From: Marmoricola sp.
GTDB lineage: Bacteria > Actinomycetota > Actinomycetes > Propionibacteriales > Nocardioidaceae
Direction of reading: 5' to 3'
Assembly: GCA_025964795.1 (NCBI GenBank)
Contig: JAOPYC010000164.1
Location: 1 to 63,319 of the forward strand
DNA: 63,319 bases
Shown here: piece after piece, positions 1 through 63,319 of the stretch
How the letters are laid out: each line of letters opens with the position of its first letter
How positions within the stretch are numbered: the first letter of the stretch is position 1
Translations under genes and position numbers: made by a program
Notes under the pieces: generated by a model
Databases searched by the model: none
The model's input: only the letters and a program-made list of their open reading frames with translations
What the model was told of the DNA's origin: nothing

Positions 1-66
1 GCGCTCGGGGCCCCCTTCCTGCTGTGGCTGCTGGCCACCGGACGCACCACGAGGAGATCGTCATGA
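1..66 (+). CDS. FecCD-type siderophore ABC permease, C-terminal end (partial)
   Basis: The window opens inside a reading frame in phase with base 1 that encodes 21 residues and stops with TGA at 64-66. The visible end, GAPFLLWLLATGR, matches the last membrane helix and short basic tail typical of BtuC/FecCD permeases. The stop overlaps the ATG of the next gene (ATGA), and that gene is a FecE-type ATPase. The pair therefore belongs to one ferric-siderophore import operon whose upstream part lies outside the window. Confidence 0.75.
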   Translation, partial: ALGAPFLLWLLATGRTTRRSS

Positions 67-905
67 CTGCGCTCCACGACGTACCCCCTGCCCGCCTCGT
101 CGCCCGGGAGGTCACCCTGGGGTACGGCGACCGCCCCGTCGTCCACGGCCTGACCACCGCCGTGCCCGACCGCGGGATCACGGCGATCGTCGGGGCCAAC
201 GCCTGCGGCAAGTCCACCCTGCTCCGGGGTCTGGCCCGGCTCCTGCGCCCGTCGTCGGGGGTGGTGCTGCTCGACGGCCGCGCGATCGGCACGCTGGCCC
301 CGCGGCAGGTCGCGCGCACGCTGGGGCTGCTGCCCCAGCACCCCGTCACCCCCGAGGGCGTGAACGTCGTGGACCTCGTCGGCCGCGGCCGCCACCCCCA
401 CCAGGGGACCCTGCGCCGGTGTTCGCGCGAGGACGAGCACGCAGTGGCGCAGGCCCTCGAGCTGACCGGCACCCTCGACCTCGCCGACCGCCTCGTCGAC
501 GAGCTCTCCGGCGGGCAGCGGCAACGGGTCTGGATCGCGATGGCCCTCGCGCAGCAGACCGACCTGCTGCTGCTCGACGAGCCCACGACGTACCTCGACG
601 TCGCCCACCAGGTGGAGGTCCTCGACCTCCTCGTCGACCTGAACCGGGCGCGCGGCACGACGATCGTGATGGTGCTGCACGACCTCAACCTGGCCGCGAG
701 GTACGCCGACCACCTCGTCGCCATGCGCGAGGGCCGCATCGTCGCGGCCGGCGCTCCGGCCGAGGTGATCACCGAGGACTGCGTCCGCGACGTGTTCGGC
801 ATGGACTGCCGGGTCGTCGAGGACCCCGTCACCGGAACACCCATGGTGATCCCGCTGGGTCGCCGCTCCCGCACCTCGGCCGCGTCCGACCGGAGGACCG
901 CATGA
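63..905 (+). CDS. Ferric-siderophore ABC transporter ATP-binding protein (FepC/FecE type)
   Basis: A 280-residue cytoplasmic ATPase that should power import of an iron chelate through the FecCD permease ending at base 66. Visible motifs are Walker A GANACGKST near residue 44, the ABC signature LSGGQRQRVWIAMAL near 147, Walker B LLLLDEPTTYLD near 168 and the switch histidine in VLHDLNLA. The Asp-Val-Ala after TTYLD is typical of the iron-siderophore/B12 subfamily. The ATG at 63 is chosen because a GAGGAG ribosome site lies just before it and it overlaps the permease stop; an upstream in-frame ATG at 24 is less likely. The stop overlaps the start of the next gene by 4 bp, so the three genes are one operon. 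The substrate cannot be told from sequence. Confidence 0.93.
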   Translation: MTALHDVPPARLVAREVTLGYGDRPVVHGLTTAVPDRGITAIVGANACGKSTLLRGLARLLRPSSGVVLLDGRAIGTLAPRQVARTLGLLPQHPVTPEGVNVVDLVGRGRHPHQGTLRRCSREDEHAVAQALELTGTLDLADRLVDELSGGQRQRVWIAMALAQQTDLLLLDEPTTYLDVAHQVEVLDLLVDLNRARGTTIVMVLHDLNLAARYADHLVAMREGRIVAAGAPAEVITEDCVRDVFGMDCRVVEDPVTGTPMVIPLGRRSRTSAASDRRTA

Positions 906-1888
906 CCATCCGCGAGACCGCAGAGAAGGCCGGGCCGACAGTCCTGCTCACCGAGGCGACGGTGCACAGCGCCACCCGCCTCAGCCCGTCGTACGTCCGG
1001 GTCGAGCTGGCCAGCCCCGGCTTCGTCGACCTCGGCGAGGAGGGTTTCGACACCCGCTTCAAGGTGCTGCTGCCCGGGGCGACGGGCGAGCTGCTGTCGC
1101 TGTCCGAGGTCGCGGAGGAGTGGTACGAGAGGTGGGTGTCCCTGCCCGACGACGTCCGCCCGCCCATGCGGACCTACACGATCCGCGACGTCGTCCGCGA
1201 CCGTGGGCAGGTGCGGCTCGTCGTCGACTTCGTGGTGCACGAGGACGATGGGGCCGGAGCTGGCCACGGCCTGGGGCCGGCCTGCCGCTGGGCGCTGGCG
1301 GCGAAGCCCGGTGACGTGGTCCAGGTGGTCGCCCCGCACCGCGCGACGACGTACGGCGGCGCCGAGTTCGATCCTGACGGGCGCCAGCACGTGCTCCTGA
1401 TCGGCGACGAGACGGCCGTGCCGGCGATCGCGCGGATCATGGAGGACCTCGGCCCCGGCTGCACCGGCGAGGTGTTCCTCGAGGTCCCGAGCAGCGAGGA
1501 CATCCAGGACCTGCCCGGTCGCACCGGGTTCTCGGTCACGTGGTGCCCACGCCACAAGGCCGCGGTCGGGCGCCGGCTCGTGCAGGACGTACGCCGCCAC
1601 CTGGGCCTGCCCCCCTCGACGGAGTTCGAAGCGCTCGCCGACCTGCCCGGCGACCTCGACCTCGACGTCTGGGAGACGCCGACCTACTCCGCGGCCGGCG
1701 AGGACGTCGAGGCACAGCTGCACACCCACTCGGTGGGCCACGACCTCGACGACACCTACGCGTGGATCGCCGGGGAGTCCTGGATGGTCAAGGCCCTGCG
1801 CCGCAGCATGGTCACCGAGCTCGGCGTCGACCGTGGCCAGGTCGCGTTCATGGGCTACTGGCGCGAGGGCGTGGCGATGCGGGGCTGA
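902..1888 (+). CDS. Siderophore-interacting protein (FAD-dependent ferric-siderophore reductase family)
   Basis: A 328-residue cytoplasmic flavoprotein of the SIP/ViuB family. These enzymes reduce Fe(III)-siderophores after uptake, releasing iron. The FAD-binding barrel occupies about residues 15-150 and contains RTYTIRDV, the usual flavin-contacting RxYTxR motif. The C-terminal NAD(P)H-binding half has LLIGDETAVPAIARI and ends with WIAGESWMVKALRR and GYWREG, both characteristic of the family. The ATG at 902 overlaps the stop of the ATPase gene (ATGA), so uptake and reductive release are coupled in one operon. An extra stretch around residues 225-255 (DLPGDLDLDVWETP region) lengthens the linker before the last strand. 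No iron-box operator is visible because the operon start is outside the window. Confidence 0.92.
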   Translation: MTIRETAEKAGPTVLLTEATVHSATRLSPSYVRVELASPGFVDLGEEGFDTRFKVLLPGATGELLSLSEVAEEWYERWVSLPDDVRPPMRTYTIRDVVRDRGQVRLVVDFVVHEDDGAGAGHGLGPACRWALAAKPGDVVQVVAPHRATTYGGAEFDPDGRQHVLLIGDETAVPAIARIMEDLGPGCTGEVFLEVPSSEDIQDLPGRTGFSVTWCPRHKAAVGRRLVQDVRRHLGLPPSTEFEALADLPGDLDLDVWETPTYSAAGEDVEAQLHTHSVGHDLDDTYAWIAGESWMVKALRRSMVTELGVDRGQVAFMGYWREGVAMRG

Positions 1889-1986
1889 GGCTCACGATGT
1901 GAGATTCCTGTGACCGGCGCCTCACAAATATGGACATTTCCGTGTACCACTGGAGGCCGCATCAGCACAACGGGGGAGTTCCACGC

Positions 1987-2700
1987 ATGCGCAGACCACT
2001 CGTCCTCGCACTGGATGCGATCGTCATGACCGCGCCACTGCTCGTCGTCAACCAGGCCAGCGCGGACGTCCCGTTCGCGCAGCGGGTGTCCCTGGTCAAG
2101 GACGGGCCGGCGTTCACCTTCTACGTCTCCAAGAACACCGGCTTCTCCGGTGCCGCGGGTCGGCCGACGTTCGCCAAGTCCTCGCACAAGATCGACCTGA
2201 ACGTCTACCGGCTTGAGGAGCGTGAGCCGAACTACGACTACTACTTCGTCGACATCGACTCCCGGCTGTCGAAGAAGTCCGGCAGCAACGCCGGGTCGAT
2301 GAAGTTCACGGCGTGGACCGACAGTGCGACCTCGTCCTCGTCGTACACCAAGTCGGTGTCGAGCAAGAAGTCCAGCTGTGTCACGGTCAGCGGCGGCATC
2401 AGCGGCGGCATGGGACCGGTCGGTGCGAGCGCTACGGTCTCCAAGGACGTCCTGTGCGGCAAGGCCGCCACCGGGAAGCTGAGCACGTCGTCCGCCGGAC
2501 GGATCGGGGCCTACTCGATCAACGCGCCCGCGCTGGCCAAGCACATCGACTTCAAGAAGTTCGTCCGGGTCAAGCCGCACAAGCACCCGTCGTTCCACGT
2601 GCGGGTCAGCGGCCCGTGTGACTACGAGAACTCGGTGCACGACCTCATCCGCACGACGTGCACCGACTCCTACACCCTGGGCTACGCGGGCCGGAAGTAG
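1987..2700 (+). CDS. Secreted protein of unknown function with four cysteines
   Basis: A 237-residue protein not recognised from any family. The ATG at 1987 follows a GGGGGAG site (about 1970-1977). It opens with MRRPLVLALDAIVMTAPLLV, a plausible Sec signal peptide ending near ASADVP. The mature part is rich in Ser, Lys and aromatic residues and has four cysteines (SSCVTV, VLCGKA, GPCDYE, TTCTDS), which could form two disulphides outside the cell. A Gly/Ser-rich patch (VSGGISGGMGPVGASA) lies mid-protein. The upstream 98 bp are comparatively AT-rich and contain short CTCAC/GTGAG inverted repeats (1891-1925), so the gene probably has its own promoter. It ends before a perfect hairpin at 2867-2893 and converges on the EtfD-like gene. 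Confidence 0.8.
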   Translation: MRRPLVLALDAIVMTAPLLVVNQASADVPFAQRVSLVKDGPAFTFYVSKNTGFSGAAGRPTFAKSSHKIDLNVYRLEEREPNYDYYFVDIDSRLSKKSGSNAGSMKFTAWTDSATSSSSYTKSVSSKKSSCVTVSGGISGGMGPVGASATVSKDVLCGKAATGKLSTSSAGRIGAYSINAPALAKHIDFKKFVRVKPHKHPSFHVRVSGPCDYENSVHDLIRTTCTDSYTLGYAGRK

Positions 2701-2769
2701 CCCGGCTCACCTCACCGCGGGGATGGTCAGCGTCGACGGGCTCGACCGCCCGACGGCGAGCGGGGCTTC

Positions 2770-2836
2770 GACATGCGAATGTCGCGGCTGCGACCCATGA
2801 CCGCTCCACCAGTCACGGGAGCCACATTCGCATGTC
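2770..2836. repeat. 13-nt inverted repeat downstream of the secreted-protein gene
   Basis: GACATGCGAATGT at 2770-2782 is the exact reverse complement of ACATTCGCATGTC at 2824-2836, with 41 bp between. Each arm is itself nearly self-complementary (ACAT/ATGT around a GCGA or TCGC centre). It lies in the convergent intergenic region ahead of the main hairpin. It may form a large stem or be a protein-binding site; no function is assigned. Confidence 0.5.
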
Positions 2837-2866
2837 CAAGGCGGGGCGGCGGCCCGAGAATTGGAA

Positions 2867-2893
2867 GATCCCCGGCACCAGGTGCCGGGGATC
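2867..2893. terminator. Perfect 13-bp hairpin between convergent genes, probable bidirectional terminator
   Basis: GATCCCCGGCACC (2867-2879) and GGTGCCGGGGATC (2881-2893) are perfect inverted repeats separated by a single base. The hairpin lies 166 bp after the secreted-protein stop and 27 bp beyond the stop of the opposite-strand EtfD-like gene. No T-run follows on either side, as is common for actinobacterial hairpin terminators. Position and symmetry suggest it serves both genes. Confidence 0.7.
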
Positions 2894-2920
2894 CCTCCAC
2901 TACTCCGGGGTGGAGCCGGC

Positions 2921-5900
2921 CTAGAGGTCGAAGAGCGAGCCGCCTTCGCCGATCTCCGCGTCGGTACGGGGCTGGTGGGCGTCTCCGGAGGCGGTCGGCT
3001 TTGGCTTCTCCTCCTCGGCTTCCTGCTCCTCCGGTGCGGCGGACTCGTCCTCGGCGGAGGGCTCCTCGGGCTCGGTCGCCTGCTCCTTGGTCGAACCCGC
3101 CTCGACGGACTCGGCCTCGGAGTCGGACCCGGCGGCGTCGGCGTACTTCGCCTTGATGTCGCGCAACGAGGTCACCGGGGCGTCGGAGGACTCCTCGGCC
3201 TTCGGCTCGTCGCGCGTGGCCCCGGGCTCCTCGGCCTGAGCCTCAGTGTCCTCGTCCTCGGCCGCGGCCTCCGGCTCGGCCTTGGCTTCGGCCTTGGCCT
3301 CGGGCGACTCCGTGGCGGGGGTGACGTCGGTGTCGGCGTCGTCCTGGCTGCGGTCGGTGTCGCCGTCGGTGGTGGAGTCGGCGGCGGCGTCCTGGTCGGC
3401 GGGGGTGGTCTCGTCGGAGGCAGCCGGGGCTGCTTCCTCGGCGGGCTCCTCGATGTCGAACAGCGAGCCGCCCTCGGGGATCGAGGAGGCAGGCGTGGAC
3501 GTCGTACCGCTGGAGGCGGGCTTCTCCTCGGTCGCGGCCTCCGGCTCGGCGTCGTCCGTGTCCGGGGTGACGTCGGTGTCGGCGTCGTCCTGGCTGCGGT
3601 CGGTGTCGCCGTCGGTGGTGGAGTCGGCGGCCTTGTCCTCATCGGCCGGGGTGGACTCGTCCGAGGCGGCCGGGGCTGCCGCCTCCTCCGGCTCGGCGAT
3701 GTCGAAGAGCGACCCGCCCTCGGGGACCTCGCTGGCCGGGGTCGACGTCGTACCGCTCGAGGCGGGCTTCTCGGTGACCGGCTCGGCCTTGGCCTCCGGC
3801 TCGGCCTCCTCGGCCGCGTCGTCGTCCGACCCGACGTCGAACAGCGAACCTCCGGCGAGACCGTCGTCGGGCTTCTTCGCCGCGGGGGCCTCGGAGGCCG
3901 CGGGGGCGTCGGAGGTCGCCGCGGAGGCCTCGGAGCTCTCCGAGGAGTCGTCGCCCAGGTCGAACAGCGAGCCGGGGTTGCTCTTCTTGGCCTCGGGAGC
4001 CTCGTCGAACTTGGAGGTGTCCTCCTCGTGCATGGCCTCGTCGCCCGAGGACGTGTCGTCGACGTCGAACAGCGAGGTGCCGCCGCTGGCCTTGGCGGCC
4101 GGACCGACGTCCTCGGTCTTGGTGACGGTCTCCTCGGTCTGGGTGGCGTCGCCGGCCTCGGGCTCGGCCTGGGTGGCCTCGTCCTTGGCAGGCGCCTCGG
4201 TGGCGACGGCCGCCTTGGCCGCTGGTGCCGCGGCCTTGACCTTCGTGGTCTCGCCCTTCACCGAGGCGAGCAGCATCTGTGCGACGTCGAGGACCTCGAC
4301 CTCCTCACGCGCCTTGCCCTCGCTCTGGGCCGAGGTGAGCCCGTCGGAGAGCATCACGCGGCAGAACGGGCAGCCGACCGCGATCTGGTCGGCGCCGGTC
4401 TCGACGGCCTCCATCGTGCGGGTCTCGTTGATCCGCGTGCCGATCGTCTCCTCCATCCACATGCGTGCGCCGCCGGCGCCGCAGCAGAAGGAACGCTCGG
4501 AGTTGCGGGGCATCTCCTTGAGGTCGACGTCGGGGATCACGTTCAGCAGCTCGCGCGGCGGGGAGTAGACGCCGTTGTGACGACCGATGTAGCAGGGGTC
4601 GTGGTAGGTGATCGAGCGCTTGGCGGCACCCGCGGTGGCGTCGACCGGCACCAGCTTCTTCTCGCGGACGAGACGGTTGAGCAGCTGGGTGTGGTGGACG
4701 ACCTCGAGCTCGATGCCGAGGTCGGAGTACTCGTTCTTCAAGGTGTTGAAGCAGTGCGCACAGGTCGAGACGACCTTCTTGACCTTCGTCTCCTTGAAGG
4801 TCGCGATGTTCTCCGCGGCCAGGCCCTGGAAGACGAACTCGTTGCCGGCGCGCCGGGCGGAGTCACCGGTGCAGGTCTCGCCGTTGCCGAGCACGGCGAA
4901 GGTCACGCCGGCCATGTCCAGCAGCTCGGCGACCGCACGCGTGGTCTTCTTGGCGCGGTCCTCGTAGGCGCCGGCGCAGCCGACCCAGAACAGCCACTCG
5001 ACCTCGTCGAGGGTCTCGACGTCCTCGCCCACGACCTTGACGTCGAAGGGCAGGTCCTTGGCCCAGTCCATCCGCGCCTTGGGCGACATGTTCCACGGGT
5101 TGCCCTTGTTCTCCAGGCCCTTGAAGAGCCCGTTGAGCTCGGCCGGGAAGTTGGACTCGACCAGCACCTGGTAGCGGCGCATGTCGACGATGTGGTCGAC
5201 GTGCTCGATGTCGACGGGGCACTGCTGCACGCAGGCACCGCAGGTCACGCAGGACCAGAGCACGTCGGGGTCGATGACGCCGCCGCCGTTCTCGGGCATG
5301 TAGAACCAGTCGTCGCCGGTGTCGCCGACCAGCGGCCGGTCGACCTCGCGCTGCAGCTGCTCGTTGCCCTCGAGCATGGTCGCGCGCTTGTCCTCGTCGG
5401 CGAGGAGGTACGGCGCCTTGCTGAGGGTGTGGTCCCTCAGGGCCATGATCATCAGCTTGGGCGAGAGGGGCTTCTCGGTGTTCCACGCCGGGCACTGGTC
5501 CTGGCAACGACCGCACTCGGTGCAGGTCGCCATGTCGAGGATGCCCTTCCACGAGAAGTCCTCGGACGCGCCGACGCCCAGCTTGGCGTCCTCGTCGAGG
5601 TCCTCGAGGTCGTCGAGCAGCAGCGGCTTGCCGCCGGACATCATCGGCTTGGCGGCACCGAGCGCCACCGGCTGCCGGCCGAACAGGACGTTCAGCGGGG
5701 CCAGGAAGATGTGCAGGTGCTTGGAGTTGAGCACGAAGATCAGGAAGGCCAGCATCACGCCGATGTGCAGGAGCAGGCCGATCCCGATGAGCCAGCTGCT
5801 GTCGGGCAGGATCTTGCCCAGCCCGTAGGAGACGAACGCCGCCTTGCCGTAGCCCCGGTCGGTGCCCATGTCGCGGGCCTCGACGGCCCCGCGGAACAGG

Positions 5901-6415
5901 AACAGCGTCCAGACGACGTTGAAGATCATGAACAGCGTGAAGTACGCCGGGCCCAGGTGCGAGCCGAAGAACCGCGACCCGCGGCCCTGGCTCTTGGGGT
6001 TGTTGACGATCCGGATCCACCAGAAGGTGCCGATGCCGAGCAGGCACATGACGGCGATGAAGTCCTGGAGGAAGCCGAGCACGGACCAGTTGCCGAAGAC
6101 GAACCAGTTCCACTCGGGGTTGCGCGAGAACAGGACGGCGTACGCCTCGAGGTAGACCGAGCCCAGGATGAAGAACGCCCACATCACGAAGAAGTGAGCC
6201 GTGCCGGGGATCGACCACTTGAGCAGCTTCTTCTGGCCGAAGACCTCGACCACCTGGCGCTTGATCGCGGCTCCGAGCCGACCGGTCACCCCGGCGATCC
6301 GGTCAGGGGCCGGCTGGCCGCTGGTGATCGCGCGGAACAAGAACCACACGCGCCTCCCGGCGAGCGGCAGGACCACCGCGTTCATCAGCAGACCGAGGAT
6401 CAGCACCAGCGTCAC
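2921..6415 (-). CDS. EtfD-like membrane Fe-S oxidoreductase (HdrD/CCG domains) with long acidic repeat tail
   Basis: A protein of about 1164 residues resembling mycobacterial EtfD (Rv0338c), which passes electrons from electron-transfer flavoprotein to menaquinone during fatty-acid oxidation. The N-terminal ~260 residues are several membrane helices (cytochrome b/NarI-like). Two 4Fe-4S motifs follow: CTECGRCQDQCP near residue 300 and CVTCGACVQQCP near 390. Two cysteine-rich CCG domains come next (FWVGCAGAYE near 475; FCCGAGGARMW near 640; VGCPFCRVML). From about residue 710 the chain is an acidic Ala/Glu/Asp/Thr-rich, probably disordered tail with six SLFD(V/L/I) motifs, the last at the extreme C-terminus. 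GTG at 6415 is preferred because GGGAG lies 6 nt upstream; GTG at 6439 would add eight residues but has no clear ribosome site. The enzymatic role is by homology; the tail role is unknown. Confidence 0.9.
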   Translation of the reverse strand: MTLVLILGLLMNAVVLPLAGRRVWFLFRAITSGQPAPDRIAGVTGRLGAAIKRQVVEVFGQKKLLKWSIPGTAHFFVMWAFFILGSVYLEAYAVLFSRNPEWNWFVFGNWSVLGFLQDFIAVMCLLGIGTFWWIRIVNNPKSQGRGSRFFGSHLGPAYFTLFMIFNVVWTLFLFRGAVEARDMGTDRGYGKAAFVSYGLGKILPDSSWLIGIGLLLHIGVMLAFLIFVLNSKHLHIFLAPLNVLFGRQPVALGAAKPMMSGGKPLLLDDLEDLDEDAKLGVGASEDFSWKGILDMATCTECGRCQDQCPAWNTEKPLSPKLMIMALRDHTLSKAPYLLADEDKRATMLEGNEQLQREVDRPLVGDTGDDWFYMPENGGGVIDPDVLWSCVTCGACVQQCPVDIEHVDHIVDMRRYQVLVESNFPAELNGLFKGLENKGNPWNMSPKARMDWAKDLPFDVKVVGEDVETLDEVEWLFWVGCAGAYEDRAKKTTRAVAELLDMAGVTFAVLGNGETCTGDSARRAGNEFVFQGLAAENIATFKETKVKKVVSTCAHCFNTLKNEYSDLGIELEVVHHTQLLNRLVREKKLVPVDATAGAAKRSITYHDPCYIGRHNGVYSPPRELLNVIPDVDLKEMPRNSERSFCCGAGGARMWMEETIGTRINETRTMEAVETGADQIAVGCPFCRVMLSDGLTSAQSEGKAREEVEVLDVAQMLLASVKGETTKVKAAAPAAKAAVATEAPAKDEATQAEPEAGDATQTEETVTKTEDVGPAAKASGGTSLFDVDDTSSGDEAMHEEDTSKFDEAPEAKKSNPGSLFDLGDDSSESSEASAATSDAPAASEAPAAKKPDDGLAGGSLFDVGSDDDAAEEAEPEAKAEPVTEKPASSGTTSTPASEVPEGGSLFDIAEPEEAAAPAASDESTPADEDKAADSTTDGDTDRSQDDADTDVTPDTDDAEPEAATEEKPASSGTTSTPASSIPEGGSLFDIEEPAEEAAPAASDETTPADQDAAADSTTDGDTDRSQDDADTDVTPATESPEAKAEAKAEPEAAAEDEDTEAQAEEPGATRDEPKAEESSDAPVTSLRDIKAKYADAAGSDSEAESVEAGSTKEQATEPEEPSAEDESAAPEEQEAEEEKPKPTASGDAHQPRTDAEIGEGGSLFDL
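3318..3631 (-). repeat. Two identical 68-bp direct repeats inside the EtfD-like tail
   Basis: Bases 3318-3385 and 3564-3631 are identical and lie 246 bp (82 codons) apart, keeping frame. They encode the DGDTDRSQDDADTDVTP segment. The surrounding TTSTPAS...PEGGSLFDI segments are also duplicated, so the tail grew by tandem duplication of a unit of about 82 codons. Confidence 0.85.
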
Positions 6416-6616
6416 GAGTAACTCCCAACTGGCCGGCACAGTCGCCGGAAGTGTCTGGATATCGGCGTTGAGACTACTGCGCGTTTGCTTCGCGGGTCAG
6501 GCAACCTCAGTGTGAGAAATGCTACCCCTCGGTAACTTGGCACCGCCCCTCACCCCGGTCGTCGGGAACGTGGTGCCGTGCGCCGCCGTACGACGGGGTG
6601 GGCGGACAAAGCGGAT

Positions 6617-6703
6617 GGGGTTGTCAGTCGAATCCGGTACTTCTCACCCGAAGTTTCGGCCTAGAAGTGCAGGTATCCCCGGCCAACCGGGGAAACCTGC
6701 ACC
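6617..6703 (-). repeat. Family B palindromic element, solo copy B1 (87 bp)
   Basis: One of four 87-bp copies in the window (others 25437-25523, 60206-60292, 61381-61467). On the minus strand it reads GGTGCAGGTTT, then a GC hairpin (14-bp arms at 6669-6682 and 6687-6700, one mismatch), then a weaker ACTTCT/AGAAGT hairpin (6639-6668). The GC-hairpin end is 2 bp from the stop codon of the minus-strand gene at 6706, so it may act as its terminator. This copy is the most diverged (ACTTCT instead of ACTTATC). Confidence 0.8.
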
Positions 6704-6705
6704 CC

Positions 6706-9339
6706 TCAGCCCTTGACTACCGAGGTCACCGTGCCGGCGCCGCTGAACTGCACGTTGAGCGGGCCGTCGGTGGCGCAGTAGCTGAAGGTGCTGCCGAGCC
6801 GGCGGTCGGGCTGGCCGATGGACTTCAGGGTGGCCCAGGAGGTCATCCCGGCCCTGATCCGGGACTTGATGACGCTGGTGGACAGCTTCGAGGTGGGGTT
6901 GGTGCACGCGTTGGGCTTGACGCCGTAGGCCCGCTCCCACATCTGCAGGTAGGCCTCCGGGCCGCGGGACATGTCGGTGACGATGTCCTGGCCGGCCTGC
7001 ATCTTCAGGTCCTGGATCCAGTCCGGGTAGAGCCCGTAGTGCGAGACGCCGTCCTTGTTGATGTCGTAGACCCGCTGGCCGCTCACCTGCTGGCCGACCT
7101 TGACCCCGCCGAGGGTGGTGAACGGGTAGGTCACCGGGTGGTCGGTGGCCGCGTTGGGCCGCGGGTCGCCCTGGGCGCCGAGGCCGTTGATGTCGGCGCC
7201 GAAGCCGATGCCCCAGTAGGTGGCCGGGTTGGCCCAGGTCAGGTGGCGCTTCCACTTCTCGACGAAGCCGTTGCTGTCCCCGGCGTACGGCGTGATGAAG
7301 CCCTTCTCCTGGTAGATCCGCGGGTAGGCGTCGGGGGTGGACCACGAGTGGCTGGAGAGGACGCCGCCGTAGTGCAGCGAGTCGATCAGGTCGAGCGACG
7401 CCTTGCGGGCCTTGACGCTCATGTGGTCCGGGTCGAAGAGCATGTTGCGCTTGGCCAGCCCCTTGATCGTGTGCGCGCCGAGGTCGGTGAGCCCGAGGGA
7501 GTTGCAGTGGTGCGCCGCGGGGTAGATCGGCAGCGAGGGCAGGGTGACGCCGGAGGCCTCGGCCACGGCGCCGAAGATCGCGTCCTGCTGCGGGGGCTCG
7601 CCGGAGTCGATCGGGGCCGCCAGGGTCTGGTCGCGGTCGTGGATCTCCGGGTCGTTGGGGTTGCAGGTCTGCATCCGCCACGCCGACCCGGTCTCCAGCA
7701 GGTTGGCCCCGTTGACGAGTACGCCGGTGGACCCGGCGTCACCGGCCACCCCCGACAGGGCGTTGTCGAACTTGTTGACCAGCTCCATCTGCGAGACGCC
7801 CATCTTCCGCACCTCGTCGAGCTGCTGGTCGATGGTGGCCCTGGTGCACTTCAGGTCGGGGACGCCGAGCTTCTGCGTGCAGCCGAACGGCACCGAGGTC
7901 TCGATCCCCATCACGACCGCGAGCTTGCCGGCGTTGATCACCTGGCGGGCCTGGTCGGGGTCGGTGACGATGCGGTACCAGCCCTTCCCGGGGCCGCCGT
8001 TCTGCGCGTCGACGTAGGCCTCGAGGGCGCGCATGTCCTTGGCCTGGAGGCGGATGGAGTCCATGTCGTCGCACGAGTTGCGCTTGATCGGGTAGATCTC
8101 GCAGAGCTTGTTGTTCTCGACGAGCAGGTTGACCAGGATCCGCTGGCCCGCTCGCCAGGAGCGCTCCATCCACTTGTAGTAGGTGCCCTCGTGGGTCAGC
8201 GAGTCGGGCGCCGGCCAGTCCTTGAAGGTCGGCCAGCCCACCGGGTCATGGGTGGGCTTGTTCGACAGGAGGGCCTCGACGAGCGCGCCGTTGCCCCCGG
8301 TGAGCTCGTGGTCGGGGCAGTCGCGCAGCGCCACGGTCACGCCGTACGGCGACCAGGGGCGCCCGCAGTGGATGTCGCCGCCGAGGAACTCGAAGGCCAT
8401 CCCGTGGGTGTGGGCGTCGACGAAGCCGCGTACCTCCTGGGTCCTGGTGACGCCGGAGATCGGGTTGCCGGTGACGTTGGTGCTCACCTCGGGGAAGTCC
8501 TTGCACCCGGTGCGCAGCTGCAGCCGGAACCGGCTGCCCGTCGCCGTGATGGTGGGCGTGCCGGCGGCGTCGGTGAGGAACCCCTTCCCGGCGACCTCGA
8601 AGCGGAACAGCCCCGTGGTGGGCATGGTGGTCACCCAGTCGTTGGTGGGTCCGGGTTCGGCGGCGTAGCGCGCGGTCGGCTGGTTGGCGTCGAGGAAGGT
8701 ACCGGCGCGCGTGTAGAGCAGGTAGCTGCCCAGGGCGCTGGGCTTGAAGTAGAGGGGCTCGCCGGCCCCGATCGAGGTCGCGCTGAAGGTGGGGGTGGTC
8801 GCGCCGGTGAGCCAGCGCCCGGACGAGGCGGACTGCACGCCGTAGCAGGCGTTGAACATGTTGTAGCGGTCCGTGGGGGTGCTGGCGTGGGTCACGCTGG
8901 TCACCGGGACGCTGGACAGCTTCGGCTCGGTCTGGTCCCGTTGGGCGGCGGCGTTGCTGACCGCGGCTCGCGCCTGGGTCGCGGTGGTCGGGTCGGCGGT
9001 GCTCGCGTCGGTGACCGTGGCGGCCCGGGAGACGGCGTTCTTGGTCCGGGGGTCGTTGTGGTTGTGCGGGACGCTCTCGTCCGCGGCCGTGAGGTGGGTG
9101 TGGGTGCCGTCGGCGTTGTAGACGGTGCCGGACCCGTCGGTCGCTGCCTTCTTCGTGCCCGCCTTCGCGGCGTAGGCCTTCTTGTAGCCGTCGGCGTCGT
9201 CGCTGTCGTCGCCGGACACGGCCCCCGTCGGGATCAGCACCACCGCGACGGCGGCCGCGGCCGAGAGCGCGATGGCCGCGCCCAGGCGGCGACGGGCCGG
9301 CGAGGTCGACGTGCCGGATCGAGAGGTGAGGCGGCCCAT
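6706..9339 (-). CDS. Secreted M19 (membrane dipeptidase)-like metal-dependent hydrolase
   Basis: An 877-residue exported protein. ATG at 9339 is chosen because AAAGGA lies 8 nt upstream and an N-terminal signal/membrane segment (AAIALSAAAAVAVVLIPTG) follows a basic stretch. After a low-complexity region, residues about 190-310 resemble a fascin/ricin-type beta-trefoil (SGRWLTGATT, YLLYTRAGTFLDA). The C-terminal two thirds look like the amidohydrolase superfamily: GFVDAHTHG supplies an HxH pair, VVMGIETSVPFG a possible acidic ligand, and LFDPDHMSVKAR with GVLSSHSWS mirrors the D-x-SH and SHS motifs of renal dipeptidase-type M19 enzymes. The substrate is unknown; a peptide or amide in the wall or medium is plausible. 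The B1 element follows its stop directly. Confidence 0.8.
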   Translation of the reverse strand: MGRLTSRSGTSTSPARRRLGAAIALSAAAAVAVVLIPTGAVSGDDSDDADGYKKAYAAKAGTKKAATDGSGTVYNADGTHTHLTAADESVPHNHNDPRTKNAVSRAATVTDASTADPTTATQARAAVSNAAAQRDQTEPKLSSVPVTSVTHASTPTDRYNMFNACYGVQSASSGRWLTGATTPTFSATSIGAGEPLYFKPSALGSYLLYTRAGTFLDANQPTARYAAEPGPTNDWVTTMPTTGLFRFEVAGKGFLTDAAGTPTITATGSRFRLQLRTGCKDFPEVSTNVTGNPISGVTRTQEVRGFVDAHTHGMAFEFLGGDIHCGRPWSPYGVTVALRDCPDHELTGGNGALVEALLSNKPTHDPVGWPTFKDWPAPDSLTHEGTYYKWMERSWRAGQRILVNLLVENNKLCEIYPIKRNSCDDMDSIRLQAKDMRALEAYVDAQNGGPGKGWYRIVTDPDQARQVINAGKLAVVMGIETSVPFGCTQKLGVPDLKCTRATIDQQLDEVRKMGVSQMELVNKFDNALSGVAGDAGSTGVLVNGANLLETGSAWRMQTCNPNDPEIHDRDQTLAAPIDSGEPPQQDAIFGAVAEASGVTLPSLPIYPAAHHCNSLGLTDLGAHTIKGLAKRNMLFDPDHMSVKARKASLDLIDSLHYGGVLSSHSWSTPDAYPRIYQEKGFITPYAGDSNGFVEKWKRHLTWANPATYWGIGFGADINGLGAQGDPRPNAATDHPVTYPFTTLGGVKVGQQVSGQRVYDINKDGVSHYGLYPDWIQDLKMQAGQDIVTDMSRGPEAYLQMWERAYGVKPNACTNPTSKLSTSVIKSRIRAGMTSWATLKSIGQPDRRLGSTFSYCATDGPLNVQFSGAGTVTSVVKG

Positions 9340-9420
9340 GGGGAGTCCTTTGCGGTCTGGTGAGCCGTGCAACGAGTCACCGGGCCGAAGGGTCACGCCC
9401 ACGGGGGTCGTGCCGGGCCG

Positions 9421-10617
9421 CTACTCCGGGCTGAGCTCGTCCTGCCGGGGGACCAGGGCGAGGGCGATCACGGGGGAGAGGGCGGCGACGCCGAAGGTCG
9501 CGGCGTACCCCCATTCGCTGATCGCGACTCCTGCGACGGGCGCGGCGACCGCGGCGGTCAGGTACTGCGCTGTGTTCTGGATGCCCAGCGCCCGCCCCGA
9601 CCAGAAGGACCCCGCCCGCTCCGCCACGCTGGTGAAGGCCAACCCGTTGTCGGCGACGGTCACGGTGGAGGCCACGACGAGGAGTACGACGGCCACGCCG
9701 AGCGGCTCTGTCAGGGCCAGCAGCGCCATCGTCAGCGCGGCGGCGACAGCGACCCACCGCAGCGGCCGGACCCGGGAGCCGACGACGTCGGAGAGGTGCC
9801 CGACGCCGATCCGGCCGAGGGCCCCGATCACGTGGGTCAGCGCGACGAGCCCGCCGGCCGCCGCCGCGGACCAGTGCCGCTCCTGCACCAGCCAGGTCAG
9901 CGAGTAGGTCCACACCAGGAACTGCGGGACGACGAGCAGCACCGAGACGCCGTGCACCCGGGTCAGGAACCTGCTGGCCCGGTAGGGGTTCGCGGTCAGG
10001 GCCGCGGTGGCCTTCGGCCGGGTCGGGTCGATCACGACGAGCGCGACCACCACGAAGGCCGCGGACACCGCGACGACCGGGATCCACAGCGCCGCGCGCA
10101 CGCTCACGTGCTCGGCGGTCACGGCGATGGTGGCCGCCCCGAGGGCCACCCCCAGGGGCTGGGCCATCTGCCGGATGCCCATGGCCAGGCCGCGACGCTG
10201 CGGCGGGAACCAGCCGACGACGATGCGCCCGCTGGCCGAGCCGGTGCTGGCGGCGGCCAGGCCGACCACGAAGAGCGCCGCGGCGAGCGCGACCGTGCCC
10301 TCGACGAGGGTGGCGACGGCCCCGAAGACGGCGGTCCCGCCCAGCCCGGCGAGCAGCACGGTCCGTTCGCCGACCCGGTCCACGAGCAGGCCCCAGAGGA
10401 AGAGGGTGCACATCACGCCGGCGATCGGCATCGCGGCCACGGTGCCGGCCTCGGCCAGGGACAGCCCGCGGTGGTCCTGCAGCGAGGGGATCAGGAACGC
10501 GGGACCGTTGATCGCGACCGACGCGGTGCCCTGGGCGGCGACGCTGGCGCCGAGCATCGCCCAGCGGCGTCCCGTCCCAATCGTCGCGGCATCGAGCGCG
10601 GTCGCCGTTCTGGTCAC
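9421..10617 (-). CDS. MFS transporter
   Basis: A 398-residue, about 12-helix major facilitator protein. The loop between helices 2 and 3 carries LWGLLVDRVGERTVLL, the MFS motif A region, and VGHLSDVVGSRVRPL supplies the equivalent in the second half. The GTG start at 10617 lies 4 bp after the stop of the IclR gene, so both are cotranscribed from 11380. The pairing suggests the IclR protein controls uptake or efflux of a small carboxylate or aromatic compound, but no substrate can be read from sequence. Confidence 0.88.
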   Translation of the reverse strand: MTRTATALDAATIGTGRRWAMLGASVAAQGTASVAINGPAFLIPSLQDHRGLSLAEAGTVAAMPIAGVMCTLFLWGLLVDRVGERTVLLAGLGGTAVFGAVATLVEGTVALAAALFVVGLAAASTGSASGRIVVGWFPPQRRGLAMGIRQMAQPLGVALGAATIAVTAEHVSVRAALWIPVVAVSAAFVVVALVVIDPTRPKATAALTANPYRASRFLTRVHGVSVLLVVPQFLVWTYSLTWLVQERHWSAAAAGGLVALTHVIGALGRIGVGHLSDVVGSRVRPLRWVAVAAALTMALLALTEPLGVAVVLLVVASTVTVADNGLAFTSVAERAGSFWSGRALGIQNTAQYLTAAVAAPVAGVAISEWGYAATFGVAALSPVIALALVPRQDELSPE

Positions 10618-10621
10618 CGAC

Positions 10622-11380
10622 TCACGCTAAGCCTCCACCCACCCGTCGGCTGACGGTGCGTGCGGTCGTGGACACCGCCTCCACCAGGACCTCGACGTCG
10701 ACCCCTGCGCCGGACTCGTAGGTGGTGGCGATCCCGCCCAGCGGGGTGCCGTTGTGGTCGAGCACGGCGGCGGCGACCGAGGCGAACCCGGGCGTGACCT
10801 CGCCGTCCTCGATCGCGTAGCCGCGCTGCCGGGTCTCGCTGAGCACGCCGCGCAGCGCGTGCAGGCTCTGCGGCCCGCGGCCGTGCCGGTCGACGAACGC
10901 GCTCCGGTCCGGGTAGAGCGCGCGCACCTGGCTGCCGGGCATCGCCGCCATGATCGCCCGGCCGCTCGCGGTCAGGTGCGCCGGCAGGCGCACGCCGACG
11001 TCGGTCACCAGCGGCGCCTGCCCGGGCGCCCGCTCCTCGAGCACGTAGAGCACCTCGCGACCGTGCGGCACGGCGAGGTGCGCGGAGTGGCCGATCCGGT
11101 CGACGAGGGCGGCCAGCGGCCGGTGCGCGATCCGCTGCAGGGGCGCCTGCCGCGCGTAGCCGATGCCGACCTCGAAGGCCGCGACGCCGAGGCAGTAGCG
11201 GCGCTCCTCGGCGATGTGGGTGACGAAGCCCTGCTCCATCATGGCGTTGACCAGGTGGTAGGCCGTGGAGCGCGGCAGGTCCAGCGCGCTGGCCAGCCGC
11301 TCGAGGGGCACCGGGTCCGGCTGGGCGGCCAGGAAGCGCAGCACCATCAGCGTGCGGGTGGCGGCCGGGACCTGGCTCAT
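10622..11380 (-). CDS. IclR family transcriptional regulator
   Basis: A 252-residue regulator. The N-terminal winged helix-turn-helix (about residues 5-65) contains LERLASALDLPRSTAYHLVN. The C-terminal IclR effector domain follows, with HLAVPHGREVLYVLEE and LPAHLTASGRAIMAAMPG, hallmark segments of the family. It is the promoter-proximal gene of a two-gene operon with an MFS transporter and is divergent from a secreted phosphatase gene; the 121-bp gap at 11381-11501 must hold both promoters. Autoregulation is usual in the family. Control of the nearby hut genes is possible but not shown. Confidence 0.92.
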   Translation of the reverse strand: MSQVPAATRTLMVLRFLAAQPDPVPLERLASALDLPRSTAYHLVNAMMEQGFVTHIAEERRYCLGVAAFEVGIGYARQAPLQRIAHRPLAALVDRIGHSAHLAVPHGREVLYVLEERAPGQAPLVTDVGVRLPAHLTASGRAIMAAMPGSQVRALYPDRSAFVDRHGRGPQSLHALRGVLSETRQRGYAIEDGEVTPGFASVAAAVLDHNGTPLGGIATTYESGAGVDVEVLVEAVSTTARTVSRRVGGGLA

Positions 11381-11501
11381 GACCCGAACCTACGGGAGGA
11401 CGAAGTTGGGTGTTCGCGGGCGCCGGTCGTGATGATGGCGCAAGATGGTGTCGACGTTCGGGCGTCGTACGACGCTCGCCCCGATGAGACGGAGTGATCT
11501 C

Positions 11502-12059
11502 GTGCCCCGAAAGCTGTTCACCGTCGCGCTGCTCGCCATGGTCATGGTGATGTCCGTGCTGATCGCCCCGTCGGAGGCCGGCGGCCTGCCCGGCAAGAAG
11601 CGGTGGCTCAAGGACACCCGGAGCGCCATGGTCGGCTCCCGCGCGTACGTCTCGAAGCGGGTCAAGCAGCCGGGCACCGGGAAGCTCGCGATCAACTTCG
11701 ACATCGACAACACCTCGCTGGCCACCAAGTACGCCCCGCGCCGGGCCGTCCCAGTCGTGCTGCGCTTCGCGAGGTACGCCAACAGCAAGGGCGTCGCCCT
11801 CGTCTTCAACACCGGCCGCACCGACGACGACATCGCGGCGCCCCTGGCCTGGCTGAAGAAGGCCGGCTACCCGGTGACCGACATCTGCGCGCGCCACCAA
11901 GGCGAGTCGCTGGTCAAGGGCAAGCAGCGCTGCCGCCAGGAGTACGTCGACGCCGGCTACACGATCATCGCCAACGTCGGCAACCGGAGCACCGACTTCG
12001 TGGGCACCAACTACGAGAAGGCCTTCAAGCTGCCCAACTACGGCAACCGGCTCGGCTGA
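11502..12059 (+). CDS. Secreted HAD-superfamily acid phosphatase-like protein
   Basis: A 185-residue protein. GTG at 11502 is preferred because GGAG lies about 8 nt upstream and translation then begins directly with a signal peptide (KLFTVALLAMVMVMSVLIAP, cleavage near EAGG). HAD motif I is NFDIDNTS (Asp nucleophile plus DxD), motif II is FNTGRTDDD, a lysine occurs in HQGESLVKGK, and the last motif appears as NVGNRSTDF. This pattern resembles class IIIB/plant-like acid phosphatases. In-frame upstream starts (ATG 11484, ATG 11445) would place extra residues before the signal and are less likely. The substrate is unknown, probably an exported or scavenged phosphomonoester. Confidence 0.85.
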   Translation: MPRKLFTVALLAMVMVMSVLIAPSEAGGLPGKKRWLKDTRSAMVGSRAYVSKRVKQPGTGKLAINFDIDNTSLATKYAPRRAVPVVLRFARYANSKGVALVFNTGRTDDDIAAPLAWLKKAGYPVTDICARHQGESLVKGKQRCRQEYVDAGYTIIANVGNRSTDFVGTNYEKAFKLPNYGNRLG

Positions 12060-12097
12060 TTCACCTCGTCGTCACACGGCCGGGCTAGGTTCCTGCC

Positions 12098-12424
12098 GTG
12101 TTCCACGTCCCGGTCGTCGACATCAGCCCCTACGCCGAGGGCGCCGACCCCGACCAGCAGGCAGCGGTGGCCCCAGCCATCGACGCGGCCTGCCGCGAGG
12201 TGGGCTTCATCCAGGTCACCGGCCACGGGGTCCCGGACGAGGTGGTCGTCGGGCTCGGCGCGGCGATGGACTCGCTGTTCGACCTCGACCTGGCGACCAA
12301 GAAGTCCTGGACGCGGCCCGCGGGTGAGAACCGCGGCTACACCGCTCCCACGTCGGGTCCTCCGGCCAGGTTCAGTACTGGTGGAACCAGCGCTGCAGCT
12401 GGCTCGAGGTCCCCGGGCAGGTGA
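12098..12424 (+). pseudogene. Truncated isopenicillin-N-synthase-like 2OG-Fe(II) oxygenase, N-terminal remnant
   Basis: The first ~87 residues (from GTG 12098) are a clear start of a 2-oxoglutarate/Fe(II) oxygenase of the isopenicillin N synthase family: VPVVDISPYAEG, GFIQVTGHGVPDEVV and ENRGYTAPTS. Family members are usually around 330 residues with an HxD...H iron site. Here homology stops near base 12358, and the frame runs on to 12424 only through sequence that is the antisense of the neighbouring lipoprotein gene. All metal ligands are therefore missing. A deletion has joined this fragment to the 3' end of the opposite-strand gene. Confidence 0.75.
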
Positions 12425-13337
12425 GGTTCTGGTCGCGGCCGTCCTCGACCCACTGGCCGAGGACGCCCTGCCCGCCCTGGAACATCCGCTCGGGGCCGCA
12501 GCGGCGCAGCGCCTCCGCGCGGGAGGTCTGACCGGCCGCGCGCCACTCGGGGATGCCCAGCCGCAGGTCGCCGACGACGTGCTGCCACAGCGCCTGGGTG
12601 GAGTAGGCGCCGATCGCGAAGCCGGCGTCGGTGTAGCCGCGCGCGGCGCCGCGGACCACGGCCGCGTTGGCGGCGGTGTCGGCGGGCCAGTCGAACTCCG
12701 GGACCGGCTCGACGTCGAGCCAGATGATCGGGGACTGCAGGCCCGCGGCGCGCATCGTGCCCAGGTTGAACCGGGCCTGCTGGTAGCCGACGTTGCTGAG
12801 CGCGCCGGCCGGGGTCCGTGCGTCGAACGGCCCCTTGGACCCGTAGGTCTGCAGGTCACCCGCGCGCGGCGTGCTGATCACGGAGTACGCCGCCGCCATC
12901 AGCCGGCGGCTCCTCACCCACTGCACCTGGCTGGCCAGGCAGGGGTTGGGGTAGAACCCGGGGCCGTTGGTGAGGCCGAGGATCACGTAGCGCGCGGCAT
13001 CGATCGGCATCGGCGAGCCCTGGCCCTGCTTCTGCGGGATGCCCATCCCCTTGGGGCACTGCGGCCAGCTGATGTCGCCGCCGAGGACGGGTTCCCGGTC
13101 TGGCGGCGGTACCGTGGCGGTGGCCCTCGGCAGCCTGGGCACCCTGATCGACGGGGTCGCCGGGGCGGGGGCCGCCGGGGTGGACGGAGCGGCGTCCGGG
13201 CGGGCCGAGGCCGACGGTGACGGGGCGGTGGCAGCGCCGTCGCCCTGCTTCGACTTCGGCTTCAGCGGGGCCTCGCAGGCGCTGCCGACCAGCACGACCA
13301 GGGCCACCAGCAGCGCGATCAGGGTGTTCCTGCGCAT
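12372..13337 (-). CDS. Lipoprotein with DUF1906/GH25-like glycoside-hydrolase-type domain
   Basis: A 321-residue predicted lipoprotein. ATG at 13337 follows GGGAGGTGACC. The signal peptide ends in VGSAC, a good lipobox, so it is probably anchored to the outer face of the membrane. A Pro/Ser/Ala-rich spacer (about residues 30-85) precedes a domain starting GGDISWPQCPKGMG, with ILGLTNGPGFYPNPC, AAYSVISTPRAGD and IIWLDVEPVPEFDW. This D-x-S-W-P-Q-C...N-P-C pattern is shared by actinobacterial exported GH25-like/Rv2525c-like proteins thought to act on the cell envelope. Enzymatic activity is not established. Its 3' end overlaps the open frame of the truncated oxygenase. Confidence 0.8.
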   Translation of the reverse strand: MRRNTLIALLVALVVLVGSACEAPLKPKSKQGDGAATAPSPSASARPDAAPSTPAAPAPATPSIRVPRLPRATATVPPPDREPVLGGDISWPQCPKGMGIPQKQGQGSPMPIDAARYVILGLTNGPGFYPNPCLASQVQWVRSRRLMAAAYSVISTPRAGDLQTYGSKGPFDARTPAGALSNVGYQQARFNLGTMRAAGLQSPIIWLDVEPVPEFDWPADTAANAAVVRGAARGYTDAGFAIGAYSTQALWQHVVGDLRLGIPEWRAAGQTSRAEALRRCGPERMFQGGQGVLGQWVEDGRDQNLTCPGTSSQLQRWFHQY

Positions 13338-13463
13338 GGTCACCTCCCTGTGGCCTCGCCCGGTGCGGGCCTCATCGTGCCATGCCGGCGGCTGTCTCGG
13401 GTCCGAGACTGACAGGAGCCCCGGCGGCTGGCACGCCGACGCCGGAGGGGGTTGCATGGAGCC

Positions 13464-15047
13464 ATGGCTGAGCAGGGTGCGCGCGTCGGTGTCGGAGTCG
13501 GAGTCGGAGTCGGTCCACTGTCTTTCGAGGAGGTGGTGGCCGTCGCGCGCCACGGCGCCCCCGTGCAGGTGACCGAGGAGGCGCGGGCCGCCATCGTCCG
13601 GTCCCGGGCCACGGTCGACGAGCTCGCGGCCGGGGCGACGCCCGCCTACGGCATCTCGACCGGGTTCGGTGCCCTGGCCACGCGGCACATCCCGACCGAG
13701 ATGCGGGCGCAGCTGCAGAAGTCGCTCGTCCGTTCGCACGCCGCCGGGTCCGGCCCGGAGGTGGAGCGCGAGGTCGTCCGGGGGCTGATGCTGCTGCGGC
13801 TGTCCACGTTGACGACCGGCCGGACCGGCGTACGGCCTGAGGTGGCGGAGCAGATCGCGTCCTTCCTGAACGCGGGGATCACGCCGGTGGTGCACGAGTA
13901 CGGCTCGCTCGGCTGCTCGGGCGACCTCGCGCCGCTGTCGCACTGCGCGCTGGCCTACATGGGGGAGGGTGAGGTGCGCGATGCCGCGGGCGTCCGGATG
14001 CCGACCGCCCAGGCGCTCGAGGCCGCGGGCCTGGCGCCCGTCGAGCTGGCCGCCAAGGAGGGCCTGGCCCTGATCAACGGCACCGACGGCATGCTCGGCA
14101 TGCTCGTGCTGGCGCTGACCGACCTCGCGGTCCTGCTGCGTACGGCGGACATCGCCGCCGCCATGTCGGTCGAGGGCCAGCTGGCCACCGACCGGGTCTT
14201 CGCCCCCGAGCTGCAGGCCATCCGCCCGCACCCGGGGCAGGCCGACTCGGCCGCCAACCTGGTCGCCATCCTGAAGGACTCCGGGGTGGTCGCCTCCCAC
14301 CGCGGGCCGGACTGCAACCGCGTGCAGGACGCCTACTCGCTGCGCTGCTCGCCGCAGGTGCACGGCGCCGCCCGGGACACCCTCGACCACTGCGCCCGGG
14401 TCGCCGGCTGGGAGCTCGCCAGCGCCGTCGACAACCCGGTGGTGCTGGTCTCGACAGGCTCCACCGACGGGGGGAGGGTCGAGTCCAACGGCAACTTCCA
14501 CGGAGCGCCGGTCGCCTACGTCCTCGACTTCGCCGCGATCGTGGCCGCCGACCTGGCCTCGATCAGCGAGCGGCGTACGGACCGCTTCCTGGACCGCACC
14601 CGCAGCCACGGCCTGCCGCCGTTCCTGGCCCACGACCCGGGTGTGGACAGCGGCCACATGATCGCGCAGTACACCCAGGCCGCGATCGTCTCGGAGCTCA
14701 AGCGGCTGGCCAACCCGGCCAGCGTCGACTCGATCCCCTCCAGCGCGATGCAGGAGGACCACGTGTCGATGGGCTGGTCGGCCGCCCGCAAGCTGCGCCG
14801 CTCCGTCGACGGGCTGACCCGGGTGATCGCCATCGAGGTGCTCACCGCGGCGCGCGCCCTCGACCTCCGTCGACCCCTGTCCCCGTCGCCCGCCACCGAG
14901 GCCGTGATCGGTCTGCTGCGCTCGTCCGGCGTGGAGGGCCCCGGCCCCGACCGGCACCTCACGCCCGAGATCGAGACCTGCGTCAACCTCGTCCGCGACG
15001 GCCGCGTCCTGGCCGCCGTCGAATCTGTGATCGGAGAACTGAAGTGA
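13464..15047 (+). CDS. hutH: Histidine ammonia-lyase
   Basis: A 527-residue cytoplasmic enzyme that deaminates L-histidine to urocanate, the first step of histidine use. The MIO cofactor site is [11 protein letters not shown] near residue 150, a Cys-Ser-Gly version of the more usual Ala-Ser-Gly triad. Other family landmarks are [18 protein letters not shown] and [14 protein letters not shown] at 13464 is chosen over a TTG at 13452. Directly after it come five GTCGGN units (13485-13514) coding Val-Gly repeats. Between DNPVVL and [11 protein letters not shown] there are about six extra residues (VSTGST), a possible small repeat insertion. The stop overlaps hutU (GTGA). Confidence 0.95.
13485..13514 (+). 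repeat. Hexanucleotide microsatellite in the hutH 5' end
   Basis: Five tandem GTCGG(A/T) units encode (Val-Gly)5 at residues 8-17 of HutH. Unit changes of 6 bp keep frame, so repeat number would vary only the N-terminal extension and not abolish expression. Confidence 0.85.
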
Positions 15048-16705
15048 GCGCCAACCCCCGCCTCCCCATTCACGCCGCCCACGGCACCGACCTGACTGCG
15101 CTCTCGTGGCAGACCGAGGCGCCGCTGCGGATGCTGATGAACAACCTCGACCCGGAGAACGCGGAGAACCCGGCCGAGCTGGTGGTCTACGGCGGGACCG
15201 GCAAGGCCGCCCGCAACTGGGAGTCCTACGACGCCCTGGTGCGCACCCTGAGGACCCTCAAGGACGACGAGACCATGCTCGTGCAGAGCGGCAAGCCGGT
15301 CGGCGTCATGCGCACCCACGAGTGGGCTCCGCGTGTGCTGATCGCCAACTCCAACCTGGTCGGCGACTGGGCCAACTGGGAGGAGTTCCGGCGGCTCGAG
15401 GAGCTGGGCCTGACGATGTACGGCCAGATGACGGCCGGCTCGTGGATCTACATCGGCACCCAGGGAATCCTCCAGGGCACCTTCGAGACCTTCGCCGCGG
15501 TCGCCGACAAGCGGTTCGGTGGCACGCTGGCCGGCACGATCACCCTGACCGCCGGCCTCGGGGGCATGGGCGGCGCCCAGCCGCTGGCCGTGACGATGAA
15601 CGACGGCGTCGCGATCTGCATCGACGTCGACGACGCCCGGATCAAGCGGCGGATCGAGCACCGCTACCTCGACGTCCAGGCCGACTCGCTCTCACACGCG
15701 GTGCAGCTGGCGGTCGAGGCGCGCGACGCCCGGCGCCCCCTCTCCATCGGCGTGCTGGGCAACGCCGCCGAGATGCTCCCGGCGCTGCTGGAGAGTGACG
15801 CCCCGATCGACGTCGTCACCGACCAGACCTCCGCCCACGACCCGCTGTCCTACCTGCCCGTCGGGGTCCCCTTCTCCGACTGGCACGACGCGGCCCGCCG
15901 TGACCCGGAGGGCTTCACCAAGGACGCGCAGGCGTCGATGGCTGCGCACGTCCGCGCGATGGTCGAGTTCCAGGACAGGGGCGCCGAGGTCTTCGACTAC
16001 GGCAACTCGATCCGTGACGAGGCCCGCAAGGGCGGCTACGACCGGGCCTTCGAGTTCCCGGGCTTCGTCCCGGCGTACATCCGGCCGCTGTTCTGCGAGG
16101 GCAAGGGCCCGTTCCGCTGGGCCGCGCTGTCCGGCGACCCGGCCGACATCGCCGCGACCGACAAGGCGATCCTGGAGCTGTTCCCGGACAACGAGCGGCT
16201 GCACAAGTGGATCAAGATGGCCGGCGAGCGGGTCGCGTTCCAGGGCCTGCCGGCGCGGATCTGCTGGCTCGGCTACGGCGAGCGCCACCTCGCCGGCCTG
16301 AAGTTCAACGAGATGGTCGCCTCCGGTGAGCTGAAGGCGCCCGTCGTGATCGGCCGCGACCACCTGGACGCGGGCTCGGTGGCCTCGCCGTACCGCGAGA
16401 CCGAGGCGATGCTCGACGGCTCCGACGCGATCGCCGACTGGGCCCTGCTCAACGCCCTGGTCAACACCGCCTCGGGCGCTACCTGGGTCTCCATCCACCA
16501 CGGCGGCGGAGTCGGCATGGGTCGCTCCATCCACGCCGGCCAGGTCTGCGTCGCCGACGGCACCGAGCTGGCCGCCCAGAAGATCGAGCGCGTGCTCACC
16601 AACGACCCGGGCATGGGCGTCATCCGCCACGTCGACGCCGGCTACGACCGCGCCATCGAGGTGGCCGCCGAGCGCGGGGTGCGGATCCCGATGCGCGAGA
16701 GCTGA
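15044..16705 (+). CDS. hutU: Urocanate hydratase
   Basis: A 553-residue cytoplasmic NAD+-dependent hydratase converting urocanate to imidazolone propionate, the second histidine-degradation step. Signature segments are [28 protein letters not shown] (the NAD-binding loop), [11 protein letters not shown] and [15 protein letters not shown]. Length is normal for the family. The GTG start at 15044 overlaps the hutH stop by 4 bp, so hutH and hutU are translationally coupled. The remaining pathway genes (hutF, hutI) lie about 8 kb downstream. The stop is followed after 7 bp by palindrome A1. Confidence 0.96.
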
Positions 16706-16712
16706 TCGGACC

Positions 16713-16791
16713 CCGGTCGGGATAGTCCGAGGTCATCAGCACGGTTCTACGGCGCCCAGTGGTGCTTTTGACCTCGGACTATCCCGACCGG
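16713..16791. repeat. Family A palindrome, copy A1
   Basis: Perfect 23-bp inverted repeats at 16713-16735 and 16769-16791; the stem extends past two mismatches with AGCAC/GTGCT. The 63-bp core from GATAGTCCGAGG to CCTCGGACTATC (16721-16783) has the same length as A2 and A3. It begins 7 bp after the hutU stop and lies upstream of the AbiEi/DUF559 gene. It may also terminate hutHU. Confidence 0.9.
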
Positions 16792-16882
16792 CTGCCCTCC
16801 ACAGGCCCTCCGACGCGTACGACGATCCACAGGTCGCCCGGGAGTCCTGGCAGGCTGGCCGGCCGGCGCATGGCATGTCGCC

Positions 16883-17866
16883 ATGGAGTCGCGCTTCTGG
16901 CAGCCACGCTGCTCTCGACCCGATGACCTGGTGCGACCCGTGCGGCTCGATCCGGAGGGAAAGAGCGGCCCGACCCGGGGGCAGGCCAGGTCCACGGCCT
17001 GGCGTCGTACGTCACACGGGTGGTACGTCCCCGAGACAGCTGACCCCGGTGTGGTCGAGCAGCGGATCCTGGAACAGGCGGCTCGCCTTCCGGCAGGTGG
17101 TGCGCTGACCGCGTGGGCGGCCCTGCGCTGGATGGGCGGCCACTACTTCACGGGCGTCGACCCCGAGGAGGCACCGTTGCCGGTGCCGGTCGTGCTCGGT
17201 GGGTGGCGCGACCTCGGGCGCGACGAGCTGATCGCCGTGAGCCGGGAGCGCTTCTGGTGGCACGAGCTGGTCGTCGTGGACGGCGTGTCGTGCGCGGTCG
17301 CGGAACGAGCGTTGTTCGACGAGATGCGGCGCGGATGTGGTCTGCGCGAAGCCGTCGTGCGTCTCGAGATGGCGGTGGCCGCGGAGCTGGTGCGCCTGTC
17401 CGCCTTCATCGAGTTCGTGGCGACGCGGAATGGGTGGACCGGGGTGCCCTTCGTCAGGGAGGCGATGGTCCTGGCGGGTGGTGAGTGCCGCTCACCTCAG
17501 GAAGCCCGGATGAGATTGGTCTGGCTGCTCGACGCGGGCCTTCCAGCTCCGCTGTGCAACCGTCCGCTGTTCGACCTCCGCGGCAACTTGCTCGGCGTGC
17601 CGGACCTGTTCGACCCGGTGGCCGGGTTGGTCGGTGAGTACAACGGCGCAGATCACCGGGAGCCGGACCGTCGCCGGAAGGACAACGAGCGGGAGGCCCG
17701 GTTCCGCGACCACGGCTTGGAGTACTTCGACCTAGTGGGTGGCGATCTGCCGGACATCGCCGGCGTCGTACGACGGATGCACGCGACGCGTTCCCGAGCC
17801 CAGTTCCTCGCACCCGACCAACGCCGGTGGACGCTCGACCCGCCGCCCTGGTGGAACCACGAATAG
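16883..17866 (+). CDS. AbiEi-like HTH / DUF559 (PD-(D/E)XK-like) protein, palindrome-associated
   Basis: A 327-residue protein. The N-terminal part (PTRGQARSTAWRRTSHGWYV, residues 30-49) resembles the winged-helix start of AbiEi-type antitoxin domains common in actinobacteria. The C-terminal ~100 residues look like the DUF559/Vsr-like endonuclease fold: GVPDLFDPVAGLVGEYNGADH gives a D...ExN/DG pattern, followed by a Lys/Arg-rich helix (DRRRKDNEREARFRDHGL) and the strand YFDLV. The catalytic metal site is inferred, not shown. The ATG at 16883 lacks a clear ribosome site. The gene stands alone between palindromes A1 and A2. A protein with a similar plan lies at 60311-61261 inside a different repeat pair. 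Role in repeat mobility, defence or toxin-antitoxin function is open. Confidence 0.75.
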   Translation: MESRFWQPRCSRPDDLVRPVRLDPEGKSGPTRGQARSTAWRRTSHGWYVPETADPGVVEQRILEQAARLPAGGALTAWAALRWMGGHYFTGVDPEEAPLPVPVVLGGWRDLGRDELIAVSRERFWWHELVVVDGVSCAVAERALFDEMRRGCGLREAVVRLEMAVAAELVRLSAFIEFVATRNGWTGVPFVREAMVLAGGECRSPQEARMRLVWLLDAGLPAPLCNRPLFDLRGNLLGVPDLFDPVAGLVGEYNGADHREPDRRRKDNEREARFRDHGLEYFDLVGGDLPDIAGVVRRMHATRSRAQFLAPDQRRWTLDPPPWWNHE

Positions 17867-17886
17867 GACAAAAGGCGCCGACTCTC

Positions 17887-17949
17887 GATAGTCCGAGGCC
17901 CAAAGCACCGCTGGGCGGTCTCGCATGGTGCTTTTGACCTCGGACTATC
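17887..17949. repeat. Family A palindrome, copy A2
   Basis: A 63-bp core with 23-nt arms at 17887-17909 and 17927-17949 matching at 21 of 23 positions. It ends with the same GGTGCTTTTGACC run as A1. It begins 20 bp after the stop of the AbiEi/DUF559 gene and lies upstream of the M48 gene. Confidence 0.9.
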
Positions 17950-17991
17950 CAGTCCGGGGCCCCGTCTCACCCCCGGTGGCAGACTGCCCCC

Positions 17992-19002
17992 ATGTCTGAG
18001 CGACCGGTCCGTGCCCGCGTCTCGTTCCCGGGGATCAGCTCCCGGGCGTGGGAGCACCCTGCCGACAAGGGGGCGCTGGTCGCGCTGCGGAAGCTGAAGG
18101 GGTTCGACACGGTCGTGAAGGCGATGTCGGGGATGTTCAACGAGCGGGCCATGCGGCTGCAGTTCCTCGGCTCGGGGATCCGGGTGGACGAGCGGCAGTT
18201 CGAGCGGCTGCACCGCCTGCTCGCCGAGGTCGGTACGACGCTGGACTGCATCGGCCTCCCGGAGATGTACGTCGTCGCCGACCCCACCCTTAACGCCATG
18301 ACCATCGGCATGAACAAGCCGATCATCGTGCTCAACAGCGCCCTGATCGACCTGCTGGACGACGACGAGCTCCGGTTCGTGATCGCGCACGAGCTCGGCC
18401 ACGCGATGAGTGGGCACTCGCTCTACCAGACCCTGCTACAGCGGCTGCTCGTGCTGAGCGGGGTCGTCAACGCCACGATCATCGGCGGGGTCGGGTTCCG
18501 GGTGATCGTGGCCGCGCTGATGGAGTGGTCGCGCAAGTCCGAGCTGTCCGCCGACCGGGCCGGCGTGATCGCCACCCAGGACCCGGCCGTGGCGTTCCGC
18601 GTGCACATGAAGCTGGCCAGCGGCGGTCACCTCGAGGACCTCGACGCCACGTCGTTCTTCGCCCAGGGCGCGGAGTACGCCGAGGCGGGCGACCTGCGCG
18701 AGTCCGTGCTCAAGCTGATGCTCGTCGAGAACCAGTCGCACCCGTTTGCCGTCGTCCGCGCCCAGGAGCTGCGGCGCTGGGTGGACAGCGGCGACTACAC
18801 CCGAATCCTCAGCGGGCAGTACCCCCGGCGCGACGAGGACGCCTCGGCCAGCATGAGCGCCGCCGCGAGGGAGGCGGCGCAGAGCTATGCGGACTCCTTC
18901 CGGGGCACCCAGGACACGCTCGGCCGGTTCGTGCACGACACCGCGGGCGCGCTGGGCAGCCTCAAGGGCTGGCTGGACGAGACCTTCCGCCGGGGGCAGT
19001 AG
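17992..19002 (+). CDS. M48 family zinc metallopeptidase
   Basis: A 336-residue HtpX/Ste24-type protease. The zinc site is AHELGHAMSGH (HExxH near residue 134), with the third ligand in SELSADRAG near 184. A hydrophobic stretch between them (LLVLSGVVNATIIGGVGFRV) is a possible membrane segment, consistent with peripheral or integral membrane association. The upstream NAMTIGMNKPIIVLNSALID is typical of this family. The role is probably membrane-protein quality control, but no substrate is known. It starts 42 bp after palindrome A2 and converges on a DUF1992 gene only 3 bp past its stop. Confidence 0.9.
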   Translation: MSERPVRARVSFPGISSRAWEHPADKGALVALRKLKGFDTVVKAMSGMFNERAMRLQFLGSGIRVDERQFERLHRLLAEVGTTLDCIGLPEMYVVADPTLNAMTIGMNKPIIVLNSALIDLLDDDELRFVIAHELGHAMSGHSLYQTLLQRLLVLSGVVNATIIGGVGFRVIVAALMEWSRKSELSADRAGVIATQDPAVAFRVHMKLASGGHLEDLDATSFFAQGAEYAEAGDLRESVLKLMLVENQSHPFAVVRAQELRRWVDSGDYTRILSGQYPRRDEDASASMSAAAREAAQSYADSFRGTQDTLGRFVHDTAGALGSLKGWLDETFRRGQ

Positions 19003-19005
19003 CCC

Positions 19006-19551
19006 TCAGCGGCGGAACCAGCGCCGGAACCAGCGTCGCCGGGTCCGCTCCTGGGCCGTCTCGGCGCGGACGGCCTGCCGCTTGGCCCGCTGCCGCTCGC
19101 GCCACTGCTCGACCTCGACCTCGACGTCGCGGGTGGGCGTCACGACCGGCGGGCCACCCTGGAGCTGCCGGCGGGCGGCCACGATGCGCCGGTTGAAGTC
19201 CTCGAGGATGCCCCACACCACCTTCTCGGCGGTCTCGCGGTCGAGCCGCGCGTCCAGCTCGGCGTCCTCCTTGCGGAGCATCAGCGCCTCGGGCAGCACC
19301 GTGATCTGCTCGCGCTCGATCAGCTTCTTCAGCCACCAGTCCCGGTCGTGCGGCGCCCCCAGGTCGCCCAGCGGCTTGCCCTTGCCGGGGAGGTCGTCGA
19401 ACTCACCGCGCTCCATCGCCTGCTGGATCTGGAGGTCGACCCAGCGGGCCTGGTGCTGGATGCGGGAGGCCGCGGCGTCGTGGCCGGTGCGCGCGTCGCG
19501 GGCGCGCTCGCGCTGCGGTCGTGCGGCCGGCTGTTCCTCGTCCTGGGGCAT
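19006..19551 (-). CDS. DUF1992 domain protein (DnaJ-homologue C28 conserved domain)
   Basis: A 181-residue protein with the conserved DUF1992 block: QIQQAMERGEFDDLPGKGKP followed by LGDLGAPHDRDWWLKKLI and the EALMLRKE segment. Function in bacteria is unknown; the domain is shared with eukaryotic DNAJC28. The C-terminal ~80 residues are charged and probably helical, ending in Arg/Trp repeats (RRWFRRWFRR). ATG at 19551 is chosen because GAGG lies 8 nt upstream; GTG at 19560 is an alternative. It ends 3 bp from the convergent M48 gene. Confidence 0.88.
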   Translation of the reverse strand: MPQDEEQPAARPQRERARDARTGHDAAASRIQHQARWVDLQIQQAMERGEFDDLPGKGKPLGDLGAPHDRDWWLKKLIEREQITVLPEALMLRKEDAELDARLDRETAEKVVWGILEDFNRRIVAARRQLQGGPPVVTPTRDVEVEVEQWRERQRAKRQAVRAETAQERTRRRWFRRWFRR

Positions 19552-19642
19552 CTCGCTCACCTCGCAGACCAGCCTACAAATCGGCCCAACCGGTGACTTC
19601 GGCCCCGGATTCCGGTCTGATCGAGGCGAGAGGACGGTGACC

Positions 19643-20248
19643 ATGGAGGTCTTCGTGACAGGTCTGGGGCTGGGGGAGTCGCCGCGCTGGAACGAGATCG
19701 TCGTCGACACCCACGGCAACACCTTCGTCGACGAGGCGGGCTTCGACCTGATGGGCGGGGAGGAGCCGCGGTCCGGCAGCGTCCACGTCGTACGACCCGA
19801 CGGCTCGTCACGGCAGGTGGCCGACGGGGTGTGGTTCCCCAACGGGATCGCGGTGACCGCGGACGGCAGCACGCTGCTCGTCGCCGAGTCCTACGGGCAC
19901 TGCCTGACCGCCTTCGACATCTCCCTCGACGGGAGCCTGTCCGACCGCCGCGTCTGGGCCGATCTCGGCGACGCGGCCCCCGACGGCATCTGCCTCGATG
20001 ACGAGGGCGCCGTCTGGTACGCCGACGTGCCGCACCGGCGCTGCGTGCGCGTCGCCGAGGGAGGGACCGTGCTCGAGACCGTCGAGGTCGACCGCGGCTG
20101 CTTCGCCTGCATGCTCGGCGGCGAGGACGGCCGGACGCTGTACATCCTCGCGGCCGCGTGGGGTGGCACCGCGGGGATCGGCGCCGGAGAGCCGATGGGC
20201 CGGGTCCTCACCCACCGGGCGCACGCGCCGCACGCCGGGAGGCCCTAG
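19643..20248 (+). pseudogene. SMP-30/gluconolactonase-like protein with internal in-frame deletion
   Basis: The open frame from ATG 19643 encodes 201 residues, whereas SMP-30/gluconolaconase/LRE-like proteins are usually around 280. It starts normally (GLGLGESPRW) but jumps straight to NEIVVDTHGNTFVD, which in relatives comes about 70-80 residues later in an HPWNEIVVD context. The rest (VWFPNGIAVTADGSTLLVAE, PDGICLDDEGAVWYAD) is intact. The junction falls on a shared Trp codon, suggesting deletion between short similarities. Loss of two propeller blades should unfold the beta-propeller and removes one metal ligand region. Family members hydrolyse lactones. Because the frame is open, a shortened functional protein cannot be excluded. 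Confidence 0.7.
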
Positions 20249-20261
20249 GGGTGAGGACCAG

Positions 20262-21719
20262 TCAGTCGGCGAACGCACCCCTGGGCACGACGTAGAGGCT
20301 GGCTGCCGCGACGAGCGCGGTGATCGAGCAGACCGCCCACACCGTCAGGTATCCCGACAGCGGCGCGTGCCCGGCCTTGACGTCGGCGATGGAGCCCGTC
20401 GAGGCCAGCGCGATCGCGAACACGCTCGAGGCGATGGCCCCGCCGATCGTCTTGGTGGTGTTGGTCATCCCGGTGACGAAGCCGGTGCGGTCCGCCGGCG
20501 CTGCCGCAGCGGCCGCCGCCGGGAGGGCGGCGACCAGGGCACCCGACCCGATGCCAGCGATCGCCATGTTGAGCAGCGTCTGGCCGGTGGAGTCGTGCAG
20601 CGGCAGGAACAACCCGTAGCCGAGCGCGACCAGCAGGCAGGCCAGCAGCATCGTGGTGCGGGTGCCGAGGAACCGCGCCACCACCGGCAGCATCAGCGCC
20701 CCGAAGACCAGGGAGAGCACGTAGACCGCGATCAGCGTGGACACGAACCCGGCGGAGGCGCCGAGGCCGTAGCCCGCCTCGGCGGGGTCGGTGCGCGCGA
20801 ACGTGGACAGTGGGATCTGCGCTCCCAGCACCGACATCCCGAACAGGAAGGCGGTCAGCTGCACCGGCCACTGGGACGCCGTCGCCATCAGGCGTACGTC
20901 GATCAGCGGCTCCTCCATCCCGAGCTCGACGCGGGCGAACGGCCACAGGCTGAGCAGGCCGAGCGCCAGCACCAGCCACGGCCACACCGACCCGGGACCC
21001 TGCAGCCGCACCAGGATCAGGCCGCCCATCACGAGCAGGATCGAGAGCGTCACCAGCGACAGGCCCTTGAGGTCGAGGCGCCCGGTCGCAACGGGTGGGG
21101 TTGCCGCGACGCCGAACCAGACGACGACGAAGCACACCGAGACGGCGATCGCGGGCAGCGTCAGCAGGAACGTCATCGAGGTCGACTCCACCAGCGCGCC
21201 ACTGGTCACCGCGCCGACGATCACGCCCAGCTCCAGCGCCGCGACCAGGAAGCCGGCGGCCCGGCGGGTCAGCCGTGCCTGCGCCCCGGTCCCCGCCGTG
21301 CGGCGATGGATGATGCTGACCTCGAGCGGGAGCCAGACCACGTAGAAGCCCTGGATCGCCCACGCCACCAGGAACAGCGAGAAGCTCGGCGCGAACGCGA
21401 GCGCCCACGAGGCCAGGGCGGTCACCGCGGTGGAGATCAGCAGCACCTGCCGGTGGCCGATCAGGTCGCCGAGCCGCGCGAGCACCGGCACGACCAGCGC
21501 CGAGACGACGAGCTGGGCGGCCTCGAACCAGTTGACGTCGGCGTCCTGGATCGAGAGGTGGTCGGCGATGTCGCTGAAGATCGGCGTGTAGTAGCCCTGC
21601 AGGATCCCGCTGGCGATCTCCACGCAGACCAGGAAGCCGATGATCCGGGCGAGGCCGGGGACGACCCCGGACCCTGGGCCCGGCGTACGTCCGGAGGCCG
21701 GCTCGGTGGCTGTGCTCAT
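20262..21719 (-). CDS. MFS transporter, EmrB/QacA (14-helix) type
   Basis: A 485-residue integral membrane transporter. The helix 2-3 loop LARLGDLIGHRQVLLIS fits MFS motif A and WLPLEVSIIHRRTAGTG fits the motif region after helix 4. Length and number of hydrophobic segments suggest the 14-helix drug:H+ antiporter group. The start at 21719 overlaps the stop of the upstream M20 peptidase gene by 4 bp, so the two are one operon. This hints that it exports or imports the peptidase substrate or product, but the substrate is unknown. Confidence 0.9.
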   Translation of the reverse strand: MSTATEPASGRTPGPGSGVVPGLARIIGFLVCVEIASGILQGYYTPIFSDIADHLSIQDADVNWFEAAQLVVSALVVPVLARLGDLIGHRQVLLISTAVTALASWALAFAPSFSLFLVAWAIQGFYVVWLPLEVSIIHRRTAGTGAQARLTRRAAGFLVAALELGVIVGAVTSGALVESTSMTFLLTLPAIAVSVCFVVVWFGVAATPPVATGRLDLKGLSLVTLSILLVMGGLILVRLQGPGSVWPWLVLALGLLSLWPFARVELGMEEPLIDVRLMATASQWPVQLTAFLFGMSVLGAQIPLSTFARTDPAEAGYGLGASAGFVSTLIAVYVLSLVFGALMLPVVARFLGTRTTMLLACLLVALGYGLFLPLHDSTGQTLLNMAIAGIGSGALVAALPAAAAAAAPADRTGFVTGMTNTTKTIGGAIASSVFAIALASTGSIADVKAGHAPLSGYLTVWAVCSITALVAAASLYVVPRGAFAD

Positions 21720-23056
21720 TGCGGGAGCCTCTCGATGAGTCGGGCGTACCAGCGCACTCCGTCCAGCCAGTCGTCCACGCCGATGTGCTCGTCGTAGCTG
21801 TGGAGGCTCTCGCGCTGCGGCTTGCTCATCCGGAACGGCGTGAACCGGTAGACCCGCTCGCAGATCGCGGTGAAGAAGCGCGAGTCGGTGGCCGCCATCA
21901 TCACGTAGGGGGTGGGGATCGCGTCGTCGAACAGCTCGCTGATCGTGGTGGCGAGCAGCTCGAACGCCGGGTCGTCGTACGGCGAGACGGGGCTGGGCTC
22001 GTTGGTGTCGGTGACCTCGAGGCTGATCGAGTCGTCACCGATCGCCCGGCGCACGTGCTCGGTCGCCGACGCCACGGTGTCGCCGACCAGGATGCGCAGG
22101 TTGACCGCGGCGGTGGCGCTGGAGGCGATCACGTTGTGGGCCGGCGATCCGGAGAGCGTCGTGACGGCCATCGTCGTACGCACCAGGGCGGCGGGCTCGG
22201 CGCCAGCCGCCAGCAGGACCTTCTTGAACACCGGCTGCAGCCGACGGGCGTTGGCGAACAGGGGCCGCAGCGCGAGGGGGGCGTACGGCGCCAGCCGGCG
22301 GAACATCTCCAGCGTCGGCTCCGGCAGGGCGGCGGCGAACGGCCGTTTCTCCAGGCGTACGACGGCCCGCGCGATCCGCACGGTCGGGCCGTTCGGGGCC
22401 GGCGTCGAGGAGTGGCCGCCACGGCCCTCCGCCCGCAGCTCGATCGTGGTGGTGCCCTTCTCGGTGACCCCGACGACCCCGAGCGGAGGCGCGATCCCGG
22501 GGAAGGCGTCGTGCGCGATCGCGCCGCCCTCGTCGAGCACGAACCACGGGGCGACCCCGCGGCCCCGCAGCTCGTCGACCGCCGCCGCGGCGTCCGGCCC
22601 GGAGACCTCCTCGCGGGCCCCGAAGGAGAGCCAGACGTCCCGGGCGGGAGTGAATCCCGCGGCCAGCAACCGCTCGACCGCGACGCAGATCGCGACGAGC
22701 GAGCCCTTGTCGTCGAGGGTCCCCCGGCCCCAGACGGCGCCGTCGTGGATCTCGGCGCCGAAGGGTGGGTGCTGCCAGGGCGCGGACTCGTCGACGGGGA
22801 CGACGTCGAGGTGTGCCATCAGCACCACGGGGCCCCCGGACGACCTGCCTGCCCAGTGGAAGAGCAGGGAGTGGTCGCCGACCCGGTGCAGCGCCAGGTG
22901 CTCGTGCAGCAGCGGGAACGCCTCAGCGAGTGCTTGCGTGAAGTCCTCGAAGGGCTGGGCGTCGATCGCAGACTCGTCGGTCCAGGAGACCGTCGGCAGG
23001 CGGACCAGCGCCCGCAGCTTCTCGACGTCCGCCGACTCCTTCGTCACGAGCCGCAC
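21716..23056 (-). CDS. M20 family metallopeptidase / amidohydrolase
   Basis: A 446-residue enzyme of the M20 dipeptidase/carboxypeptidase group. Metal-binding motifs are VVLMAHLDVVPV (first His/Asp), WGRGTLDDKG (bridging Asp), FGAREEVSGPDA (catalytic Glu-Glu) and the C-terminal histidine in ESLHSYDEHIG. A lid/dimerisation domain with GGHSSTPAPNG lies in the middle. The arrangement resembles the CPS1/PM20D-like long carboxypeptidases that split N-acyl amino acids or dipeptides. GTG at 23056 is the first start. It is the promoter-proximal gene of a pair with the MFS transporter, separated from the small membrane gene by a strong hairpin. Confidence 0.9.
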   Translation of the reverse strand: MRLVTKESADVEKLRALVRLPTVSWTDESAIDAQPFEDFTQALAEAFPLLHEHLALHRVGDHSLLFHWAGRSSGGPVVLMAHLDVVPVDESAPWQHPPFGAEIHDGAVWGRGTLDDKGSLVAICVAVERLLAAGFTPARDVWLSFGAREEVSGPDAAAAVDELRGRGVAPWFVLDEGGAIAHDAFPGIAPPLGVVGVTEKGTTTIELRAEGRGGHSSTPAPNGPTVRIARAVVRLEKRPFAAALPEPTLEMFRRLAPYAPLALRPLFANARRLQPVFKKVLLAAGAEPAALVRTTMAVTTLSGSPAHNVIASSATAAVNLRILVGDTVASATEHVRRAIGDDSISLEVTDTNEPSPVSPYDDPAFELLATTISELFDDAIPTPYVMMAATDSRFFTAICERVYRFTPFRMSKPQRESLHSYDEHIGVDDWLDGVRWYARLIERLPQ

Positions 23057-23091
23057 GTTAGACCCCCGGGGCCGGTTGTGGCGCCGGAACG

Positions 23092-23132
23092 CACACGGGC
23101 CCCGGAACCGTGATGGTTCCGGGGCCCGTGTG
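23092..23132 (-). terminator. Perfect 18-bp hairpin terminator
   Basis: CACACGGGCCCCGGAACC (23092-23109) and its exact complement (23115-23132) are separated by a 5-base loop. It lies 27 bp after the stop of the small membrane gene on the minus strand and before the M20 gene. No T-run follows. It probably separates the two transcription units. Confidence 0.8.
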
Positions 23133-23158
23133 GTGACTGCTGGTGTGCTGCCCGTCAG

Positions 23159-23302
23159 CTAGTACACCCGGCGGCGAGTGCCACCGATCGGCACCACGTT
23201 GAGGATCAGCCCGACCACGAGCAGGATCGCTCCGATGGTCGTGAGAATCGGGATGCTGGCCACCAAGCCGATGATCAGCAGAATCAGTCCTAGGACAACC
23301 AT
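23159..23302 (-). CDS. DUF6131-like small membrane protein (47 aa)
   Basis: A 47-residue peptide made almost entirely of two hydrophobic helices (LGLILLIIGLVASIP and TIGAILLVVGLILNVV) with a basic end GTRRRVY. This is the layout of the actinobacterial DUF6131 family, whose function is unknown. ATG at 23302 has a GGGAG ribosome site 8 nt upstream. It is monocistronic: a perfect hairpin follows and a 157-bp gap precedes it. Confidence 0.8.
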   Translation of the reverse strand: MVVLGLILLIIGLVASIPILTTIGAILLVVGLILNVVPIGGTRRRVY

Positions 23303-23459
23303 GTCCTGTCTCCCTTCGATTGATGAGTTCCCCCTGTCGATGGCAACGTACCCCCGTCGGAATCGGGGCAAACGCTCCCACGCCGGTCTCGAATACGAGA
23401 CGTGTGAGTCTCCGGCCCGCTGGCGCCCGGCACTGGGATTCGGAAGGGTGAGGGTCATG

Positions 23460-24077
23460 TCAGCGCGGAGCGGGTCCCCAGGTGCCGCGGTGCACGACCT
23501 CGGCGGTGTCCTTGCAACGACGGCGGGCGGGCGACCCGAGGGCCCCCGGTCGAGCGGCCGCGTGGCCCAGCGTGACGGCACCGACCGGGTCGAAGGCAGG
23601 CGGGATCGCGAACGCCGCCCGCACGGCGGGCACCTTGTCGGGCGGGATGCCGAAGAAGCAGGCCCCGAGGCCCGCGTCGACCGCCGTCTGCAGGATCAGC
23701 AGCGAGGCCATCGCGGCGTCCATGTGCCAGAACGGCACCGGCCAACGGGCCTCGTCCTCGTCGGTCCAGCCCTTGTCCGGCTCGGCGTACCTCCCCAGGT
23801 AGGCGGCCTTGCTGGAGCACGGCACCACGATGACGGGGGCGCGCATCATGCCGGTCAGCCACTCGTCGGGGTCGTCCACCCCGCCGGCGGACGCAGCCCA
23901 GTAGCGGCGTACGTCCTCGAGGGTGTCGAGCACCAGGAACCCCCAGCCCTGGCTGAAGCCGGCGCTCGGCGCCCGCTGGGCGTTGCGCAGCGCGCGGTCG
24001 ACGACCGCGGGGTCGACCGGCTCGTCGGTGTAGTTGCGGACCATCTTGCGGCGGCGTACGACGTCCTGGAATTCCAT
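23460..24077 (-). CDS. Nitroreductase family FMN protein
   Basis: A 205-residue nitroreductase-fold protein. The start region (VVRRRKMVRNYTDEPVDP) provides the FMN-phosphate-binding Arg residues, and RNAQRAPSAGFSQGW the usual substrate/flavin loop. The C-terminal half has DAAMASLLILQTAVDAGLGA and FFGIPPDKVP, both typical. The reaction is probably NAD(P)H-dependent reduction of an unknown substrate. ATG at 24077 (MEFQDV) is preferred; ATG at 24089 would overlap the divergent gene. Only 10 bp separate this start from that of the divergent M20 gene at 24088, so each promoter must lie within the other gene or transcripts are leaderless. Confidence 0.9.
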   Translation of the reverse strand: MEFQDVVRRRKMVRNYTDEPVDPAVVDRALRNAQRAPSAGFSQGWGFLVLDTLEDVRRYWAASAGGVDDPDEWLTGMMRAPVIVVPCSSKAAYLGRYAEPDKGWTDEDEARWPVPFWHMDAAMASLLILQTAVDAGLGACFFGIPPDKVPAVRAAFAIPPAFDPVGAVTLGHAAARPGALGSPARRRCKDTAEVVHRGTWGPAPR

Positions 24078-24087
24078 GGACCCGAGC

Positions 24088-25350
24088 ATGACTGACGACT
24101 TCGAGCAGATGTGGCGCGACCTGGCCCCGTTGGGCCGGTCCGCCACGAGCGGCGGCTACTTCCGGCAGCCCTTCACCTCGGTCGAGTCCGAGCTCCGGGC
24201 CTGGTTCACCGAGCAGTGCTCCGCTCGGGGCCTGATCGTGGAGGCGGACGGGAACGGGAACCTGGTCGCGTGGTGGAACGGGGTAGTCCCGGCCCAACCG
24301 CAGGGCGACCAGGCCTCGGCAGGTGCCGAACGATCGGGACTACCGGGGGTCCTGACCGGCTCGCACCTCGACTCGGTCCTGGACGGCGGGGCGTACGACG
24401 GACCGCTGGGCGTGGTCTCGTCCCTCGCAGCCGTCGACCTGCTTCGGTCGCGGGGTGTCGTGCCTCGACGACCGGTGGCGATCGGGGCCTTCGCCGAGGA
24501 GGAGGGATCCCGCTTCGGGATCGCCTGCCTGGGCTCCCGGCTGGCCAGCGGGTCGCTCTCGCCGGAGGCCGCCGCGGAGCTGCGCGACCGGGACGGGGTG
24601 CCGCTGCTCGACGCGATGGCCTCGGCCGGGCTCTCACCGTCGCCAGGCCGGGCCGCGTGGCTGGACCGGATCGGCACGTTCGTGGAGCTGCACGTCGAGC
24701 AGGGCCGTGACCTGGTCGACCGGGACGCACCGGTCGGGCTGGCCGCCGGCATCTGGCCGCACGGGCGCTACCGCTTCGACTTCACCGGCGACGCGAACCA
24801 CGCCGGCACCACGCGGATGGAGGACCGGCACGACCCGATGCTCAGCTATGCCGCGACGGCGCTGGCCGCGCGCTCGCTGGCGGCGGCGTCCGGTCAGCGG
24901 GCCACGTTCGGCCGCCTCGACGTCGCCCCCAACGGCACCAACGCGATCCCGTCGCGGGTGACCGCGTGGCTCGACGCCCGCTGCGACAGCGAGGCCGAGC
25001 TGGTCCGCCTGGTGGCCGAGATCCGGCGGCAGGGCGAGGCGCAGGCGTCCTCGGACGGGACCGCGCTGCGGGTCACCGACGAGTCCGTGTCCGACGGCGT
25101 CGTCTTCGACCCGCGCCTCACGCAGACCTTGGGGTCGGGCCTCGCCGACCGCTGGGGACGGCTTCCGGTGATCCCCACCATGGCCGGCCACGACGCCGGT
25201 GTCCTGGCGGCCGCCGGGGTCCCGACCGCGATGATGTTCGTCCGCAACCCGACCGGCGTCTCCCACTCGCCCGAGGAGCTGGCCGAGACGGCCGACTGCC
25301 TCGCCGGTGTCGACGCCCTGGCCGACGCGATCGAGGTGCTGGTGTCGTGA
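24088..25350 (+). CDS. M20 amidohydrolase (allantoate amidohydrolase / N-carbamoyl amino acid hydrolase type) in the hut operon
   Basis: A 420-residue zinc amidohydrolase. Metal motifs are TGSHLDSVLDGGAYDGPLGV, AEEEGSRFG, LHVEQGRDL and the C-terminal VSHSPEE. It is the first gene of a tight operon with hutF and hutI (4-bp overlaps). Because no HutG deformylase is present in the window, it may hydrolyse N-formylglutamate, the product of HutF, rather than allantoate; this is inference from context. Between AWWNG and LTGSHLDS there are about 22 extra residues encoded by a 63-bp palindromic segment (24282-24344) with rare codons GTA, CAA, GCA, CGA and CTA. This is a probable in-frame repeat insertion in a surface loop. 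The rest looks intact. Confidence 0.92.
   Translation: MTDDFEQMWRDLAPLGRSATSGGYFRQPFTSVESELRAWFTEQCSARGLIVEADGNGNLVAWWNGVVPAQPQGDQASAGAERSGLPGVLTGSHLDSVLDGGAYDGPLGVVSSLAAVDLLRSRGVVPRRPVAIGAFAEEEGSRFGIACLGSRLASGSLSPEAAAELRDRDGVPLLDAMASAGLSPSPGRAAWLDRIGTFVELHVEQGRDLVDRDAPVGLAAGIWPHGRYRFDFTGDANHAGTTRMEDRHDPMLSYAATALAARSLAAASGQRATFGRLDVAPNGTNAIPSRVTAWLDARCDSEAELVRLVAEIRRQGEAQASSDGTALRVTDESVSDGVVFDPRLTQTLGSGLADRWGRLPVIPTMAGHDAGVLAAAGVPTAMMFVRNPTGVSHSPEELAETADCLAGVDALADAIEVLVS
24282..24344. repeat. Family A-like palindrome inserted in frame in the M20 gene (diverged copy)
   Basis: GGTAGTCCCG (24282-24291) and CGGGACTACC (24335-24344) are perfect 10-bp inverted repeats spanning exactly 63 bp, the core length of A1-A3. 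The ends match the family A pattern G(A/G)TAGTCC...GGACTA(T/C)C, and an internal GGTGC falls in the same register. The loop is unlike A1-A3. It adds 21 codons without a stop. Confidence 0.6.
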
Positions 25351-26609
25351 GGTTGCGCCTCGAGCACGCCCTCCTGGAGACCGGCGTCGAGTCCGACGTA
25401 CGCCTCGAGGTGGAGGGCGGGGTGATCATTTCGGTCAGGGTTCTCAGCCCAAACTCTCACTTATCAGGCGAAGCTTCGACTGATAAGAGCAGTGATCCCC
25501 GGTTAACCGGGGAAACCGGCACGGTCCCCGGCCTCACCCTCCCCGGCTTCGCCAACTGCCACTCGCACGCGTTCCACCGGGCGCTGCGGGGGCGGACACA
25601 GGCCGAGCGGGGGTCGTTCTGGACGTGGCGGGAGCAGATGTACGCCGTCGCGGCGGAGCTGACCCCGGACACCTACTTCGCCCTGGCCCGCGACACCTAC
25701 GCCGAGATGCGGGCCACCGGGATCACGGCGGTGGGGGAGTTCCACTACCTGCACCACCAGCCCGACGGGACGCCGTACGACGACCCCAACGAGATGGGCA
25801 AGGCGCTGCTGGCCGCCGCCGACGAGGCCGGGATCCGGATCCGGCTGCTCGACACCTGCTACCTCGCGGCGGGGTTCGGCCAGCCGCCCGAGGGAGTGCA
25901 GGTCCGCTACTCCGACGGCGACGCGCACGCGTGGGCGGAGCGGGTGGCCGCCTTCGACGACCCGCGGGTGGGCGCCGCCATCCACTCGGTGCGGGCCGTC
26001 CCGCGCGAGCAGCTCCCGGTCGTGGTCGAGGCCGCCGCGGGCAAGCCGCTGCACGTCCACCTCTCGGAGCAGGCCGCCGAGAACGAGGCCTGCCTCGCCG
26101 CCACCGGGCTGACCCCGACGCAGCTCCTCGCCGAGGCCGGGGCGCTCGGGCCGCTGACCAGCGCCGTGCACGCGACCCACCTGACCGAGGACGACATCCG
26201 CCTGCTGGGGGAGTCGCGCACCAACGTCTGCTTCTGCCCGACCACCGAGCGCGACCTGGCCGACGGCATCGGCCCGGCCCGGCGGTTGCACGACGCGGGC
26301 GCCACCATCACGCTGGGCTCCGACAGCCATGCCGTGATCGACCTGATTGAGGAGATGCGCGCGGTGGAGATGCACGAGCGCCTGGCCTCCCAGCAGCGCG
26401 GGCACTGGTCCGCCCTGGAGCTGCTCGCCGCGGCGACGTACGACGGGCACCGCTCGCTCGGCTTCCCCGACGCCGGCCGGATCGTCCTGGGCCAGCGCGC
26501 CGACCTGGTCACCCTCGACCTGGACAGCATCCGCACCCGGGGCGGGGGCGCCACCGCCGAGACCGCCGTCTTCGCCGCAACGTCCGCCGACGTCAGGACC
26601 CTGAAGTGA
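25347..26609 (+). CDS. hutF: Formimidoylglutamate deiminase
   Basis: A 420-residue amidohydrolase-superfamily enzyme that releases ammonia from N-formimino-L-glutamate to give N-formylglutamate. Motifs: [16 protein letters not shown] (metal HxH and substrate loop), [41 protein letters not shown] and [19 protein letters not shown] at 25347 overlaps the preceding stop. Codons 31-59 are an exact 87-bp copy of repeat B (25437-25523), inserted between IISV and VPGLTLPGF. This segment uses two TTA codons plus GTT, CCA, TCA, ACT and GAA, unlike the rest of the gene. It falls before the barrel, in the small N-terminal domain, so the enzyme may remain active. The stop overlaps hutI (GTGA). Confidence 0.95.
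25437..25523 (-). repeat. Family B element, copy B2, in frame inside hutF (87 bp)
   Basis: Contains CTTATCAG/CTGATAAG arms (25460-25467, 25480-25487) around a CGAAGCTTCG core, then the perfect palindrome CCCCGGTTAACCGGGG (25497-25512). It begins exactly on a codon boundary (codon 31) and its 29 codons contain no stop. Orientation is opposite to B3. Length is identical to the other three copies. Confidence 0.92.
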
Positions 26610-27757
26610 CCAGCCTGCTGCTGACCGGGATCGCCGAGCTGGTCACCAACGACCCCACCCACGACGGCACCCCGCTCGGCCTGCTGCACGACGCGGCGGT
26701 CGTGGTCGAGGGACGGCGCATCGCCTGGGTCGGACCCCGCCACGCCGCGCCGGACGCCGATGCCGCACGGGATCTCGGCGGGCCGGCCGTCCTCCCGGGC
26801 TTCGTCGACTCCCACTCGCACCTGGTCTTCAACGGTGACCGCGCGGAGGAGTTCGCCGCACGGATGGCCGGCGAGAGCTACGCCGCCGGTGGCATCCGGA
26901 CCACCGTCGCGGCCACCCGGGCGGCGAGCGACGAGCAGCTCTACGCCAACGTCGCGCGGCTGGTCGCGGAGATGCGCCGGCAGGGGACGACGACGGTCGA
27001 GATCAAGAGCGGCTACGGGCTGAACGTCCTCGACGAGGCTCGCAGCCTGGCCATCGCCCGGGAGTTCACCGAGGAGACCACCTTCCTGGGCGCCCACGTC
27101 GTTCCGCCGGAGTTCGCCGACGACCCGGCCGGCTACGTCGAGCTGGTCAGCGGTCGGATGCTGGAGGCCGCTGCGCCGCACGCGCGCTGGATCGACGTGT
27201 TCTGCGAGCGCGGGGCCTTCGACGAGGACCAGGCCCGCACCATCCTCGCGGCCGGCCAGGCCGCCGGGCTCGGGGGGAGGCTGCACGCCAACCAGCTCGG
27301 CCTCGGCCCCGGCGTACGCCTCGGCTGCGAGCTCGGCCTCACGGCCGTCGACCACTGCACCTACCTGGACGATGCCGACGTCGCGGCGCTCGCGGACTCC
27401 GGCACGGTGGCCACGCTGCTGCCGGGGGTGGAGTTCAGCACCCGCTCGCCGTACCCCGACGCCCGGGCGCTCCTCGACGCCGGCGTCACCGTCGCGCTGG
27501 CGAGCGACTGCAACCCGGGCTCCTGCTACACCTCGTCGATGCCGCTGTGCGTGGCGCTGGCGGTGCGCGAGATGCGGATGACCCCGGCCGAGGCGGTCTG
27601 GGCCGCGACCGCCGGCGGTGCGCGGGCGCTGGCCCGCGACGACGTCGGCGTGCTCGCGCCCGGCCACCGTGCCCACCTGACGGTGCTCGACGCCCCGTCG
27701 TACCTCCACCTCGCCTACCGCCCCGGCGTCCCCCTGGTCGCCGAGGTCATCGCCTGA
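26606..27757 (+). CDS. hutI: Imidazolonepropionase
   Basis: A 383-residue zinc amidohydrolase that opens 4-imidazolone-5-propionate to N-formimino-L-glutamate, the third histidine-degradation step. Metal and substrate motifs: [44 protein letters not shown] and [18 protein letters not shown] at 26606 overlaps the hutF stop by 4 bp. Together with hutH, hutU and hutF it completes the route to formylglutamate. It converges on the amidase gene 14 bp downstream. Confidence 0.96.
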
Positions 27758-27771
27758 CGCCCGGCAGCACC

Positions 27772-28476
27772 TCAGGTCGAGGAGGACGCCGCCACCAGGG
27801 CGTCGAAGAGGCGCTGGTCGCGGCCGGCCTCGGGGTGCCACTGGACGCCCAGGCAGAAGCGGGTGCCGGTCGCCTCCATCGCCTCCAGCGACCCGTCCAC
27901 GGCCCAGGCCGTCGCGACGTAGCCGGGGTGCGAGCGCACCGACTGGTGGTGGTGGCAGTGCACCGTCAGGGACGGGCCCAGGATGCCGTGCAGCTCCGAG
28001 TCGTCCCCGACGCGCACCTCCGTCTCGCCGTACACCCCGGGCCGAGGGTTGTGGCCCTCGTGCCCCACGGTGGCCGGGGTGTGCTGGTCGATGGTCCCGC
28101 CGGCCGCGACGGCCATCACCTGCATCCCGCGGCAGACGCCCAGCGTGGGCAGGTTGGCGGCGGCCGCAGAGGTGAGCAGGGCCAGCTCCCACGCGTCCCG
28201 GTCCGGGCGTACGACGACCGTCCGCTCCTGCCGGTCCTCGCCGTACTGCGCGGGGTCGACGTCCGCGCCGCCGCTGATCACCAGCCCGTCGAGGCGCTCC
28301 ACCACGGCGAGGGCGGCGTCAGGGTCGTCCGAGGCCGGCGGCAGCAGGACGGGTACGCCGCCCGAGCGCACGACCATGTCGGCGTACGACGACGGGAGCA
28401 GGTCGCACCTCAGGTCCGACCAGACCCCCCAGGTGGCCGACTCGCGATAGCTGGTCAGCCCGATCAGCGGTTTCAT
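27772..28476 (-). CDS. Gamma-glutamyl amide hydrolase (PuuD-like class I glutamine amidotransferase)
   Basis: A 234-residue class I amidotransferase-fold hydrolase. The nucleophile is in TLGVCRGMQVMAVAAGG, with the catalytic pair in GVQWHPEA and the conserved DGLVISGGADVDP. In E. coli, PuuD removes glutamate from gamma-glutamyl-GABA; here it should perform the last, glutamate-releasing step of the glutamylation pathway encoded by this gene group. ATG at 28476. It lies 8 bp downstream of the SDR gene and ends the minus-strand operon that begins with the FadR-type regulator. Confidence 0.9.
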   Translation of the reverse strand: MKPLIGLTSYRESATWGVWSDLRCDLLPSSYADMVVRSGGVPVLLPPASDDPDAALAVVERLDGLVISGGADVDPAQYGEDRQERTVVVRPDRDAWELALLTSAAAANLPTLGVCRGMQVMAVAAGGTIDQHTPATVGHEGHNPRPGVYGETEVRVGDDSELHGILGPSLTVHCHHHQSVRSHPGYVATAWAVDGSLEAMEATGTRFCLGVQWHPEAGRDQRLFDALVAASSST

Positions 28477-28484
28477 CGCCGGGC

Positions 28485-29264
28485 CTAGAGCGGCGTGACG
28501 TAGGCGCCCGAGATGCCGCCGTCGACGAGGAAGGTGCTGGCCGTCATGAAGCTGGACTCGTCGGAGGCCAGGAACAGCACGGCGTTGGCCATCTCCTCGG
28601 GCTCCCCGAAGCGGCCCATCGGCACGTGCACCAGTCGGCGCGCGGCCCGCTCGGCGTCGCTCGCGAACAGCTCCCGGAGCAGGGGCGTGTTCACCGGCCC
28701 CGGGCACAGCGCGTTGACCCGGATGCCCTCCCGGGCGAACTGGACGCCGAGCTCGCGGCTCATCGAGAGCACCCCGCCCTTGGAGGCCGAGTAGGAGATC
28801 TGGCTGGTGGCCGCGCCCATCACCGCGACGAACGACGCGGTGTTGATGATCGACCCCGACTGCTGCGCCCGCATGTGGCCGAGCGCCGCCTTGCAGCACA
28901 GGTAGACGCTGGTCAGGTTCACCTCCTGCACCCGGCGCCACGCGTCGAGGTCGGTGTCCATGATCGAGTCGTCCTCGGGCGGCGAGATCCCGGCGTTGTT
29001 GAACGCGACGTCCACGGAGCCGTAGGTGTCCTTGGCGGTCTGGAAGAGCGCGTCGACCTCGTCCTTGTCGGTGACGTCGACGTGCACGTACGTCGCGAGC
29101 TGCGAGCCGCCCAGCCGGCCCACGAGCTCGTGCCCGCGCTGGTCGTCGATGTCGCCGATGACGACCTTGGCGCCCTCCTCGACGAAGCGGTTGACGGTGG
29201 CCAGGCCGATGCCCGAACACCCTCCGGTGACGACCGCTACCTTGCCTTCGAGACGACCTGCCAT
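28485..29264 (-). CDS. SDR family oxidoreductase in the glutamylation cluster
   Basis: A 259-residue NAD(P)-dependent short-chain dehydrogenase. The cofactor motif is TGGCSGIGLA, the structural NNAGISPP is present, and the catalytic Ser-Tyr-Lys appears in NTASFVAVMG and SYSASKGGV. Its neighbours (glutamine-synthetase-like enzyme, aldehyde dehydrogenase, gamma-glutamyl hydrolase) suggest it oxidises a gamma-glutamylated alcohol to the aldehyde. The FAD amine oxidase expected in the E. coli putrescine pathway is absent here. This favours an amino-alcohol such as ethanolamine as substrate. Confidence 0.9.
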   Translation of the reverse strand: MAGRLEGKVAVVTGGCSGIGLATVNRFVEEGAKVVIGDIDDQRGHELVGRLGGSQLATYVHVDVTDKDEVDALFQTAKDTYGSVDVAFNNAGISPPEDDSIMDTDLDAWRRVQEVNLTSVYLCCKAALGHMRAQQSGSIINTASFVAVMGAATSQISYSASKGGVLSMSRELGVQFAREGIRVNALCPGPVNTPLLRELFASDAERAARRLVHVPMGRFGEPEEMANAVLFLASDESSFMTASTFLVDGGISGAYVTPL

Positions 29265-29287
29265 TGCGTTCTCCGTTCTGGATCGGA

Positions 29288-29327
29288 TGGTTTCGCGACG
29301 CTCGCTGACGCTCGCTGCTCAACCACC
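29288..29327. repeat. Short dispersed-type repeat between SDR and aldehyde dehydrogenase genes
   Basis: The sequence runs TGGTTTCGCGACGCTCGC, then TGACGCTCGCTGCTC, then AACCACC: inverted GGTT/AACC ends around a duplicated GACGCTCGCTG. Elements of this look (GGTT..cgacgctcgct..AACC) recur in intergenic DNA of Nocardioides-type genomes from my recollection. Only one copy is seen in this window, so repeat status rests on that memory. Confidence 0.45.
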
Positions 29328-29348
29328 GTGGTGGGGTGTGCCCGACTA

Positions 29349-30725
29349 TCAGTGGGCGATGAAGACGTTCTTCTCCTCGGTGAACGCGTTCGGCGCGTCC
29401 GGGCCGAGCTCGCGGCCGAGGCCGGACTGCTTGAAGCCGCCGAACGGCGTCCAGTAGCGCACCGCCGAGTGGCTGTTCACGCTGAGGTTGCCCGACTCGA
29501 CGCCCCGCGCGACCCGCAGGGCGCGACCGAGGTTCTCGGTGAAGATCGAGCCGGACAGGCCGTACTCCGTGTCGTTGGCGAGGCTGATCGCCTCGTCCTC
29601 GTCCTCGAACGGCATCACCGCGACGACGGGTCCGAAGACCTCCTCGCGCCACACCGCCTCGTCGGTCGAGGTCGACTCGACCACCGTCGGCGGCAGCCAG
29701 TAGCCGTCGCCGTCGGGCCGCGAGCCGGTGAACGCCACGTGTGCGCCGTCGATGTAGCGCTGCACCGAGTCGCGCTGCGCCGCCGAGACCATCGGCCCCA
29801 TCTCGCTCTCGTCGAGCGCGGGGTCGACCACTTTCAGCGCCTTCACGGACTCCTCCAGCCGGCCCACGAACTCGTCGTACGCCGACCGCTGCACCAGGAT
29901 GCGCGACCGCGCGCAGCAGTCCTGGCCGGCGTTGTCGAACACGGCGTACGGCGCGCTGGCGGCCGCCGCGGCCACGTCGGTGTCGGCGAAGACGATGTTG
30001 GCGCTCTTGCCACCGAGCTCGAGGGTGACCCGCTTCACCTGGTCGGCGCAGCCCTTCATGATCTGCTTGCCGACCGCGGTGGAGCCGGTGAAGCACACCT
30101 TCCGGACCGCGGGGTGGGTGACGAACCGCTCGCCGACCACGGATCCCTTGCCGGGGACGACCGTGAAGACCCCCTCGGGCAGGCCGGCCTCGAGGGCGAG
30201 CTCGCCCAGCCGGATGGCGGTGAGCGGCGTGACCTCCGCCGGCTTGAGGACCACCGTGTTGCCGGCCGCGAGCGCGGGCGCGAACCCCCACGCCGCGATC
30301 GGCATCGGGAAGTTCCAGGGCACGATGATGCCCACCACGCCGAGCGGTTCGTGGAAGGTGAGGTCCACGCCACCGGGGACGGGGATCTGCTTGCCGAACA
30401 GCCGCTCGGGCGCGGCGGAGTAGTAGTTCAGGCAGTCCCGGACGTTGCCCGCCTCCCAACGGGCGTTGCCGATCGTGTGCCCGGCGTTGGCCACCTCGAT
30501 CCGCGCGAGCTCCTCGTTGTGCAGGTCGACCACGGCCGCGAAGGCGCGCAGCAGCCGGGCCCGCTCGCCGGGAGCGACGTCGCGCCAGGGTCCGAAGGCC
30601 TCCTGGGCGCGGGCGATGGCAGCGTCGGTCTCCTCGACGCTGGCCGAGCCGACCTCGCCGATCTGCTGGGTGGTGACCGGGTTGATCACCGGGCTGGTGG
30701 CAGTGACGAACGGTGAGGTGGTCAC
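29349..30725 (-). CDS. NAD-dependent aldehyde dehydrogenase (PuuC-like) in the glutamylation cluster
   Basis: A 458-residue aldehyde dehydrogenase. Key segments are VVGIIVPWNFPMPIAAWGF, the catalytic Glu in TLELGGKSAN, the catalytic Cys in NAGQDCCARSR, and EEVFGPVVAVMPF. The GTG start at 30725 lies 4 bp after the stop of the glutamine-synthetase-like gene, showing cotranscription. It should oxidise a gamma-glutamyl aldehyde to the acid before the PuuD-like hydrolase releases glutamate. Exact substrate is inferred from context. Confidence 0.93.
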   Translation of the reverse strand: MTTSPFVTATSPVINPVTTQQIGEVGSASVEETDAAIARAQEAFGPWRDVAPGERARLLRAFAAVVDLHNEELARIEVANAGHTIGNARWEAGNVRDCLNYYSAAPERLFGKQIPVPGGVDLTFHEPLGVVGIIVPWNFPMPIAAWGFAPALAAGNTVVLKPAEVTPLTAIRLGELALEAGLPEGVFTVVPGKGSVVGERFVTHPAVRKVCFTGSTAVGKQIMKGCADQVKRVTLELGGKSANIVFADTDVAAAAASAPYAVFDNAGQDCCARSRILVQRSAYDEFVGRLEESVKALKVVDPALDESEMGPMVSAAQRDSVQRYIDGAHVAFTGSRPDGDGYWLPPTVVESTSTDEAVWREEVFGPVVAVMPFEDEDEAISLANDTEYGLSGSIFTENLGRALRVARGVESGNLSVNSHSAVRYWTPFGGFKQSGLGRELGPDAPNAFTEEKNVFIAH

Positions 30726-30729
30726 CTGC

Positions 30730-32091
30730 TCACATCCTCTCGAAGGTCCGGGCGAGCTCCCAGTCGGTGACGGCGGCGTCGAAGGCCGCGAGCTCGACGT
30801 CGGCCATGTTGACGTAGTGGTCCACGACGTCGTCACCCAGGGCGGCCCTGGCCACCTCGGAGGCCGCGAACGCCTCCCGCGCCGCACGCAGCGTGTGCGG
30901 CACGTGCGGCTTGTCGGAGTCGTAGGCGTTGCCGACCAGCTCGTCCTCGAGCTCGAGCTCGTTCTCGATGCCGTGGAGGCCGCCGGCGATCATGGCGGCC
31001 AGCGCCAGGTAGGGGTTGACGTCCCCGCCGGGCAGCCGGTTCTCCATCCGGCCCGAGGGCCCGTGGCCGACCAGTCGCACCGCGCAGGTGCGGTTGTCGG
31101 TGCCCCAGGCGACCGCGGTCGGGGCGAAGGACGCGGAGGCGAACCGCTTGTAGGAGTTGATGTTCGGCGCGTAGAGCAGGGTGAAGTCCTGCATCGTGGC
31201 CAGCACCCCGGCGACGAAGTGGTCGTAGAGCGCGGACCGCTCGTGGCCCTCGCCGAAGACCACCGTCCCGTCGGCCCCGCGCAGGGACAGGTGGATGTGG
31301 CACGAGTTGCCCTCGCGCTCGTCGTACTTCGCCATGAAGGTGAGCGACTTGCCGTGCTGGGCGGCGATCTCCTTGGCGGCGGTCTTGTAGACGGCGTGGT
31401 TGTCGGCGGTCGCGAGCGCCTCGGCGTAGAGGAAGCCGATCTCGTGCTGGCCGAAGTTGCACTCGCCCTTGGCGCCCTCGACGTCCATGCCGGCGGCGTA
31501 CATGTGGTTGCGGATGTCGCGCAGCAGCGGCTCCACCCGGGAGGTCCCGATCAGCGAGTAGTCGACGTTGTACTGGTTGACCGGGGTCAGGTCGCGCCAC
31601 CGCTTGTCGTGGGCCTCCTCGAAGGTGTTGTTGAAGGCGATGAACTCCAGCTCGGTGCCGGCGAGGGCCACCATGTCCATCGCGGCGACCTTCTCCAGCT
31701 GGTTCTTGAGGATGGTGCGCGGCGACTGCGGGACCGGTGCGTGGTCGAGCCAGACCAGGTCGCACTGCACCAGCGCCGTGGCGGGGAGGTGTGGCAGCAG
31801 CCGGAGCGTGTCCCAGTCGGGGACGAACTCCATGTCGCCGTAGCCCTTCTCCCACGAGGAGATCGTGTAGCCCGCGACCGTGTTCATGTCGACGTCCACG
31901 GCGAGCAGGTAGTTGCACCCCTCGGTCCCCGACTCCAGCGCGACGTCGAGGAAGTAGCGGCCGTGAAGCCGCTTGCCCTGCAGCCGGCCCTGCATGTCGG
32001 TGAAGGCGAGCACGACGGTGTCGACCTCGTCGGCCTCGATCAGCGCGCGGAGGGCGTCCAGCGTCAGGTAGCGGTCGTTGGGTGTGCTCAT
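30730..32091 (-). CDS. Glutamine-synthetase-like gamma-glutamyl amine ligase (PuuA/GlnA3/GlnA4 type)
   Basis: A 453-residue member of the glutamine synthetase fold. Motifs include VALAGTELEFIAFN, EGNSCHIHLSL and the RLPGGDVNPYLALA region. The C-terminal Tyr adenylylation site of housekeeping GlnA is not evident. Its neighbourhood is that of catabolic ligases that glutamylate amines: PuuA for putrescine in E. coli, GlnA3 for polyamines and GlnA4 for ethanolamine in Streptomyces coelicolor. It is therefore unlikely to be the ammonia-assimilating enzyme. It lies between the FadR-type regulator (25 bp upstream) and the aldehyde dehydrogenase (4 bp downstream). Confidence 0.9.
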   Translation of the reverse strand: MSTPNDRYLTLDALRALIEADEVDTVVLAFTDMQGRLQGKRLHGRYFLDVALESGTEGCNYLLAVDVDMNTVAGYTISSWEKGYGDMEFVPDWDTLRLLPHLPATALVQCDLVWLDHAPVPQSPRTILKNQLEKVAAMDMVALAGTELEFIAFNNTFEEAHDKRWRDLTPVNQYNVDYSLIGTSRVEPLLRDIRNHMYAAGMDVEGAKGECNFGQHEIGFLYAEALATADNHAVYKTAAKEIAAQHGKSLTFMAKYDEREGNSCHIHLSLRGADGTVVFGEGHERSALYDHFVAGVLATMQDFTLLYAPNINSYKRFASASFAPTAVAWGTDNRTCAVRLVGHGPSGRMENRLPGGDVNPYLALAAMIAGGLHGIENELELEDELVGNAYDSDKPHVPHTLRAAREAFAASEVARAALGDDVVDHYVNMADVELAAFDAAVTDWELARTFERM

Positions 32092-32116
32092 CTACATCTC
32101 CTAGGGGTGGAGCCGG

Positions 32117-32851
32117 TCATCCGATCAGGCCTCGGAGCAGCGCGGCCGTGTCGTCGCAGTGCTCCTCCATCACCTGGTGCGCCCGAGCCCCCCGGCCCGC
32201 GAGGATCGCCTTCACGATCCGGGCGTGCTGGGTGTCGGAGTGCGCGATGTTGGCGTCGAGGACGGGGATGGCGCTGAGCATCTCGTGCAGCGTGGACTGC
32301 ACGGCCGTCACGGACTCGACGATCCGGGTCGAGCCGCTCAGCGCGGCGACCGTGAGGTGGAACCGCGAGTCGGCCTGGCGGTGCATGGCCGGGCCACGCG
32401 CCTCGGCGACGGACTCGTGGGCCCGCTCCAGCCGCTCGCGCTGGGCGTCGTCGAGGTCCGCCTCGGCCGCGAGGGCCGCGGCCCCGGGCTCGATGATCCG
32501 CCGGAAGTCGAGGGCGTCGACCCAGTCCGCCCGGGTCGCCTGCGTACGCCGGGAGGCCGCCCGGGCCGATGGCGTGACCGCCCGCATCGTGACGACCGTG
32601 CCGCCGCCGCGCCCCCGGGTGGTCTGGACCAGGCCGGCCTGCCGCAGGGCGGCCATCGCCTCGCGCAGCGTCGCTCGTGAGACGGCCAACCGGTCGGCCA
32701 GCTCGCGCTCCGGGGGCAGGGTCGAGCCCCGCGGGTAGACCCCGAGCCGGATGAGCGTGGCCAGCTGCTCCACGCAGGCCTCGAACGCGTGGTGGCCGCG
32801 CACCGGGCGCAGGACGTCCGCAGGCAGTGCGGGATCGTGCGCAGCGGCCAT
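32117..32851 (-). CDS. GntR/FadR family transcriptional regulator (FCD domain)
   Basis: A 244-residue regulator. The N-terminal winged helix contains TLPPERELADRLAVSRATLR and the C-terminal FCD domain has the metal/effector-binding pattern (FRRIIEPGAAALAAE, HRQADSRFHLTVAALSGS, DTQHARIVKAI). ATG at 32851 is used; upstream GTG and TTG starts as far as 32890 are possible. It heads the minus-strand glutamylation operon and is divergent from the amino-acid permease, so it probably represses both from the intergenic region at 32852-32990. Confidence 0.9.
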   Translation of the reverse strand: MAAAHDPALPADVLRPVRGHHAFEACVEQLATLIRLGVYPRGSTLPPERELADRLAVSRATLREAMAALRQAGLVQTTRGRGGGTVVTMRAVTPSARAASRRTQATRADWVDALDFRRIIEPGAAALAAEADLDDAQRERLERAHESVAEARGPAMHRQADSRFHLTVAALSGSTRIVESVTAVQSTLHEMLSAIPVLDANIAHSDTQHARIVKAILAGRGARAHQVMEEHCDDTAALLRGLIG

Positions 32852-32890
32852 CACGCGGTCAGTCTTCGAGCCAAGTGCGATCACTGTCAA

Positions 32891-32937
32891 TGGTCTGGAC
32901 TCAAACCTTTTACATTCAGGCTATGGACGCGATGATC
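32891..32937. promoter_or_regulatory. AT-rich divergent control region, candidate FadR-type operator
   Basis: The gap between the regulator and the permease contains a stretch of unusually low GC, with TGGTCTGGACTCA at 32891-32903 and a TACATT box at about 32912. TGGTC...GACTCA is an imperfect dyad similar to GntR/FadR-type half sites. Assignment as operator rests on position and low GC only. Confidence 0.3.
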
Positions 32938-32990
32938 CGGCGGGTCTAGGTTTCTGCGCAACGTGCCGCAGGCATATCAGGAGGCTTCAC

Positions 32991-34538
32991 ATGGCTACGC
33001 CCGAGCCCGAACTCAGCAACGACGACGCACTGCTCGCCAAGCTCGGCTACAAGCAGGAGCTCAGCCGCTCCTGGTCGAGCTTCTCGAACTTCGCGATCTC
33101 GTTCTCGATCATCTCGATCCTCGCTGGATGCTTCACGACCTTCTACCAGGGTTGGAACAACGGCGGCCCGGTCGCCATCTCGTGGGGCTGGCCGGTCATC
33201 TCGGCCTTCATCCTGATCATCGGCTTCACGATGAGCGAGCTGGTCTCGGCCTATCCGACCTCGGGCGGCATCTACTGGTGGGCGGCCAAGATGGGCGGCC
33301 CGGCTGCGGGCTTCTTCACCGGCTGGCTGAACCTGATCGGCCTGCTCGCGGTCACCGCCTCCGTGGCGTACGGCGCCGCGACGTTCCTCGACCTCACGCT
33401 GGACACGATCAGCGACGGGTGGGCGAAGCACTCGGGCCTGAAGACGGTGTTCGTGCTGTTCGTGGTGATCCTGGTCCTCGCCGCCGTGGCGAACATCTTC
33501 CGCAGCCACCTGCTGGCGGTCATCAACAACATCTCGGTGTGGTGGCACGTGGCCGGCGCGGTGATCGTGATCCTGATCCTGATCGTCATCCCCGACACCC
33601 ACCAGAGCGTGAACTTCGTCTTCACCGAGCGGATCAACAACTCCGGCTTCTCCAGTGGCTACTACTGGTTCCTGGTGCTGCCACTGGGCTTCCTGCTCAC
33701 GCAGTACACGATCACCGGTTTCGACGCCTCCGCGCACCTCTCCGAGGAGACCCAGGGTGCGGCCGAGGGTGCCGCCAAGGGCATCTGGCGCTCGATCTTC
33801 TACTCGGCCGTCGGCGGCTACGTGCTGCTGCTGGCCTTCGTGTTCGCCGTGCAGGACCCGGACGCGGTGACCGCGGCCGGTGGCGGCGTCGACGTGATCT
33901 TCGGGCAGGCGCTGCCCGAGGGCTGGCACTTCCTGATCCTGCTGATCTCGACCGCCGGCCAGCTGTTCTGCACCACGGCCTGCCTGACCAGCGCCTCGCG
34001 GATGACCTTCGCGTTCAGCCGCGACGGCGCCATCCCCGGCTCCAAGTGGCTGGCCAAGGTCAACCCCACCACCAAGATCCCCGCCAACGCGGTCATCTTC
34101 GTGACGGCGGTCGGCATCATCATCACGCTGCCTGCGCTCAAGAGCGTGGGCGGCATCCCGGTCGCGTTCCTCGCGGTCGTGTCCATCGCGGTGATCGGCC
34201 TCTACCTGGCGTTCCTGATCCCGATCTTCCTGCGCTGGAAGATGGGCGACGACTTCGAGCCGGGGTCGTGGACCAACGGCAAGAAGTACAAGTGGATGAA
34301 CCTCGTCGCGGTGGTCGAGATCGCGATCATCTCGATCTACTTCATCCTTCCGTTCACCCCGACCGGCGTGCCCGGCAACAAGGACTTCGCCTGGTCGAGC
34401 GTCAACTACGCCCCTGTCCTCACCATCGGCACGCTGATCGTGCTGGCGATCTGGTGGAAGGTCTCGGCCAAGAACTGGTTCACCGGTCCCAAGCACACCA
34501 TCGACGACGCCGTGCTCGAGGCCTTCGACGAGGGGTAG
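32991..34538 (+). CDS. APC-superfamily amino acid / amine permease
   Basis: A 515-residue, about 12-helix permease. The N-terminal region has the conserved APC start (SFSNFAISFSIISILAG) and the YPTSGGIYWWAAKM loop. FDASAHLSEETQGAA is typical of the amino-acid/choline/GABA group. ATG at 32991 has a strong AGGAGG site 7 nt upstream. Divergent from the FadR-type regulator and next to the glutamylation enzymes, it is the likely uptake system for their amine (ethanolamine, GABA or polyamine). Choice among these is not possible from sequence. Confidence 0.92.
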   Translation: MATPEPELSNDDALLAKLGYKQELSRSWSSFSNFAISFSIISILAGCFTTFYQGWNNGGPVAISWGWPVISAFILIIGFTMSELVSAYPTSGGIYWWAAKMGGPAAGFFTGWLNLIGLLAVTASVAYGAATFLDLTLDTISDGWAKHSGLKTVFVLFVVILVLAAVANIFRSHLLAVINNISVWWHVAGAVIVILILIVIPDTHQSVNFVFTERINNSGFSSGYYWFLVLPLGFLLTQYTITGFDASAHLSEETQGAAEGAAKGIWRSIFYSAVGGYVLLLAFVFAVQDPDAVTAAGGGVDVIFGQALPEGWHFLILLISTAGQLFCTTACLTSASRMTFAFSRDGAIPGSKWLAKVNPTTKIPANAVIFVTAVGIIITLPALKSVGGIPVAFLAVVSIAVIGLYLAFLIPIFLRWKMGDDFEPGSWTNGKKYKWMNLVAVVEIAIISIYFILPFTPTGVPGNKDFAWSSVNYAPVLTIGTLIVLAIWWKVSAKNWFTGPKHTIDDAVLEAFDEG

Positions 34539-34670
34539 GACCAGCACCGGAGCCAGGCATCGAACGCGTAACGAGTGGGGCTCCGCAGCGTCGCGGGCAT
34601 CCACATCTTGGGACACCGGTGGCAGGATGCCGAGACGGGCATGTCCCAGCACCGCCCACCACCAGACGTC

Positions 34671-34689
34671 CGGGCTCCAGCGGAGCCCG
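34671..34689 (+). promoter_or_regulatory. Hairpin just upstream of the SBP ribosome site
   Basis: CGGGCTCC (34671-34678) and GGAGCCCG (34682-34689) form a perfect 8-bp stem with a 3-base loop. It ends immediately before the GAGAGG ribosome site of the gene at 34703. It may stabilise the 5' end of the mRNA or end readthrough from the permease gene. Confidence 0.45.
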
Positions 34690-34702
34690 CGAGAGGACAC
34701 AC

Positions 34703-35590
34703 ATGCAGCGCTCAAAAACCGTGATCTCGGTAGTCGCCCTGGGCCTGATGGCCCTCGCCGGCTGCGGTTCCAACTCCCTCGACACCAGCGACAAGAAGGG
34801 GGCCGACGTCAAGACGTCGGTCGACAAGAACGCCGCCGCCCTGGTGCCGAAGGCGATCAAGGACAAGGGGACTCTGACGATCGGTACCGACGCCAGCTAC
34901 GCCCCCAGCGAGTTCCTCGCCGGCGACGGCAAGACGATCGAGGGCTTCGACATCGACCTGTTCAAGGCCGTCGCCGGGGTGCTCGGCCTCAAGGTCGACT
35001 TCAAGCCGGCCAGCTTCGACACGATCATCACCGGTGTCACCAGCCAGAAGTACGACGCCGGCGTCTCCAGCTTCACGATCAACGACGAGCGCAAGAAGCA
35101 GGTCGACATGGTCAGCTACTTCAGCGCCGGTACCCAGTGGGCCGCGGCGAAGGGCAAGGGCGCGGACATCGACGTCGACAAGCCCTGCGGCCTGGGCATC
35201 GCGGTCCAGAAGGGCACCGTGCAGCAGGAGGAGGACCTTCCCGCCAAGGAGAAGGCCTGTCAGGCGGCCGGCAAGCCGATCAAGATCTTCGTCTACGACA
35301 AGCAGGACCAGGCCACGGCGGCCGTGGCCAACGGCAAGGCCGATGCCATGCTGGCCGACTCGCCGGTCGTCGCCTATGCGGTCGACCAGTCCAAGGGCAA
35401 GCTCGAAGCGGCCGGTGACATCTACGACGCCGCCCCTTACGGCTACGTCATCGCCAAGCAGAACGAGGGCCTGGCCAACGCCATCGTCAAGGCGCTCGAC
35501 AAGCTCAAGTCCGACGGCGGCTACGAGAAGGCGCTGAAAGGCTGGGGCGTCGAGGCCGGAGCCGTCGACAGCTTCGCCGTGAACCCGTGA
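34703..35590 (+). CDS. Polar amino-acid ABC transporter substrate-binding lipoprotein
   Basis: A 295-residue extracellular binding protein of the family 3 solute-binding group (glutamine/cystine/opine type). The signal peptide ends in the lipobox LMALAGC with the lipidated Cys at residue 21. The domain starts with TLTIGTDASYAPSEF and contains IEGFDIDLFKAVAGVLGL, FDTIITGVTSQKYDAG and ADAMLADSPVVAYAV. It is followed by its permease (10 bp) and ATPase genes. Closeness to the glutamylation cluster suggests a nitrogenous nutrient, but specificity is unknown. Confidence 0.93.
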   Translation: MQRSKTVISVVALGLMALAGCGSNSLDTSDKKGADVKTSVDKNAAALVPKAIKDKGTLTIGTDASYAPSEFLAGDGKTIEGFDIDLFKAVAGVLGLKVDFKPASFDTIITGVTSQKYDAGVSSFTINDERKKQVDMVSYFSAGTQWAAAKGKGADIDVDKPCGLGIAVQKGTVQQEEDLPAKEKACQAAGKPIKIFVYDKQDQATAAVANGKADAMLADSPVVAYAVDQSKGKLEAAGDIYDAAPYGYVIAKQNEGLANAIVKALDKLKSDGGYEKALKGWGVEAGAVDSFAVNP

Positions 35591-35600
35591 GCGCCGTGCG

Positions 35601-36550
35601 ATGAGCGAGGATCGCCCGGGCACCATCGATGCGGTGCCGGTCCGCCACCCCGGCCGGTGGGTGGCGATCGCCGTCATCGTGGTGCTCGCGGCGATGTTCG
35701 TCCACCTGCTGCTCACGAACGACGCCTTCAACTGGCACTTCGTGTTCGAGGCGATGTTCCAGTCGCCGGTGCTCAACGGCCTGGTGATGGGCACCCTGCT
35801 GGTGACCGTGCTGGCGATGGTCGTGGGCGTGGTGTTCGGCGTGATCCTGGCCGTGATGCGGCTCTCCGACAACCCGGTGCTGTCGTGGACGGCGTTCTTG
35901 TTCACGTGGTTCTTCCGGGCGGTGCCGCGCTACGTGCTGCTGTTCATCATGGGCACGCTCGGGATCCTGTTCCCGCCACCGGCCGGGCTCGGGATCGGGG
36001 TGCCCTTCGGCGCCCAGATCAACGACCTGCTGGGGATGTCGGGCACCTGGACGTTCTTCTCGCTGGACGCCAACAACATCTTCGGCGGGATCATCGGCGG
36101 CGTCATCGGCCTGGGGCTCTCCGAGGCGGCGTACATGGCCGAGATCGCGCGGGCCGGGATCCTCTCGGTCGACACCGGCCAGCGGGAGGCGGCGTGCGCG
36201 CTGGGGATGAGCAACCGCAAGGCGATGTGGCGGATCGTGCTGCCACAGGCGATGCGGGTGATCGTGCCGCCCACCGGCAACGAGACGATCGCCATGGTCA
36301 AGGACACCTCGCTGCTGATCGCCGTACCCGTCAGCACCGAGCTGTTCTTCCAGCTGCAGTCGATCGGCTCGCGGACCTACCAGACCTTCCCCGTCGCGGT
36401 GGCTGCGGTGATCTGGTATCTGCTGATCTGCAGCGTGCTGATGGTCGTGCAGTCGAGGCTGGAGGCGAGGTTCGGCCGCGGGTTCGGCACCTCCGGCCCG
36501 TCGGACCACGGCTTCCGGGCCCGGATGCTCTCGATGGTCGGAGGCAGCAA

Positions 36551-36554
<4 letters not shown>
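35601..36554 (+). CDS. Polar amino-acid ABC transporter permease
   Basis: A 317-residue inner-membrane permease of the His/Glu/Gln/Arg/opine family. The cytoplasmic EAA loop is recognisable in [20 protein letters not shown] with [11 protein letters not shown] hydrophobic N-terminal helix, then FNGxxMGTLLVT-like start of the permease domain, are present. A single permease gene suggests a homodimer. The stop overlaps the ATPase start (GTGA), indicating one operon with the binding protein. Confidence 0.93.
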
Positions 36555-37390
<836 letters not shown>

Positions 37391-37501
37391 GTAGAGCCTT
37401 GGGGGGATCCCGGTCTGGTGCCGCACGCTTCGAACCGGCAGGATCGGGAACCAGCAGTGGTGTGGCGCGACCGGCGCCGCACCCACCAACAGGAGGCACC
37501 C

Positions 37502-37762
37502 ATGACGACGACTCCCCAAGAGCCCCTCGGCGACGACGAGATCGACACCACCACCGGTGGTTCGGAGGCCGTCCCCGGCGGCGACGCGGACGGCACCGAC
37601 GGCTCCGACGGTGACTCGACCGACAGCACCGACGGCGACTCGACCGACGCCGACGGCACCGACGGCACCGACGGCGACTCCACGGACGCCGACGGCACCG
37701 ACGGCGACTCCACCGACAGCACCGACGGCGACTCGACCGACGCTGACGGCACCGACGCCTGA
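37502..37762 (+). CDS. Acidic repeat peptide, candidate substrate of the adjacent JmjC oxygenase
   Basis: An 86-residue protein with a perfect AGGAGG site 6 nt before ATG 37502. Residues 1-20 (MTTTPQEPLGDDEIDTTTGG) form a non-repetitive leader-like part ending in Gly-Gly. The rest is almost only Asp, Gly, Thr, Ser and Ala, with five DGDSTD units spaced by ST or ADGTDG. It has no cysteine, lysine, arginine or aromatic residue and no signal peptide. The stop TGA directly abuts the start of the JmjC gene with no gap. It could be a modified peptide precursor (Asp or Thr hydroxylation) or an acidic binding protein. Not matched to a known family. Confidence 0.75.
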   Translation: MTTTPQEPLGDDEIDTTTGGSEAVPGGDADGTDGSDGDSTDSTDGDSTDADGTDGTDGDSTDADGTDGDSTDSTDGDSTDADGTDA

Positions 37763-38902
37763 GTGGATGCACTCACACTGCTGAGCGGGGACGCCCAGAG
37801 CTTCGTCGAGAAGGTCTGGGCGTCCCACGTCCACGTCCACGAGGCGGAGCCGGCCGACCTCGTCGACCTGCTCTCGTTCGAGGACGTCGACGCGCTGCTG
37901 ACCTCGACGGCGATCCGCACGCCCGCCGTACGCCTGGCCCAGAACGGCTCGGTGCTGCCCGCGTCGTCGTACACCCGGAGCGGGGCCACCCTGGCCGGCC
38001 AGGCGCTGACAGGGCTGGTGGACGCTCGCAAGGTGATCGACCTGTTCGAGGGCGGCGCCACCGTCGTGCTCCAGGGGCTGCACCGCTACTGGCCCCCGCT
38101 GACCCGGCTGATCGCCGAGCTCGAGCTCGCGCTGGGGCACCCGTGCCAGGCCAACGCCTACCTGACGCCGCCCGGCTCGCAGGGCTTCGCCGTGCACAGC
38201 GACAGCCACGACGTCTTCGTCTTCCAGACCCACGGCTCCAAGCTCTGGGAGGTGCACCCGGCTCCCGGCGAGGACCACGAAGGACCGCGCGAGGTGCTGC
38301 TCGAGCCCGGCGTGAGCATGTACCTCCCCACCGGCACCCCGCACGCCGCGCGGGCGCAGGACACCGTGTCGCTGCACGTGACCCTGGGCATCAACCAGCT
38401 CACCTGGCGCACGCTGCTGGACCGCGCGGTCCAGGAGGCACTGGCCGGCGTCGCGGCCGACGACCACCTGCCGGCCGGCTACCTCGATCAGCCCGAGACC
38501 CTCGTGGACGGGCTCACCACCCGGCTGCGTGCGCTCGGCGACGCGCTGGCGACCACTGACCCCGGCGCGATCGCAGACGCCCAGACCCGGTCGTTCCTGC
38601 AGGGCCGGCGCGCCAACCTCCGGGGTGGGCTGGTCGACCGGATGGGCCTGGCCGACGTCGAGGCCGCCACCACGCTCCGACGCCGACCCGGGAAGCCGTG
38701 CGTCCTGCGTCCCGACGGCGACCGGCTGCACCTCCTGCTCGGCGACCGCCAGGTCACCGTGCCGGCGCGCATCTCCGACGCCGTCGAGCGTGCCCGCACC
38801 CTGGAGACGTTCACGCCCGAGGACCTCGGCCTCGACCCGCAGTCCGCGCTGGTGCTGAGTCGGCGGCTGATCCGTGAGGGCCTGCTCGAGGTCGTGCGCT
38901 GA
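37763..38902 (+). CDS. JmjC/cupin-4 domain 2OG-Fe(II) oxygenase (ribosomal-oxygenase-like)
   Basis: A 379-residue protein resembling the bacterial ROXA/YcfD and MINA53/NO66 oxygenases. The iron site is visible as HSD in FAVHSDSHDVFVFQ and the distal His in LPTGTPHAARAQ. The LWEVHPAPGE and FLQGRRANLRGGL segments fit the dimerisation and winged-helix C-terminal parts. Such enzymes hydroxylate side chains of proteins or peptides. GTG at 37763 follows the peptide stop immediately, so the peptide is a natural candidate substrate; this is inference from coupling. A sucrase/ferredoxin-like gene follows after 5 bp. Confidence 0.88.
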   Translation: MDALTLLSGDAQSFVEKVWASHVHVHEAEPADLVDLLSFEDVDALLTSTAIRTPAVRLAQNGSVLPASSYTRSGATLAGQALTGLVDARKVIDLFEGGATVVLQGLHRYWPPLTRLIAELELALGHPCQANAYLTPPGSQGFAVHSDSHDVFVFQTHGSKLWEVHPAPGEDHEGPREVLLEPGVSMYLPTGTPHAARAQDTVSLHVTLGINQLTWRTLLDRAVQEALAGVAADDHLPAGYLDQPETLVDGLTTRLRALGDALATTDPGAIADAQTRSFLQGRRANLRGGLVDRMGLADVEAATTLRRRPGKPCVLRPDGDRLHLLLGDRQVTVPARISDAVERARTLETFTPEDLGLDPQSALVLSRRLIREGLLEVVR

Positions 38903-38907
38903 CCCCG

Positions 38908-39810
38908 ATGGCAGGCGGGGCGACGGGCACCGGCTACCGCTGTTCCGCAGCGTCCGAGCAGCGCCAGGACGACCTGGCCGGGACCGCGACCCACCTGGCT
39001 GCGCTGCTGCTCGTCGAGCACCCCGGCCCGTGGGGATCCAGCGCTCCGACCGGCAGCCGCCTGCCCGACCCGGTCAAGGCGCACCTGCGCACACACCAGA
39101 GCATCAAGGTGCTGCTGGCCCGGCGCCACCACCGGGCCCACCGCGAGGAGCGGTTCCGGGTCTTCCTCGCCTTCCCGGCCCGTCGACTGCTGCTGACCAC
39201 GACGTTCCTGGACCCCGTGGAGCTCCTCGACATCGACCTGGACGCGGTCGCCCGCGGCGTCCCGCCCGACTGGACCGAGCTTCCCGGGCCGTTGTTCGGG
39301 GTGTGCACGCACGGCCGGCACGACGCCTGCTGTGCCGAGCGCGGGCGACCGGTGGCGGCGGCGCTGACGGCCTCGCACCCCTCGGAGACCTGGGAGATCT
39401 CACACATGGGCGGCGACCGGTTCGCGGCCAACATGGTGGTGCTGCCCGAGGGGCTCTACTACGGGCGGATGGAGCCCGGGTCCGCCAGCCAGGTCGCCTC
39501 GCTGCACCAGGAGGGCCGAGTCGACATCGAGCGGCTGCGCGGGCGGTCGTCGTACCCGATGCCGGTGCAGTACGCCGAGATCGCCCTGCGCCGGCACCTC
39601 GAGGAGGACCGCCTCGACGCGATCCGGCTCGTCCGCCGCCAGGGGCCGACCTCGGTGTTCACCCGCGAGGGGTCGGAGTGGTCGGTGACCCTGCGCAAGG
39701 CGACCCGGGGGCAGGCGCAGCTGACGTGCGGCCTGGAGCGACTGAGCCCGGTGCCGGTCTTCGAGGTGCTCGCGATCCGGCGATCTGAGGTACCCGAGGT
39801 CCCCGCCTAA
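38908..39810 (+). CDS. Sucrase/ferredoxin-like (thioredoxin-fold Fe-S) protein
   Basis: A 300-residue protein of the sucrase/ferredoxin-like family. The N-terminal half starts with YRCSAASEQR and the second half carries GVCTHGRHDACCAERGRPVA, the cysteine cluster expected to bind a 2Fe-2S centre in a thioredoxin fold. WEISHMGGDRFAANMVVLP is a family signature. The enzymatic role is not established; electron transfer is likely. As the third gene of a tight run with the acidic peptide and JmjC oxygenase, it may supply electrons to keep the oxygenase iron reduced. That link is inference. Confidence 0.87.
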   Translation: MAGGATGTGYRCSAASEQRQDDLAGTATHLAALLLVEHPGPWGSSAPTGSRLPDPVKAHLRTHQSIKVLLARRHHRAHREERFRVFLAFPARRLLLTTTFLDPVELLDIDLDAVARGVPPDWTELPGPLFGVCTHGRHDACCAERGRPVAAALTASHPSETWEISHMGGDRFAANMVVLPEGLYYGRMEPGSASQVASLHQEGRVDIERLRGRSSYPMPVQYAEIALRRHLEEDRLDAIRLVRRQGPTSVFTREGSEWSVTLRKATRGQAQLTCGLERLSPVPVFEVLAIRRSEVPEVPA

Positions 39811-39891
39811 GGCAACTGCCGATGTGCGGCCCGGCTCCTTAGCGATGAGATCGAGTCAGTGATCGAAGACCCAGCCGAGGAGATGAGAGAC

Positions 39892-40032
39892 ATGTACAAC
39901 GCCCTCTACCAGGAGATGATGCTCCAGGAGCTGCACGACCAGAAGGCCACCCGGCCCGTCGTCCAGCCGGGGGAGCACGTCAGCTGGCTGAACCGCCGCA
40001 GGCAGCGCAAGGCGGCTCGTCCTGCGCGATGA
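39892..40032 (+). CDS. Small protein (46 aa) translationally coupled to the LuxR-type ATPase gene
   Basis: ATG at 39892 follows GAGGAG by 11 nt, and ATG at 39883 is a possible earlier start. The frame starts MYNALYQEMMLQELHDQK, a likely amphipathic helix, and ends in a basic tail (NRRRQRKAARPAR). Its stop overlaps the start of the regulator gene (ATGA at 40029-40032), which supports real translation. Composition suggests a small nucleic-acid- or protein-binding peptide. Not recognised. Confidence 0.6.
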   Translation: MYNALYQEMMLQELHDQKATRPVVQPGEHVSWLNRRRQRKAARPAR

Positions 40033-42959
40033 TGTCCGACGTGCGCATCGACCGGGGCAGGACCGAGAGCCTGGTGGGTCGTGCGCCGGAGCTGGACGCG
40101 CTGCTCCGCTCGGCCACCGGCCCCGAGCGCACCCGGATGGTGCTGCTCTCCGGTGACGCGGGGGTCGGCAAGACCCGGCTGCTGAACGAGGCGGTCGACC
40201 GGCTGGTGGAGCAGGGCTGGCACGCGCTGGTCGGGCACTGCCTCGACTTCGGCGGCACCTCGATGCCCTACCTGCCCTTCGCGGAGATGCTCGGTCAGGT
40301 CGCCGCCACCGTGCCCGAGCTCGCCGAGAGCCCTGCGGTGGCCAACCAGGTGCTGGCCCGGCTGCGCCACCAGCCGCCGGCGCAGGAGCCGTCGGAGGGA
40401 CTCGGCCGGGCCGAGGTCTTCGAGGCGGTCTACGCACTGGGCGAGGAGATCGCGACCGACGGCCCGCTGGTCGTGGTGGTCGAGGACGCGCACTGGGCCG
40501 ACACCAGCACCCGGGACCTGATCAGCTTCCTGCTGTCGCGGCGTACCGAGGGCCGGGTGCTCTTCGTCGTGACCTTCCGGTCCGACGAGATGCACCGTCG
40601 TCACCCGCTGCGCCAGCGGGTGGCCGAGTGGGTCCGCCTGCCCGGTGTCGACCGCATCCAGCTCGACCCCCTGCCCGCCGGCGCCGTGCGGGGGATGGTC
40701 GAGCAGCTGATCGGCAGCTCCGGGGAGACGGGCTACGACGAGGACATCGAGCGCATCGTGCAGCGTGCACAGGGCAACGCGTTCTACGTCGAGGAGCTCG
40801 TCGGGGCCTTCCTGGGAGGCGGCTGGAGCCTCCCGGAGGACCTCGCGGACCTGCTCCTGGTGCGACTGGACCGGCTCGACGAGGACGCCCGGGCCGTCGT
40901 ACGCGTGGCCTCGGTGGCCGGGCAGCGGGTCCCGCACGACCTGCTCGCTCGGGTGGCTCCCGTCTCCGGGGACCGGCTCGACGCGGCGCTGCGTGATGCC
41001 ATCGACGCCAACGTGCTGGTCCGCGCCGGCGAGCAGGGCTATGCGTTCCGGCACGCCCTGCTCGGCGAGGCGGTGTACGACGACCTGCTCCCCGGTGAGC
41101 GGATGCGCCTGCACACGTCGTACGCCGAGGCGGTGCGTGAGCTCCACGGCAAGGGCGGCGCCGCCGAGCTGTCCCGGCACGCCTGGGCCTCGCACGACCT
41201 GCCGACCGCCCTGGAGGCGAGCATCGACGCCGGCGAGCAGGCGCTGGCCGCCGGGGGGCCGGACGAGGCGGCCCGTCACTTCACCAACGCCCTGGAGGTC
41301 TACGACCGTGCCGCCGGGCAGCTCGAGGACCCGCCCGACGAGGCTGAGCTGGTGGCCCGCACGGTCGACGCCCTCTGTGGGGCCGGCCGCCCGGAGACGG
41401 CGCTCGCGCTGGTCGAGGCGCAGCTGGCGCGGCTGCCACCCGACGCGCCACCCGTCGCGCGGGCCCGGCTGCTGCTCGCCCGCGTCGAGGCGCTGCGCTC
41501 CACCGAGACCGACATCCAGCCCAGCCTGGTGACCGCCGAGGCGCTCGAGCTCATCGGCCCCGAGGAGACCGAGCTGCGCGCCCGGATCCTGGCGATGCAC
41601 GCCTACGCGTTCGTCTGGGACGACCACTTCGACGAGGCTCGGGTCACGGCCGACGCCGCGCTGGAGCTCGCCGACCGGCTCGACCTGCCCCGGCTGGCGG
41701 CCGAGGTGGGCCTGACGTTGACCTGGCTGGGCCAGCACCTCGACCTCGGCGAGGGCAGCCGGGCCGAGCTGAAGCGGATCATCGACGACGCCCGCGCCCG
41801 TGGCGACACCTCCAGCGAGCTGCGCGCCCAGGTGCGCGCGGGCGGCCTCGAGGCGGAGTACGGCGAGCTCGCCGAGGCCCAGGAGCTCTACCTGAGCGCG
41901 GCCCGGCTGTCCCGGCAGATCGGTCGTCCCTGGGCGATCCACGGCATCACCGCGCGGGCGCACGCGGCCGTGATGGCCCACATGCGGGGCGAGTGGGACC
42001 AGGCGCTGGCGATCGCCGACTACAGCGCAGAGGACCCGCCGCCCACCCCCCGCGCCATGCTGGAGGCCGTCATCCTCTCGGTCGCGGCGGGCCGCGGCGA
42101 GGTCTCTGCGCTGCACCGGCTGCCGCTGCTCCGTGAGCGCTGGCACCGTGAGGGACTGATCGCCGTGGTGGGCGGGGCGGCGGCCATCGAGCTGCTCGGG
42201 CTCCGCGAGGGCGGTGCCGCCGCCGTGGGGATGTACGACGAGATCTGCGCCGTGCTCACCCCGCTGTGGACCGCACCCTTCGGCGCGCGGCTGCGGCTGG
42301 CCACCCTGGCCCTGGCGGCGCTCGCCGACGGGGCCCCGAGGACCCCGACCGCCGAGCGGGACGGTGCCCGCGCCACCGCCCGGCGGCTCGTCGAGGACGC
42401 CGGGCTCGTGCTCGCGGAGCGGGACCACCTGGAGCGCCCCTTCGGGCTCGAGGGCCGCGCTTGGGAGGCGCGGCTGCGTGCCGAGGAGCTGCGCCTGGAG
42501 TGGTTGCTCGGCGGCGGCGTCGACGTGGCCGACCTGGTCCGGCGCTGGCGAGGGACCGCCGAGCTGTTCGCCGAGCTCGGCCACCCTCACGAGGAGGCCC
42601 GGGCCCGTGCCCACCTCTCGGCGGTGCTGCGCTCCTCGGGCGACGTCGACGGGAGCCGGCGCGAGGCGGCGCTCGCGCGTGGGGTCGCCACCCGGCTCGG
42701 GGCGGCCTCCCTGCTCGCGGAGCTCGGCGGTGGCCGGGCCGCTGTCCGCGCCGGGCCCGGGGCCGGCCCCCTCACGCCCCGGGAGCGGGAGATCCTCGCG
42801 CTGGTGGTGGCCGGGCGCAGCAACGGGGAGATCGGCAAGCAGCTGTTCATCTCGGCCAAGACCGTGAGCGTGCACGTCTCGAACCTGATGGCCAAGCTCG
42901 GAGCCTCCAGCCGCACCGAGGCAGCGGCCGTGGCCCGGCGGGCGGGCCTGGCCGACTGA
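40029..42959 (+). CDS. Large AAA ATPase LuxR-type (LAL) transcriptional regulator
   Basis: A 976-residue STAND-type regulator. The N-terminal ATPase has Walker A LLSGDAGVGKTRLL near residue 40 and Walker B LVVVVEDAHWAD near 150. A long alpha-helical repeat region (about 330-880, TPR-like) follows, rich in Ala, Leu and Arg. The C-terminal LuxR helix-turn-helix is LTPREREILALVVAGRSNGE with FISAKTVSVHVSNLMAKL, about residues 915-970. Such proteins bind ATP and an inducer, then activate promoters. The start overlaps a 46-aa gene, and a P450 gene lies 50 bp downstream on the same strand, a plausible target. The ligand is unknown. Confidence 0.92.
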   Translation: MMSDVRIDRGRTESLVGRAPELDALLRSATGPERTRMVLLSGDAGVGKTRLLNEAVDRLVEQGWHALVGHCLDFGGTSMPYLPFAEMLGQVAATVPELAESPAVANQVLARLRHQPPAQEPSEGLGRAEVFEAVYALGEEIATDGPLVVVVEDAHWADTSTRDLISFLLSRRTEGRVLFVVTFRSDEMHRRHPLRQRVAEWVRLPGVDRIQLDPLPAGAVRGMVEQLIGSSGETGYDEDIERIVQRAQGNAFYVEELVGAFLGGGWSLPEDLADLLLVRLDRLDEDARAVVRVASVAGQRVPHDLLARVAPVSGDRLDAALRDAIDANVLVRAGEQGYAFRHALLGEAVYDDLLPGERMRLHTSYAEAVRELHGKGGAAELSRHAWASHDLPTALEASIDAGEQALAAGGPDEAARHFTNALEVYDRAAGQLEDPPDEAELVARTVDALCGAGRPETALALVEAQLARLPPDAPPVARARLLLARVEALRSTETDIQPSLVTAEALELIGPEETELRARILAMHAYAFVWDDHFDEARVTADAALELADRLDLPRLAAEVGLTLTWLGQHLDLGEGSRAELKRIIDDARARGDTSSELRAQVRAGGLEAEYGELAEAQELYLSAARLSRQIGRPWAIHGITARAHAAVMAHMRGEWDQALAIADYSAEDPPPTPRAMLEAVILSVAAGRGEVSALHRLPLLRERWHREGLIAVVGGAAAIELLGLREGGAAAVGMYDEICAVLTPLWTAPFGARLRLATLALAALADGAPRTPTAERDGARATARRLVEDAGLVLAERDHLERPFGLEGRAWEARLRAEELRLEWLLGGGVDVADLVRRWRGTAELFAELGHPHEEARARAHLSAVLRSSGDVDGSRREAALARGVATRLGAASLLAELGGGRAAVRAGPGAGPLTPREREILALVVAGRSNGEIGKQLFISAKTVSVHVSNLMAKLGASSRTEAAAVARRAGLAD

Positions 42960-42996
42960 ACGTGGGCAGGCCCTCGTCCTCGGACCCGATCGCGGG

Positions 42997-43011
42997 CATA
43001 CTCAGCGTATG
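42997..43011 (+). promoter_or_regulatory. Candidate promoter -10 for leaderless P450 mRNA
   Basis: CATACT at 42997-43002 lies 6 nt before the P450 ATG (43009), and there is no purine-rich ribosome site. CATAC and GTATG also form a 5-bp dyad. A -10 box this close to the start codon fits leaderless transcription, common in actinobacteria. The -35 region is not convincing. Confidence 0.3.
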
Positions 43012-44385
43012 TCAACCGCAAACGTGACCGAGCAGCGCTTCGCCAAGATGCGCCCCGTGCCCAGTCGGGGCGCCTCCGCGCCGGCCGCCCATGACCTGCC
43101 GCCGGGGCCGCGGATCCCGAGCCTGCTGCAGAGCATCGGGCTGCTGCGCTTCCGGCACCGGTTCGTCCCGGCGCTGCACCGGCTCTACGGCGACGTCTTC
43201 TCGATCCGGATCATGCCCGAGGGCCGGCACCTCGTGGTGTTCAACCGTCCTGAGCACGTGAAGGAGATCTTCGCCGGCGACCCCGAGGTCTTCCACGCCG
43301 GCAAGGGCAACGCCATCCTCGGCCCGGTGATGGGCGAGCACTCGCTGCTGCTCGTCGACTCCACGCAGCACAAGCGCGCCCGCAAGCTGCTGATGCCCGC
43401 GTTCAACGGGCAAGCCCTGCGCGGCTACGAGGAGCTGGTCACCCGGCTGAGCAAGGCCGAGGTGGAGCGCTGGCAGGAGGGGCAGCCGTTCGAGTCGCTG
43501 GACCGGATGAACGCCCTCACCCTGGAGGTGATCCTGCAGGTCGTCTTCGGGGTCACCGACGAGGCCCGCCTGGCCGAGCTGCGTCCGCTGGTCAACCGCA
43601 CCGTGAACATCCCGCCCCTGGTGTTCCTGGGCTGGGGCTATCCCCGGCTGCAGAAGTACGGTCCCTGGCGGCGAACCGTCGAGAACCAGATCGAGCTCGA
43701 CCGGGTCATCTTCGGCGAGATCGCCGAGCGCCGTCGGGCCACCGATCTGGCCGACCGCTCCGACGTGCTCTCGCGACTGCTGCAGGTCCGCGACGAGGCC
43801 GACCAGGGGCTCACCGACGAGGAGCTGCGCGACCAGCTGGTCACCCTGCTGCTGGCCGGGCACGAGACGACGGCCACCGCCCTGGCCTGGGCACTGCACG
43901 AGCTCGGGAAGGACCCGGTCCAGGAGGCGAAGGCCCGCGACGCCGCCTCCGCCGGGGACACGGACCACCTCGAGGCGGTCCTCAAGGAGTCGATGCGGCT
44001 GCACCCGGTGATCCCCATGGTGGTGCGCCACCTGATGGCGCCGGCCACGATCGGCGGGATCGACCTGCCGCAGGGCGCCAACGTCGCGGCCTCGATCATC
44101 CTGGCCCACGAGTCGGAGGCCAGCCACCCCGACCACGCCCGCTTCCGACCCGAGCGCTTCCTCGAGGGCGAGGTCGCCAGCAACACCTGGATCCCCTTCG
44201 GTGGCGGCGTACGACGCTGCATCGGCGCGGGGTTCTCGCTGATGGAGGGCGTCGCGGTGCTGCGCGAGGTGCTCTCGGCGTACGACGTGGCCGTCCCGTC
44301 CGGGACCACCGAGACGGCCAAGGTCCGCAACATCACCAGCGTCCCGCGGCACGGCGCGAAGATCGTGGTCACCCGTCGCCGCTAG
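43009..44385 (+). CDS. Cytochrome P450
   Basis: A 458-residue heme monooxygenase. The oxygen-binding I-helix is LLLAGHETTATALAW, the K-helix ExxR is ESMRLHPVIPM, and the heme-thiolate loop is FGGGVRRCIGAG. The proline-rich start (HDLPPGPRIPSLLQS) resembles the CYP110-like group of bacterial class P450s that hydroxylate fatty acids, alkanes or terpenes. No ferredoxin gene is adjacent. It follows the LAL regulator by 50 bp, lacks a ribosome site and may be leaderless. Its 3' end overlaps the stop of the opposite-strand response regulator by 4 bp. Confidence 0.93.
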   Translation: MSTANVTEQRFAKMRPVPSRGASAPAAHDLPPGPRIPSLLQSIGLLRFRHRFVPALHRLYGDVFSIRIMPEGRHLVVFNRPEHVKEIFAGDPEVFHAGKGNAILGPVMGEHSLLLVDSTQHKRARKLLMPAFNGQALRGYEELVTRLSKAEVERWQEGQPFESLDRMNALTLEVILQVVFGVTDEARLAELRPLVNRTVNIPPLVFLGWGYPRLQKYGPWRRTVENQIELDRVIFGEIAERRRATDLADRSDVLSRLLQVRDEADQGLTDEELRDQLVTLLLAGHETTATALAWALHELGKDPVQEAKARDAASAGDTDHLEAVLKESMRLHPVIPMVVRHLMAPATIGGIDLPQGANVAASIILAHESEASHPDHARFRPERFLEGEVASNTWIPFGGGVRRCIGAGFSLMEGVAVLREVLSAYDVAVPSGTTETAKVRNITSVPRHGAKIVVTRRR

Positions 44386-45068
44386 GAGCCTGGGAGCAGC
44401 CCCTCGCGCACCGCGATCGAGAGGGCCTCGAGCTTGGAGTGGGCGCCGAGCTTGGTCGACAGGTTGGAGATGTGGTTGCGCACGGTGTGCACGCTGACCA
44501 CCAGCCGCTCGGCGATGGCCGCGTTGGTGAGCCCGTCCGCCAGCAGGTTCAGCACCTCGCGCTCGCGGTCGGTGAGGTCCGGATGCCGCTGGCCGGCCCC
44601 GGTGCGGGTCAGCCGGGGCAGCAGCCGGGCGAGCATCTCGGCGGAGATCAGGGCCTCTCCCCTGGCGGCCGCCCGCACGGCGGAGGTCACCTCGGCGATG
44701 CCACGGGTCTTCGAGACGAACCCGGACGCACCGGCCTCGATCGCCTCGACCAGCACGTGGTCGGCCGCGCTGGCGGTGAGCACGACCACCTGGAGGCTCG
44801 GCCGGAGCTCGCGCAGCTCACCGATGGCCGCCACGCCGTCGCCGTCGGGCAGCCGGTGGTCCAGGAGGAGCACGTTCGGGGACGTGCTCCGGATCAGGGC
44901 ACGGGCCTTCTCCAGGGAGCTGGCGACGCCGACGCAGTGCAGATCGGGCTCGTTGTCGAGGACGTGGGCCAGGCTCGACGCGAGGACCTCGTGGTCGTCG
45001 ACGATGAGCACCCGCACGACGTCCGTGACCGGGTCGTCGGCGGAGCCCGCGTCAGATGAGTCGCCCAC
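44382..45068 (-). CDS. NarL/LuxR-type response regulator
   Basis: A 228-residue two-component regulator. The receiver domain has LIVDDHEVLA, the phospho-acceptor Asp in NVLLLDHRLPDGDG, and the conserved Lys in FVSKTRG. The C-terminal LuxR helix-turn-helix is DLTDREREVLNLLADGLTNA with RLVVSVHTVRNHISNL. It lies divergent from the receiver-only gene and histidine kinase at 45207-47209. It is the likely DNA-binding output of that kinase, though not in the same operon. The 138-bp gap holds both promoters. Confidence 0.92.
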   Translation of the reverse strand: MGDSSDAGSADDPVTDVVRVLIVDDHEVLASSLAHVLDNEPDLHCVGVASSLEKARALIRSTSPNVLLLDHRLPDGDGVAAIGELRELRPSLQVVVLTASAADHVLVEAIEAGASGFVSKTRGIAEVTSAVRAAARGEALISAEMLARLLPRLTRTGAGQRHPDLTDREREVLNLLADGLTNAAIAERLVVSVHTVRNHISNLSTKLGAHSKLEALSIAVREGLLPGS

Positions 45069-45206
45069 GATGACCCCCCGAGTCTGATGGCGCCCTGGTC
45101 ACGAAGGATGCCTGGTGCCAAGGTACTAGAACCGGTAGTGCCGGCGGCGGTTCCGGCCAGGACAGACTTCCCCGATGATGTACACCAACCTGGACGAAGG
45201 AGACGT

Positions 45207-45644
45207 GTGCGCCCGATCCGAGTAGCGGTGGCCGACGACGACGCCGTCTTCCGGACCGCGCTCGTCGACGTCCTGGAGGCCGAGCCCGGGTTCACGGTCG
45301 TGGTGACCGCCACGAGCGGCGCCGGGTTCGCCGCGCTCGTGGCCGAGGCCCGCCCCGACGTCGTCGTACTCGACGTGCGGATGCCCGGAGGCGGGCCCGC
45401 GATCGTCCGCTCGATCCTCGAGGCCGGCGGATCCCGGCCTCCCGCCGTCGTCGCCGTGTCGGCCGACTCCGCACCCCGCACCGTGCGGTCGATGGTCCGC
45501 GCCGGTGTCACGGGCTACCTGGTCAAGGGGCGGATCGGGGCGACCCTGCCGGACCTGGTCGCCCGCATCGCCGCGGGGGAGGTCGTGCTGGCCGTGCCGA
45601 GTGCGGCCGAGCTGATGGCGGAGCTGACGGAAGCCCGGTCATGA
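45207..45644 (+). CDS. Receiver-domain-only response regulator
   Basis: A 145-residue single-domain receiver. Acidic pocket VADDDAVF, phospho-acceptor in VVVLDVRMPGGG, the Ser switch in AVSADS and the Lys in YLVKGRIG are present. There is no DNA-binding or enzymatic domain, and only about 15 residues follow the receiver. GTG at 45207 has GAAGGAG upstream. Its stop overlaps the start of the histidine kinase by 4 bp (ATGA), so the pair is coupled. Such proteins act as phosphate sinks or by binding partners. Confidence 0.9.
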   Translation: MRPIRVAVADDDAVFRTALVDVLEAEPGFTVVVTATSGAGFAALVAEARPDVVVLDVRMPGGGPAIVRSILEAGGSRPPAVVAVSADSAPRTVRSMVRAGVTGYLVKGRIGATLPDLVARIAAGEVVLAVPSAAELMAELTEARS

Positions 45645-47209
45645 GCTCGAGCGGCGGTGACCGCCCGCCGGCCACCGCGGTCTACGCGGTGCTGCGTGCG
45701 GCTCCCCGAGCGATGCTGGCGGTCGACCCGGAGGGGAGGATCACCTACGCCAACGAGCACGCGGCTGAGCTCTTCGGTCACCCGACGGCCGACCTGCTGG
45801 GGCAGCGCCTCGAGGTCGTCCTCCCGGCCGGCCCCGTGGCCGGTGACCTGCACGACGCCGTACGCCGGGACGGGAGCACCTTCCCCGCCGAGGTCCGGCC
45901 GACCTCCCTGGAGACCGAGGACGGCAGGCTCGTGGCCCTCGCCGTCTGGGACATCACGGCGCGACGGGCGCGCGAGGCGCACCTCGAGTACGTCAGCCGG
46001 GCCTACCTGTCCCTGGTCGAGATGTACGAGGCGATCGTCCGGGCCCCCGACGAGGCGGCCCTGTTCTCGGAGACCTGCCGGATCGCGGTGGAGGCGGGCT
46101 ACCTCGGCGCCTGGATTGCCTGGATCGACGACGACGGCGTCGTCCACCGGGCCGCCTCCGAGGGGATCGGTCTCGAGGCGTTCCTCGACCGGTTCGAGCT
46201 CACCCTCGACCCGTCCGCCGAGGCGGGTCAGGGCCCCACCGCCCGGGCGCTGCGCGAGGGCCGGGCCGTGTTCAGCAGCGAGCTGCGTGACGATCCCTCG
46301 ACCCGGACCATGCGGCAGTGGGCCACGGAGTTCGGGATCAGGTCGTCGGCCACCCTGCCGTTGCGCCGAGCCGGCCGCACGGTCGCGGTGCTGGCGCTCT
46401 ACGCGAGGAGCGCCGGCGAGTTCGACGAGCAGATGCAGGCGCTGGTCGCGGCCGTGAGCGAGAACGTCTCCCTGGCGCTGGAGCGGTTCGTGGCGGCCGA
46501 GCGCCTGCGTGTCCTCGCCGCGCAGCGTCGTGACCTCGCCCGGCGCCTGGTCCTGGCCCAGGAGGAGGAGCGGGCCCGGATCGCGGCCGACGTCCACGAC
46601 GACTCCGTGCAGTCGCTCGCGGCGATGGACCTGCGCCTGGGCATGCTGCGCCGTCAGGCCGCCGAGGCGGCGCCGGCCCTGGTCCCGGCCGTCGACCAGC
46701 TCCAGGAGATGGTGGAGTCCGTGAGCGGCGGCCTGCGCGACCTGCTCTTCGACCTGGAGACGACCGACACCACGGTGCCGCTGTCCCGGCTGCTGCGTGA
46801 GGCGGCCGACCACCTCTTCGAGCACAGCGACGTCGACTGCCTCGTCACGGTCGACGACTCCGGCTGGGACGGGCGCAGCACGCTGGCGCAGACCAACCGG
46901 GTCCAGGCGCTGCGCATCGTCAAGGAGTCGCTGATCAACGTGCTCAAGCACGCCCGCGCCGACCGGGTGTCGGTCGAGGTGGTTCCCGGCGCCGAGGGCG
47001 TGCAGGTCACGGTCACCGACGACGGGGTCGGGTTCGACGTCGGGTCGGTCGTGACACGCCCCGGGCACCGGGGGCTGGTCAACCTGCGCGACCGGGCCGC
47101 GGTCGTCGGCGGGTGGTGCCGGATCGAGAGCGACGAGCGGGGGACCGCGGTCGTCTTCTGGCTGCCGTACGACGAGGCCGGGCCCGACTGGATGGCACCT
47201 GGGTACTAG
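45641..47209 (+). CDS. PAS-GAF sensor histidine kinase (NarX/LiaS-type HisKA_3)
   Basis: A 522-residue cytoplasmic kinase with no membrane segment. Residues about 15-105 form a PAS domain (AMLAVDPEGRITYANEHAAE) and about 130-290 a GAF domain (LFSETCRIAVEAGYLGAW). The HisKA_3 box is EEERARIAADVHDDSVQSL, with the phospho-accepting His in DVHDD near residue 325. The ATP-binding domain has the N-box KESLINVLKHA, VTDDGVGFD and GHRGLVNLRDRA. It is coupled to a receiver-only protein and faces a divergent NarL-type regulator. It probably senses an internal ligand or redox state. Confidence 0.93.
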   Translation: MSSSGGDRPPATAVYAVLRAAPRAMLAVDPEGRITYANEHAAELFGHPTADLLGQRLEVVLPAGPVAGDLHDAVRRDGSTFPAEVRPTSLETEDGRLVALAVWDITARRAREAHLEYVSRAYLSLVEMYEAIVRAPDEAALFSETCRIAVEAGYLGAWIAWIDDDGVVHRAASEGIGLEAFLDRFELTLDPSAEAGQGPTARALREGRAVFSSELRDDPSTRTMRQWATEFGIRSSATLPLRRAGRTVAVLALYARSAGEFDEQMQALVAAVSENVSLALERFVAAERLRVLAAQRRDLARRLVLAQEEERARIAADVHDDSVQSLAAMDLRLGMLRRQAAEAAPALVPAVDQLQEMVESVSGGLRDLLFDLETTDTTVPLSRLLREAADHLFEHSDVDCLVTVDDSGWDGRSTLAQTNRVQALRIVKESLINVLKHARADRVSVEVVPGAEGVQVTVTDDGVGFDVGSVVTRPGHRGLVNLRDRAAVVGGWCRIESDERGTAVVFWLPYDEAGPDWMAPGY

Positions 47210-47306
47210 TCGAGACCGCTCCTTCGTACCTCGCGCAGCGCTCCGGAAGAGCCGAGGATGGGGTCATGTTGTCTGCTCACCCCCTGCTCTCCACCGCCAT
47301 CCTGTG

Positions 47307-47720
47307 ATGGCGCGAAGACCCTCGACCGACGCCAACGCGAGCGCCGCCCGCTCATCGATCCGTCGCCGCCAGACCCGGCGTCGTACGGTCGAGCGCACCA
47401 CGGGCATCGAGCAGTCCCACAAGCGCGCCGAGCTGTTCTCCTCGATCAGCCACGAGCTGCGCACCCCGCTGACCAGCGTCATCGGCTACACCGAGGTGCT
47501 CCTGTCCGGGGACGCCGGCCAGCTGAACGACGAGCAGATCGCCATGCTGGGCCGCGTCTCGGTCAACGGGGAACGCCTGCTCGAGCTCATCGAGGGGCTG
47601 CTCGGGTTCGCCCACGAGCGCGCCTCAGTGAGCGGGACCGTCGACATGGCCGACGTCTTCCTCCAGGTGATGCTGGCGTCCTGCGAGGCCGACGAGCCGG
47701 CCCCGGAGTACGCCCTGTGA
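47307..47720 (+). CDS. Orphan HisKA (DHp)-only protein, no ATPase domain
   Basis: A 137-residue protein. A basic Arg/Ser-rich N-terminus (about 35 residues) precedes a complete HisKA dimerisation/phospho-acceptor domain with FSSISHELRTPLTSVIGY and two long helices (SVNGERLLELIEGLLGFA). It stops about 30 residues later with no HATPase domain. It could be a phosphotransfer protein, a trans-acting partner of the kinase just upstream, or a truncated kinase. Its start overlaps the stop of a 13-codon open frame (47267-47307) that may aid translation. It uses a different HisKA type from the neighbouring kinase. Confidence 0.75.
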   Translation: MARRPSTDANASAARSSIRRRQTRRRTVERTTGIEQSHKRAELFSSISHELRTPLTSVIGYTEVLLSGDAGQLNDEQIAMLGRVSVNGERLLELIEGLLGFAHERASVSGTVDMADVFLQVMLASCEADEPAPEYAL

Positions 47721-47741
47721 CCGCCCGCCTAGGCTGACCGG

Positions 47742-47978
47742 GTGAAGCTCGAACGCAAGCACGCCCTCGTCCTGCTGGCCGTCGCGGTCTGGAACGTCGT
47801 CACCTACGCGCAGTTCACCAAGGCGCTGATCAACACCGAGGAGGACCGGCCGACTGGCTACTTCGTCGCGCACGGGGTGCTGATCGTGGTGAACATCGTG
47901 ATCGCGGTCGTGCTGGGCCGCTGGGGCCTGCGCGCCCTGCGCGAGTCTCGTCGTACGCCGGTGGCCGTCGACAGGTGA
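47742..47978 (+). CDS. SCO4848-family small membrane protein
   Basis: A 78-residue protein with two membrane helices (HALVLLAVAVWNVVTYAQF and GVLIVVNIVIAVVLG) joined by a polar loop containing TEEDRPTGYF. This fits the actinobacterial SCO4848 family of unknown function. GTG at 47742 is the start. It begins 21 bp after the HisKA-only gene and ends 31 bp before an aldehyde dehydrogenase gene. Confidence 0.8.
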   Translation: MKLERKHALVLLAVAVWNVVTYAQFTKALINTEEDRPTGYFVAHGVLIVVNIVIAVVLGRWGLRALRESRRTPVAVDR

Positions 47979-48009
47979 CCGTCATCACCCTGCTCGCTAG
48001 GGTGCAGGC

Positions 48010-49482
48010 ATGCGTGACGTGAAGCTCTTGGACGGGGCCGACTGGGCCGGCAACATCTTCGTCGACGGGGCGTGGACCCCGGGTTCCGCGGGCGATGCCG
48101 CGATCGTCGAGCCGGCCACCGGGGTCGAGCTCGGCCGCACCGGACGTGCCTCCGCCGGGGACGTGACCGCCGCGTCCGCCTCCGCCGCGGCAGCCCAGCA
48201 GGAGTGGGCGGCACTCCCGCACCCGCAGCGTGCGGCCGTGCTGCGCCGCGCCGGCGATCTGTTCACCCAGCACGCCGAGGAGCTGTCCGACTGGAACGTG
48301 CGCGAGGTCGGCGCCGTCCCCGGGATGGCCGGGTTCGCGCTGCACGTCGCGGCCGAGGAGTGCTACGCCTCGGCGGGGCTCCCCGGCGCCTCGCTGGGCG
48401 AGATCTTGCCGAGCGAGCAGCCGCGGCTCTCGATGGCCAAGCGCGTGCCCGCGGGCGTGGTCGCGGTGATCTCGCCGTTCAACGTGCCGCTCATCCTGAG
48501 CATCCGCTCGGTCGCCCCGGCTCTGGCGCTGGGCAACTCGGTGCTGCTCAAGCCCGATCCCCGCACGGTCGTCACGGGTGGCGTGAACATCGTCCGGGTC
48601 TTCCAGGAGGCCGGTCTGCCCGCCGGTGTCCTGCAGCTGCTGCCCGGCGGCGCGGAGGTCGGCCAGGCCATGGTCGCCGACCCCTATGTCCGGGTGATCT
48701 CGTTCACCGGCTCCACCCAGGCCGGACGGCTCGTCGGCGAGGCCGCCGGCCGGCACCTCAAGCGGGCGCACCTCGAGCTCGGCGGCAACTCCGCGATGCT
48801 CGTGCTCGACGACGCCGACGTGGAGCAGGCCGTGAACCTCGCGGCGTGGGGCTCGTTCTTCCACCAGGGCCAGATCTGCATGACCACCGGGCGCCACCTG
48901 GTTGCCGACCGGGTCTACGACGACTTCGTCGAGGCGCTGGCCGCCAAGGCCGAACACCTCCCGGTCGGCGACCCGGCGACCGAGCAGGTGGCGCTGGGCC
49001 CGGTCATCGACGCGGGGCAGCGCGACAAGATCCACGCCCTGGTGACCTCCAGCATCGACGCCGGCGCCAAGGCCGCCGCCGGGGCGTCGTACGACGGGCT
49101 GTTCTACCGGCCCACCGTGCTCTCCGAGGTGACGCCCGCGCACGCGGCCTTCTCCGAGGAGATCTTCGGCCCGGTCGCCCCGGTGATCCGGATCGCGGAC
49201 GAGGACGAGGCCGTCGAGATGGCCCGGCGCAGCGACTACGGGCTGTCGCTGGGGATCGTCACCCGCGACGTCATGCGGGGTCTCGCCCTCGCCGACCGGA
49301 TCCCCACCGGCATCGTGCACATCAACGACCAGACCGTGAACGACGAGGCCAACGCCCCCTTCGGCGGGGTCGCCGCCTCCGGCACCGGGTCGCGCTTCGG
49401 TGGCGCCGCGGCCAACATCGAGGCCTTCACCGAGACCCGCTGGATCACCGCCCGGGCCGAGCCCCCGACGTACCCCTTCTGA
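48010..49482 (+). CDS. Aldehyde dehydrogenase (benzaldehyde/vanillin dehydrogenase type)
   Basis: A 490-residue NAD(P)-dependent aldehyde dehydrogenase. VVAVISPFNVPLILS is the cofactor-binding start, the general-base Glu is in LELGGNSAM, and the nucleophilic Cys in HQGQICMTTGR. EEIFGPVAPVIRI and NAPFGGVAASGTG complete the fold. The Ile-Cys-Met pattern and ILSIRSVAPALALGN resemble benzaldehyde/vanillin dehydrogenases, so an aromatic aldehyde is a plausible substrate. It is monocistronic, converging on the sulfotransferase operon with palindrome A3 between them. Confidence 0.92.
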   Translation: MRDVKLLDGADWAGNIFVDGAWTPGSAGDAAIVEPATGVELGRTGRASAGDVTAASASAAAAQQEWAALPHPQRAAVLRRAGDLFTQHAEELSDWNVREVGAVPGMAGFALHVAAEECYASAGLPGASLGEILPSEQPRLSMAKRVPAGVVAVISPFNVPLILSIRSVAPALALGNSVLLKPDPRTVVTGGVNIVRVFQEAGLPAGVLQLLPGGAEVGQAMVADPYVRVISFTGSTQAGRLVGEAAGRHLKRAHLELGGNSAMLVLDDADVEQAVNLAAWGSFFHQGQICMTTGRHLVADRVYDDFVEALAAKAEHLPVGDPATEQVALGPVIDAGQRDKIHALVTSSIDAGAKAAAGASYDGLFYRPTVLSEVTPAHAAFSEEIFGPVAPVIRIADEDEAVEMARRSDYGLSLGIVTRDVMRGLALADRIPTGIVHINDQTVNDEANAPFGGVAASGTGSRFGGAAANIEAFTETRWITARAEPPTYPF

Positions 49483-49495
49483 CCCTCGCCCCCCG

Positions 49496-49558
49496 GATAG
49501 TCCGAGGTCGAAAGCACCACTCGGCCCTGCCATTTGGTGCTTTCAGCCTCGGACTATC
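49496..49558. repeat. Family A palindrome, solo copy A3
   Basis: A 63-bp core flanked by GGATAGTCCGAGG-type arms at 49495-49518 and 49536-49559 (22 of 24 paired). It lies between two convergent genes, 13 bp from one stop and 11 bp from the other. No AbiEi/DUF559 gene is adjacent. It could serve as a bidirectional terminator. Confidence 0.9.
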
Positions 49559-49569
49559 CGAGCGTCGGG

Positions 49570-50709
49570 TCAGGCGAACGCCGCGCGGACCTCGTCCTCG
49601 GTCAGGCCGTAGTCGGCCAGGTCGTAGTGGTGCGACGGCCGCCTCCCGCCCTGGCGGGACTCCGCGTCCAGCTGGGTGACGGCCTCGTCGACGGCGGGGG
49701 TCCACTCGAGGTCGAAGGAGCTGTAGATCCCCTTGGTGGTCCCGACCGGGTCCTTCACGAAGTCGCCGTAGTCGATGTCGAGGAACTGCTCGGCCGGGTG
49801 GTTGGCCCGCTCGCGCTCGTAGCGCGCCACCGCCTTGCTGAGCATGTCGAGCTGCGTGCGACCGATGGTGTCGCCGACGAAGGTGGTCGACCACCCGGCC
49901 GTCGCCTCGGCGGAGAGCGAGCAGGCCGAGGCGATCGCGACGACGGGGTCGCGGTGCGGCTGCACGATCAGCGCGTCGGGGTAGACCTTCATGATCGCAT
50001 CCACCCCCACGAGGTGCGACGGGTTCTTCAGCACCCAGCGCTTCTCGGGGTCGTTGAGGCCGATCAGCTGCAGGTTGGCCTTGTGCCGCTCGTAGGCGTC
50101 GGTCCAGTCCTGCTTCTCCAGCCAGGTGGAGTACGCCGGGACGTAGGCCAGTGACTCGTAGCCGATCGACTTCCCGGTCTGGCGCAGGATCCGCCAGCAC
50201 TCCTCGACCGACGAGGCGTCCATGAAGTGGATGCCCATGAACTCGGGGTTCTCGACGTGGTGCTCCGAGAACGCCGCGTTCAGCGCCGCGTAGATCGGGT
50301 TGTCGGCCCACGTCTCCCGTGGCGGGCGCGGCTGCGGGACCTCGGTCAGCCACAGCTCGAGGCCCTGGTGCATCGGGTCCGCGTTGAGCAGGCGGTGCAG
50401 CGCGGTGGTGCCGGTGCGCGGGAGACCGCAGACGAAGATCGGTCGCTCGATCTCCACCTCGGCGTACGACGGGTGCTCCTCGAAGCCGTGCTGCGACAGC
50501 AGCCGCCCGACCAGGGCGCTCTTGATGAAGGTGCGCTGCATGTAGAAGCCCTCGGGGGTGAGCCCGCCGTGCTCGGCCATGTCCTCGCAGAGCAGCCGGA
50601 GCCCCTCCTCGTGGTCGGTGCCGCCGAAGTCGTCGAGCCCCGTCGTGCGGACCGCAGCGGCCGCGATGTCGTCGTAGCTCCCGAGGTCCTCGCGCGTCCT
50701 AGTAGCCAT
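49570..50709 (-). CDS. Sulfotransferase family protein
   Basis: A 379-residue protein of the bacterial sulfotransferase group. The 5'-phosphosulfate-binding loop is FVCGLPRTGTTALHRLL near residue 80, and a probable 3'-phosphate site is IVQPHRDPVVAIASACSL. WVLKNPSHL is also typical. It should transfer sulfate from PAPS to a hydroxyl or amine. It is the last gene of a four-gene operon with LLM oxidoreductase, DUF1214 and SDR genes, under a KstR-type operator, so a steroid- or lipid-like acceptor is plausible. ATG at 50709 is used; GTG at 50718 is possible. Both overlap the SDR stop. Confidence 0.9.
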   Translation of the reverse strand: MATRTREDLGSYDDIAAAAVRTTGLDDFGGTDHEEGLRLLCEDMAEHGGLTPEGFYMQRTFIKSALVGRLLSQHGFEEHPSYAEVEIERPIFVCGLPRTGTTALHRLLNADPMHQGLELWLTEVPQPRPPRETWADNPIYAALNAAFSEHHVENPEFMGIHFMDASSVEECWRILRQTGKSIGYESLAYVPAYSTWLEKQDWTDAYERHKANLQLIGLNDPEKRWVLKNPSHLVGVDAIMKVYPDALIVQPHRDPVVAIASACSLSAEATAGWSTTFVGDTIGRTQLDMLSKAVARYERERANHPAEQFLDIDYGDFVKDPVGTTKGIYSSFDLEWTPAVDEAVTQLDAESRQGGRRPSHHYDLADYGLTEDEVRAAFA

Positions 50710-51493
50710 GGAACTCACCGCAGCTGACGTCCAGGGTGATGCCGCTGACCGCGGACGCCAGGTCGGAGGCGAGGAACAGCGTCGCCTGCGCGACCTCCTC
50801 CGGGGTGGCCAGCCGCTTGAGGTCGGTGCGGTCGGCGATCTCGTCGTAGACGACGTCAGGGGTGACGCCCCGCTCCTCGGCCATCCACGCGAAGTAGGCC
50901 TTGTTGACGTCCTCGTAGATCCAGCTCGGCGCCACCGAGTTGACCCGGATGCCGCGCGGACCGAGCTCGCTGGCCAGCGACGAGGCGATGTGCACGAGCG
51001 TGCCCTTGGTCAGCTTGTAACCGGCGAACTCCAGCTGCGACTGCCGCAGCACGGCGGAGTTCACCATGATGATGGATCCCTTCGAGGCCTCGAGCGCGTC
51101 GGCGAACAGCGTCGAGAGCCGCAGCGGGGCGAAGGCGTTGGTCTCCAGTGAGGCGCGCAACGCGTCGTGCTTGATCGTGGTCAGCGGCTCCATCGGCGGG
51201 ATGGCGAAGGCGTTGTTGACCAGGCAGTCGACCCGTCCGAACTCGGCGAGCGCCGCGTCGACGAGGCGCTGGCAGCCCTCCTCGTCGTTGATGTCGGTGG
51301 GTACGACGAGCGCCCGGCGCCCGTGCGACCGGACCACCTCGGCCATCTTGTCGAGCCGCTTCTGCGTCCGCGACGCGAGCACCAGGTCGGCGCCGAGCCT
51401 GGCCGCCTCCTCGCCGAGCGAGCGGCCGAGCCCGGGCCCGACCCCCGACAGCACGATGACCTTGCCCGCGAGCAGTTGCGGTGAATCCGTCAC
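50699..51493 (-). CDS. SDR family oxidoreductase in the KstR-linked operon
   Basis: A 264-residue short-chain dehydrogenase. The nucleotide-binding motif is SGVGPGLGRSLG, NNAFAIPP replaces the usual NNAG, and the catalytic residues lie in VNSAVLRQSQLEFAGYKLTK (Ser...Tyr-x-x-x-Lys). The C-terminus (GITLDVSCGEFHGY) is complete. GTG at 51493 overlaps the stop of the DUF1214-type gene. Substrate unknown; the context suggests oxidation or reduction of a steroid or isoprenoid alcohol/ketone. Confidence 0.92.
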   Translation of the reverse strand: MTDSPQLLAGKVIVLSGVGPGLGRSLGEEAARLGADLVLASRTQKRLDKMAEVVRSHGRRALVVPTDINDEEGCQRLVDAALAEFGRVDCLVNNAFAIPPMEPLTTIKHDALRASLETNAFAPLRLSTLFADALEASKGSIIMVNSAVLRQSQLEFAGYKLTKGTLVHIASSLASELGPRGIRVNSVAPSWIYEDVNKAYFAWMAEERGVTPDVVYDEIADRTDLKRLATPEEVAQATLFLASDLASAVSGITLDVSCGEFHGY

Positions 51494-52638
51494 GAGATCA
51501 TCCTTCGGGCGATGCCGACCTGGCGGTCGGCGATGCGGGCGGTGTGGTCGACCTCGGAGATCTGGTTCTCCTGGAAGTAGGGCAGTCGCTCGGAGAGCGA
51601 CTCGAAGGGCACGACCTCGACGGTCGGGCCGTCGTCGGCGGTGAGGTCGCGAGACAGCCGCTGCCAGCGCAGCATCATCACGCCCTGGGGGTGGCCGCAG
51701 GTCTCCAGCCAGTTGGCGACGCCGGGGTTCCGCTCGCTGATCACGTAGCGGAACCTCTGGTCCGGGTCGGCGTGCGACTGGGACCTGTTCAGCGAGGTCT
51801 GGTGGTCCTCGTAGTCGGTGGAGATGTACCACCGAGACCCGATCTGGATGGCCTGGTAGGCGCACTCCGAGACGGGCACCGTGACGATCATCGCCTCGTC
51901 CTCGGCGAGCGAGTAGTGGCCGATCGAGGAGAACTGCGAGGCCAGGCCGCCGGGGGTCGACTTCGGCACGGTGAGGGTGTTCACCGGCTCCTTGTAGGTG
52001 AACCACTCCGGGAACGCGAACCAGGTGTTGATCCGCCCGATCAGCATCTTGGCGGCCACGCCGTACCGCTTGGCGATGCGCTCTCGGCTGGGGGTCGAGC
52101 GCGGCTGTCCGGCGGTGTCGAGCCGCTGGATCCGGATGGTGCCGCGGTCCTCGCTGTTCCAGTCGTCGTACACCTCCCGGATGATCAGCGTGCTGCCCTT
52201 CTTCAGCCCGAGCTCGGGGCCGAAGCGCCACTCGAAGGTGCCGTCCTCGGCGACGTCGAGCTCACGGTCGTCGAACGCGGCCACCGTGGAGGGGGCGCCG
52301 TCGGAGGAGTAGGTCCCGTCCATCACCTGGAAGGAGAGGTCGGCGGTGGTTCCGCGGACGCCGGTCACGAGGTAGGACGCGTCGCCGGTCAGGTAGGCGT
52401 TGAAGTAGATCGCGTCGGGGTTGTCCAGGCCCTGGCGGGCGTACTGGTGCGTGGGGGTGATCAGCACCGGGTGGTCGAGGTCGTAGTCGAAGGCCATCTG
52501 CAGCGAGGAGCGGATGCTGCCGGCGAGGTAGTCGAAGCCCTCGGCGAGGTCCTGCTCGGAGGCCGCGAACGGCGGGTTGGCGATCAGCCTCTCGGCCTCT
52601 GCGACGGCGTCCGTGAAGGCCCTCGTCAGATCCCTCAC
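51490..52638 (-). CDS. DUF1214-like protein in the KstR-linked operon
   Basis: A 382-residue protein without recognised catalytic motif. Its C-terminal half (LTVPKSTPGGLASQFSSIGH, IGSRWYISTDYEDHQTSLN) matches the style of DUF1214 proteins, often found with SDRs and sulfotransferases in actinobacterial lipid/steroid gene groups. It has no signal peptide or membrane segment. Both ends overlap neighbouring genes by 4 bp (LLM upstream, SDR downstream), so it is firmly part of the operon. Function unknown. Confidence 0.8.
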   Translation of the reverse strand: MRDLTRAFTDAVAEAERLIANPPFAASEQDLAEGFDYLAGSIRSSLQMAFDYDLDHPVLITPTHQYARQGLDNPDAIYFNAYLTGDASYLVTGVRGTTADLSFQVMDGTYSSDGAPSTVAAFDDRELDVAEDGTFEWRFGPELGLKKGSTLIIREVYDDWNSEDRGTIRIQRLDTAGQPRSTPSRERIAKRYGVAAKMLIGRINTWFAFPEWFTYKEPVNTLTVPKSTPGGLASQFSSIGHYSLAEDEAMIVTVPVSECAYQAIQIGSRWYISTDYEDHQTSLNRSQSHADPDQRFRYVISERNPGVANWLETCGHPQGVMMLRWQRLSRDLTADDGPTVEVVPFESLSERLPYFQENQISEVDHTARIADRQVGIARRMIS

Positions 52639-53513
52639 AGGCTCACATTGCTGATGATCGAGTGGGCGTACTTCTCGAGGTCGTCGATCTTCGTCGCGAG
52701 CGGCTCGGTGTCCGGTCCCTTGATGTAGGGCACCCGGAACCCGACGATGCAGTCGGTGACGCCCTTGTCCTCGAGCCGCTTGATGCCGTCGAGGTCGTAG
52801 GCGTCGTAGGAGATCACGTGCACCTCGAAGTCGTCACGGGTGTCGCCCTCCTCGTGGCGGATCTCGGCGAGCCGCAGCAGCAGCCGGTCGAGCTCCTCGG
52901 GGTCGCCGCCGGCGTGCATCCACCCGTCCCCCTTGCGTACGGCGCGGCGCAGGGCGGCGTCCGCGTGACCGCCCACGAGCAGCGGGATCCTCTCGCTCGG
53001 GGCCGGGGTCTGCTTCATCTCCTCGAGCTGGAAGAACTCCCCGTCGTAGCCGAAGAACTCACCGCTGGTCAGCCCGCGCAGGATGTCCATGCACTCGTCC
53101 ATCCGCTTGCCGCGTCGCTCCCACGGCACCCCGAGCGCCACGAAGTCCTCCGGCCACGGGGACAGCCCGACGCCGAGCCCGAGCCGGTTGCCGCTCAGGT
53201 AGGCGATCGAGCTGGCCTGCTTGGCGACGAGCACGGGCGGGCGCACCGGGAGCTTGAGCACGAACGGCGTGAACCGGAGCGTGGTCGTCAGGGCCGCGAG
53301 GTGCGTCACCAGGACCATCGTCTCGATGAACGCCTTGTCCGCGAGGAACTCCCGGTCGCCGGTGTCGGTGTACGGGTACGTCGAGTCGGACTCCCTGGGG
53401 TAGATCAGGGAGTCCGCGACCGTCATCGAGGTGTAGCCGGCCGCCTCCGCAGCCTGGGCCAGAGGGGCGTAGTACTCCACGTGGGTCATGGCCTCGGCAT
53501 AGGTGAAACGCAT
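52635..53513 (-). CDS. LLM-class (F420- or FMN-dependent) oxidoreductase
   Basis: A 292-residue luciferase-like monooxygenase-fold protein. Segments LAALTTTLRFTPFVLKLPVR, LGLGVGLSPWPEDFVALGV and RGKRMDECMDILRGL are family landmarks, and PLLVGGHADAALRRAVRKGD closes the barrel. Many actinobacterial members use F420. ATG at 53513 is chosen; it starts 12 bp from the KstR-type dyad at 53525-53538. It is the first gene of the four-gene operon, and its stop overlaps the DUF1214-type gene. Confidence 0.9.
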   Translation of the reverse strand: MRFTYAEAMTHVEYYAPLAQAAEAAGYTSMTVADSLIYPRESDSTYPYTDTGDREFLADKAFIETMVLVTHLAALTTTLRFTPFVLKLPVRPPVLVAKQASSIAYLSGNRLGLGVGLSPWPEDFVALGVPWERRGKRMDECMDILRGLTSGEFFGYDGEFFQLEEMKQTPAPSERIPLLVGGHADAALRRAVRKGDGWMHAGGDPEELDRLLLRLAEIRHEEGDTRDDFEVHVISYDAYDLDGIKRLEDKGVTDCIVGFRVPYIKGPDTEPLATKIDDLEKYAHSIISNVSL

Positions 53514-53524
53514 GGAGGTCACAC

Positions 53525-53538
53525 TAGAACGTGTTCCA
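53525..53538. promoter_or_regulatory. KstR-type operator between divergent genes
   Basis: TAGAACGTGTTCCA fits the KstR consensus TnnAACnnGTTnnA at every fixed position, with a GAACGTGTTC core. It lies between the LLM operon (start 53513, minus) and the SnoaL-like gene (start about 53561, plus). In mycobacteria and rhodococci KstR represses steroid-catabolism genes until a CoA-thioester intermediate releases it. This suggests both transcripts belong to a sterol regulon; no kstR gene is in the window. Confidence 0.7.
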
Positions 53539-53560
53539 GTTTTCTGCCAGAGTGAGCCGA

Positions 53561-53983
53561 GTGGACCTGAACGAGATCTCCGACCGCCTCGAGATCGAGG
53601 ACCTGCTCACCCGCTACACCCGGGCGATCGACACCGGGGAGTGGGACCTGCTCGACGCGGTGTTCACGCCCGACGCGGAGATCGACTACACGGCCAGCGG
53701 CGGCATCGCCGCGTCGTACGCCGAGATGAAGTCCTGGCTCGCGGAGATGCTGCCGATCTTCCCGCAACGACTGCACCAGCTCGGCCAGGTCGAGAGCCGC
53801 GTGGACGGGGACGAGGCGGAGGTCGCGGCGTACTTCTTCAACCCGATGCTGCTGCCGCAGCAGGACAAGCCCGACCTGGTCGTGGAGTTCGGCGGGATCT
53901 ACCACCACGGCCTCGTGCGTACGCCGGACGGCTGGCGCTCGCGCTCGCTCGTCGAGCAGGTCGTCTGGAGGCGCGGCCTGTAG
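53561..53983 (+). CDS. SnoaL-like (NTF2-fold) protein
   Basis: A protein of about 140 residues with the typical alpha+beta-barrel start DLNEISDRLEIEDLLTRYTR and AVFTPDAEIDYTASGG, as in SnoaL-like polyketide cyclase and ketosteroid-isomerase-like families. GTG at 53561 is used; GTG at 53552 is an alternative. It is divergent from the LLM operon and shares the KstR-type operator, supporting a role in steroid or similar lipid catabolism. A complete catalytic set cannot be confirmed from sequence alone. Confidence 0.85.
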   Translation: MDLNEISDRLEIEDLLTRYTRAIDTGEWDLLDAVFTPDAEIDYTASGGIAASYAEMKSWLAEMLPIFPQRLHQLGQVESRVDGDEAEVAAYFFNPMLLPQQDKPDLVVEFGGIYHHGLVRTPDGWRSRSLVEQVVWRRGL

Positions 53984-54191
53984 GACCGACCGCGAGATCC
54001 CGGTCGTCGTGCTCGAGCCCCGGTAGTCCTGCGCGCCGGTTCCGGCCGCGGTTCGCAGCGGTCACGATTCAGCAACGGGGCGCATGGCCTCTTGACCGAC
54101 GGCGGCGTCGGGACGAGGTTAAGGGGCGGTCACCACACCAGGCGGCCTCTTCTCCGACCCGCAGCGATCCTGGGAGGCCGTCCTGAGCACG

Positions 54192-55175
54192 ATGGAGGAG
54201 CCCAGCGCGCCGGTGGTCGATCCGGCCGAGCTGCTGTCGGGCGAGGAGAAGATCCAGGGGCGCTCGCTGAGCCAGATCGCCTGGCGTCGTCTCCGTCGCG
54301 ACAAGGTCGCCCTCGCGGGCGGGGCGTTCCTGGTGTTCCTGATCCTGGTCGCGATCTTCGCGCCGGTCATCGTCAAGCTCCTCGGAGACCCGCCCGGTGA
54401 GTTCCACCAGACCCTGATCGACACCGACGGCGGCACCCTGCTGCCGAAGGGCTCCTTCGGCGGCTGGAGCTGGCACCACCTGATGGGCATCGAGCCGGTC
54501 AACGGCCGTGACATCTTCAGCCGGATCGTCTACGGCTCCCGGATCTCGCTGCTGATCGCGTTCTTCGCGACGCTGCTCTCCGTGGTGATCGGCACGATCC
54601 TGGGGATCACCGCCGGCTTCTTCGGGGGCTGGGTCGACACCGCGATCAGCCGCCTGATGGACATGTTCCTGGCCTTCCCGCTGCTGGTGTTCGCGATCGC
54701 CCTCGTCGGCGTGATCCCGGACAAGGCCTTCGGGCTGCAGGGCAACCAGCTGCGGATCGTGCTGCTGATCTTCGTCATCGGCTTCTTCAACTGGCCCTAC
54801 CTCGGCCGGATCGTGCGCGGCCAGACGCTCTCGCTGCGCGAACGGGAGTACGTCGAGGCCGCGCGCAGCCTCGGCGCCAAGCGGCCCTACATCCTGTTCA
54901 CCGAGCTGCTGCCCAACCTGATCGCGCCGATCCTCGTCTACTCGACGCTGCTGATCCCGACCAACATCCTCTTCGAGGCGGCCCTGTCGTTCCTCGGCGT
55001 CGGCGTGCAGCCGCCCACGCCGTCGTGGGGCGGCATGCTCTCGGACGCGGTCGCCTACTACACGCTGCCCAGCTTCCTGCTCTGGCCCGGGCTGGCGATC
55101 TTCGCCACGGTGCTGGCCTTCAACCTCTTCGGCGACGGCCTGCGCGACGCGCTGGACCCTCGCGCGAACCGATGA
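54192..55175 (+). CDS. Peptide/nickel-type ABC transporter permease (DppC-like)
   Basis: A 327-residue permease with an N-terminal cytoplasmic tail, a first helix (AGGAFLVFLILVAIFAPVIV) and the permease core. The EAA loop is EYVEAARSLGAKRPYILF. The 208-bp gap upstream (53984-54191) holds the promoter but shows no clear consensus. GGGAGG at 54172-54177 is 14 nt before ATG 54192 but only 5 nt before an in-frame CTG at 54183, which may be the true start. Unusually, the DppC-type permease comes first in the operon, before the binding protein and DppB. Confidence 0.92.
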   Translation: MEEPSAPVVDPAELLSGEEKIQGRSLSQIAWRRLRRDKVALAGGAFLVFLILVAIFAPVIVKLLGDPPGEFHQTLIDTDGGTLLPKGSFGGWSWHHLMGIEPVNGRDIFSRIVYGSRISLLIAFFATLLSVVIGTILGITAGFFGGWVDTAISRLMDMFLAFPLLVFAIALVGVIPDKAFGLQGNQLRIVLLIFVIGFFNWPYLGRIVRGQTLSLREREYVEAARSLGAKRPYILFTELLPNLIAPILVYSTLLIPTNILFEAALSFLGVGVQPPTPSWGGMLSDAVAYYTLPSFLLWPGLAIFATVLAFNLFGDGLRDALDPRANR

Positions 55176-55215
55176 CTCACACGCACCACAACAACCTGTA
55201 GGAAGGGAAAGCGAC

Positions 55216-56967
55216 ATGAGACGGACACGTACGAGGACACTCGCGGCCCTCGGTCTGGTGGCAGCGCTCGCGCTGGCCGGCTGCGGCTCCAGCGGCAGCG
55301 GGAGCTCGGACAAGACCAAGGACGCGTTCAACGCCGCGGTGGGCAAGGTCTTCGACCCGTCCAGCACCAAGGGCGGGATCGTCAAGTTCGCCGACGAGGG
55401 CCAGCAGGACAGCGTCGACACCGGCGACACCTACTACGGCTACTCGTGGAACTTCGCGCGCCTCTACGGCCGGTCGCTGACCATGTTCACCCCCGCCCCA
55501 GGCAAGGCCAGCAACACGATCGTGGGCGACCTCGCCGAGGGCCTGGGCGAGCCGAGCGACAACGCCAAGACATGGACGTTCAAGCTGCGCTCGGGCGTGA
55601 AGTTCGAGGACGGCACGCCGATCACCTCGAAGGACGTGAAGTACGGCGTCGAGCGCTCGACCGACAAGGACGTGTTCCCGGACGGCCCGACGTACTTCGA
55701 CGACAACCTCGCCTGGCCGGCCAACTACAAGGGCCCCTACAAGACGCCGGACGTGAACACCGACTCGGCGATCGCCACGCCTGACGACCAGACGATCGTC
55801 TTCCACTTCAAGCAGCCGTTCTCCGACATGAACTACCTGGGGACCACGCCGCAGTCGATGCCCGTCCCGAAGGCCAAGGACACCGGCAAGAAGTACAAGC
55901 AGCACGTCGTCTCGAGCGGTCCCTACATGTTCAGCGACTACCAGGACGGCAAGAGCTTCACCCTGAAGCGCAACCCCGCCTGGGACGCCAAGACCGACCC
56001 CAACCGCAAGGCGCTGCCCGACGGCTACGAGGTCTCGCTGAACGTCGACGCCAACGACATCGACAACCGGATCCTCGCCGGTGACCTCGACATCGCCTAC
56101 GCCACGGTCGGGGTGGCCCCGGCCATGCGGGCCCGGGCGCTGAGCGACCCGAAGCTGAAGGCCCGCCTGGACAACCCCTACGCGGCGCGGCTGCAGTACA
56201 CCAGCATCAACCCGTCGGTGAAGCCGTTCGACAACATCGACTGCCGCAAGGCGATCGAGTACGGCATGGACCGCACCGCCTACCAGGCGGCGTACGGCGG
56301 CAAGCTGGCCGGCGGTGACCCGGCGACGACGATGCTGGTGCCGGTCATCCCGGGCTTCAAGAAGTTCGACCTGTTCCCGACCAAGGACGACAAGGGCGAC
56401 CTCGACAAGGCCAAGCAGGCGCTGACCGCGTGCGGCCAGCCCAACGGGTTCTCCACCACGATGGCCTACCGCGTCGAGCGTCCGCTGGAGAAGGCCACGG
56501 CTGAGGCCTTCCAGCAGCAGCTCGCGAAGATCGGCATCAAGATCACGCCGAAGGGCTTCCCCAAGGCCGACTACTTCTCCACCTACGCGGGCAACCCGCC
56601 GTACGTGAAGAAGAACGGGCTGGGTCTCTCGGTCAACAGCTGGGGCGCGGACTGGAACGACGGCTACGGGATGCTCTCGCAGATCGTCGACGGCCGGGTC
56701 ATCCGCCAGACCGGTGGTTCCTCCAACAGCTCGATCAACATCCCCGAGGTCAACACCAAGCTGGACGAGGCCTCCGTCGAGGTGGACCCCGACAAGAAGG
56801 CTCAGCTCTACGCGGACATCGACAAGCAGGTCATGGAGCAGGCGCTCACCTACCCGGGCGTCTACGCCAAGCTCCTGCTGCTGCGTAGCAAGAACCTGAC
56901 CAACGTGTTCATCAACGACAACTACGGCGGCTACGACTTCGTGTCCCTCGGAGTCAAGAAGAAGTAG
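55216..56967 (+). CDS. Peptide-type ABC transporter substrate-binding lipoprotein (family 5)
   Basis: A 583-residue extracellular lipoprotein. Lipobox LALAGC with Cys at residue 23 precedes a Ser/Gly linker. The SBP_bac_5 domain shows LRSGVKFEDGTPITSKDVKY near the start, FHFKQPFSDMNYLG, SSGPYMFSDYQDGKSFTLKR, IDCRKAIEYGMDRTAY and AKIGIKITPKGFP. It should bind peptides or another bulky solute. An AGGAAGG site precedes ATG 55216. A strong inverted repeat (57001-57040) follows and may protect its mRNA, giving excess binding protein relative to downstream genes. Confidence 0.93.
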   Translation: MRRTRTRTLAALGLVAALALAGCGSSGSGSSDKTKDAFNAAVGKVFDPSSTKGGIVKFADEGQQDSVDTGDTYYGYSWNFARLYGRSLTMFTPAPGKASNTIVGDLAEGLGEPSDNAKTWTFKLRSGVKFEDGTPITSKDVKYGVERSTDKDVFPDGPTYFDDNLAWPANYKGPYKTPDVNTDSAIATPDDQTIVFHFKQPFSDMNYLGTTPQSMPVPKAKDTGKKYKQHVVSSGPYMFSDYQDGKSFTLKRNPAWDAKTDPNRKALPDGYEVSLNVDANDIDNRILAGDLDIAYATVGVAPAMRARALSDPKLKARLDNPYAARLQYTSINPSVKPFDNIDCRKAIEYGMDRTAYQAAYGGKLAGGDPATTMLVPVIPGFKKFDLFPTKDDKGDLDKAKQALTACGQPNGFSTTMAYRVERPLEKATAEAFQQQLAKIGIKITPKGFPKADYFSTYAGNPPYVKKNGLGLSVNSWGADWNDGYGMLSQIVDGRVIRQTGGSSNSSINIPEVNTKLDEASVEVDPDKKAQLYADIDKQVMEQALTYPGVYAKLLLLRSKNLTNVFINDNYGGYDFVSLGVKKK

Positions 56968-57000
56968 TCCGCTCGCCCTCTGCGCACAGGAAGGTGTGAC

Positions 57001-57040
57001 GTGGGAGCGGCCGGCTCCGAGTGAGTCCGGCCGCTCCCAC
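57001..57040 (+). promoter_or_regulatory. Intercistronic hairpin between SBP and DppB genes
   Basis: GTGGGAGCGGCCGG (57001-57014) and its exact complement CCGGCCGCTCCCAC (57027-57040) surround a 12-base loop. It lies 34 bp after the binding-protein stop and 9 bp before the GTG of DppB. It is probably an mRNA-stabilising or attenuating structure that sets the ratio of binding protein to transporter; it could also block the DppB ribosome site. Confidence 0.65.
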
Positions 57041-57049
57041 GGAACGATC

Positions 57050-58063
57050 GTGATCTCCTACATCATTCGCAGGCTCTTCGCGGCGGTCCTGCTGCTCCTC
57101 GTGGTCAGCATGATCACCTTCGCGATCTTCTACCTCGTGCCGCGCATCGCCGGTGCGGGGCCGGAGACGCTGGCGGCGCGCTACGTCGGTCGTACGGCGA
57201 GCGCGGACACCGTGCACCGGATGGCCCAGAACCTGGGCTTCTACGACCCGATCTACGTGCAGTACTGGAACTGGCTCAAGGACATCTTCACCGGAGCCGA
57301 CTACAACCTCGGCACCTCGATCGAGCACTGCGCCCGCCCGTGCCTGGGCTACTCGTTCATCGACAACACCCCCGTGTGGCCCGACCTCGTGGACCGCGCG
57401 CCCGTCACCTTCTCGCTGGCCATCGGCGCCGCGTTCCTCTGGGTGATCTTCGGCGTCAGCATCGGGGTCCTCTCGGCACTGCGCCGCGGCTCGGTCTTCG
57501 ACCGCGCGGCGATGACCGTCGCCCTCGCCGGCGTCTCGCTGCCCATCTTCTTCACCGGCCTGATCGCGCTGGCCTTCGTGAGCTACAAGCTCGGCATCGG
57601 CGCGGCCGGCGGGTCCTACACACCCTTCACCCAGAACCCGGCCGAGTGGGCCTACGACCTGCTGCTGCCGTGGATCACGCTGGCGTTCCTGTTCTCCGCG
57701 CAGTACGCCCGGCTCACCCGCGCGGGCATGCTGGAGACCATGGGTGAGGACTACATCCGCACCGCGCGCGCCAAGGGGCTCAAGGAGCGCCGGGTCGTGG
57801 TCAAGCACGGGCTGCGCGGCGCCCTCACCCCGATCATCACCATCTTCGGCCTGGACATCGGGCTGCTCCTCGGTGGCGCGATCCTGACCGAGAAGACGTT
57901 CTCCCTCAACGGGCTGGGCAAGTACGTCATCGACGCGATCGACAAGCAGGACCTGCCGAAGATCCTCGGGGCCACCCTGCTGGCCACGTTCTTCATCGTG
58001 CTGGCCAACCTGGTCGTCGACCTGCTGTACGCCGTCGTCGACCCGAGGGTGCGGACCCGATGA
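57050..58063 (+). CDS. Peptide/nickel-type ABC transporter permease (DppB-like)
   Basis: A 337-residue permease. The start ISYIIRRLFAAVLLLLVVSM is typical of DppB, and the EAA-loop equivalent is EDYIRTARAKGLKERRVV. A Cys-containing insert (HCARPCLGYS) lies in the first external loop. GTG at 57050 directly follows the hairpin at 57001-57040, with no clear ribosome site, so translation may be weak or coupled to unfolding of the structure. The stop overlaps the DppD start by 4 bp. Confidence 0.92.
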   Translation: MISYIIRRLFAAVLLLLVVSMITFAIFYLVPRIAGAGPETLAARYVGRTASADTVHRMAQNLGFYDPIYVQYWNWLKDIFTGADYNLGTSIEHCARPCLGYSFIDNTPVWPDLVDRAPVTFSLAIGAAFLWVIFGVSIGVLSALRRGSVFDRAAMTVALAGVSLPIFFTGLIALAFVSYKLGIGAAGGSYTPFTQNPAEWAYDLLLPWITLAFLFSAQYARLTRAGMLETMGEDYIRTARAKGLKERRVVVKHGLRGALTPIITIFGLDIGLLLGGAILTEKTFSLNGLGKYVIDAIDKQDLPKILGATLLATFFIVLANLVVDLLYAVVDPRVRTR

Positions 58064-59109
58064 CCGCCGCCTTCATGGACACCCCCGCCTCCTCCTACCT
58101 CGAGGTGGAGGACCTGCAGGTGCACTTCTCCACCGAGGACGGGGTGGTCAAGTCCGTCGATGGACTCTCCTTCCACGTCGACCGCGGCCAGACCCTCGGC
58201 ATCGTGGGGGAGTCCGGGTCCGGCAAGTCGGTGACGAGCATGGCCGTGATGGGCCTGCACACCGCCAGCAACGCCAGCATCACCGGCTCCATCAAGCTCG
58301 ACGGCCAGGAGCTGGTCGGCGCCAGCCGCGAGACGATCCGGCTGCTGCGCGGGAAGAAGATGTCGATGATCTTCCAGGACCCGCTGTCCTCGATGCACCC
58401 GCTCTACACCGTGGGCAACCAGATCGTCGAGGCCTACCGGATCCACAACGACGTCTCCAAGAAGGCCGCTCGCTCGCACGCGATCGACATGCTCGACCGG
58501 GTCGGCATCCCGGAGCCGGCCAAGAGGATCGACGCCTACCCGCACCAGTTCTCCGGTGGGATGCGGCAGCGCGCGATGATCGCGATGTCGCTCTCCTGCG
58601 ACCCCGACCTGCTGATCGCGGACGAGCCGACCACGGCCCTTGACGTGACCGTGCAGGCGCAGATCCTCGACCTGATCCGCGACCTGCAGAAGGAGTTCAA
58701 CTCCGCGGTCGTCATCATCACCCACGACCTGGGCGTGGTCGCCGAGCTCGCCGACGACATCATGGTGATGTACGCCGGCCGGGCCGCGGAGTACGGCTCG
58801 GCGGAGAAGCTCTTCAACGCCCCGGAGCACCCCTACACCTGGGGGCTCCTGGGCTCGATGCCGCGCTTCGACCAGGCGCCCACCGACCGGCTGATGCCGA
58901 TCAAGGGCACGCCGCCCAGCCTGATCCAGGTGCCGTCGGGCTGCGCGTTCAACCCGCGCTGCGACTACCAGCCGCGGGTCGGGCCGGCCTGCCTGGACCA
59001 GCGCCCCGACCTCGTCGACAACAGCAGCGACCACTTCGTCGCCTGCCACATCCCACCCGCGGAGCGCCAGCAGATCTGGGCGCAGGAGATCTCCCCGAGG
59101 TTGTCGTGA
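58060..59109 (+). CDS. Peptide-type ABC transporter ATP-binding protein (DppD-like)
   Basis: A 349-residue ATPase. Walker [16 protein letters not shown]-loop [16 protein letters not shown], signature [15 protein letters not shown], Walker [15 protein letters not shown] and H-loop [10 protein letters not shown] are intact. The C-terminal oligopeptide-transporter extension carries [17 protein letters not shown], the cysteine pattern seen in OppD/DppD proteins that bind a Fe-S cluster. It overlaps DppB and DppF by 4 bp each. Confidence 0.95.
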
Positions 59110-60197
59110 CGACGTCTGACATCGAAGACACCCCTCCCACCGACACCCCGGGGCCGGTGCGGCACGCCTCGCGGACGCCGGATCGGGTCAGCGAGAACCT
59201 GCTCGTGGTCGAGGACCTGGTCAAGCATTTCCCGATCAAGGGCGGCCTCCTCCAGCGGACGACCGGCGCGGTGCAGGCCGTCGACGGGGTCAACTTCGAG
59301 GTACGCCGCGGCGAGACCTTCTCGATCGTGGGCGAGTCGGGCTGCGGCAAGAGCACCACGGCTCGCCTGATCACCCGGCTGCTCGAGCCCACCGGCGGCA
59401 AGGTCACCTTCGAGGGCCACGACATCACCCACCTGTCCGACGCGAAGATGCGCCCGATGCGGCGCGACATCCAGATGATCTTCCAGGACCCCTTCTCCTC
59501 GCTGAACCCGCGGCACACCGTGGGCAAGATCGTCGGTGCGCCGTACAAGCTGCAGGGCGTGACGCCCGAGGGCGGCCGCAAGAAGGCGGTGCAGGACCTG
59601 CTGGAGACGGTGGGCCTGAGCCCGGAGCACTACAACCGCTACCCGCACGAGTTCTCCGGCGGGCAGCGGCAGCGGATCGGGATCGCCCGCACGCTGGCGC
59701 TCAAGCCCAAGCTGATCGTGGCCGACGAGCCCGTCTCCGCGCTGGACGTGTCCATCCAGGCCCAGGTCGTCAACCTGCTCGAGGACCTCCAGGAGGAGCT
59801 CGACCTCACCTACGTGATGATCGCGCACGACCTGTCCGTCGTACGCCACGTGTCGGACCGGGTCGCGGTGATGTACCTCGGCAAGATCGTGGAGATCGGC
59901 GACCGCGACGACCTCTACGACCGTCCGCGGCACCCCTACACCGTGGCGATGCTCTCCGCCGTTCCCGTGGCGGACACCAAGCGCCGCCACCAGCGCGAGC
60001 GGATCCGCCTCGAGGGCGACGTCCCCAGCCCGATCAACCCCCCGCCGGCCTGCCGCTTCCACACCCGCTGCTGGAAGGCCCAGGACCTCTGCCGCACCGA
60101 GGAACCCCCCCTCCTCCAGATCGGCACCGCCCCCCACAGCGAGCACAAGGTCGCCTGCCACTTCCCCGTCGACCCACCCGCCTCCCCGGTGGGGTGA
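59106..60197 (+). CDS. Peptide-type ABC transporter ATP-binding protein (DppF-like)
   Basis: A 363-residue ATPase forming the heterodimer with DppD. Walker [15 protein letters not shown]-loop [17 protein letters not shown], signature [15 protein letters not shown], Walker [15 protein letters not shown] and H-loop [10 protein letters not shown] are present, plus the C-terminal [14 protein letters not shown] cysteine cluster. GTG at 59106 overlaps the DppD stop. It is the last operon gene; repeat element B3 begins 8 bp after its stop and its GC hairpin may be the terminator. Confidence 0.95.
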
Positions 60198-60205
60198 GGG
60201 TGGTT

Positions 60206-60292
60206 GGTGCAGGTTTCCCCGGTTAACCGGGGATCCCGTCACTTATCACTGGGTGCTTCGCCTGATAAGTGATGGGGTCGGCTCAAAGCCCC
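60206..60292 (+). repeat. Family B element, copy B3 (87 bp), left inverted repeat of the AbiEi/DUF559 unit
   Basis: Starts GGTGCAGGTTT, then the perfect palindrome CCCCGGTTAACCGGGG (60217-60232), then a second hairpin TCACTTATCA/TGATAAGTGA (60239-60248, 60263-60272). It is in inverse orientation to B4, and a hand count gives about 65 of 87 identical positions to the reverse complement of B4. It begins 8 bp after the dppF-like stop. Confidence 0.93.
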
Positions 60293-60310
60293 GCCCCATT
60301 TGTCGCCCGA

Positions 60311-61261
60311 TCAGTGCACGGGCCCGCCGGCGAGTACGGCGCGAATCCTGGCGACCGTGACCTCGGGGGTGTAGAGGTCCGCCCACGCGATGCGAATGCA
60401 GCGCCAACCGGTGATCCGGCAGATGAGCTCCTCGCGCTTCTTCTCCCGCAGGACGGCGTCCACGACAGACTCGCCCTCCTTGCGGTACTTCACGTACTTC
60501 TCCTTGCCGTCGAACTCCAGGAAGACGCCGTACTCCGGCCACGCGAAGTCGACTCGCGCGAGGATCTCGCCGCGATAGTCGAGGATCTTGTACTGCGGCT
60601 GCGGCTTGGGTAGGCCACCGCGCCAGAACATATAGCCAGATCGTGACTCGCCAACGGACTCGTGCCGGCCGTCGGTCAGGCGCAGCACCAGGTCGGTCGA
60701 CAGCGACCCAGGCGCATGAACCATTGCCTTGGCCTTCTTGCGCAGCGAGTCGATGTCAGTCTCACCGGTGTGCAACAGGTGGTCGATCGCAGGCAATGCG
60801 TGCTCGACGTCCGTGATGGTGGTCAGGTCCAAGGCAGTCCTGGTTGCGCAAGTGACGAGCTGGCTGTTCCGTTTCGCGACGTCCTCAGGAGGGAGCACAC
60901 CGCAGTGTTGGGCAACGCCTGCCTCTCGCCTGCCAATGCGCCGGTCAAGGCGTGTGAGGTGGACGTCGCCGAGGGGGAGGTCCCACAGGGGCGCGTCATA
61001 ACAGGCGAGCGCGGTCACGTGGGACAGTGCGACTTTCGTCTTGGTCGTGCGAAGGATCGCAGCTGCTCTGGTGAGATGGCGACCCTTCTCGCTGAGTTCT
61101 TCCCAATGGCGCCACATGACGTAGGCGCCATGTCTGACCCGGTGGATCAGCTTGGTCCGTACGGCATTCGCGATAGCCCGGTCGTCGAAGCCGACGGCGA
61201 GTGCCTCTCGGCGAAGAAAGATGCCGTTCTGATCGCACAGCGCACTGAAGGGGACGTTCAT
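60311..61261 (-). CDS. AbiEi-like HTH / DUF559 (PD-(D/E)XK-like) protein inside inverted repeats
   Basis: A 316-residue protein with a two-part plan. Residues 1-60 (IFLRREALAVGFDDRAIANA, LIHRVRHGAYVM) match the winged-helix start of AbiEi-type antitoxin/regulator proteins. The middle (KVALSHVTALACYDAPLWDL, RTALDLTT) is also typical. The C-terminal ~100 residues form a DUF559/Vsr-like nuclease fold: ARVDFAWPEYGVFLEFDGKE provides the D...ExDxK pattern and ITGWRCIRIAWADLY the closing strands. ATG at 61261. GC is visibly lower than in flanking genes, suggesting transfer. It is the counterpart of 16883-17866, each in its own repeat pair. Nuclease activity is predicted, not shown. Confidence 0.82.
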   Translation of the reverse strand: MNVPFSALCDQNGIFLRREALAVGFDDRAIANAVRTKLIHRVRHGAYVMWRHWEELSEKGRHLTRAAAILRTTKTKVALSHVTALACYDAPLWDLPLGDVHLTRLDRRIGRREAGVAQHCGVLPPEDVAKRNSQLVTCATRTALDLTTITDVEHALPAIDHLLHTGETDIDSLRKKAKAMVHAPGSLSTDLVLRLTDGRHESVGESRSGYMFWRGGLPKPQPQYKILDYRGEILARVDFAWPEYGVFLEFDGKEKYVKYRKEGESVVDAVLREKKREELICRITGWRCIRIAWADLYTPEVTVARIRAVLAGGPVH

Positions 61262-61380
61262 GCCGTGAGAGTCGCTTTCCGACGTACGGCGAGGAAGGCA
61301 GCGTCCTCTGGTTGTGGATGGAGGGGTGCGGAGTCAAGCCTGTGGACGGCAGCTGGTCGTAGTCCTGCCGACAAATGGTC

Positions 61381-61467
61381 AGGGTTCCAGGTCAATCCCG
61401 ACACTTATCAGCCAAAGCATCGGCCGATAAGTAACGGAGTCCCCGGTTAACCGGGGAAACCGGCACC
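61381..61467 (-). repeat. Family B element, copy B4 (87 bp), right inverted repeat of the AbiEi/DUF559 unit
   Basis: Contains CTTATC/GATAAG arms (61404-61409, 61426-61431) and the perfect palindrome CCCCGGTTAACCGGGG (61441-61456). Its GC-hairpin end is 1 bp from the stop codon of the LacI gene on the minus strand. It lies 120 bp upstream of the AbiEi/DUF559 start, so it may also affect that promoter. Confidence 0.93.
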
Positions 61468-61468
61468 C

Positions 61469-62476
61469 CTACGGAGCCCCCGCCGAAGACCCCCGCGCCA
61501 CCAGCCGGGTGGGGAGGACGAGGCCGGTGGGGGTGTGGCCGGCGAGGGCGTCGAGGAGGATCCGGGCGCCCCGGTGGCCGAGGTCGTGGGCGGGCTGGGC
61601 GACCGTGGTGAGGTCGAAGAACTCCGAGAGCTCGTGGTCGTCGATGCCGACCACGGAGATGTCCTCGGGGACGCGGAGGCCGGCCTTGCGCAGGGCGTGC
61701 ACGGCGCCGATGGCCATCTCGTCCGAGGCAGCGAAGATCGCGGTGGGGCGGGTCGGGGCGTCGAGCAGCTGCTGGCAGGCGGTCAGGCCGCCGCGGGCGG
61801 TGAAGTCGCCGTAGGCCTCCCAACCCGGCTCGATCGCCAGGCCCGCCTCGGCCATCGTCTGCCGGTAGCCCTCGAGCCGGTCGTGCGGCGTGGGCAGCTG
61901 CAGGCCGGCGTGCTCCGGGTCGGGCGTGCCGCCGATGTGGGCGATCCGCTCGTGGCCCAGCTCGATCAGGTGGCGTACGGCGGTCCGCGAGGCGAGCACG
62001 TCGTCGATCCGGACGCTCGGCCACTCCGGCACGTAGCCACCGACCACCACGGTCGGGGACCCGACCCGGACGAGCGAGGCCACCTCCTCGGGGGTGGGTC
62101 GCACCGCCAGCACCATCACGGCGTCCACCCGCTTGCTCAGCAGGTGCGTCGAGAACAGCCGGTGCCGCGCCTCGGGGTCGCCGGTGATGTCGTAGAGGAG
62201 CACGTCGTACCCCTCCTGCCGCAGCAGCTCCTCGGCCCCGTGGATGACGGACCCGAAGAACCACCGCGTCACGTTCGGTACGACGACCCCGACGGTCCGC
62301 GTCTGCCCGCTCTTCAGGCTCGCGGCGTGCGGCGAGGCGACGTACTCCATCCGCGCGGCGGCGGCCAGCACCCGTTCCCTGGTCTCGTCGGAGACGCGCG
62401 GCAGCCCGCGCAGCGCCCGGGACACGGTCGCGATCGAGACCCCGGCCTCACGGGCCACGTCCTTGATCCCGCTCAT
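61469..62476 (-). CDS. LacI family transcriptional regulator
   Basis: A 335-residue repressor. The N-terminal helix-turn-helix and hinge read IKDVAREAGVSIATVSRALR with YVASPHAASLKSGQT. The periplasmic-binding-protein-like sugar domain has VGVVVPNVTRWFFGSVIHG, FAASDEMAIGAVHALRKAG and VPEDISVVGIDDHELSEFF. Effector is probably a sugar. No sugar transporter or glycosidase is adjacent, so the target is outside the window or is a distant locus. ATG at 62476. Copy B4 ends 1 bp beyond its stop codon and may serve as terminator. Confidence 0.93.
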   Translation of the reverse strand: MSGIKDVAREAGVSIATVSRALRGLPRVSDETRERVLAAAARMEYVASPHAASLKSGQTRTVGVVVPNVTRWFFGSVIHGAEELLRQEGYDVLLYDITGDPEARHRLFSTHLLSKRVDAVMVLAVRPTPEEVASLVRVGSPTVVVGGYVPEWPSVRIDDVLASRTAVRHLIELGHERIAHIGGTPDPEHAGLQLPTPHDRLEGYRQTMAEAGLAIEPGWEAYGDFTARGGLTACQQLLDAPTRPTAIFAASDEMAIGAVHALRKAGLRVPEDISVVGIDDHELSEFFDLTTVAQPAHDLGHRGARILLDALAGHTPTGLVLPTRLVARGSSAGAP

Positions 62477-62681
62477 GACTCGAGTTTCCTCCGCGCTTCG
62501 GCTGCTCGCACCCTACGTCGGCCCGGCACCCCCAACGATGCCGGTTCTACCCGTGGGTGCGCAGCAGATCCGTGACGACGACCGCGTGCGCCCGGACGGT
62601 GGACCTGGGGGTCACGGACGGCCCGAACTCGGTAGATTTCTCCCCACAGCACGCCGGATCCGAGTGCCGAGGAGGGACCCG

Positions 62682-63230
62682 ATGGACGAGGAAGAGGACC
62701 GCTCCGAGGAAGTGCGCAGCGCGCTGCTCAAGGCCCTGGCCGTAGTGGTCGTCATCGGGGTCGTGATCGCCCTCGGTACGACGATCGTGGTGCATGCGCT
62801 CGGGCTCAACGGCGGCGACTCGCCCGGTCCTGTCGGCTCCGGCGACTCGGGACCGGTCCAGCCGCTGCCCACGACCGCGCTGCCGAACCCCGACGAGGAC
62901 ACCCAGTCGGCGGACCCCTCCCCGTCACCGAGTGCCTCGACCAGCCGGGACGCCGGGACCGGCCGGATCGTGCTCGAGGTCTCCCCGGTGGCGGCGCGGC
63001 CCAACGAGCGGGTGAACCTCACCGGGAAGTACCCCGGCGCGGACAACCTGGCGCTGCAGGTGCAGCGGTTCGACGCCGGCAAGTGGTCCAACTTCGGGGT
63101 GAGCGCCAGCGTGCGGGTGGGCACCTACGCGACCTACATCATGACCGGGCGCGCGGGTGAGCAGCGCTTCCGGATGTTCGACCCCAGCACCAACGAGGGC
63201 AGCAACGTGGTGCTGGTGACGATCGGCTGA
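62682..63230 (+). CDS. Membrane-anchored surface protein with Ig-like C-terminal domain
   Basis: A 182-residue protein. ATG at 62682 follows GAGGAGGGA. A short acidic cytoplasmic N-terminus (MDEEEDRSEEVR) precedes one membrane helix (ALAVVVVIGVVIALGTTIVV). A Pro/Ser/Asp-rich linker (about 45-90) leads to a beta-rich domain (IVLEVSPVAARPNERVNLTG, YATYIMTGRAGEQRFRMFD) resembling bacterial Ig-like or adhesion modules. Topology would place that domain outside the cell. Function unknown. The 205-bp gap before it, shared with the divergent LacI gene, shows no clear operator. Confidence 0.85.
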   Translation: MDEEEDRSEEVRSALLKALAVVVVIGVVIALGTTIVVHALGLNGGDSPGPVGSGDSGPVQPLPTTALPNPDEDTQSADPSPSPSASTSRDAGTGRIVLEVSPVAARPNERVNLTGKYPGADNLALQVQRFDAGKWSNFGVSASVRVGTYATYIMTGRAGEQRFRMFDPSTNEGSNVVLVTIG

Positions 63231-63267
63231 CCCTCGCCGGGGCCAGCTGATCCTCGCCGTGCACTGG

Positions 63268-63319
63268 TCAGGGGATGTAGTCGAACTCGTCCGGGTTGGG
63301 CCCGGTGCGCCCGTCCTCA
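63268..63319 (-). CDS. C-terminal end of a minus-strand gene (partial)
   Basis: Reading the minus strand from the window edge, a frame encodes DGRTGPNPDEFDYIP and stops with TGA at 63268-63270. The codon choice is GC3-rich like the neighbours, so this is probably the end of a real gene that starts outside the window. The family cannot be identified from 16 residues. Confidence 0.5.
   Translation of the reverse strand, partial: EDGRTGPNPDEFDYIP

Follow-up and report, generated by a model that had tools for sequence, protein, structure and literature searches.

In the two studies on which we draw (PMC8266576, PMC3733652), palindromes of the REP type are linked to a single enzyme family, the HUH-type RAYTs. 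These studies and two further papers describe RAYTs as single-copy, mutually distinct enzymes that are inherited vertically and have their own dispersed palindromes (PMC8266576, PMC3733652, PMC8049555, PMC3116915). CGTC-type REPs are reported without a dedicated transposase in one of these papers (PMC3733652). Outside the REP field, two reports describe homing endonucleases whose fold is restriction-like (PMC3943268) and the AbiEi protein of S. agalactiae, which binds inverted repeats (PMC3985639).

Here we describe a nuclease-like gene of a Marmoricola sp. and the repeats that frame it, situated in a window (the whole stretch of DNA that was analysed) of 63,319 nucleotides. As in a REPtron, a single-copy enzyme gene lies between inverted palindromes and many solo copies occur throughout the genome; each enzyme is distinct and has its own repeat version, inheritance is vertical, and copies are occasionally found inside genes. 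In contrast to the RAYT enzyme (TnpA-REP), which is of the HUH/Y1 type, the protein encoded here is by prediction AbiEi-like and Vsr/DUF559-like. Moreover, the GTAG foot of REPs is missing, neither GTAG nor CTAC being present at either palindrome foot in any of the 81 arms aligned, and the repeat core consists of a palindrome plus a hairpin (about 63 nt), whereas a REP is one short hairpin. Since both the defining enzyme and the tag are lacking, the system is not a member of the REPtrons. With the CGTC-tagged REPs and with Rickettsia palindromic elements, which occur in frame within genes, it shares palindromic repeats that also lie inside coding genes, but here there is a candidate dedicated enzyme that is physically framed by the repeats. 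Among the open-access papers searched, we found none that describes such a nuclease-repeat system. As the layout recurs with other sequences in related bacteria, we appear to be dealing with a novel type of repeat-spreading system, which resembles REP/RAYT but uses an unrelated enzyme.

The element and its encoded protein

Two convergent genes flank the unit of 1262 bp (Table 1), which fits between their stop codons. Its left border lies 8 nt past the stop codon (60195-60197) of an oligopeptide ABC transporter ATPase gene and its right border 1 nt before the stop codon (61469-61471) of a LacI-type gene. An earlier note on this DNA had reported inverted arms of 87 bp with 65 of 87 positions identical by hand count, and our recount between 60206-60292 and the reverse complement of 61381-61467 gave exactly this figure; over the first 71 nt, 58 positions (82%) are identical. 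Both arms contain CCCCGGTTAACCGGGG and, in agreement with the same note, a hairpin of the ACTTATCA...TGATAAGT type. The note had also described one enclosed gene of lower GC content, and indeed a single gene with 64.0% GC lies between the arms, as compared to 70.7% for the window. From outside to inside, the order within an arm is palindrome, hairpin and a third, weaker segment. The covariance model R1, to whose construction both arms contributed, matches the left arm at 60209-60285 (61.8 bits) and the right arm at 61389-61464 (66.5 bits). As single-stranded DNA, the arms fold far better than their dinucleotide shuffles (z = -4.7 and -5.2; none of 200 shuffles as good), and the 16-mer searched with up to three mismatches has 4 matches within the window, compared to 0.59 expected and with none of 100 shuffles reaching 4. 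Crude scans of the element found neither a promoter nor a terminator, T-tailed terminators included, and Rfam returned only two chance matches far under the cut-offs.

Table 1. Positions of the repeat arms, the nuclease-like gene and the solo repeats in the window.
Feature	Positions	Strand	Remarks
Left arm	60206-60300	+	outward-facing palindrome with its core at 60217-60232, hairpin, and a short self-complementary stretch as third part
Right arm	61378-61467	-	inverted copy of left arm; palindrome core 61441-61456 outward, toward stop of LacI gene
Nuclease-like gene	60311-61261	-	316 aa, between the two arms
AbiEi-like region of the 316-aa protein	60722-61261	-	about residues 1-180
Presumed Vsr/DUF559-like nuclease region	60314-60664	-	about residues 200-316; placing inferred from invariant acidic residues
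Solo repeat	25444-25520	-	in frame in amidohydrolase gene, N-terminal region
Solo repeat	6624-6700	-	70.5 bits; weaker overlapping match on the other strand, 6669-6763

In Pfam, the only match of the 316-residue protein is AbiEi_4 (E = 1.2e-5, residues 10-48), and the AbiEi models of PADLOC cover residues 10-179 with a best value of 1.4e-16. The DUF559/Vsr model of Pfam gave no match at E ≤ 1 for the window protein and nine homologues; one of these homologues (L058) shows a weak match to REase_MTES_1575 below the cut-off of that model. For the window protein, NCBIfam yielded no match, no transposase family was matched in either Pfam or NCBIfam, and a sequence search against the PDB returned seven chance matches (best E = 0.54). 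The AlphaFold model of the protein has a mean pLDDT of 92.7. When it was compared to the PDB with Foldseek, an AbiEi antitoxin (6y8q) ranked first (E = 1.1e-4) and was the sole match at E ≤ 0.001. The Vsr endonuclease entries 1vsr and 1cw0 followed with E values of 0.013 and 0.027, a probability of 1.00 and target TM scores of 0.51-0.52; no transposase fold was among the top PDB matches. In a viral library, DUF559, homing endonuclease, restriction enzyme and Vsr-type proteins were matched. The output of the fold search comes without query ranges; we place the AbiEi part in the N-terminal half because the profile matches sit at residues 10-179, and the Vsr-like part in the C-terminal half because the invariant acidic residues are found there.

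Hereby, E205, D238, E249, D251, G252 and K255 are invariant among 23 proteins of the genus. In a wider set of 81 sequences, two of which (L149 and L156) are probably frame-shifted, E205 is present in 80 and D238 in all 81, and the conservation of E249-K255 is uninformative in this set because it is part of the search pattern. The predicted structure thus shows a Vsr-like fold with an acidic active site, in which the conserved residues would have a catalytic role. Taken together, profile matches and model suggest that an AbiEi-like half is fused to a Vsr/DUF559-like nuclease. The earlier designation as an AbiEi/DUF559 nuclease-like gene consequently stands for AbiEi by Pfam and PADLOC and for Vsr/DUF559 by fold, while a DUF559 sequence match in Pfam was not obtained.

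Framing and arm architecture across the nuclease family

A protein match at E ≤ 1e-10 is present in 20 of the 24 genomes of the genus. Among these matches 35 are full-length (E ≤ 5.1e-48); one of them (L070) is cut by a contig end, so that 34 loci were scored. Inverted arms above the threshold, which is the 99th percentile of 1008 control intervals of the same size from the public loci described below and is thus passed by 1% of controls, were found at 32 of these 34 loci. L049 and L300 fall below it, which we count against our preferred reading, and L055 is only marginally above it with a score of 38. A separate BLAST test gave an inverted match at E ≤ 0.01 in 25 of 25 genus loci, though it was uncontrolled and the match at L049 is only 17 nt long. 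The public set comprises the best 80 of 548 relatives from a protein scan, five of which were left out for a flank below 250 nt, and belongs to Nocardioides, Marmoricola, Pimelobacter, Phytoactinopolyspora, Rhodococcus, Nakamurella, Hoyosella and others. Here, 62 of the 75 loci have inverted arms above the threshold; this count is not additive with that for the genus, as the two sets overlap in at least L111, L132, L142, L144 and L150, which are L061, L047, L065, L052 and L053, respectively. The identity of L111 with L061 suggests that Marmoricola sp. URHB0036 belongs to the genus set. The 13 sub-threshold loci, which likewise count against the preferred reading, include Blastococcus, Nocardia and two Rhodococcus. 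With a flank of 1500 bp, a size for which there is no control, five of the 13 show strong arms; the other eight have none within that distance. Being framed by repeats characterises the nuclease family.

This property bears on the possibility that a type IV toxin-antitoxin or abortive-infection gene has come to lie between repeats by chance. Such an explanation would agree with the PADLOC and top fold matches to AbiEi, and with AbiE systems the protein shares an AbiEi region with an N-terminal winged HTH. The window, however, contains no adjacent gene for the AbiEii nucleotidyltransferase toxin, the neighbours being an ABC transporter ATPase (ABC_tran) and a LacI regulator; in addition, the protein has an extra nuclease-like region and its gene is embedded in a repeat system whose framing characterises the family. 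We therefore give hardly any credence to a chance placement.

To compare the arms, we kept 88 elements with an arm score of at least 40, of which 51 gave 93 palindrome-type arms. The other 37 comprise five known duplicates, which were skipped, and 32 elements with a different hairpin arrangement, which again count against our preferred reading. We aligned 81 of these arms, which represent 45 elements, in 79 columns with no internal gap; that the alignment is gap-free is partly our own choice, as 12 arms were left out, 10 of them needing a one-base gap. Arm sequence varies between elements, yet all 81 arms share one plan, a palindrome of about 28 nt followed by a hairpin of about 34 nt. Over 12 palindrome pairs and 15 hairpin pairs, 83.5% of the cells are paired, compared to 35-48% when the alignment is slid, whereby the palindrome (helix 1) was a condition for entry and is thus favoured by selection of the arms, whereas the hairpin (helix 2) was not selected on. 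All 27 pairs covary, with changes on both sides, and 545 double-change cells were observed compared to 206 in shuffles.

The share of G-U among paired cells is 0.4% for the seven inner palindrome pairs, 2.8% for the whole palindrome and 7.1% for the hairpin. The four central palindrome bases, which in an RNA would form the loop, are themselves palindromic in 53 of the 81 arms, and the two central pairs are of Watson-Crick type in 86% and 68% of cases, compared to an expectation of 32% and 36%. The scarcity of G-U and the palindromic centres point to a constraint at the level of DNA, under which the arm palindrome would be a two-fold symmetric DNA site. Furthermore, similarity between arms correlates with similarity between proteins across the 45 elements (Mantel r = 0.47; none of 2000 permutations as high).

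Solo copies and the resident nuclease

The window genome contains 14 exact copies of the 16-nt core, and BLAST at E ≤ 0.03 locates the repeat at 21 places, including the four copies of the window and an inverted pair of solos on contig C54. The covariance model gives 75 matches, a lower bound in which overlaps on both strands are counted twice. The repeat counts for the genus are likewise lower bounds, from 150 candidates scored per genome, with the same double counting. None of the 23 other genomes of the genus contains an exact match to the 20-mer GTTTCCCCGGTTAACCGGGG.

We next consider 90 solos from seven genomes and the elements that they match best. When part of the elements was used, the best match was an element of the own genome for 59 of the 90 solos; with all 34 elements plus L070, each with 300 nt of flank, this number rose to 80. 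When the labels were shuffled 2000 times, it averaged 14.6 and never exceeded 28. It had been predicted beforehand that misfit solos would match elements not yet included, and 17 solos of the gain did come from later-added elements (L294 12, L297 3, L295 1, L296 1); the rest came from L070 (4) and L045 (1), and one solo, L285, dropped out. Contrary to the prediction, L263 and L266, two solos of G001, did not match the element expected for them, which counts against the preferred reading. Among the 10 solos that still do not fit, four match better in a sister genome (among G002, G008 and G010), two are ties and four are weak. The window genome itself has two full-length nucleases, which are 38% identical, and two matching sets of solos; of the 18 solos there, 8 belong to one set and 7 to the other. 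The solo version follows the resident nuclease element.

The association also appears in the presence and absence of nuclease and repeats. Within the genus, with 16 genomes counted as having the nuclease and 8 as lacking it, among the latter G014 with a broken nuclease and 39 repeats, the co-occurrence has a one-sided p of 0.007. Full-length nucleases accompanied by few or no R1 repeats are found in G006 (7), G011 (11), G019 (1), G020 (0) and G023 (0), which we count against our reading. Of 149 genomes of the family, 141 carry a homologue at E ≤ 1e-20, a count that takes in remote ones. Hereby, at least three repeats were found in 54 of the 60 genomes in the class with the closest nuclease, in 20/38, 5/9 and 4/12 genomes of the classes between, and in 3 of the 30 genomes with no or only a remote nuclease. 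The closeness of the nuclease and the repeats correlate over the 149 genomes with a Spearman coefficient of 0.62, an association inflated by kinship, as model and profile both derive from this clade; with 32 candidates scored per genome, the repeat counts are lower bounds. Seven of the 42 genomes without a close nuclease have at least three repeats nonetheless, which counts against the preferred reading; these repeats are perhaps remnants.

Nuclease and repeats are thus associated in the genomes, which the earlier note had proposed to test for this repeat and genes of this kind; the framed genus and public loci, the solos matching their own genome and the family classes all bear it out. Its further proposal, that the protein maintains or moves the repeats in the manner of a RAYT, gains from the strength of this association, but neither a DUF559 match in Pfam nor a relation to RAYT itself came with it: the RAYT domain Y1_Tnp (PF01797) was matched in none of the 24 genus genomes, compared to 5 of 14 control genomes. 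The same result speaks against classical REPs whose mover, a RAYT or another HUH enzyme, is encoded elsewhere, with the nuclease gene as a passenger. Architecture, copy numbers and placement of the repeats are REP-like, as such a mover would predict; Y1_Tnp is the only HUH family that was searched; the arms, however, frame the nuclease whose version the solos follow. We consider this explanation very improbable.

Occupied sites, placement and a proposed mechanism

At one junction of two genes, which we take to be lpd and sucB, inspection by eye shows the whole unit in 3 of 22 genus genomes (G001, G002 and G010), with a gap of 1.26-1.29 kb. A solo adjoins lpd in G008 and G018, another lies between both genes in G000, and G014 has a gap of 242 bp without a repeat. 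Some other gaps between these two genes hold hairpins of other kinds. For the site of the window, a homologue of the LacI gene (E ≤ 1e-60) is present in 4 of the 23 other genus genomes, and in those four the transporter gene is absent from 1.5 kb on either side of it. When G002, G010 and G008 were compared, the repeat was lacking in at least one genome at 7 of 8 solo sites. No target-site duplication could be defined at these sites, the genomes being too divergent for duplications to be read.

A unit that is present or absent at a junction could be an ordinary insertion sequence, that is, a 1.2-kb transposon with terminal inverted repeats of about 90 bp, the solos being single ends or MITE leftovers. 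The inverted arms at both ends, the unit length (1102-1500 nt across elements, median 1227) and the inverted pair of solos on contig C54 would all suit such a transposon. It would be expected to leave near-identical copies, but the 30 within-genome pairs of full-length nucleases are at most 59.9% identical, each being single-copy and distinct. In addition, neither the family searches nor the top PDB folds revealed a transposase, and homologues were detected in only 2 of 72,556 plasmid records (31.5% and 26.5% identity) and in none of 50,697 phage records. An insertion sequence therefore appears quite improbable.

Some of the solo sites compared contain repeats of different versions. At three orthologous sites (L278; L250; L249/L276/L241), G002, G010 and G008 differ in the version they carry, which suggests that old copies are rewritten by the resident version; independent re-insertion at favoured sites is the alternative. 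In the amidohydrolase gene at 25.4 kb, presumably HutF-like, the reading frame is open throughout the window copy. By eye, an in-frame repeat is present in 5 of the 18 genomes with the motif, its sequence being particular to each genome, and none was seen in the remaining 13.

Most solos lie just past genes. In 56 of 80 solos, the palindrome end is located between -12 and +25 nt from the stop codon of an open reading frame of at least 100 codons, and by the same measure the hairpin end is near a stop codon in 30 of 80. The proportion is 9.6% among 9600 random positions and 8.3% among 4320 taken from the same loci. Open frames spanning solos, seen at 42 of the 80 loci, were disregarded, as long frames often arise spuriously in GC-rich DNA. 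The placement fits a target preference, purging from genes and a use at 3' ends alike.

If the last of these applied, the palindromes could be host-useful 3'-end elements (terminators, or protection of mRNA or DNA) with the AbiEi-like protein as their regulator, their spread being incidental. Besides the placement, the apparent conservation of the nucleases would agree with a host function, as dN/dS is 0.10-0.38 for the ten closest between-genome pairs, one of which has a saturated dS. On the other hand, the same placement may result from purging elsewhere, copies lie in frame inside a coding gene, and orthologous sites are empty in related genomes. The constraint moreover looks to act on DNA, with almost no G-U in the palindrome, the crude scan found no T-tailed terminator in the element, and a host function leaves unexplained why the repeat version tracks the resident nuclease. 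We thus regard host-useful repeats as unlikely.

We favour, with a probability of roughly 0.6, a two-part selfish or semi-domesticated system, that is, a REPtron analogue with a non-homologous enzyme that would maintain and spread its own palindromes. The first part would be the single-copy gene for an AbiEi-like DNA-binding region and a Vsr/DUF559-type nuclease. The second would be the repeats of about 80-95 nt, each a palindrome plus hairpin in a version private to that nuclease, with one inverted pair framing the gene and solos elsewhere, mostly just past stop codons. This view builds on the framed loci, the covarying arm plan of the 45 aligned elements, the solos that match resident elements, the sites that are occupied in some genomes and empty in others, the differing versions at orthologous sites and the conservation of the single-copy nucleases. 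In this proposal, the AbiEi-like half would bind the outer palindrome as double-stranded DNA, and the nuclease half would nick or cut at or beside a repeat or hairpin. Repair of the break from another, ectopic copy, possibly via an extruded hairpin, would then place the repeat at new sites and convert older copies into the resident version, much as homing endonucleases do. The whole element would seldom move, whereas the repeats would. Spread thus probably proceeds via DNA cutting and directed repair.

Palindrome binding and cutting are made plausible by the inverted-repeat binding of AbiEi and by the existence of homing endonucleases with a restriction fold. The Vsr/DUF559 and EDxHD homing endonucleases of the I-Bth0305I type resemble the present protein in their nuclease fold with an attached DNA-binding module, and cut-and-repair copying of a DNA segment is the logic proposed here. 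They differ in that we saw no intron, intein or phage setting, that the gene is framed by full inverted repeats and that the proposed target is the own repeat. Nucleases of the Vsr-type fold are not known to insert DNA unaided, which leaves a gap in the proposal at the insertion step.

In conclusion, we think it rather probable that a second REP-type system has evolved independently in actinobacterial chromosomes, in which a dedicated non-HUH nuclease, with an AbiEi-like reader and a Vsr-like cutter, breeds and homogenises its own repeats by cut-repair conversion while reader and repeat diverge jointly, giving rise to many private versions. If this is true, bacterial chromosomes would have invented the REP-type lifestyle more than once, and repair-driven copying would suggest a mechanism by which repeats without a transposase are copied. 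Studies on the co-evolution of proteins and their DNA sites could then draw on dozens of natural reader-site pairs, and a function would be suggested for a gene that is very common in this family.

Nuclease genes and their flanking repeats

In one genus genome, G014, a nuclease gene (L057) is broken into two frames. Its flanks contain inverted matches, and the genome retains 39 repeats detected by the model. Inverted matches were also found by flank comparison around three homologues that are more remote, at about 30% identity (L058, L059 and L060, in G007, G003 and G018, respectively). Here the matches consist of short repeated words in clusters, e.g. GACCGGTCA or CGCCGAGCGGGCACTGCTGC, a repeat style that differs from the palindrome and hairpin arms of the main family. 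In four units (L135, L162, L163 and L165) the right arm lies about 690–820 nt past the gene end, compared to the usual distance of about 110 nt; these units may thus hold content beyond the single nuclease gene.

Hairpin centre and forms of the solo repeats

The four central hairpin bases (columns 47–50 of the arm alignment A2) read TGCA in 35 of the 81 arms, which makes this the commonest centre word among repeat versions that are otherwise dissimilar. In one solo, a repeat copy dispersed away from the nuclease gene, inspection by eye revealed both versions of the window's own genome, G000: the hairpin is of the L069 type and the outer palindrome of the L041 type, a mixture suggestive of recombination between repeat versions. 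Many solos, again judged by eye, adopt a second form, palindrome-hairpin-palindrome, symmetrical about the hairpin, which is perhaps REPIN-like. Two inverted solos spaced within about 280 bp possibly represent a miniature unit.

Location of the repeat features discussed
Feature	Loci	Genome, contig	Position
Split nuclease gene (two frames)	L057	G014, C129	
Version-mixing solo (by eye)	L039	G000, C58	~450-550
Palindrome-hairpin-palindrome solos	L256, L257, L258, L219, L230 and others	G001 and G009	
Inverted solo pair		G000, C54	6418-6695
lpd/sucB junction with other inverted repeats	L201, L203, L210, L212	G011, G012, G019, G022	

The lpd/sucB junction

Since inverted repeats of other kinds were seen by eye in the lpd-adjacent gaps of four genomes, the convergent lpd/sucB junction may be a site where palindromes in general tend to land.
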